In this document: piece by piece, positions 1 to 21,123 of the stretch
Layout of the letters: each line of letters begins with the position of its first letter
How positions within the stretch are numbered: the first letter of the stretch is position 1
IMG/VR virus record: IMGVR_UViG_3300009425_000122
Span: 1-21,123 of that record
Reading direction: 5' to 3' (one strand)
DNA: 21,123 nucleotides
Origin: a virus
Translations under genes and position numbers: made by a program
The notes under the pieces: model-generated
What the model was told of the DNA's origin: nothing
Databases searched by the model: none
The model's input: the letters and a program-made list of their open reading frames with translations, nothing else

Positions 1-2
1 AA

Positions 3-128
3 AGATTAGATAGATTACGTGTTGCTTATGATGATTTATTATTGTCTATACCTGATGGTATGCACGATGAGATTATGGAGACTATTAATTTAAAGATTAA
101 AGCTAGGAAATGGAAATATACTGTGTAG
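3..128 (+). CDS. 3' end of a truncated upstream gene
   Basis: An open frame runs in from the left edge and stops at TAG 126-128, giving the last 41 residues of a protein that ends RKWKYTV. The visible part is rich in charged residues and leucine and looks helical (RLDRLRVAYDDLLLS near its start). It is too short to place in a family. Its stop codon shares a base with the first dyad of the downstream repeat array, so the array begins exactly where coding ends. That tight junction supports the frame being real. It is on the same strand as the genes that follow and probably belongs to another operon of the same phage. Confidence 0.6.
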   Translation, partial: RLDRLRVAYDDLLLSIPDGMHDEIMETINLKIKARKWKYTV

Positions 129-272
129 GACAAATAGTCCCATATACTTATAATATACAGGACAAATAGTCTCATAGACTTATACTATACTGGACAAATA
201 GTCCCATAAAGATAAAATATATAAGACAAATAGTCCAATAGACTTATACTATATAAGACAAATAGTCTCATA
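128..272. repeat. Five-unit 32-bp tandem array of dyad sites (iteron or operator array)
   Basis: Five copies of the 13-bp near-palindrome RGACAAATAGTCY begin at 128, 160, 192, 224 and 256, an exact 32-bp spacing (about three helical turns). All could therefore be bound on one face of the DNA. The AAATA core never varies. Units 1 and 3 have GGAC/GTCC arms, unit 5 AGAC/GTCT, and units 2 and 4 one mismatched outer pair. Four units are followed by CATA and one by AATA. The 19-bp spacers are themselves related and AT-rich, and those after units 2 and 4 share ATAGACTTATACTATA. The array fills the gap between the truncated gene and the winged-helix gene at 302. This is the form of replication iterons or a multi-site operator. 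Spacers this short and this similar argue against CRISPR. Confidence 0.9.
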
Positions 273-291
273 TACGTTGTATTAATAATAA

Positions 292-304
292 TTTAGAAAT
301 AATG
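292..304 (+). promoter_or_regulatory. Start-codon leader, TTAGAAAT type
   Basis: TTTAGAAATAATG ends on the start codon of the winged-helix gene. It is a near copy of the ATTAGAAATTATG found before three other genes (804, 1823, 1946). There is no Shine-Dalgarno motif, so the leader supports the choice of 302 as the start. Confidence 0.5.
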
Positions 305-640
305 GTAGATACAAATGAACTTAAAAACGGATTCTTAATAGATGATTTAATACTGTATTCAGACTTGAATTGGTATGAGAAAACTGTATTATCAGATATA
401 TGTAATATATGTAAAGATGATGATACTGTATATTATAAATTAAATCAAACTATTGCAGATATGATGAGGTTAAGTACAAAAAGTATTTCAAGAGTAATGA
501 GTTCTTTAAAAGAAAAAGGTCTTATCAGTTTAAAAATTTCACATCCTTATAAAAATATAAAAGCGATGCGTAGAATAACACCTATATATATAAATATCAA
601 GAAATTAAGTATAAATAATAATTCACCTATAAATAAATAG
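302..640 (+). CDS. Winged-helix DNA-binding protein, possible replication initiator or regulator
   Basis: This 112-residue protein has the pattern of a MarR/HTH_36-type winged helix, as seen in N-terminal domains of phage and plasmid initiators (lambda O class). About residues 20-40 form a first helix (LNWYEKTVLSDICNIC). Residues 48-76 form the helix-turn-helix (YYKLNQTIADMM, then STKSISRVMSSLKEKGLI), followed by a basic wing (HPYKNIKAMRR). The gene starts 30 bp after the 32-bp dyad array, so the protein is the obvious candidate to bind it. It could open the DNA for replication, or repress its own operon; the sequence alone does not decide. It has no larger initiator or helicase-loading domain, which slightly favours a regulator. 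The TTTAGAAATAATG leader supports the start. Confidence 0.7.
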   Translation: MVDTNELKNGFLIDDLILYSDLNWYEKTVLSDICNICKDDDTVYYKLNQTIADMMRLSTKSISRVMSSLKEKGLISLKISHPYKNIKAMRRITPIYINIKKLSINNNSPINK

Positions 641-645
641 AAACA

Positions 646-798
646 ATGAATAAATATATCATTATCAATGGTCTTGAGATATTCTTTTTCAACGCCCACA
701 GTTTAGCAGATGCAAGAAATCATGCTATAAATGTATGTAATCACAGTAAAGAAATAGTAGTTAGAGAGATTTACACAAGTTATAAATTAAACAATTAG
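646..798 (+). CDS. Small hypothetical protein (50 aa)
   Basis: An ATG 5 bases after the preceding stop opens a 50-residue frame that begins MNKYIIINGLEIFFFNAHSL, continues with ADARNHAINVC, and ends at TAG 796-798. It fills the gap between the winged-helix and lipoprotein genes with tight spacing on both sides, which is the main support for it. The start looks like a short beta hairpin (YIIINGLEIFFF) followed by a helix. I recognise no family. The next gene's leader overlaps its stop codon. Confidence 0.55.
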   Translation: MNKYIIINGLEIFFFNAHSLADARNHAINVCNHSKEIVVREIYTSYKLNN

Positions 799-806
799 AA
801 ATTATG
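794..806 (+). promoter_or_regulatory. Start-codon leader, TTAGAAAT type
   Basis: ATTAGAAATTATG ends on the ATG of the lipoprotein gene. It is identical over 13 bases to the leaders of the genes at 1823 and 1946. Part of it (TAG 796-798) is the stop codon of the preceding small gene. Confidence 0.5.
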
Positions 807-1043
807 AGAAAATTAACAGTAGTATTATTATTATTAGTAGGTATATTCACAAGTTGTGAGAATAATGTAATTGATGACTGCGGTTGTGTTGAAACAATCT
901 TTGATAATCAATTTGTAAATACTGATGGCTTTAAAAATTCTGAGTTAATATCAGAAGAATATGTAGTATGTCAAGAAGAATATACTACCCAAACATACGA
1001 AAGAACAATATTCGTAAAATGTAACACTGTAAAAATATATTAA
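804..1043 (+). CDS. Predicted small lipoprotein
   Basis: This 79-residue protein begins with a clear type II signal peptide: MRK, a hydrophobic stretch (LTVVLLLLVGIF), then TSC as the lipobox, with Cys18 as the predicted lipidated residue. The mature part of about 62 residues is polar and has three more cysteines (CGC and VVCQEE), plus one near the end (VKCNT). Disulfides are possible, which fits export from the cytoplasm. It is expected in the inner or outer membrane of a diderm host. It lies in the early region rather than the virion operon. Small phage lipoproteins of other systems (for example T5 Llp) block re-infection by shielding receptors. That role is only an analogy here. The ATTAGAAATTATG leader supports the start. 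Confidence 0.7.
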   Translation: MRKLTVVLLLLVGIFTSCENNVIDDCGCVETIFDNQFVNTDGFKNSELISEEYVVCQEEYTTQTYERTIFVKCNTVKIY

Positions 1044-1045
1044 TC

Positions 1046-1267
1046 ATGAAAAAATTTAACGAATTCGAGAATTACTTTATTACAACTGCTATAGATTCAG
1101 CTGTCAAAAAGGCAGAAGATGATATAATTAGAATAGAAAACGATGGTAACGGTAGACGAAGTATTTTTGCTTCAGGATACTTTGTTATGATTGGTAATGA
1201 ATTAGTAGATAAAATAGATTCAATGACAACTAAAAAAGCATTAAAAAATGGGAGAAATAAAACTTAA
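1046..1267 (+). CDS. Hypothetical protein (73 aa)
   Basis: A short soluble protein that starts three bases after the lipoprotein gene's stop (MKKFNEFENYFITTAIDSAV). It is mostly charged and probably helical, with a central segment reading GRRSIFASGYFVMIG that may form a beta hairpin. I recognise no family. Its last 20 bases overlap the start of the next gene in another frame, which suggests translational coupling. Its place in an evenly packed gene string makes it likely to be real. No catalytic motif is visible. Confidence 0.6.
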   Translation: MKKFNEFENYFITTAIDSAVKKAEDDIIRIENDGNGRRSIFASGYFVMIGNELVDKIDSMTTKKALKNGRNKT

Positions 1268-1445
1268 GAGACATTCACCTAATTGTGTATCAATTGGAGG
1301 TAAGGTATATAGCTATGAGACTCACGTAGCTGACTTGTGTGGGACTTTTGTAACAGAAATAGGTTGGTGGTCTAAAACTACATCTAATCACGTTAGAACC
1401 GTTGCAAATGATTTGAACTTAATTTATAAAAAATATAAAAAGTAA
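1248..1445 (+). CDS. Small conserved-type phage protein (65 aa)
   Basis: The protein reads PNCVSIGGKVYSYETHVADL followed by GWWSKTTSNHVRTVANDLNL. The combination of VYSYETHVA, a W(S)xTTSxH stretch and a terminal VAxxLNL resembles a short protein family I associate with many phages and mobile elements, whose function is unknown to me. That resemblance is from memory and not from a search. It is basic overall and ends KKYKK, so nucleic-acid binding is possible. It overlaps the previous gene by 20 bases and is joined to the next by a TAATG stop/start overlap, so the three are probably translated together. Confidence 0.6.
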   Translation: MGEIKLKRHSPNCVSIGGKVYSYETHVADLCGTFVTEIGWWSKTTSNHVRTVANDLNLIYKKYKK

Positions 1446-1780
1446 TGGTAAATTTAGATATAAGAGAAGATAAGGTTTTCATTATTGAAATGATAGAGAA
1501 ATCTGATGCAGGAAATACGTATAAAGCATTTAGTGATGCTTACTGGATTGATACAAGAGATAAGTTTGAGAATAGATACTACTTTAGTAATTTCGCTATT
1601 AGAGGCTTTGATACTTACAAGCCATTCTATTCATACGATGACGCATCTAATGACGTTAAACACCGCTTAAATAGCTTTCACGAAGCAGGTATTAAGTATA
1701 TGAGTGAACATAAAAATATAATAGTTTTTTGCGAAACACTTTCACGAGCTAAATTTGATAGATTGACAAAAACTGTCTAA
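1445..1780 (+). CDS. Hypothetical protein (111 aa)
   Basis: The start codon overlaps the stop of the preceding gene (TAATG), a coupling seen repeatedly in this window. The protein has an alternating pattern that suggests a small alpha/beta fold: VFIIEMIE near residue 12, aromatic-rich strands (YYFSNFAIRGF, KPFYSY), a helix (DDASNDVKHRLNSF) and a last strand (KNIIVFCETL). There is no signal peptide, membrane segment or recognisable active site. I do not recognise the family. It is followed by an inverted repeat at 1791-1806, which may mark the end of a transcript segment. Confidence 0.6.
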   Translation: MVNLDIREDKVFIIEMIEKSDAGNTYKAFSDAYWIDTRDKFENRYYFSNFAIRGFDTYKPFYSYDDASNDVKHRLNSFHEAGIKYMSEHKNIIVFCETLSRAKFDRLTKTV

Positions 1781-1790
1781 TCGATAAAAA

Positions 1791-1806
1791 ATTCCGACCT
1801 CGGAAT
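1791..1806. other. Perfect inverted repeat between genes
   Basis: ATTCCGA, a CC loop and TCGGAAT form a perfect 7-bp stem in the short gap between two plus-strand genes. On the plus strand no T-run follows it. A run of A precedes it, so it would look like an intrinsic terminator only for a minus-strand transcript. It may be an RNA processing, stability or attenuation hairpin, or a protein site. Confidence 0.5.
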
Positions 1807-1812
1807 AATTAA

Positions 1813-1825
1813 ATTAGAAATTATG
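1813..1825 (+). promoter_or_regulatory. Start-codon leader, TTAGAAAT type
   Basis: ATTAGAAATTATG ends on the ATG of the 33-residue membrane peptide gene. It is identical to the leaders at 794-806 and 1936-1948 and is the main evidence that so short a gene is real. Confidence 0.5.
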
Positions 1826-1924
1826 AAAAAAATATTTAGAAACAGTAAAGAAGAATTATTATTTGTTTTAAAATTATTAACAATGGGCGGTGTAGCTTTG
1901 CTATGTGCTTTATTTATAGATTAA
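1823..1924 (+). CDS. Small single-span membrane peptide (33 aa)
   Basis: A 33-residue frame starts after a perfect ATTAGAAATTATG leader and ends at TAA 1922-1924. The N-terminal part is basic (MKKIFRNSKEE). The rest is one hydrophobic stretch of about 20 residues (LLFVLKLLTMGGVALLCALF) ending in ID. This predicts a single membrane span with a positively charged cytoplasmic N-terminus. Its function is unknown. Peptides of this type in phages can be holin-like, toxic or modulators of host membrane proteins, but nothing in the sequence selects one. The next gene repeats the same leader only 12 bases later. Confidence 0.6.
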   Translation: MKKIFRNSKEELLFVLKLLTMGGVALLCALFID

Positions 1925-1935
1925 TTATTAAAAAA

Positions 1936-1948
1936 ATTAGAAATTATG
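1936..1948 (+). promoter_or_regulatory. Start-codon leader, TTAGAAAT type
   Basis: ATTAGAAATTATG ends on the ATG of the 460-residue protein gene, the third exact copy in this early region. Leader and spacing fix the start at 1946. Confidence 0.5.
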
Positions 1949-3328
1949 GCAAAATTATCACATTCACAAAGATGTAAGTACGAAGAAAATGGAGGTATTG
2001 GTGTATCTATGATTGACGAAAGAAGAACTTTTTTCGATTATAGAATATTAACACCTGCAATAAAGAAAGAATATTTAGAGATATTAGAGTTTGCATTCTC
2101 AGATACAGCTAGAAAAATGGGTTGGATGGAAGAGAAAGTATCTAGTCATCAACACTTTAAATATTGCGAAAAAAGAATTAGAATAATTAATAGATTTCAT
2201 GGTCATAGAATGATGTCTAGTAGAACAACTTCTAATCAAAGTATATTATCAATGGACTATGGTGAGTTAACAACTTTCAGAAACACTGAGACCGTAGACA
2301 ATCATGATACTTACGAAAAGTTAAGAAAACTAACTCATGAGTATATTGAAACTAAATTAGGTTTTGAACGTAAAGATGATGGTTATTATAATCCTTCTTA
2401 CAATCATTCTTATAGATTAAATAAAACAATTAAAAGCGAAGAGTTAAACCATACCTTAGCAAGTATTATTATTAGTACTGTGCCAAAATACGTTTTTCCA
2501 GGAAAACCTCATAGTCTTATGTTATCTGAAACAGATGGTATGATTCAGTACGAGCATCATGGTAGGATTATCGAAATGAGAATAGGCAAAGGTATTAAAA
2601 AGTTTTTTAAGTTACACAGCGTGATTCTAAGTGATGAGTCTATTAAGAATGCATCTAATAGGCTTAATTTAAAAGTATCTGACTTTGTGTTAAAAGTTGT
2701 AGAGGGAAAAGATATAGATAAATACTATAATGGTGACCAATACGACAATAGCTTTAATACAGGTTCATTAGGTTCTTCTTGTATGAGAGGTGATGATGCA
2801 ACAGACGGTAATTTCTTTGAAGTGTATAAAGACCACGCTAAAATGATTATACTTGTCAATGAAGAAAGCGATTTGATTATAGGTCGTGCTATTTTATGGC
2901 ATACAGCTAAATATGCAGGTGATGAGGTTCTAGACGACGAAGGTCTTCATCCTGGAGATATAGTATATATTATGGATAGGATTTATTCTGACGAATCAGT
3001 TTATTCTATATTTAAAGATTGGGCTAGAGATAATGGTTATTACAGAAAAAGATATCAATCTTATAATAATGAAATATTATGGAAATCACCTATGACAAAA
3101 GAGGAGATTGAGTTACATTTTGAAATGGATATAAACCTTAATCAATATGACTATGTGCCTTATATGGATACTTTTGCATGGGGAGATAATGACCAAGTTA
3201 GAAACGAAGAAGGATTTGGTTTTTATGCTGCTAGAAGTACCGAGGGTATATTAGAGGGTGGTGATAACGAGGAAAGATATCATGAAGATGATTATGACGA
3301 AGATGAAGATGATGATTGTGGATGGTAA
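1946..3328 (+). CDS. Large phage protein of unknown function with SSCMRG and MDRIYS motifs
   Basis: A 460-residue soluble protein. The N-terminal 230 residues are basic and mixed alpha/beta. The most distinctive part is residues 273-350: GSLGSSCMRG (Cys279), FFEVYKDHAKMIIL, then IIGRAILW (311-318) and YIMDRIYSDESVY (341-353). I associate this order of motifs with uncharacterised proteins of many large phages, recalled and not searched. The conserved-looking cysteine could be catalytic or structural. The last 20 residues are almost entirely acidic (HEDDYDEDEDDDCGW), which suggests DNA mimicry or binding to a basic partner. It is followed 17 bases later by the M20-type peptidase gene, so the two are probably co-expressed. 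I cannot assign an activity. Confidence 0.65.
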   Translation: MAKLSHSQRCKYEENGGIGVSMIDERRTFFDYRILTPAIKKEYLEILEFAFSDTARKMGWMEEKVSSHQHFKYCEKRIRIINRFHGHRMMSSRTTSNQSILSMDYGELTTFRNTETVDNHDTYEKLRKLTHEYIETKLGFERKDDGYYNPSYNHSYRLNKTIKSEELNHTLASIIISTVPKYVFPGKPHSLMLSETDGMIQYEHHGRIIEMRIGKGIKKFFKLHSVILSDESIKNASNRLNLKVSDFVLKVVEGKDIDKYYNGDQYDNSFNTGSLGSSCMRGDDATDGNFFEVYKDHAKMIILVNEESDLIIGRAILWHTAKYAGDEVLDDEGLHPGDIVYIMDRIYSDESVYSIFKDWARDNGYYRKRYQSYNNEILWKSPMTKEEIELHFEMDINLNQYDYVPYMDTFAWGDNDQVRNEEGFGFYAARSTEGILEGGDNEERYHEDDYDEDEDDDCGW

Positions 3329-3345
3329 ACTATAAAATATAAATT

Positions 3346-4371
3346 ATGAAAGAATATACACAAAATGTTCCTAATCTAGAGATTAGCGAAAAAGAACGTA
3401 ATAGTTCTATTGAATTAATGAGTGCTATTTTCAATGTACAAAGTACATCTGGAGATATGAAAGCAATGAGGTCTTTTATATATCATTTTATCGCTAACTT
3501 AGTTGATGATAGAATACATATAGAAAGTGACGATAGTGGTAATATATATGTAACTAAAGGTAGAGCAGATACTTATCCTTGTATAGTTTCTCATATAGAT
3601 ACTGTTCATGATATTATACCTGATGAAGATTACCTTGTATTAAACAATGGTTTAGAATTCTTCGCTATTGACTTAGCTTTAAAAAGACCAACAGGTATTG
3701 GTGGAGATGATAACAATGGTATATATTGCTGTCTTGATAATTTAGTTAGAGAAGATAATATAAAAGTAGCATTCTTTGTAGATGAAGAAATTGGTTGTGT
3801 AGGCTCAAGTGCTTGTGACATGGAATTCTTTAAAGATGTTTCCTTTGTACTACAAGCTGACAGACAAGGCTATAATGATGTAGTTAATAACATATCAGGC
3901 ACCAAGATGTTTGGTAGTGATTTTCTTGAAGTTATTTCAGATGACCTAGATAATTACTCTAGACTAGTTACTAGTGGTGGTATGACAGATGTTATGCAAT
4001 TAGCACACAATGGCTTAGAGGTAGCTATGGCTAACTTTAGTTGTGGTTATTACAAGCCTCATTCAGATAACGAATATGTTATTATTGATGAGTTGATACT
4101 TACATCACTATTGTTTAGAGATATAATTAAATCAGCATATTCAGATGGTCTTGTAAACGAATACTTTAGAGAGCCTTATACTGATTATTTTTTCAATGCT
4201 GGAGATTATAAGATAAGTGATTGGTATTCACCTTCTGAAACGGTAAAAACTGATAAACCAATGCAAACAAAATCAGATTGTAGTTATTGTGGTGGTGAGT
4301 TAGAATACGATAGTACTACCGATGCTTACTATTGCTTCGGATGCTTAGATTACGATTATATGAATTCTTAA
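3346..4371 (+). CDS. Compact M20-type zinc peptidase with C-terminal zinc ribbon
   Basis: This 341-residue protein carries the metal-binding set of the M20 (peptidase T / carboxypeptidase G2) clan in order: His83 and Asp85 in SHIDTVHD, the bridging Asp121/122 in GIGGDDNNG, the catalytic and metal-binding Glu147-Glu148 in FFVDEEIG, Asp172 in LQADRQG, and His239 in YKPHSDNEYV. Co-catalytic zinc hydrolysis of a peptide or amide bond is therefore expected. Only 67 residues separate Asp172 from His239. Typical M20 enzymes carry a dimerisation (lid) domain of about 110 residues there, and it is missing here. The C-terminus adds a four-cysteine zinc ribbon (Cys312, 315, 330, 333), which may recruit a nucleic acid or protein partner. 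The substrate is unknown. The gene follows the 460-residue unknown protein by 17 bases. Confidence 0.75.
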   Translation: MKEYTQNVPNLEISEKERNSSIELMSAIFNVQSTSGDMKAMRSFIYHFIANLVDDRIHIESDDSGNIYVTKGRADTYPCIVSHIDTVHDIIPDEDYLVLNNGLEFFAIDLALKRPTGIGGDDNNGIYCCLDNLVREDNIKVAFFVDEEIGCVGSSACDMEFFKDVSFVLQADRQGYNDVVNNISGTKMFGSDFLEVISDDLDNYSRLVTSGGMTDVMQLAHNGLEVAMANFSCGYYKPHSDNEYVIIDELILTSLLFRDIIKSAYSDGLVNEYFREPYTDYFFNAGDYKISDWYSPSETVKTDKPMQTKSDCSYCGGELEYDSTTDAYYCFGCLDYDYMNS

Positions 4372-4391
4372 CAAATTAAATAAATATAGAT

Positions 4392-4904
4392 ATGCTTACA
4401 AGTAAACAAAAAGAAACGATAAGTATTTTAAAAAATGCTTACAAAAAAATTAACTCAGAGACTAATTGTGTTGGTGTTTTTTTAGACATTGATTCTATAA
4501 TTAGTGAACATCAAAAAGGTAAGAATGCGATTGCAGAACTAAATCTTCATAATAAAGCTATTAAATCAACCTACAGAGATATTCTTGAAGATTTTAAAAA
4601 CAAGGCTCAAGGAGACTTTCAGCAATTAGGATGGACACTTGATTTTAAAAAAGGAGGCAGTTATCTGCATTTCTCTAGTCCAAATGCTTCATTTAATTTA
4701 GGTTATTTCGAAATAGAATCTAAGTACTTACCTGTAGAAATTATTAACAATCAAAGATATCAGAAAATACATTCAGCTATTTATAGGGTATCGTTTTCAT
4801 CAGGTAATAATTCATACGGTTCTTATAAAGGATTTGAGGAATTGTTAAAGCGAGAAGAAGTTAAAAAGGAAATGTTAAAAACCTATAACAGAGATAATAG
4901 ATAA
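4392..4904 (+). CDS. Hypothetical protein (170 aa)
   Basis: The first 80 residues are helical and charged (LTSKQKETISILKNAYKKIN, then KSTYRDILEDFKNKAQGDF). The second half looks like beta strands rich in aromatic residues and serine (GSYLHFSSPNASFNLGYFEI, then IYRVSFSSGNNSYGSY) before a last basic helix (FEELLKREEVKKEML). There is no signal peptide and no recognisable active site. I do not recognise the family. It is the last gene before the promoter at about 4953, so it closes the early group. Confidence 0.6.
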   Translation: MLTSKQKETISILKNAYKKINSETNCVGVFLDIDSIISEHQKGKNAIAELNLHNKAIKSTYRDILEDFKNKAQGDFQQLGWTLDFKKGGSYLHFSSPNASFNLGYFEIESKYLPVEIINNQRYQKIHSAIYRVSFSSGNNSYGSYKGFEELLKREEVKKEMLKTYNRDNR

Positions 4905-4928
4905 TTAACAAATGTTTAACATAAATTA

Positions 4929-4960
4929 TATGCCTATGTAAAAAAAAAGTAGTAAATTTG
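4929..4960 (+). promoter_or_regulatory. Bacteroidota-type promoter before the ERF gene
   Basis: TAAATTTG at 4953-4960 matches the Bacteroidota -7 box TAnnTTTG exactly. Twenty bases upstream, TATG (4929-4932) matches three of four bases of the -33 box TTTG. Transcription would start near 4966, giving a leader of about 18 bases before the ATG at 4984. The 79-bp gap is one of the longest among the plus-strand genes, consistent with a new transcription unit for replication and recombination genes. Confidence 0.6.
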
Positions 4961-4983
4961 AATATTAATTAAAAACAATAAAT

Positions 4984-5583
4984 ATGGAATTAAATTTTGA
5001 TTACCCTGTTGTATTTGAAACATCAGAAGAAACAACAAACATTATTGGTGCTTTATTAATCTTTAACAAAGAAATGGGAGTGGTTGGTAAAACATCTAAG
5101 AACCCTTTCTTTAAGAGTAATTATGCAGACCTACCAACTATCTTAAAAGCTATTAAAGAGCCTTTAGAGAAAGCTGGATTAACCGTAACGCACTTTCCTG
5201 TAGGTGACAATAGATTAATTACTAGACTAAGTCATTCTAGTGGTGAATTTTATCAGTCAATGAACTATATGAAAGCTGTTAAAGACGACCCACAAGCACG
5301 TGGCTCAGTTATTACTTACATGATGAGATATGCTGTAGGTGCTGTATTAGGATTATCAATAGATAAAGATGATGACGCTAATAGTTCTACTAGACCGTCT
5401 GCACCTGTATTAAAAGTGATGACACCTGCTATTAAAGACGCTATGTTAAAGTATGTAGAAGATGGTACATTTGATTCAGTACAGAAGCAATTACCAAAGT
5501 ATTCACCAAACGCTAATAAGACTCTTGTAGTTAAGGCATTATCAGATGCTATAGCGGTTAAAACACTAGAAGCAAATGAATAG
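4984..5583 (+). CDS. erf: ERF-family single-strand annealing recombinase
   Basis: A 199-residue protein of ERF type, which anneals complementary single strands during phage recombination and genome circularisation or repair. The family core is visible in order: NPFFKSNYADLPTILKAIKE (40-59), LEKAGL (61-66), LITRLSHSSGEF (78-89) and GSVITYMMRYAVGAVLGL (107-124), followed by the acidic DKDDDAN. The length is typical for the family. The C-terminal 65 residues are less conserved and probably contact partners such as SSB. It opens the block behind the TAnnTTTG promoter and overlaps the next gene by 8 bases. A PD-(D/E)XK exonuclease at 12167-12916 could supply its single-stranded ends. Confidence 0.88.
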   Translation: MELNFDYPVVFETSEETTNIIGALLIFNKEMGVVGKTSKNPFFKSNYADLPTILKAIKEPLEKAGLTVTHFPVGDNRLITRLSHSSGEFYQSMNYMKAVKDDPQARGSVITYMMRYAVGAVLGLSIDKDDDANSSTRPSAPVLKVMTPAIKDAMLKYVEDGTFDSVQKQLPKYSPNANKTLVVKALSDAIAVKTLEANE

Positions 5584-6010
5584 TTACGACAAATGGAGAC
5601 AGCTTGAAGATGACATTAATGACATCCATGATAGAAGAGATAGAGCAATAGCTACTAATGGTAATAATGGTATTAATTACGAATATACATTTGTACCTGA
5701 ATTTAAAAATAGTGACTTACCTGATATAGCTAGTGAGAGAAAAGCAACACCTGTATTTACAGGAGTTCTAGCTTACTTTCCAGATGCTATTAATGATGTA
5801 GCTAAATGCAGTTACGTAGGACAGCAACAACATAATCCTAATGAGCCATTGGCTTGGGATAGAAGTAAGTCAGGCGATGAATTAGATGCACTTGCTAGAC
5901 ATTTATTAGATGCAGGTACATTTGATACAGATGGAATTAGGCACTCAGCTAAAGTAGCGTGGAGAGCATTAGCTAACCTTCAAAAAGAAATAGAACGAGA
6001 TGGCAAATAG
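5576..6010 (+). CDS. dATP/dGTP diphosphohydrolase-type protein
   Basis: This 144-residue protein matches, from memory, the phage domain annotated as the dATP/dGTP diphosphohydrolase N-terminal domain (formerly DUF5664): RKATPVFTGVLAYFPDAIND (55-74), CSYVGQQQHNPNEPLAWDRS (78-97), DELDALARHLLDAGTFDTDG (101-120) and RHSAKVAWRALANL (122-135). Related enzymes hydrolyse purine deoxynucleotides to monophosphate and pyrophosphate, which adjusts nucleotide pools. In 2-aminoadenine phages such an activity supports base replacement. No PurZ homologue is in this window, so base replacement is only a possibility. The conserved acidic and histidine residues appear intact, and no second catalytic domain is attached. 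It overlaps the ERF gene by 8 bases and the next gene by 11. Confidence 0.75.
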   Translation: MNSYDKWRQLEDDINDIHDRRDRAIATNGNNGINYEYTFVPEFKNSDLPDIASERKATPVFTGVLAYFPDAINDVAKCSYVGQQQHNPNEPLAWDRSKSGDELDALARHLLDAGTFDTDGIRHSAKVAWRALANLQKEIERDGK

Positions 6011-6248
6011 AATCCTAGTAGAAGTAGATGACAAAGGTGTTGTGAGTTATGATTTTAATATAGATAATGCAATGACAATGCTTGTTGCTTTAATGGATGC
6101 TATGAATCATAGTTCAGACCTAGCCAATATAATTGACGGTGCTTCAGAAGCACGTGTAACAATTAGAGATGCTCAAGAGAAAGCTATAGCTGAAGATACA
6201 GATAAGGCTCAGATAGATATGTTTAACAATAATAAAAACGATAAATAA
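6000..6248 (+). CDS. Hypothetical acidic protein (82 aa)
   Basis: An 82-residue acidic protein that begins MANRILVEVDDKGVVSYDFN, a likely pair of beta strands. A helix follows (NAMTMLVALMDAMNHSSDLANIIDGA) and then a polar tail (KAQIDMFNNNKNDK). The start overlaps the previous gene by 11 bases and the end overlaps the next start in a TAATG. I recognise no family. It lies between nucleotide-metabolism and SSB-like genes, so an accessory replication role is plausible but not shown. Confidence 0.6.
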   Translation: MANRILVEVDDKGVVSYDFNIDNAMTMLVALMDAMNHSSDLANIIDGASEARVTIRDAQEKAIAEDTDKAQIDMFNNNKNDK

Positions 6249-6592
6249 TGACTTTAAAAACAGGAGACAAAGTTATTTGCACAAGTGCAACTGGCTATTT
6301 AGTGGAAGGTGAAACTTATACTGTAAAAGATACTTTTGGTGGAGTTACTAGCCACAGTGCTATAACTGTTAATGAATGTGATGTAAATAAAGGATTTAAA
6401 TCTTATAGGATTGATAGGTTTGAAAAAGTACAACCACCTAATCTTGTGGCTATTACAACTGATGACTTAGAAACTATATTAGACGCATTTATAGCATTAG
6501 ATTACTATTCAGAAGGAACTTATATTAATATGGCTAACTACAGCAGAGTAGTAGATAGAATTGAAGGTCAAATAAAGACAAACGAAAACTAG
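6248..6592 (+). CDS. Hypothetical protein with an SH3-like N-terminal barrel (114 aa)
   Basis: The N-terminal 60 residues have a repeating strand-turn pattern typical of small SH3-like barrels: KTGDKVICTSATGYLVEGET, then YTVKDTFGG, SAITVNE and SYRIDRFEKV. The C-terminal 45 residues are helical (LETILDAFIALDYYSEGTYI) with a last helix YSRVVDRIEGQI. Such barrels in phage proteins often bind nucleic acid or another protein. I recognise no specific family. It is coupled to its upstream neighbour by TAATG and is followed directly by the next ATG. Confidence 0.55.
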   Translation: MTLKTGDKVICTSATGYLVEGETYTVKDTFGGVTSHSAITVNECDVNKGFKSYRIDRFEKVQPPNLVAITTDDLETILDAFIALDYYSEGTYINMANYSRVVDRIEGQIKTNEN

Positions 6593-6811
6593 ATGGATAA
6601 ACTAAGTGAGGCGCAAATAAGAGAGAGAGCATTGAATAAGATATATGCTAAGTCTTTTTTCGCTGTAAACAAGTTGAAAGAAATATTATTAGAAGTTGAG
6701 GGCGTTATACCGTCTAAGATTGGTAATGATATATTAAGGAGAAACTATGAATCTCAAAATAATGAGGTAATAGTTTTGGATTATATAATGAATAAACTAA
6801 AAAGCAAGTAA
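6593..6811 (+). CDS. Hypothetical helical protein (72 aa)
   Basis: A short, basic, almost entirely helical protein (SEAQIRERALNKIYAKSFFA, then VNKLKEILLEVEG and EVIVLDYIMNKLKSK). Its ATG follows the preceding stop with no gap, and its stop overlaps the next start (TAATG). No motif or family is recognised. Support comes from the tight coding layout on both sides. Confidence 0.55.
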   Translation: MDKLSEAQIRERALNKIYAKSFFAVNKLKEILLEVEGVIPSKIGNDILRRNYESQNNEVIVLDYIMNKLKSK

Positions 6812-6963
6812 TGGCAAAAGCAGTAGAAGAAAAAGCAGAACCTACAAAGGTAACTTACAGCATCGAGGATATGAACCAATTATTAGGTTTCTTGAGCCAA
6901 CAAAAGTACTCTGAAGTAGTAGGTCTTGTAGATTTATTAAAATCAAAAGGAGAATTATCTTAA
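6811..6963 (+). CDS. Small hypothetical protein (50 aa)
   Basis: A 50-residue frame begins in a TAATG overlap at the end of the previous gene and ends at TAA 6961-6963. The first 13 residues are charged (MAKAVEEKAEPTK). The rest forms two amphipathic helices (SIEDMNQLLGFLSQQ and YSEVVGLVDLLKSKG). It fills the whole space before the SSB-like gene. A small helical partner protein is likely, but the function is unknown. Confidence 0.6.
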   Translation: MAKAVEEKAEPTKVTYSIEDMNQLLGFLSQQKYSEVVGLVDLLKSKGELS

Positions 6964-6986
6964 TTAAATTAAAAACAACAATTATG
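6961..6986 (+). promoter_or_regulatory. A-rich start leader shared with the exonuclease gene
   Basis: TAATTAAATTAA, then AAACAACAATTATG, leads into the SSB-like gene. Nearly the same sequence stands before the gene at 11128 (TAATTAAATTAA at 11101, then AAACAACAATCATG), and both genes open ATGAGTAA. The A-rich stretch without Shine-Dalgarno is likely to be the translation signal. Confidence 0.45.
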
Positions 6987-7277
6987 AGTAAAATTATCAA
7001 CATTAGTATCGACGTTAAAATGATTAACAAAGAAAAAATCAAAGTTAACGCAAATGGTTCTCACTATTATAGTATGACTGTAATGGAAAGAAAAACTCCA
7101 GATGACTATGGTAATACACATTACGTAGTAGAGTCTCAAAGTAAGGACGAACGTGCCGCTAAAGCACCTAAAAACTACCTTAAATCAAGTGGTAAGGAGT
7201 TTGTATTTGGTGGAGAAGCTCAAGTAGCATCGAATGATGTAACTTTAGATGACGGTGACAATGACTTACCTTTCTAG
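6984..7277 (+). CDS. ssb: SSB-like single-stranded DNA-binding protein
   Basis: A 97-residue protein ending DDGDNDLPF, the acidic tip by which bacterial SSB recruits replication and repair partners. The N-terminal part has the strand pattern of an OB-like fold (KIINISIDVKMINKEKIKVN, then HYYSMTVMERKTPDDYGNTH) and a charged VVESQSKDERAAK segment. It resembles the short SSB-like proteins of Bacteroidota phages. It is shorter than E. coli SSB (about 178 aa) and lacks a long linker before the tip. It should coat single strands made by the helicase and exonuclease and hand them to ERF. A strong hairpin follows the gene, and the A-rich leader supports the start. Confidence 0.75.
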   Translation: MSKIINISIDVKMINKEKIKVNANGSHYYSMTVMERKTPDDYGNTHYVVESQSKDERAAKAPKNYLKSSGKEFVFGGEAQVASNDVTLDDGDNDLPF

Positions 7278-7299
7278 TATTAACTTACCAAATTCAATT

Positions 7300-7328
7300 G
7301 GGGAGGCTCCCTACCTCCCCTTATTATT
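7300..7328 (+). terminator. Likely intrinsic terminator after the SSB-like gene
   Basis: GGGGAGG (7300-7306), a 7-base loop and CCTCCCC (7314-7320) form a perfect, unusually GC-rich stem in this AT-rich genome. TTATTATT follows. The U-tract is interrupted, so termination may be partial, which would lower expression of the primase-like gene relative to SSB. Confidence 0.65.
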
Positions 7329-7345
7329 AATGTAAAACTATAAAT

Positions 7346-8200
7346 ATGAATAAGTTTAAATATGAGTTAGAACCTTACAAAGGTCAGACCTCAAGACATA
7401 CTTGTCCTAATTGTAATAAGAAGAAGAGTTTTGCTAAATACATTGATAACGATGGTAATTATTTAGGAGATGATACTGGTAGATGTAATTCAGAATCAAG
7501 TTGTGGTTATCACAAGAAACCTGAGAGCAACGAAGTTGTTGTAAGCAATTTTCAGTACGTGCCTCCTATTACCACATACCTAAAGGAATCAGATGTATAT
7601 ACAGAGCAATTCAATGACAATTTATACAAGTACTTAATAACTAGATTTAAGGAAAGCAGGGTAAAAAATGTTTTTAGTAAATACCTAGTTATGTCTACTG
7701 ATAAAAAGTGGAGAAATTCAACAGTCTTTTATCAAAAAGATACAGACAATAGGTTTAGAACAGGTAAAATAATTCAATACGGTACAAACGGTAAAAGAAT
7801 TAAAGAGCCTTACTCAAGAATATATTGGAGCCATAATTTTTTAGATGACTTTGTTTTAGAGCAATGCTTATTCGGAGAACATCTTATAGAGGGTTTTGAT
7901 AGAAGCAAAGGAACAATATATCTAGTTGAAAGTGAAAAAACTTGTCTTATAGCATCGCTTGTTTTTAGTAGTGATTTATTTATAGCTACTGGAGGTTTAA
8001 GTAATTTAAGCCCATTAAAGTTATCAGTACTTAGAGGCTTAGGTGTTGACGCTATTCCTGACAAAGGTGGTTATGATTTATGGAAAACTAAATTAGAACC
8101 AATGGGTATAAGTGTTAATAAGGTTATGGAAGAATCTGAAGCGTCTAAAGATGGTGATGATATAGGTGATTTAATATTAACAAATAAAAAACCATTATGA
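7346..8200 (+). CDS. Primase-like protein with zinc ribbon and Toprim-like domain (DUF6371-like)
   Basis: This 284-residue protein starts with a primase-type zinc site (Cys20, Cys23, Cys47, Cys53, with His56 nearby). After a middle domain (residues 80-185, including LFGEHLIEGFD) it has a Toprim-like segment: TIYLVESEKTCLIAS (190-204, with the metal-binding Glu195), LFIATGG (211-217) and IPDKGGYDLW (237-246). The same order is found in DUF6371 proteins of Bacteroidota elements. This suggests it makes RNA primers or helps do so, beside the DnaB-like helicase at 8517. The usual DxD of Toprim is weak here (Asp239 followed by Lys), so activity is less certain. It overlaps the next gene by 4 bases (ATGA). 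Confidence 0.7.
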   Translation: MNKFKYELEPYKGQTSRHTCPNCNKKKSFAKYIDNDGNYLGDDTGRCNSESSCGYHKKPESNEVVVSNFQYVPPITTYLKESDVYTEQFNDNLYKYLITRFKESRVKNVFSKYLVMSTDKKWRNSTVFYQKDTDNRFRTGKIIQYGTNGKRIKEPYSRIYWSHNFLDDFVLEQCLFGEHLIEGFDRSKGTIYLVESEKTCLIASLVFSSDLFIATGGLSNLSPLKLSVLRGLGVDAIPDKGGYDLWKTKLEPMGISVNKVMEESEASKDGDDIGDLILTNKKPL

Positions 8201-8514
8201 GTAAAGTAAGTCATGACCTATTAGTCGATAGATTAGATGGGTTAATAAGTAAAGAGATACAAGAATTGCAAGAACTAACAGGGTTATTATCAGATAGTAG
8301 CACTATAGTTGATGCAGACTTAAAAGGAGATATAGGAATTTTAACACAAAAGATGAAGATATACACAAATGTTAAGGGTATGATTCGAAAAGCAGCATTA
8401 GGTAGCGAAGACTTTGATTCTAAAACCATTATGAGTTTAGAAGAAAGAAAGTTATTTATGAGGTTAGTTAGATTCATTATTAGAATTAGAAGGATATTTA
8501 AAATAAGTAAATAA
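8197..8514 (+). CDS. Helical hypothetical protein between primase and helicase (105 aa)
   Basis: The start overlaps the primase-like gene's stop (ATGA), so the two are co-translated. The protein is nearly all helix (LLVDRLDGLISKEIQELQEL, then LTQKMKIYTNVKGMIRKAAL) with a basic C-terminus (LFMRLVRFIIRIRRIFKISK). The basic helix could contact DNA, RNA or membrane. Its place between primase and helicase genes suggests a loader or bridging factor, but this is from position only. I recognise no family. Confidence 0.6.
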   Translation: MSKVSHDLLVDRLDGLISKEIQELQELTGLLSDSSTIVDADLKGDIGILTQKMKIYTNVKGMIRKAALGSEDFDSKTIMSLEERKLFMRLVRFIIRIRRIFKISK

Positions 8515-8516
8515 TT

Positions 8517-9548
8517 ATGATAGATTTAAAAGAAAGCAAACCAAACAATGAGAACGTACACAGAATTGATAGTGTTCGTGCTAATCTAGATTCTCTAAGA
8601 GAGAATGGTTTAAAGCGTGGAAACCACGTAGGCTTCGAGAACTTTCATGAGAAGTATTCTGTTAAGAAAGGTAGTATGACATTTATAATTGCTTCACCTG
8701 CAGTAGGTAAGACAGCTATATTATATGAAGTATTATTAAACCTAGCAGAGCATAGTGATTACAAGATAGCAATATTTAGTCCTGAGGGCGGTAGCCCAAC
8801 TGACTTGTATGCTGAGATGTTATGGGCAAGGTTACGTAAACCATACCTAAGACATGATATTCCTAATGTAGCTAATGCAACTGAAAAAGAAGTAGAAGAT
8901 GCCTATGCATTCTTAGCAAAACACTTTTATATTATTGATAGTGGTTTAAAAGATTTAAATGCAGAAGGATTCTTCAGAGCTGTAGAGGATATCGAAAAAG
9001 AAGATAATATCAAGATTGATGCAATAGTTATTGACCCTATTGTTGAATTAAACTTTAATCCAGATAACAAGAGAGATGATATAGCTTTAGGCTCATTTCT
9101 AACAAGGGTTAGGAAATTTAGTTCAGAGAAAAACATTCACACATTTATAGCTATCCATACGAAAGCTATGCAGATGCTAACAAAGAAGAGAGAAGATGGT
9201 ACAATGATGTTGTACTATCCTCAACCAACTTTCTTTGATACTATGGGTGGTATGATGTGGAGTAGAAAGGGTTATATGGTTATGTCTTTATGGAGACCAC
9301 CAGTAGAATTAATTAATCCTGATACAGACCAACCTTATGAACGTAATGAGACTATTATTCAAATACTAAAAGTAAAACCTAAAATTATGGGTGCTGTTGG
9401 TAGAATTAGTTTATTTTACGATAACATGAGTTCTAGGTTTTATGAGAAGGATGCCTTTGGAAACAAATTGTTTTCTAGAGATATACTTGCTCATGAGAAA
9501 AAAGAGAAGCCTGTCAAGCAGGAGGAGATAGAATTTAAAACAAAATAA
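8517..9548 (+). CDS. DnaB-like replicative helicase (RecA-fold ATPase)
   Basis: A 343-residue ATPase with the core of the DnaB C-terminal domain. Walker A is IIASPAVGKT (57-66), in the ARPxxGKT style of DnaB. AIFSPEGG (85-92) holds the catalytic glutamate position. Walker B is IDAIVIDPIVEL (167-178), and the sensor is FIAIHTKAM (210-218). It lacks the DnaB N-terminal primase-binding domain, as expected for a short phage version, although the first 45 residues could be a linker for hexamer formation. It should unwind the fork and work with the primase-like protein and helical protein encoded just upstream. A RecA/KaiC-like recombination ATPase is less likely given the neighbours. Confidence 0.82.
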   Translation: MIDLKESKPNNENVHRIDSVRANLDSLRENGLKRGNHVGFENFHEKYSVKKGSMTFIIASPAVGKTAILYEVLLNLAEHSDYKIAIFSPEGGSPTDLYAEMLWARLRKPYLRHDIPNVANATEKEVEDAYAFLAKHFYIIDSGLKDLNAEGFFRAVEDIEKEDNIKIDAIVIDPIVELNFNPDNKRDDIALGSFLTRVRKFSSEKNIHTFIAIHTKAMQMLTKKREDGTMMLYYPQPTFFDTMGGMMWSRKGYMVMSLWRPPVELINPDTDQPYERNETIIQILKVKPKIMGAVGRISLFYDNMSSRFYEKDAFGNKLFSRDILAHEKKEKPVKQEEIEFKTK

Positions 9549-9549
9549 T

Positions 9550-9993
9550 ATGGATTGGTTTAAAGATGGCGAAGAGGTTTTAGCACCTCAAGGTAATGCT
9601 ATTGGATTTGTATATGTTATAGAATTCAATAACGGTGATAAATACTTAGGTAAGAAAAACCTCTACTCTAGAAGAAAAAGAAATTTCGGAAAGAAAGAGG
9701 CGGCACTTGTCACTGATAAAAGAAAGAAGCTTTATGAAATGGTTGTAAAAGAAAGTAATTGGAGAACTTACGAATCATCTAATGGAGATGTTAAACAACG
9801 AATAAAGAACGGAGAATGTCATACTAAAACAATTTTAGATTGGTCTTATACACCTAAACAATTAACTTATTTAGAGATTAAATATATGTTTAATTTAGAT
9901 GTATTAAATCCTAAAGGTAATTGGCTTAATGACAATGTATTAGGTAAGTTCTTTAAAAAAGAGTTAGAGAAATGGGAGCAGATAAAAAGATAG
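9550..9993 (+). CDS. GIY-YIG-type nuclease
   Basis: A 147-residue protein with the GIY-YIG core: GFVYVIEF (19-26) and KYLGKKNL (31-38) stand for the two signature strands, Arg41/Arg42 for the conserved arginine, and Glu109 in LTYLEIKYMF for the catalytic glutamate. The C-terminal VLNPKGNWLNDNVLGKFF also fits the family found in many phages. It is expected to cut DNA with a divalent metal. It could be a recombination or host-DNA-degrading nuclease, or a free-standing homing endonuclease. It starts 2 bases after the helicase gene and overlaps the next gene by 22 bases, which encodes a DNA-binding-type zinc protein. The two may act together. Confidence 0.7.
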   Translation: MDWFKDGEEVLAPQGNAIGFVYVIEFNNGDKYLGKKNLYSRRKRNFGKKEAALVTDKRKKLYEMVVKESNWRTYESSNGDVKQRIKNGECHTKTILDWSYTPKQLTYLEIKYMFNLDVLNPKGNWLNDNVLGKFFKKELEKWEQIKR

Positions 9994-10409
9994 GTATTGA
10001 GGCTGAAGATAGAAGAATCGCTCAAAGATACGCTACTAGATTTGGCTTAGTTGATTTCTCTTTAAAAGTAAGTAGAACAAATGGTTTAAGAGCTATCTAC
10101 TTTACAGGTACAGATTACGATGGAGTTGTCTACAGATTAAAAATGTCTAAGTTAAAACAAATGAGAAGTCCTAAGGGAACACAAGTTGTAAACAGATATC
10201 ATTACTTAGTAGTACAATCAGAAAAAGTTCATGGCGTTAAATATGATTACAGTTTAATAAAAGAAGAAGATATAACATTCTCAAATAAACTTAAAATTAT
10301 ATGTCCTGTTCATGGAGTATTCCATAAAAGAAAATCAGCACACGTTACAGATAGAGAGGGTTGTCCACAGTGTTCAGCTAATAGACTTAGGCAACTAAGG
10401 AAATTTTAA
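9972..10409 (+). CDS. Zinc-finger protein of the type linked to phage endonucleases (DUF723-like)
   Basis: The C-terminal half (residues 80-137) has the pattern VQSEKVHGVKYDYSLI, then LKIICPVHGVFHKR and HVTDREGCPQCSANR. This is a zinc site formed by Cys111, His114, Cys131 and Cys134 inside a motif I recall from phage endonuclease-associated DUF723 domains. The N-terminal half (AEDRRIAQRYATRFG, then LRAIYFTGTDYDGVVYRLKM) is a separate mixed-fold domain that I do not recognise. No nuclease residues are evident here. With the upstream GIY-YIG gene overlapping it by 22 bases, it may supply DNA recognition for that nuclease. Confidence 0.6.
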   Translation: MGADKKIGIEAEDRRIAQRYATRFGLVDFSLKVSRTNGLRAIYFTGTDYDGVVYRLKMSKLKQMRSPKGTQVVNRYHYLVVQSEKVHGVKYDYSLIKEEDITFSNKLKIICPVHGVFHKRKSAHVTDREGCPQCSANRLRQLRKF

Positions 10410-10419
10410 AACTAAACAA

Positions 10420-10689
10420 ATGAAATCAGAAGAGCAGTTAATTAAAGACGAAGGGTATATTCCTGTAAAATATAGTAAAAATAATGACGAACAAGACGAT
10501 ATGAGTATAGATAGAGAGGATAACATAAATTTCAAGAATACAATTATTAAAGCTGTTTTAGCTATAAGCGAACAGAACCTAAGACTAAGTCCTAGAAGAA
10601 TAAGTAAATTCTCAAGATACAGTATGTATGAGATTGAACTTAATCTAAATGAGATTGATAATATTATTAATGGATTAGGATTAGAATAA
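10420..10689 (+). CDS. Hypothetical protein, possible helix-turn-helix (89 aa)
   Basis: A charged N-terminal 35 residues (IKDEGYIPVKYSKNNDEQDD) precedes a helical C-terminal region, TIIKAVLAISEQNLRLSPRR followed by ISKFSRYSMYEIELNLNEID. The latter resembles a helix-turn-helix, with LSPRRISKFSRYSMYEIEL as its turn and recognition helix. That is only a pattern judgement. Its stop overlaps the start of the putative sigma-factor gene by one base, so the two are co-translated and might work together in transcription. Confidence 0.55.
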   Translation: MKSEEQLIKDEGYIPVKYSKNNDEQDDMSIDREDNINFKNTIIKAVLAISEQNLRLSPRRISKFSRYSMYEIELNLNEIDNIINGLGLE

Positions 10690-11117
10690 TGACGTTAGAT
10701 AAAAAAGTCATCCAGAAAGCAGTGGAGGAGACTATCTCATTAGGAAAATACACAGAAGAGCTTGGTTCTGTTATATTACTATTCGCTGAGGTGTCAGTTT
10801 ATAGAAGAGGATTAAAATATCGTTTCTCAGAGTTTGATGTTGAGTTCATTATCAAGCCTAAGATAGTAGATATGTTATTGTTAAAAGTATTTAAGTATAA
10901 TAAAGATTTCGCATCAGCATACACTTACTTTAGTTTAATAACATCTACAGCTATACTTGACGCAATCAAAGACACTAGAAGAGCTTTAAAAGGTGAAAGC
11001 CATGGAGTTTACTATATCGAAGATATGAAGAAAGAGATAGCACAATTAGGAGACGGAGATGGTGATAATGCATTCGAAAAATTATCTATAGAAAACGGAG
11101 TAATTAAATTAATTTAA
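10689..11117 (+). CDS. Putative late-transcription sigma factor (T4 gp55-like)
   Basis: A 142-residue protein whose layout follows the core-binding part of T4 gp55 and sigma region 2. Region 1 is ELGSVILLFAEVSVYRRGLK. Next comes an acidic-aromatic stretch (FSEFDVEFIIKPKIVDMLLL). The most telling part is FKYNKDFASAYTYFSLITST followed by AILDAIKDTRRALKGE. In gp55 the equivalent is a stretch about [20 protein letters not shown]. The spacing between these blocks also agrees. No DNA-reading region 4 is seen, as in gp55, which needs a sliding clamp and coactivator. Late genes here lie on the opposite strand, as expected for a switch. This rests on my alignment by eye. Confidence 0.45.
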   Translation: MTLDKKVIQKAVEETISLGKYTEELGSVILLFAEVSVYRRGLKYRFSEFDVEFIIKPKIVDMLLLKVFKYNKDFASAYTYFSLITSTAILDAIKDTRRALKGESHGVYYIEDMKKEIAQLGDGDGDNAFEKLSIENGVIKLI

Positions 11118-11130
11118 AACAACAATCATG
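11101..11130 (+). promoter_or_regulatory. A-rich start leader shared with the SSB-like gene
   Basis: This is the second copy of the leader described at 6961: TAATTAAATTAA, then AAACAACAATCATG. It overlaps the end of the sigma-like gene and supports a start at 11128. Confidence 0.45.
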
Positions 11131-12165
11131 AGTAAGAAAGGATTAAAGTACGAGGTATTTAGTTATTTAAAAAAGCATAATATAGATGTAAATAACAACA
11201 AGATTAAAGACATATACGAATTTAGTTTAGCAGATTCGTTTGCTGGAAGAAATGAAGATACTGTAAAAAGAGCTGTATCAGAATACAGAGCATATTTAGC
11301 ACAAGGAGCTTTAACTAACAGCACTATTCCTGATGTAAAAGTTAAGAAAAAGAAAATTAGACAAGGTAAAAGTGGTGTAGGTAAAACTATGGTATATGAT
11401 ATCGAAACATCTTTAGTTAGAATAGAACACTGGGGAACAGGTAAGACTTATATTAACCATACACAATTAGTAGAGGGAATAGAAGGTCAGACTAGAATTA
11501 TATCAATAGCATGGAAATATGTTGGAGAAGATAAAGTGTATGCTTTAACATGGAAAGATGGTTGTGATAAAAAGATGATGACTGAGTTTATGACTTACTA
11601 CAATCAATGTGATATGGTAATTGGTCAAAACAATAATTCATTCGATAATAAGTTAGTAGCTACTAGAGCCGCTTATCATGGTCTGCCTTTAAATAGATTT
11701 GTAAAATCATTTGATATCTACAGAAAAGTAAAAACTGTCTTTAAACTACAGTCTTACTCGATGGCTTATATGGCTAAGTATTTTGGCTTAACATTAAAGC
11801 AATCACATGAAGGTATTAGAATGTGGAAAATGATTCAATATGGAACTCCATCTCAAAAGAAAGAGTATTTACAAAAGATGGTAGATTATAACATTGGAGA
11901 TATCGTTACTACAGAAGAATTATATATGAAACTAAGACCTTATATGGGAACTATTAGTCATGAAGGTGTTAAGAAAGGTTTGCCGAGATGGTCTTGTCCT
12001 GTGACAGGTGCTACAGATGTTGAGTGGGTTAATACAATCTACACAGAAGCTGGTACTGTACAGAGAATACTTTTATGTAAGTCTTCTAATCACCAATTCA
12101 AAGTAAACAATGCAGTTTACAGAGAGTTTATAGAGAAAGATTCAACTATATATACAGGTAAATAA
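11128..12165 (+). CDS. DEDDy-type 3'-5' exonuclease (RNase H-like fold)
   Basis: This 345-residue protein contains a DnaQ/YprB-type exonuclease domain: MVYDIETSL (Asp91, Glu93), then VIGQNNNSFDNKLVATRAAY (Asp173), and VDYNIGDIVTTEELY, in which Tyr254 and Asp258 form the YxxxD of DEDDy enzymes. It should remove nucleotides from 3' ends, for proofreading or end processing. The N-terminal 65 residues form a separate helical domain (FSYLKKHNIDVNNNKIKDIY). The C-terminus has two cysteine pairs' worth of candidates (SCPVTG and LLCKSSNH), perhaps a degenerate zinc ribbon. A GKSGVGKT stretch at 80-87 mimics a P-loop but has no ATPase domain after it. There is no polymerase domain. Confidence 0.75.
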   Translation: MSKKGLKYEVFSYLKKHNIDVNNNKIKDIYEFSLADSFAGRNEDTVKRAVSEYRAYLAQGALTNSTIPDVKVKKKKIRQGKSGVGKTMVYDIETSLVRIEHWGTGKTYINHTQLVEGIEGQTRIISIAWKYVGEDKVYALTWKDGCDKKMMTEFMTYYNQCDMVIGQNNNSFDNKLVATRAAYHGLPLNRFVKSFDIYRKVKTVFKLQSYSMAYMAKYFGLTLKQSHEGIRMWKMIQYGTPSQKKEYLQKMVDYNIGDIVTTEELYMKLRPYMGTISHEGVKKGLPRWSCPVTGATDVEWVNTIYTEAGTVQRILLCKSSNHQFKVNNAVYREFIEKDSTIYTGK

Positions 12166-12166
12166 T

Positions 12167-12916
12167 ATGTTAGAGCTAAGACATGGGAGAGATTACTTCT
12201 CTCCCTCACAGCTTAAAAAGCTGTTCGTAAGTGTATCTAGTTTAACTTCATACTTAAAAAAGAAATGGTCTACAACTGCATCAATGACATTAGGTACTCT
12301 AGTTCATTGCTTGATACTAGAACCAGATGAGTTCTCTAAAAGATACATAATTATAGACGATAGAGATATTTGTAAAGAAATTGGTGGAGCTAGACCTAGT
12401 TCTACTAAGAAATACAAAGATTGGTTATCAGCTGTTGCAGATGACAATAAAGGCAAGGAGTTTGTATCTATGAAAGATATGGCTATTGCTAATAAGATTC
12501 TAAGAAAGTGTAAAGCTACAGGAATAATTGAAGATTACTTTACTGACGGTCAAGCAGAGGTTACTGTAAAAGGTATTGCTAATGGATATGACGAAGAGTT
12601 CGACGGTCTATGTATTATAGATTACGATACTGACTTTGTATCTATTGATTTAAAAACTACATCTAAGCCTTTAAGTAAGTTCAAGTATGATGCAAATGAA
12701 TTAGGTTATGATATACAAGCTAGTGTCACTAATTCTCTTAACAATAAAGAGTTTATATTTGTAGTAGTACAGACTGTAGAGCCTTATGATATAGGTATTT
12801 ATACTTGCTCTGAATTCTTTATGAAGAGAGGTAAAGATAAAGTTAATACAGCTTTACATAATTATAAATTCTATGAAGATGAGAATTCTTCTCAGGTATT
12901 TAACTATGAATTATAA
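12167..12916 (+). CDS. PD-(D/E)XK exonuclease (RecE / exonuclease VIII-like)
   Basis: A 249-residue nuclease of the phage RecE/DUF3799 kind. In order: SPSQLKKL (12-19), MTLGTLVHCLILEPDEF (40-56, with His47), AEVTVKG (130-136), FDGLCIIDYD (145-154), VSIDLKTTSK (158-167, catalytic Asp161 and Lys163) and GYDIQASVTNSL (180-191, Tyr181 and Gln184). These match the conserved residues of lambda-exonuclease-type enzymes that resect 5' strands at breaks. Together with the ERF annealing protein it would form a two-part recombination system, although the two genes are 6.6 kb apart. It begins 1 base after the exonuclease gene, so the two nucleases are probably co-expressed. Confidence 0.82.
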   Translation: MLELRHGRDYFSPSQLKKLFVSVSSLTSYLKKKWSTTASMTLGTLVHCLILEPDEFSKRYIIIDDRDICKEIGGARPSSTKKYKDWLSAVADDNKGKEFVSMKDMAIANKILRKCKATGIIEDYFTDGQAEVTVKGIANGYDEEFDGLCIIDYDTDFVSIDLKTTSKPLSKFKYDANELGYDIQASVTNSLNNKEFIFVVVQTVEPYDIGIYTCSEFFMKRGKDKVNTALHNYKFYEDENSSQVFNYEL

Positions 12917-12919
12917 TAC

Positions 12920-13273
12920 ATGATTTCAATGAAGAGTGTAACCACTATTCTAGAACTGTTTTTTAGATTCAATACCTCTGCTGACAGTGGGAGTATTGAA
13001 TTTGAGTACAGTGATTATAGTGATAAGTATTTTAGATGGACTAAAGATTCATTTAATCACAATGAAACCCTTACTGTTATTTATAATGAAACAGAGATAA
13101 AGATATTCAATACATCTAAAGTTAAAGACAGAATCTATGGTAACATTGATAAAGTAAGTAACGATAAAGAGAAAATTAACTTTGGATGTCCTTTTGGAAT
13201 TGTATCTGAGTTAGTGAAAATAATACCAATAACTAAATTATCAGACGAAGATATTGCTGATAGAAAAAAATAA
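12920..13273 (+). CDS. Hypothetical protein (117 aa)
   Basis: A soluble protein starting 3 bases after the exonuclease gene. The pattern suggests a small beta-rich fold: TTILELFFRFNTSADSGSIE, then YFRWTKDSFNHNETLTVIYN and TEIKIFNTS, with a last part IVSELVKIIPITKL. No signal peptide, membrane span or active-site motif is visible. I do not recognise the family. It is the last cytosolic product before the two small envelope proteins. Confidence 0.55.
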   Translation: MISMKSVTTILELFFRFNTSADSGSIEFEYSDYSDKYFRWTKDSFNHNETLTVIYNETEIKIFNTSKVKDRIYGNIDKVSNDKEKINFGCPFGIVSELVKIIPITKLSDEDIADRKK

Positions 13274-13285
13274 AACAAAAATAAA

Positions 13286-13402
13286 ATGGTAGACACAGAT
13301 GAATCAGTAAAAGATATATTGACACTTATAGCATCAATACTAGGAGTGTTATTTGTAAGTCACTTAATTTATACATTAATACAAACAATAAATCAAATAT
13401 AA
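13286..13402 (+). CDS. Small single-span membrane protein (38 aa)
   Basis: A 38-residue frame opens at ATG 13286 after an A-rich leader (AAACAAAAATAAAATG) and ends at TAA 13400-13402. Its last A is the first base of the next start codon (TAATG), which strongly supports it. The first 10 residues are acidic (MVDTDESVKD) and are followed by a membrane span, ILTLIASILGVLFVSHLIYT, then LIQTINQI. The acidic N-terminus suggests N-out topology. Its function is unknown. Coupling to a secreted protein suggests joint action at the envelope, either in lysis or in exclusion of other phages. Confidence 0.65.
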   Translation: MVDTDESVKDILTLIASILGVLFVSHLIYTLIQTINQI

Positions 13403-13773
13403 TGAAAACACTATTATTATCAATAGCTTTATTAATAGCTACAGTAACATTAAGTCAAGAGAAATGGAGACGAATAAGTGTCTCTACAGGAACAGCGATA
13501 GGTATGAATGATATAGTGGTCAGCAAGGCTTCTGTAAATTTATTCTATGAATTAGATAAAAAGTATTCGCTACAAGTTTGGGGTGGATATGTAGGAAGCA
13601 CTACAAATGAATGGGTTGGAGCAAAGTCAGTTTTGATTAGAAATATAAAAGGAGGCTTTAAGTTTGAATCTGGACTGTATTACGAGAATGGTGCAAGAGA
13701 TGGTCTGAATCTAGGTGTAGTCGATAGGAATCTATTTATAGGGATTAGAGTAACAAAAGAATTTAAACTATAA
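13402..13773 (+). CDS. Secreted protein, possible small outer-membrane beta-barrel
   Basis: A 123-residue protein with a type I signal peptide: MKTLLLSIALLIATVTLSQ, cleaved near Ser18-Gln19. The mature 105 residues consist of alternating strands with aromatic residues (KASVNLFYELDKKYSLQVWG, then GGFKFESGLYYENG, NLFIGIRVTKEF). The protein ends VTKEFKL, close to the terminal strand of outer-membrane barrels. It would be exported to the periplasm or outer membrane. It is translationally coupled to the membrane peptide upstream and lies directly before the convergent terminator. Phages use outer-membrane proteins to block receptors or to assist lysis, and nothing here selects between these. A host-derived gene picked up at the end of the operon is another possibility. 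Confidence 0.6.
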   Translation: MKTLLLSIALLIATVTLSQEKWRRISVSTGTAIGMNDIVVSKASVNLFYELDKKYSLQVWGGYVGSTTNEWVGAKSVLIRNIKGGFKFESGLYYENGARDGLNLGVVDRNLFIGIRVTKEFKL

Positions 13774-13778
13774 GGCAC

Positions 13779-13815
13779 AAAAAAAGTAGGTAGAGAACAA
13801 CTAACTCTACCTACT
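13779..13815 (-). terminator. Intrinsic terminator at the meeting point of two operons
   Basis: AGTAGGTAGAG (13785-13795), a 9-base loop and CTCTACCTACT (13805-13815) make a perfect 11-bp stem. Read on the minus strand it is followed by seven T residues (complement of A 13779-13785), so it is a strong terminator for the virion operon ending at 13832. On the plus strand only AATTA follows, but the stem may still stop plus-strand transcription. Confidence 0.85.
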
Positions 13816-13831
13816 AATTAAGCAAAAAATA

Positions 13832-14281
13832 TTAACCGAAATAGAAACCGCCTGATTGAGACATTTCTTCAGTATCGAAAGTATCGGTACCTGTTTGAGC
13901 TAAAGCTAACAAGTCCTCATCTCTGTTTATATCTCGAATTATACGAGCCTCCATTAATGTTGATTTATTTCCATAAGATAAATGCGATTCATTTGCATTA
14001 TCTGCCATTGCACTTGGAGATGTATCAATCAATTCTTGAGCAACCTTCACTGCTAAAAACAATTGCATAGTTTCAAATAACTTTTCTTCAGCAACTGTAA
14101 AAACCTCACCACTAGTTATCTTATCTTGAAAATTATCATATACTGGAACAGAAATAATACTAACTAAATTAGTTTTCTGTATAAGTCTTACTGCTGACAT
14201 AACTTGGTTAGTGTCAAACACTTGCTTATGCGGAATATTCCTCTTGAAAAACTCCGCGTTTATAAATAGATTCTCTGCCAT
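13832..14281 (-). CDS. Likely head-tail connector protein
   Basis: A 149-residue protein directly after the portal gene, coupled by a TAATG overlap. Its helical pattern fits the small connectors that dock on portals: FFKRNIPHKQVFDTNQVMSA (11-30), IQKTNLVSIISVPVYDNFQD, then EEKLFETMQLFLAVKVAQEL and a LMEARIIRDINRDEDLL helix. In Bacteroidota phages proteins of this size and shape beside the portal are annotated as head-completion or DUF6712-like. My assignment relies on position and pattern. It ends 17 bases before the convergent terminator, so it is the last gene of the virion operon. The C-terminus (EEMSQSGGFYFG) is flexible. Confidence 0.5.
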   Translation of the reverse strand: MAENLFINAEFFKRNIPHKQVFDTNQVMSAVRLIQKTNLVSIISVPVYDNFQDKITSGEVFTVAEEKLFETMQLFLAVKVAQELIDTSPSAMADNANESHLSYGNKSTLMEARIIRDINRDEDLLALAQTGTDTFDTEEMSQSGGFYFG

Positions 14282-15573
14282 TATTTAGTTTCTTTTTTGT
14301 TAGTATTAGCATTAGGATTCTTATCAGCATTTCCACCTTCAACAGGTTTTGTTTTGAAATCTACATTGATGTCCTCGTCTATAATCTCTAATTCAACTCC
14401 TACAAGCTCTGTAATGTCAAATAAAGAACTAAAAGCATCTATGATAACCTTTCTATCAGGAATGATTTCAGTTGCCTTAAACAGGTTAAAAGCACTTATC
14501 ATTTCAGTACCTGTTCCTCCCATTGTTTGACCACTTGTCATAACTCCAAATAAAGTTGGAGATGTAATATTGTGTGCTGTTAATATCTTAGCATCATTTA
14601 ACCTACTCATTGTTTCAATAGTCTTATCTAAATGACTAGAGTCAAGCATATCTATTTGAGGTTTCTCAGATTCTCTAGATACAAAAGATACAAGAACTTG
14701 GTCAGAACGAGAACCAGACATTTTGTCTTGAATATTCTCAGCAGCAGCCTTTCTTTCATCTTTACTCATGTTTCTACCAATCATGGTAATATGAGTCTTA
14801 GGAGTAAATCCATTCTTAGCAGCATTCTCTATCTGTACACCAAATTCAAAATCAGCTTCAATAAAGTTAAATGCTCCAATCCAGTTAGGTAATCCGTAAC
14901 TATCTAAGATAGAATAAGGATTCTTAACATAGATTATTTGTCTTTCTACCTTAGGTGCGAAAGGGTCAAATAAAGGAATAGACTCTGCATCAGGAACTAA
15001 AGCTCCAGACTTAAATGACTTCTTATATATAATATGAGTATACTCACCTGCGTCATTAGGTCTAGCAAATCTCATTGCTCTTGCAGGAACCGCTGTAAAT
15101 TTAACGATTCCATCAGGTATAACTTTACCATCTCTAGGTTTACCGTAATCTACGATAATGCCACAAGCACCACTCTTAGTATATTCAAATGCTGACTTAG
15201 TTATCAATTGATAAAGCCCTACATTAGAACCACCAGCATGTTTTATTAATGTATTTAACCTAGCGTTTTTAGTTCCAATCAATTGAGAATCAACCGATAA
15301 GCCAGAACCTGTAATCATCTTAGCTTTCTTTGTTATAATACCAGAGTGAGTAGCTGACTTGTACATCAGCTTATCAATCATAATATCTATATCATCAGAT
15401 GCTCCAAAGGTTAAGTATTCTAGATTGTCTACAGACTTAAATCTAGGTCTATAATTCATTTGCTCCAATGATTTTAACATTGGGTTTACCTCAACACTTG
15501 CCGAATTTGTTACTTCTGTGTAAGAAGCGAATCCTGACTTAATGTTGTTTACTGCTTTTTGAAATACATTCAT
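14281..15573 (-). CDS. Phage portal protein
   Basis: A 430-residue protein with the features of HK97/SPP1-type portal proteins in Bacteroidota phages: an N-terminal segment leading to FGASDDIDIMIDKLMYKSAT (76-95) and KKAKMITGSGLSVDSQ, a clip/wing region (VPARAMRFARPND and HIIYKK), then the telling YGLPNWIGAFNFIEADFEF (224-242), IENAAKNGFTPKTHITM, and the conserved LTAHNITSPTLFGV in the tunnel-loop region. The portal forms the dodecameric gate through which DNA enters and leaves the capsid. The length is normal. The terminase and capsid genes normally found next to it are absent from this side; the gene upstream (in transcription order) is a tail or fibre gene. Confidence 0.82.
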   Translation of the reverse strand: MNVFQKAVNNIKSGFASYTEVTNSASVEVNPMLKSLEQMNYRPRFKSVDNLEYLTFGASDDIDIMIDKLMYKSATHSGIITKKAKMITGSGLSVDSQLIGTKNARLNTLIKHAGGSNVGLYQLITKSAFEYTKSGACGIIVDYGKPRDGKVIPDGIVKFTAVPARAMRFARPNDAGEYTHIIYKKSFKSGALVPDAESIPLFDPFAPKVERQIIYVKNPYSILDSYGLPNWIGAFNFIEADFEFGVQIENAAKNGFTPKTHITMIGRNMSKDERKAAAENIQDKMSGSRSDQVLVSFVSRESEKPQIDMLDSSHLDKTIETMSRLNDAKILTAHNITSPTLFGVMTSGQTMGGTGTEMISAFNLFKATEIIPDRKVIIDAFSSLFDITELVGVELEIIDEDINVDFKTKPVEGGNADKNPNANTNKKETK

Positions 15574-15600
15574 TGTTTTTTATTTACTTGTTATTAATTA

Positions 15601-18339
15601 CTATGTTAGTCCGTTAATAGTTACATTCTCTATATCGTTAGATACCATGTTCTGTAGTCTTAGCATTGTATAGCTTTGGTCAGAAGTCTTAACGTCATTT
15701 CTAAAGTTATTAGAGTAACTATCCAAATAACCATCTCCCATCAACCAAAGCTGAACACATCTTTCTGAATATGTATCAAAAGAATATGGAGTATTATTAT
15801 ATGCTAATCTTTGCTGTGTTCCATCTCTATAATCAATAACCCATTGCAATGGGTCTCTTACTTGCATAGATATCTCTGTATCGTCAGGTAATAAGAAATC
15901 TCTTTTCAATGTAGATATTAATGTAGCTGCTACTTTCAAAGAATGATTACTGCTGAAGCTACTATCTGATTCTCTACCTATGTAGAAATCACCGTTAAGA
16001 CCTCTATTTAATCTACCATCACCAACTATTGTCCACGTACCTGTGATATCTGTTACTGTACCTGTAGATAAATCAACTTGCTTAAATCTAAAGTTAGAAG
16101 CTAAGGCAGTTGTAGTTGATTGAGTTTGGTTAGGTCTAAACCCAGTACTATCTATGTAATAACCATACCAACCATCGGCAGGCTTATCAAATAAGAATTG
16201 TACTCCATTACTATTAGCACCATTTGTGCCTGTAGAACGTCCCCAATAGAACTCTATCTTAGAGTTAGCTCCTGTTTCGTGAGTACTTAAAGATATTCTG
16301 TCATTGACTGAATTTTCACCCTGTGAGAAATAACACTGAGGTTTAGAATTATCTATATAAACTACTTGCGAAATACTCCAAGGTCTAGCATCTGTATCTG
16401 TAGATGTTTTACCATTGTTAGCTCCCCACACATCGTTGTTCATACCTCCCATATTAATTGGGTTGAAAGAATTACTATTATGTTCTTGCTTTAGATATTC
16501 ATTAGCTCCATTAAGTACAATCGCTTTGTCCCAAGGTGTAGTTAATGTACTAGCAACTGGTACGTCTGTAGCTGTAATTGTAAATGTACTTGAAGTAGAA
16601 CCATATGAATTAGCTCTAATTACTGTAACTGTATAAACTGTGTCAGCACCTACGTCCGATAAAGTACCTTGTAAGTAATGACTATAAGTATTATATACTA
16701 ATCCACTTGTTGTAGGACTTATTGTTGCAGATTGGCTAAAAGTAGCTCCTGAAGGATATAGTTGTAAGTTAACAGAAGTATTCTCTTCTTGTGAAATATC
16801 ACTAAAGCTAAAGGCTGGAGGTGTTAAATCTGCATCCGTTAAACTTGTTATCTCTGTATAATTTACTGCGTTACTCATAAATGTTAAATAAGTTCCACTT
16901 GGTACACTAGTCCCTGTCATGGTAGAAGCATTGTCTGCCATATACCACATAGTACTAGTTGCATCATCTGCATAAGTATGTGTGTGAGACGTTCCTGTTC
17001 CACCACTATTTAAATCATAATAATAAGCTTCCTCTTCTGTAGCGAATAAAGGATACTCGAAGTTATTATCTGGACTTTCAATATATCTGAAATACATTGT
17101 AGGTGCAACAGCTTCTAATAAGTGTACTTTTGGATTGTCAACTAATCTTACAACTGAGTCAGAAAATTTAATACCTAAATGAAACTTTACATTGTTACCT
17201 ACAGCATAGTTAGTTCTTGAAATTACAACCCATAAAGATGTATCATTGTTATAATACTCCATAGAGATATAGCTATTAGCATCAATACCGATTCTAAACT
17301 CTTCAGCATCACCTGCCAACCAATTAGCACCATCATTAGAATATCTAAATGCATCTGCACCATTCAAACCACTACCGTCTATAGCACCTGTTTTAGCTCC
17401 GAAATGAGTCCAAGGTCCATCTGATGAAGGGTGAAAGAACATTCCCCATTGAATACCATGATTACCATCACCAGTACCATCACAAAATTTAGTTGGGTCT
17501 GCATAAGTTAAATTACCTTGTGCGTCTGCTATGTCGTCTAAAACTAAACAAGCTCCAAAGACACCTTCGTTTCTCATATTGAAAGTAAAGTACTCTCCTG
17601 ATTGGTCAATAGTCTCTGTAGACTTATAACCTGCTTTATTATAGTGTGCTTCAACTCCTGCACCTATGTCATTTCCTGATGGATTAATTGCATTACCAAC
17701 TAAGCCTCCTGTAGTACCTACACCACCTACATCAGCAACTATTGTACTATGTGGGTCTGCAATCACTACTGCTTCAAATGCACCTACTGTGAATAGTTCA
17801 TTTAAAGTATTATTAATATCATTAAGTCCACCAGCTATTACACCATTATCTAGACAAGCATTACCTACCTCTAAACCATAGAAGTGAGTAATATCTCCTC
17901 CATTTGCAGATACTATATGAATAGTACCATCTGCATTAATTGTAGATTGTATAGTATTTACTCCATAAGAGTAACCATTATCTAACATTATTGATGTACT
18001 TGTCGCATCTAATCCAAAGCATACATTTACACCGTTTAAGTCAATACCATCACCACTTAGTCCAATTACATTAGCATTTAAAGTTATGTAATCTGCACAT
18101 TCTTGAGCATTTGCGAATAAGTTACCATCCTTGTCTGAGAATTGTTCAAAAGGTATTTGGTAAAACTCATATTCTACATCTCCTAGTTGAGCTGTTATTA
18201 TGTCATTTACCACGTTAACAGTATTTGTTAAATTAACATCTACAACAGCACTTAAACAAGCGTTCCAATACGTTGGATTACTTGAGCCTTCAAAATTTAT
18301 ACAGTTACCTGCTTCGTTTCTTTTTATCTTTATAGACAT
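15601..18339 (-). CDS. Large lectin-like tail or fibre protein
   Basis: A 912-residue virion protein with several beta domains. Residues 1-95 form a module shared with the 301-residue neighbour (MSIKIKR, then EFYQIPFEQFSDKDG and ECADYITLNANV). Residues about 225-410 look like a SPRY/concanavalin-type sandwich (SGEYFTFNMRN, then VKFHLGIKFSDSV). Residues 415-500 carry a segment with GTSHTHTYADD, which holds a His-x-His. Residues 510-597 form an Ig-like domain ending FTITATD. Residues 605-800 look like LamG (WSISQVVYIDN, then DRISLSTHE and GDFYIGRESD), followed by a C-terminal domain from about 805. Such proteins bind host surface glycans. No autocleavage or depolymerase motif is evident. Confidence 0.72.
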   Translation of the reverse strand: MSIKIKRNEAGNCINFEGSSNPTYWNACLSAVVDVNLTNTVNVVNDIITAQLGDVEYEFYQIPFEQFSDKDGNLFANAQECADYITLNANVIGLSGDGIDLNGVNVCFGLDATSTSIMLDNGYSYGVNTIQSTINADGTIHIVSANGGDITHFYGLEVGNACLDNGVIAGGLNDINNTLNELFTVGAFEAVVIADPHSTIVADVGGVGTTGGLVGNAINPSGNDIGAGVEAHYNKAGYKSTETIDQSGEYFTFNMRNEGVFGACLVLDDIADAQGNLTYADPTKFCDGTGDGNHGIQWGMFFHPSSDGPWTHFGAKTGAIDGSGLNGADAFRYSNDGANWLAGDAEEFRIGIDANSYISMEYYNNDTSLWVVISRTNYAVGNNVKFHLGIKFSDSVVRLVDNPKVHLLEAVAPTMYFRYIESPDNNFEYPLFATEEEAYYYDLNSGGTGTSHTHTYADDATSTMWYMADNASTMTGTSVPSGTYLTFMSNAVNYTEITSLTDADLTPPAFSFSDISQEENTSVNLQLYPSGATFSQSATISPTTSGLVYNTYSHYLQGTLSDVGADTVYTVTVIRANSYGSTSSTFTITATDVPVASTLTTPWDKAIVLNGANEYLKQEHNSNSFNPINMGGMNNDVWGANNGKTSTDTDARPWSISQVVYIDNSKPQCYFSQGENSVNDRISLSTHETGANSKIEFYWGRSTGTNGANSNGVQFLFDKPADGWYGYYIDSTGFRPNQTQSTTTALASNFRFKQVDLSTGTVTDITGTWTIVGDGRLNRGLNGDFYIGRESDSSFSSNHSLKVAATLISTLKRDFLLPDDTEISMQVRDPLQWVIDYRDGTQQRLAYNNTPYSFDTYSERCVQLWLMGDGYLDSYSNNFRNDVKTSDQSYTMLRLQNMVSNDIENVTINGLT

Positions 18340-18342
18340 ATC

Positions 18343-19248
18343 TTATCTGATTATAGTTATTAACATTCCTAAAGGTTCGATTATTACAGGATTATCTGAC
18401 TTAATAGCAGGTAAAGATAAAGCGTTTATATCCTCGTTTGAAGTTATCCAAGCAGATATCTCTACTCTATTCAAATACGTCTTTCCTACTGTACCAGAGC
18501 CATAAAATATAGGCTGTGCAGTTAATGGAAATGTGTACGTAATATCGTCGTTATCATTTCTGTTAGAATACCATAAAGCAGGTTCTACTGTCGTGTTAGA
18601 AATCTGTGGTATAACATTAAAATCGAAACGCACTTTAAGTAAATCACCGTATCTACAATCATTTAATTTAATCCTACCTGTAGAACCCTCAAAACCTGTC
18701 GTGCCATCACTAGGGTAGTTGTCGTTAAATACATAACTATAATCCATTAAAGAAGTAACATTGCTAGGTAAGTTTGCTCCTTGAAATAAACCTATTCCTG
18801 TTGTACCACTAGGTGTTGGTGTACTCCAATAAGGATTATCATTTGCTAAGTGATTAGCTTCGTTTAAAGAAAATACTTTAAATATTCCTGCATCTACATC
18901 AGCTTGTGTATATGTTTCACTTCCGTTAGTAAATGCAGAGGTTCTAGAGTAACCAGACTTACCATCATCCTCACTAGACGTACTACTTCCTACGCCTGTC
19001 TTAAAATTTATATTAGAACTAAGGTATTCTAATACAGCTGCTTTATCACCTACAGCTACACCATCTTCATCCTGAAGCTCACTAGCCATGAAACTATAAA
19101 CCTCTTTAGAGTTATCTACGTTCCATACTACAAAACCACTATCCTCTACGTCATCAAAATCAGCTTTCTGTGAAGCTAAGTATTTTATAGATGAATTATC
19201 CTCATCTACAACTACGAAGTTGTTCTTTCTATAAATCTTTATGCTCAT
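18343..19248 (-). CDS. Virion protein sharing its N-terminal module with the fibre protein
   Basis: A 301-residue protein that begins MSIKIYRKNN and has EVYSFMASELQDEDG followed by AAVLEYLSSNINF, matching the start of the 912-residue protein block for block. This suggests a common anchoring module. A serine-rich linker (GSSTSSEDDGKSG, about 87-99) follows. The C-terminal half (RYGDLLKVRFDFNVIP, then TYTFPLTAQPIFYGSG and RVEISAWITSNED) has the strand pattern of a jelly-roll tip, as in head-fibre or receptor-binding proteins. It ends with a hydrophobic PLGMLITIIR. It stands 3 bases before the fibre gene, so the two are probably co-expressed. Confidence 0.6.
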   Translation of the reverse strand: MSIKIYRKNNFVVVDEDNSSIKYLASQKADFDDVEDSGFVVWNVDNSKEVYSFMASELQDEDGVAVGDKAAVLEYLSSNINFKTGVGSSTSSEDDGKSGYSRTSAFTNGSETYTQADVDAGIFKVFSLNEANHLANDNPYWSTPTPSGTTGIGLFQGANLPSNVTSLMDYSYVFNDNYPSDGTTGFEGSTGRIKLNDCRYGDLLKVRFDFNVIPQISNTTVEPALWYSNRNDNDDITYTFPLTAQPIFYGSGTVGKTYLNRVEISAWITSNEDINALSLPAIKSDNPVIIEPLGMLITIIR

Positions 19249-19268
19249 TTTTTTATTATTTTTATTAT

Positions 19269-20843
19269 TTATATTGTATCTGAGAAGTCAGAATAAAGTC
19301 CGTCTACATCTCTAAATCTAACTTTCCAAGTATCTCCAGAAGTATTATCTACTCCAGTTCCTATAACTTTAGCTTTAGTATTATTATTAATAACAATCTT
19401 TAGTAAAACATCGTTCTTGTAAATTTCTATCTCTGTAATATTTTTATTATAACTATCGTACTCCCATGTTAAATAATCCTCTTCAACTGTCTCTAAAATA
19501 ACGTTCTTAGGTTTTCTTAATTCGTTAGGATTGTAATCAACATACTTAAATCTAATATACAAACTAACTGAATCACCATTGTCATTTGTAGCTTGAAGAC
19601 CTGCTGCATTTCCGAATTTATCAAATCCAGCTAAACCATCGCCAGAAGCTATAGATGTAAGAATACCTGTCGTATCATCGAACGAACCTGCTAATTCATA
19701 CGTATCTCCTTCATAAGTACCAGTACTAAAGTAAGAAAATAAGTAATAAGATGTAGGGTTGTTGTATACAATATTAGAGCAATCGAACTCAAACGTAACA
19801 TCTTTCTGTATGTAATAAAATTGCGTTGGTTTTACAGTAGGTACCGATAAAGCTGTTCCTGCTGTACTTATAGCGTCATAAGACTGAATTTTCTCAGCTT
19901 CATATCCATCAACAATTAATCTATCTGAATATCTACTAACATTACCTAAGGTATCTGTAAACTTTGAGTGATATGTATTAACAATCTCTGTTAGATTCGG
20001 TACAGAAACACCAGTTTTTCTACTTCCGTTACCACCATTAACTGATACACGATATTGTACTCCATTTTTATATGTTGTCGTTGTTGCTACTTCACCTGAA
20101 TAAGGTCTGTATTCCCAACCAATAAAGTACCAAGAAGTAGTCCTTACCTCAGTAACTCTATAATTATCAGGTGGATGCAATATACTTGGGTCTTCATTTG
20201 TTATCTGAAAATAAATAAGTTTACTATCAGAGCCTAAAGAATTTGTAGCTGTAATATACATTGATTCTAATCTATCAACACCTGTAACTGTACCTGTTAT
20301 TCTACCTGTAGTAGTATCAAAAGATAAACCATCTATTAAACCAAATACGGAAAAAGATGTAGGTGAGTTTGAAACAGGTATATTCAGAGTGTACGCCTCG
20401 TCTAATTGTATGTAGTATTTACTAGATGCATATATAACAGGGCTTCCTGTAGTACTACCACCAGTACTACCTCCAGTACTACCACCAGTACTACCACCTG
20501 TACTGCCTCCAGTACTACTACTTCCAGTTCCAGCTCCAGAATCTAATACAACATAAGCTCTATTAGGTTCAGTATTTCCATCAACTCTAACTGTTGTTGA
20601 TGAAATTATACCTCCATCAGGATTAAGTACATTTAACAAATAAGTAGCGTTTCTTAATTGATTACTTTCTAATGATACTTCGTAAGTTATTGTAAAACAA
20701 TCTATCGATTTAATTGAAATTGGTATAGGAGTACTATTTGCACTACCTAATTGAATTAACTCTCCTTCTATAATTGTACTAAGAAGTGTTTTGTTATCTA
20801 TAAACAACAACTCGTTTGATTGGTTATTTGTTAATGTTTTCAT
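19269..20843 (-). CDS. Ig/FN3-like virion protein with GGST linker
   Basis: A 524-residue protein. Residues 1-100 form an N-terminal domain (ESNQLRNATYLLNVLN, then GGIISSTTVRVDGN). Residues about 108-132 are a flexible linker with five GGST repeats. Residues 134-220 form a putative Ig (He_PIG) domain: FSVFGLIDGLSFDTTTGRIT, then GTVTGVDRLESMYITATNSL. FN3-like domains follow (WYFIGWEYRPYSGEV, and near the C-terminus VEEDYLTWEYD with KNDVLLKIVINN). Such domains decorate tails or capsids and bind host surface sugars. There is no transmembrane or enzymatic motif. It is the first complete gene of the virion operon in this window. Confidence 0.62.
   Translation of the reverse strand: MKTLTNNQSNELLFIDNKTLLSTIIEGELIQLGSANSTPIPISIKSIDCFTITYEVSLESNQLRNATYLLNVLNPDGGIISSTTVRVDGNTEPNRAYVVLDSGAGTGSSSTGGSTGGSTGGSTGGSTGGSTTGSPVIYASSKYYIQLDEAYTLNIPVSNSPTSFSVFGLIDGLSFDTTTGRITGTVTGVDRLESMYITATNSLGSDSKLIYFQITNEDPSILHPPDNYRVTEVRTTSWYFIGWEYRPYSGEVATTTTYKNGVQYRVSVNGGNGSRKTGVSVPNLTEIVNTYHSKFTDTLGNVSRYSDRLIVDGYEAEKIQSYDAISTAGTALSVPTVKPTQFYYIQKDVTFEFDCSNIVYNNPTSYYLFSYFSTGTYEGDTYELAGSFDDTTGILTSIASGDGLAGFDKFGNAAGLQATNDNGDSVSLYIRFKYVDYNPNELRKPKNVILETVEEDYLTWEYDSYNKNITEIEIYKNDVLLKIVINNNTKAKVIGTGVDNTSGDTWKVRFRDVDGLYSDFSDTI
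20451..20522 (-). repeat. Six 12-bp repeats encoding the GGST linker
   Basis: The plus strand reads AGTACTACCACC or close variants at 20451, 20463, 20475, 20487, 20499 and 20511. The protein product is repeated Gly-Gly-Ser-Thr. Variants are mostly silent third-base changes, which suggests the length is under selection, while the near-identity of the units leaves room for slippage. Confidence 0.85.
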
Positions 20844-20868
20844 TGCGTTTATCTTTATTTACTTACTT

Positions 20869-20890
20869 ATTATAATATACTCATTATAAT
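20869..20890. other. Two copies of the palindrome ATTATAAT between virion genes
   Basis: ATTATAAT occurs at 20869-20876 and 20883-20890, a 14-bp step, in the only gap of about 40 bp in this part of the minus-strand operon. It could be a promoter or operator for the gene at 19269-20843. In DNA this AT-rich it may also be chance. Confidence 0.3.
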
Positions 20891-21120
20891 AGGTCATTAT
20901 TCGTTTTCTTTCTATCTAAATACATGTCTACAATTTTCCTAGCAAAGCTTCTAAAACCTAAAACGTCTATAACGACCGCGTAAAGGACGTATCTATACCA
21001 TTGAGGTAAAGTGTCCAGAGTTTCATAACTATCCTTGAAATACACGTTTAAATGCGTCCAGTCGCCTTCAGGAGACAATCCCTGTAGGAAAGGTACTATA
21101 GTAGCTACAACAACAGGCAT
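20884..21120 (-). CDS. Small phage protein, possibly cut by the window edge (78 aa)
   Basis: The frame begins at an ATG at 21118-21120, but the codon before it (TTA, 21121-21123) is open to the window edge, so the true start may lie outside. The N-terminal MPVVVATIVPFLQGLS is hydrophobic and could be a short membrane or amphipathic segment. A middle part follows (GDWTHLNVYFKDSYETLDTL), then an aromatic, hydrophobic helix (PQWYRYVLYAVVIDVLGFRS) and a basic C-terminus (DMYLDRKKTNNDLL). It might be a membrane-associated virion or lysis protein. The family is not recognised. It belongs to the virion operon by strand and spacing. Confidence 0.5.
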   Translation of the reverse strand: MPVVVATIVPFLQGLSPEGDWTHLNVYFKDSYETLDTLPQWYRYVLYAVVIDVLGFRSFARKIVDMYLDRKKTNNDLL

Positions 21121-21123
21121 TAA

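Follow-up and report, generated by a model that had tools for sequence, protein, structure and literature searches.

What does a phage do with a metallopeptidase that has a complete active site and no lid, and might another gene work with it? The locus that raises this question lies in the IMG/VR virus record IMGVR_UViG_3300009425_000122, of which positions 1 to 21,123 (the window) were analyzed. All window coordinates below refer to its plus strand. The gene (3346..4371) has an ATG start and codes for 341 amino acids; profile, model, and alignment evidence identify it as a lidless clan-MH (M20/PepT-like) metallopeptidase. The earlier note on this DNA, based on the letters and the open reading frames (ORFs), had read it as an M20-type peptidase fused to a zinc ribbon.

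The first metal ligand and its supporting Asp form an H83-x-D85 motif (3592..3600), which carries no substitution in alignments of 10 and 52 rows. In a wider alignment of 179 rows, H83 is present in 170 and D85 in 169, with 9 gaps each. The bridging Asp lies in a GGDD motif (G119-G-D121-D122; D121/D122 at 3706..3711) that aligns with the GADD of the PepT-like structure 3gb0. E147-E148 (3784..3789), which we take by analogy with the M20 family to be the general base and a metal ligand, are retained in 171/179 rows (8 gaps). The metal ligand D172 opens a family signature, D-R-x-G (3859..3870), with R173 in 166/179 rows and G175 in 153/179. The last ligand sits in Y236-K-P-H239-S-D-N-E243 (4051..4074), which follows G234-Y235; here H239 is kept in 173 and E243 in 172 of the 179 rows. 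Taken together, H83, D85, D121, D122, E147, E148, D172, and H239 are each unchanged in 169 to 173 of the 179 rows, a set that includes the window protein and in which the remaining rows are nearly all gaps, partly from split or truncated ORFs. The clan-MH ligand order HxD...D...EE...D/E...H is therefore invariant in the two smaller alignments and present in nearly all rows of the largest, which bears out the claim that all metal-binding residues of the M20 clan are in place.

Sequence profiles place the protein in a phage family more readily than in a classical peptidase family. Its catalytic domain (residues 21 to 253) matches PHROG 4191, "peptidase," at an E value of 6e-53, so the identification of a peptidase is far beyond chance. 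PHROGs 34186 and 21791 belong to the same family, whose members are also lidless, and the "peptidase" of Cellulophaga phage phi38:1 shares ∼40% identity over 93% of the window protein. The window gene thus belongs, as an unexceptional member, to a widespread family of phage peptidases. The annotations examined for PHROG 4191, phi38:1, and Cellulophaga phage Calle_1 say only "peptidase" and mention neither the lost lid nor the partner gene described below. A methylated "Peptidase" of phi38:1 is given as gp021 in the excerpted part of PMC13288928, a numbering of uncertain relation to the lidless peptidase gene. Pfam assignment to M20, M28, or M42 was dropped, as the window protein reached none of the three cutoffs (17 bits against a gathering score of 24.6 for M20 and 13 bits against 21.3 for M28), and the protein was assigned to its family by the spacing of its ligands and by its fold. 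One relative, from a Thermus phage, exceeds the Pfam M28 cutoff with 26.2 bits. The top NCBIfam matches were PepT-like (E value of 3.7e-8, far under the curated cutoff of that model), and weak matches included ArgE/DapE-type deacylases.

An AlphaFold2 model of the window peptidase (mean pLDDT of 87.9; input alignment of 52 sequences) has a PepT-type catalytic-domain fold, aligning with 3gb0 at a Z score of 27.8 and 2.3 Å over 239 residues. Other M20 catalytic domains also align, as do the M42 TET aminopeptidases (9qr6 and 1y0r) at Z scores of 23 to 24.5. Foldseek additionally matched the M28 aminopeptidase of Streptomyces griseus (1cp7/1qq9), lower in the ranking. The comparison with peptidase T, M28, and M42 enzymes that the earlier note had proposed therefore favors a PepT-like protein. 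The model gave no indication that the ligands fail to come together, the observation by which that reading was to stand or fall, although this judgment was made at the level of the fold: the match argues for the right ligand geometry by homology rather than by measured distances.

Each of the three enzyme groups differs from the window peptidase in some features. PepT and PepT-like tripeptidases (M20B; 3gb0, 3rza, and 1fno) share its catalytic fold and the order and kind of its ligands, whereas the phage protein lacks ∼112 lid/dimerization residues, has the D-R-x-G signature, and belongs to a family of which a part carries a ribbon. M28 aminopeptidases consist, like the phage protein, of a single catalytic domain without a lid, but the last motif of the window peptidase is M20-like (PHSDNE). 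M42 enzymes have a similar fold and give weak profile matches; in these enzymes, a large insert separates the first His from the bridging Asp. That insert is absent from the window peptidase, in which H83 and D121 are only 38 residues apart (30 to 52 across the set).

The missing lid is apparent from spacing. Between D172 and H239 there are 67 residues, while the counterpart interval in 3gb0, D167 to H346 as read from the alignments, spans 179; the difference of ∼112 residues is the size of a lid. In the 172 sequences with both residues aligned (the window protein included), the spacing was 58 to 71 with a median of 66, and none of the 172 contained a lid. Lidlessness is therefore a trait of the sampled phage family and not of this phage alone, which extends the original observation of a short interval. 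These results support the view of the window peptidase as an M20/clan-MH catalytic domain that has kept every ligand but has no lid.

Loss of the lid can abolish activity: in the excerpted account of DapE, the lid-deleted enzyme was completely inactive, while the lidless aminopeptidase AAP was naturally monomeric (PMC4012986). The phage family must therefore replace the job of the lid in its own way. Candidates for this replacement would be the D172-R173-x-G175 signature and the tyrosines beside H239; in particular, Tyr235/Tyr236 or Arg173 of the catalytic domain may stand in for the lid His, as lidless M28 aminopeptidases must manage. A monomeric state, as the earlier note had suggested, is plausible. 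The inactivity of lid-deleted DapE could also be taken to mean that the phage proteins are binding proteins that merely keep a metal site. We regard this as extremely unlikely, as Glu147 and Glu148 occur in every row with a residue at those positions and the other ligands in nearly all, unlike in typical pseudo-enzymes. Rather, a natural PepT-like catalytic domain that lacks the lid needed by DapE yet retains a full set of metal and general-base residues makes this family a natural test of lid-free clan-MH catalysis. To our knowledge, no activity has been reported for any member.

At the C terminus, the four-cysteine ribbon seen by the earlier note is present (CxxC-x14-CxxC; C312, C315, C330, and C333; 4279..4344), as judged from the sequence and the 52-row alignment, in which C315, C330, and C333 hardly vary. 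In the model, this region consists of short strands (318 to 322, 327 to 330, and 335 to 337) of moderate confidence (block means of 85, 76, and 73). Across the wider set, CxxC-x(8-45)-CxxC occurs in 81/179 rows; the ribbon is absent from most loci in Bacteroidota genomes and from the Autographiviridae examples (L005, L009, L174, L175, and L176). In one peptidase paralogue of the 636-kb phage LR756504 (L185:1503-3602), a DnaJ-type Cys-rich CxxCxGxG stretch, scoring under the Pfam cutoff, follows the catalytic domain. With a ribbon in part of the family and a DnaJ-type stretch elsewhere, the C-terminal additions are swapped. Such swapping is compatible with a targeting role, without showing it, and the ribbon as a targeting finger is plausible.

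The earlier note had considered a metallopeptidase in a phage early region uncommon. This view did not hold: tblastn retrieved relatives from 392 phage records, among them 230 from Klebsiella phages, 51 from Pectobacterium, 42 from Vibrio, 10 from Escherichia, and 4 from Shigella. In Drulisvirus, Kotilavirus, Maculvirus, and Stompvirus examples, the genes for primase and helicase follow a short way after the peptidase gene. Of the six conserved early ORFs of PhiM1-like phages, the only one with an assigned function is a peptidase (IPR007484), as stated in the excerpted part of the Pectobacterium phage CB5 paper (PMC6115819). Hundreds of phage records, mostly of Klebsiella phages, thus carry this gene labeled "peptidase" or hypothetical.

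Five IMG/VR members of the family have an in-frame TGA at residue 108 (L023:6316-6318, L024:4991-4993, L060:6355-6357, L063:2103-2105, and L078:1253-1255). These genes are 74 to 89% identical in DNA over their aligned parts and contain one TGA each; all other Trp codons are TGG, and the frame is otherwise intact. The corresponding column of the 52-row alignment holds Tyr (21), Trp (21), Phe (8), Ala, or His. The TGA could represent conserved read-through, a split enzyme with a restart, or recoding.

A conserved partner directly upstream, which had been overlooked in the earlier note, is with the lost lid the part of this locus most worth following. The partner gene (1946..3328; 460 amino acids) ends 17 bp before the peptidase gene and codes for a protein with a GNAT-like predicted core and an acidic C-terminal tail, named SCM here for its Ser-Cys-Met motif. 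Of 173 loci searched with an iterated profile, 124 have an SCM relative no more than 300 bp from the peptidase, and 2 more have one within 800 bp. Among the 124, SCM lies upstream of the peptidase in 107 and downstream of it in 13, and the ORF calls overlap in 4; the link therefore survives rearrangement. Gaps between the two genes are at most 30 bp in 97/126 cases, and the ORFs overlap in 46/126, taking the longest start for each. When proteins of at least 90 amino acids within 3 kb of the peptidase were clustered, SCM was a neighbor in 121 loci (a single BLAST cluster accounts for 117), compared with 38 for the next family.

Most of the 173 loci come from two sets, namely, the best 80 of 457 confirmed relatives in IMG/VR and the best 80 of 88 in GTDB; hand-picked phages were added to these. 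The window itself (L011) and three loci from the same phages as others (L012, L014, and L015, matching L001, L004, and L003) were removed before counting; two doubles were left (L002/L087, the same contig, and L010/L035, the same peptidase match of 388 amino acids with equal E value). As close relatives share neighborhoods, the counts are of loci and not of independent events. Seven loci have an SCM match beyond 800 bp. Six of these have it 3.8 to 4.8 kb downstream. The HMM match of Enterococcus phage H1 lies ∼2.5 kb upstream, with two more SCM-type ORFs directly adjoining the peptidase. A further 27 loci extend at least 2 kb to either side of the peptidase and gave no SCM match, and 13 with shorter flanks gave none either. 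Two of the 27 (L009 and L175) do have a divergent neighbor, indicating that the profile misses some true partners, and several more have less than 4.7 kb downstream, compared with the 3.8 to 4.8 kb at which distant SCM genes occur.

Approached from the SCM side, the association is again visible. Records with the Drulisvirus SCM numbered 231 for Klebsiella, 42 for Vibrio, 10 for Escherichia, 4 for Shigella, and 15 for Pectobacterium; compared as totals per host genus rather than record by record, SCM and peptidase agree for Klebsiella (231/230), Vibrio (42/42), Escherichia (10/10), and Shigella (4/4) and disagree for Pectobacterium (15 against 51). Two records found through SCM were examined. 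In Thermus phage TSP4, an SCM-type ORF stands on either side of the peptidase, at ∼10 and ∼310 bp, and in Pseudomonas phage C171, the peptidase match is divided between a pair of overlapping ORFs, with the first ORF beginning where the SCM gene ends. SCM also adjoins the peptidase in Cellulophaga phages phi38:1 and Calle_1. Tight linkage between peptidase and SCM across very different phages is thus shown.

The link is not symmetric, as SCM often occurs without an adjacent peptidase. A search with the DNA pattern for YPYMDTF (80 loci from 92 matching stretches) placed 75 of 83 matches inside SCM ORFs. The peptidase was adjacent to 14 of these 75, at least 4 of them on contigs already in the peptidase set, and farther off in 5; 19 had none within complete flanks, and for 37 the flanks were too short to decide. 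On 19 large SCM-bearing contigs, SCM was confirmed in all 19 and a peptidase match was found in 15, with an SCM start within 3 kb of 12 of the 33 peptidase places. Conversely, three phages (Jenst of Brevibacillus and BcoS-136 and FADO of Bacillus) gave no SCM match across their whole genomes, and Lactococcus phage LW33 gave a marginal one (E value of 0.001). The profile was also silent in Dickeya phage BF25/12, in which a divergent neighbor is present; the absences in Jenst, BcoS-136, and FADO are therefore not firm.

A plainer account of the peptidase would be peptide scavenging, in which the enzyme, a cytoplasmic aminopeptidase or tripeptidase, supplies phage protein synthesis with amino acids released from host peptides and SCM is merely cotranscribed. 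The closest fold is indeed that of PepT, a tripeptidase, and the top NCBIfam matches are PepT-like, if under the curated cutoffs. However, the pair is kept in very different phages and hosts, with SCM on either side of the peptidase and other neighbors changing, and the retention of one partner while others change is not predicted by a housekeeping role. We consider scavenging unlikely, though still to be reckoned with.

Both genes are multiplied in the huge phage LR756504, where SCM places outnumber peptidase places by 14 to 8. This excess, the close spacing of the two genes, and the long variable tails of SCM proteins would fit a maturation enzyme with SCM itself, or its acidic tail, as its main substrate. 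Clan-MH enzymes of PepT-like fold are mostly exopeptidases acting on short substrates, and many SCM paralogues have no peptidase nearby; such a maturation role is in our view very unlikely.

In a further stretch (L198; 7,054 bases), four SCM genes coding for 321 to 444 amino acids stand in tandem within 7 kb, and no peptidase match occurs in that stretch. In an apparent peptidase-SCM fusion (L169:2519-4255), an SCM N terminus that stops short of the SCM motif is followed by the latter half of a peptidase; this ORF looks like the product of an in-frame deletion and was excluded as evidence of fusion.

SCM itself keeps four residues almost without exception. Among 131 SCM proteins, counting only rows with a residue at the position, Cys279 of S-C-M (2780..2782) is found in 125/125, Arg314 (2885..2887) in 127/128, Tyr347 (2984..2986) in 127/128, and Asp408 of PYMDTF (3167..3169) in 129/129. 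The AlphaFold model is confident in the core only (residues 250 to 440, mostly >90). Nearly all of the 50 PDB rows listed by Foldseek for SCM are GNAT acetyltransferases or acetylating toxins by title or other proteins with a GNAT fold (best E value of 5.9e-3, probability of 0.99). VIA-align gave Z scores of up to 6.4, in a range (<8) that can reflect merely a common arrangement, and the SCM profile had no match among PDB sequences at E values up to 5. The acyl-CoA motif R/QxxGxG/A of the beta4-alpha3 junction occurs in 0/131 SCM proteins in the region aligned with residues 335 to 375. Thus, SCM probably has a GNAT-like fold, as far as the model indicates, and is unlikely to bind acetyl-CoA in the usual way. 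Two of the 60 database rows listed label the gene "putative structural protein."

The partners in Autographiviridae are very divergent, although the motif residues C, R, Y, and D are visible. Their HHalign match to the main family (E value of 8.6e-10) runs over the PYMDTF region and the C-terminal part. By itself, the core scored 23.1, barely above the best of 20 column shuffles (18.95), with a probability of 6.6%; we therefore grade their homology to other SCM proteins, judged by sequence, as probable. The Enterococcus SCM-type proteins are related more weakly still (E value of 4e-6; core probability of 1.1%).

Several other identities were considered for SCM. An amidoligase/GATase, a lead suggested by phage amidoligase gene clusters, was set aside because no such family appeared among the few weak Pfam matches of seven SCM-type neighbors or among the 25 families shown for A5. 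A PcfJ-like protein, our first guess, was likewise missing from the Pfam families shown. A defense-system label for peptidase or SCM was dropped after PADLOC returned no match for either at an E value of 0.1. Finally, Rac of LUZ19/phiKMV is a phage GNAT that takes over and reprograms host RNA polymerase. In the excerpts of PMC7552054, it requires its acetyl-CoA pocket and no other phage factor, it is coded after the phage RNA polymerase gene, and no protease is predicted among Phikmvvirus genes. With such a pocket and no phage protease, Rac of phiKMV was, on the basis of its published description, set aside as a homologue of SCM; it offers a functional parallel only. SCM shares the predicted fold of GNAT acetyltransferases but lacks R/QxxGxG/A and has an invariant Cys.

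A GNAT-like neighbor invites a writer/eraser scheme, in which an ArgE- or aminoacylase-style deacylase removes an acyl group that SCM adds to amino acids, peptides, or acylated aminoacyl-tRNA. Deacylases of the ArgE/DapE type are found among M20 enzymes, and such models are among the weak NCBIfam matches. Nothing here separates deacylase from peptidase specificity, however, and SCM is without a CoA-binding motif. In addition, the excerpted work on DapE indicates that this deacylase requires its lid for activity (PMC4012986). A dedicated deacylase is, on balance, quite unlikely.

We favor a broader reading, whose chances we see as evenly poised: an active lidless clan-MH exopeptidase or deacylase is functionally coupled to a divergent GNAT-fold SCM as a conserved two-gene module. 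The two proteins would act on the same target early in infection, a shared substrate that is conjecture at this point. SCM may transfer an acyl or aminoacyl group from an unusual donor onto a host or phage protein, a peptide, or a tRNA-linked amino acid, and the peptidase may then trim, expose, or reverse the added group. C-terminal additions such as the ribbon would probably direct the peptidase to its target or partner. A bolder version, tentative and fairly unlikely, casts SCM as a CoA-independent GNAT-fold transferase that uses a catalytic cysteine to mark a target and the peptidase as a lid-free PepT-like hydrolase that edits the mark. This would be an undescribed host-takeover module common to podoviruses, Bacteroidota prophage-like elements, marine phages, and megaphages, with both parts multiplied in the last. 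In the open-licence literature, a weak basis for a negative, we found no description of the peptidase-SCM pair or of family-wide lid loss, and the excerpted parts of PMC7824862, PMC6115819, and PMC13288928 do not describe the pair. If the pair does modify a host target, conserved and unexplained early genes of these phages would gain a function; in any case, the evidence adds a concrete, testable partner for the phage "peptidase."

Two further genes of the window merit mention. The gene at 9550 to 9993 codes for a SegE-type GIY-YIG endonuclease (Pfam E value of 2.5e-19) and also matches PHROG 447, "NAD synthetase" (E value of 5e-19), a label that looks wrong. Directly 3' of an ERF recombinase gene, the gene at 5576 to 6010 codes for 144 amino acids that match only the model of the dATP/dGTP diphosphohydrolase N-terminal region (PF18909; E value of 6e-8).
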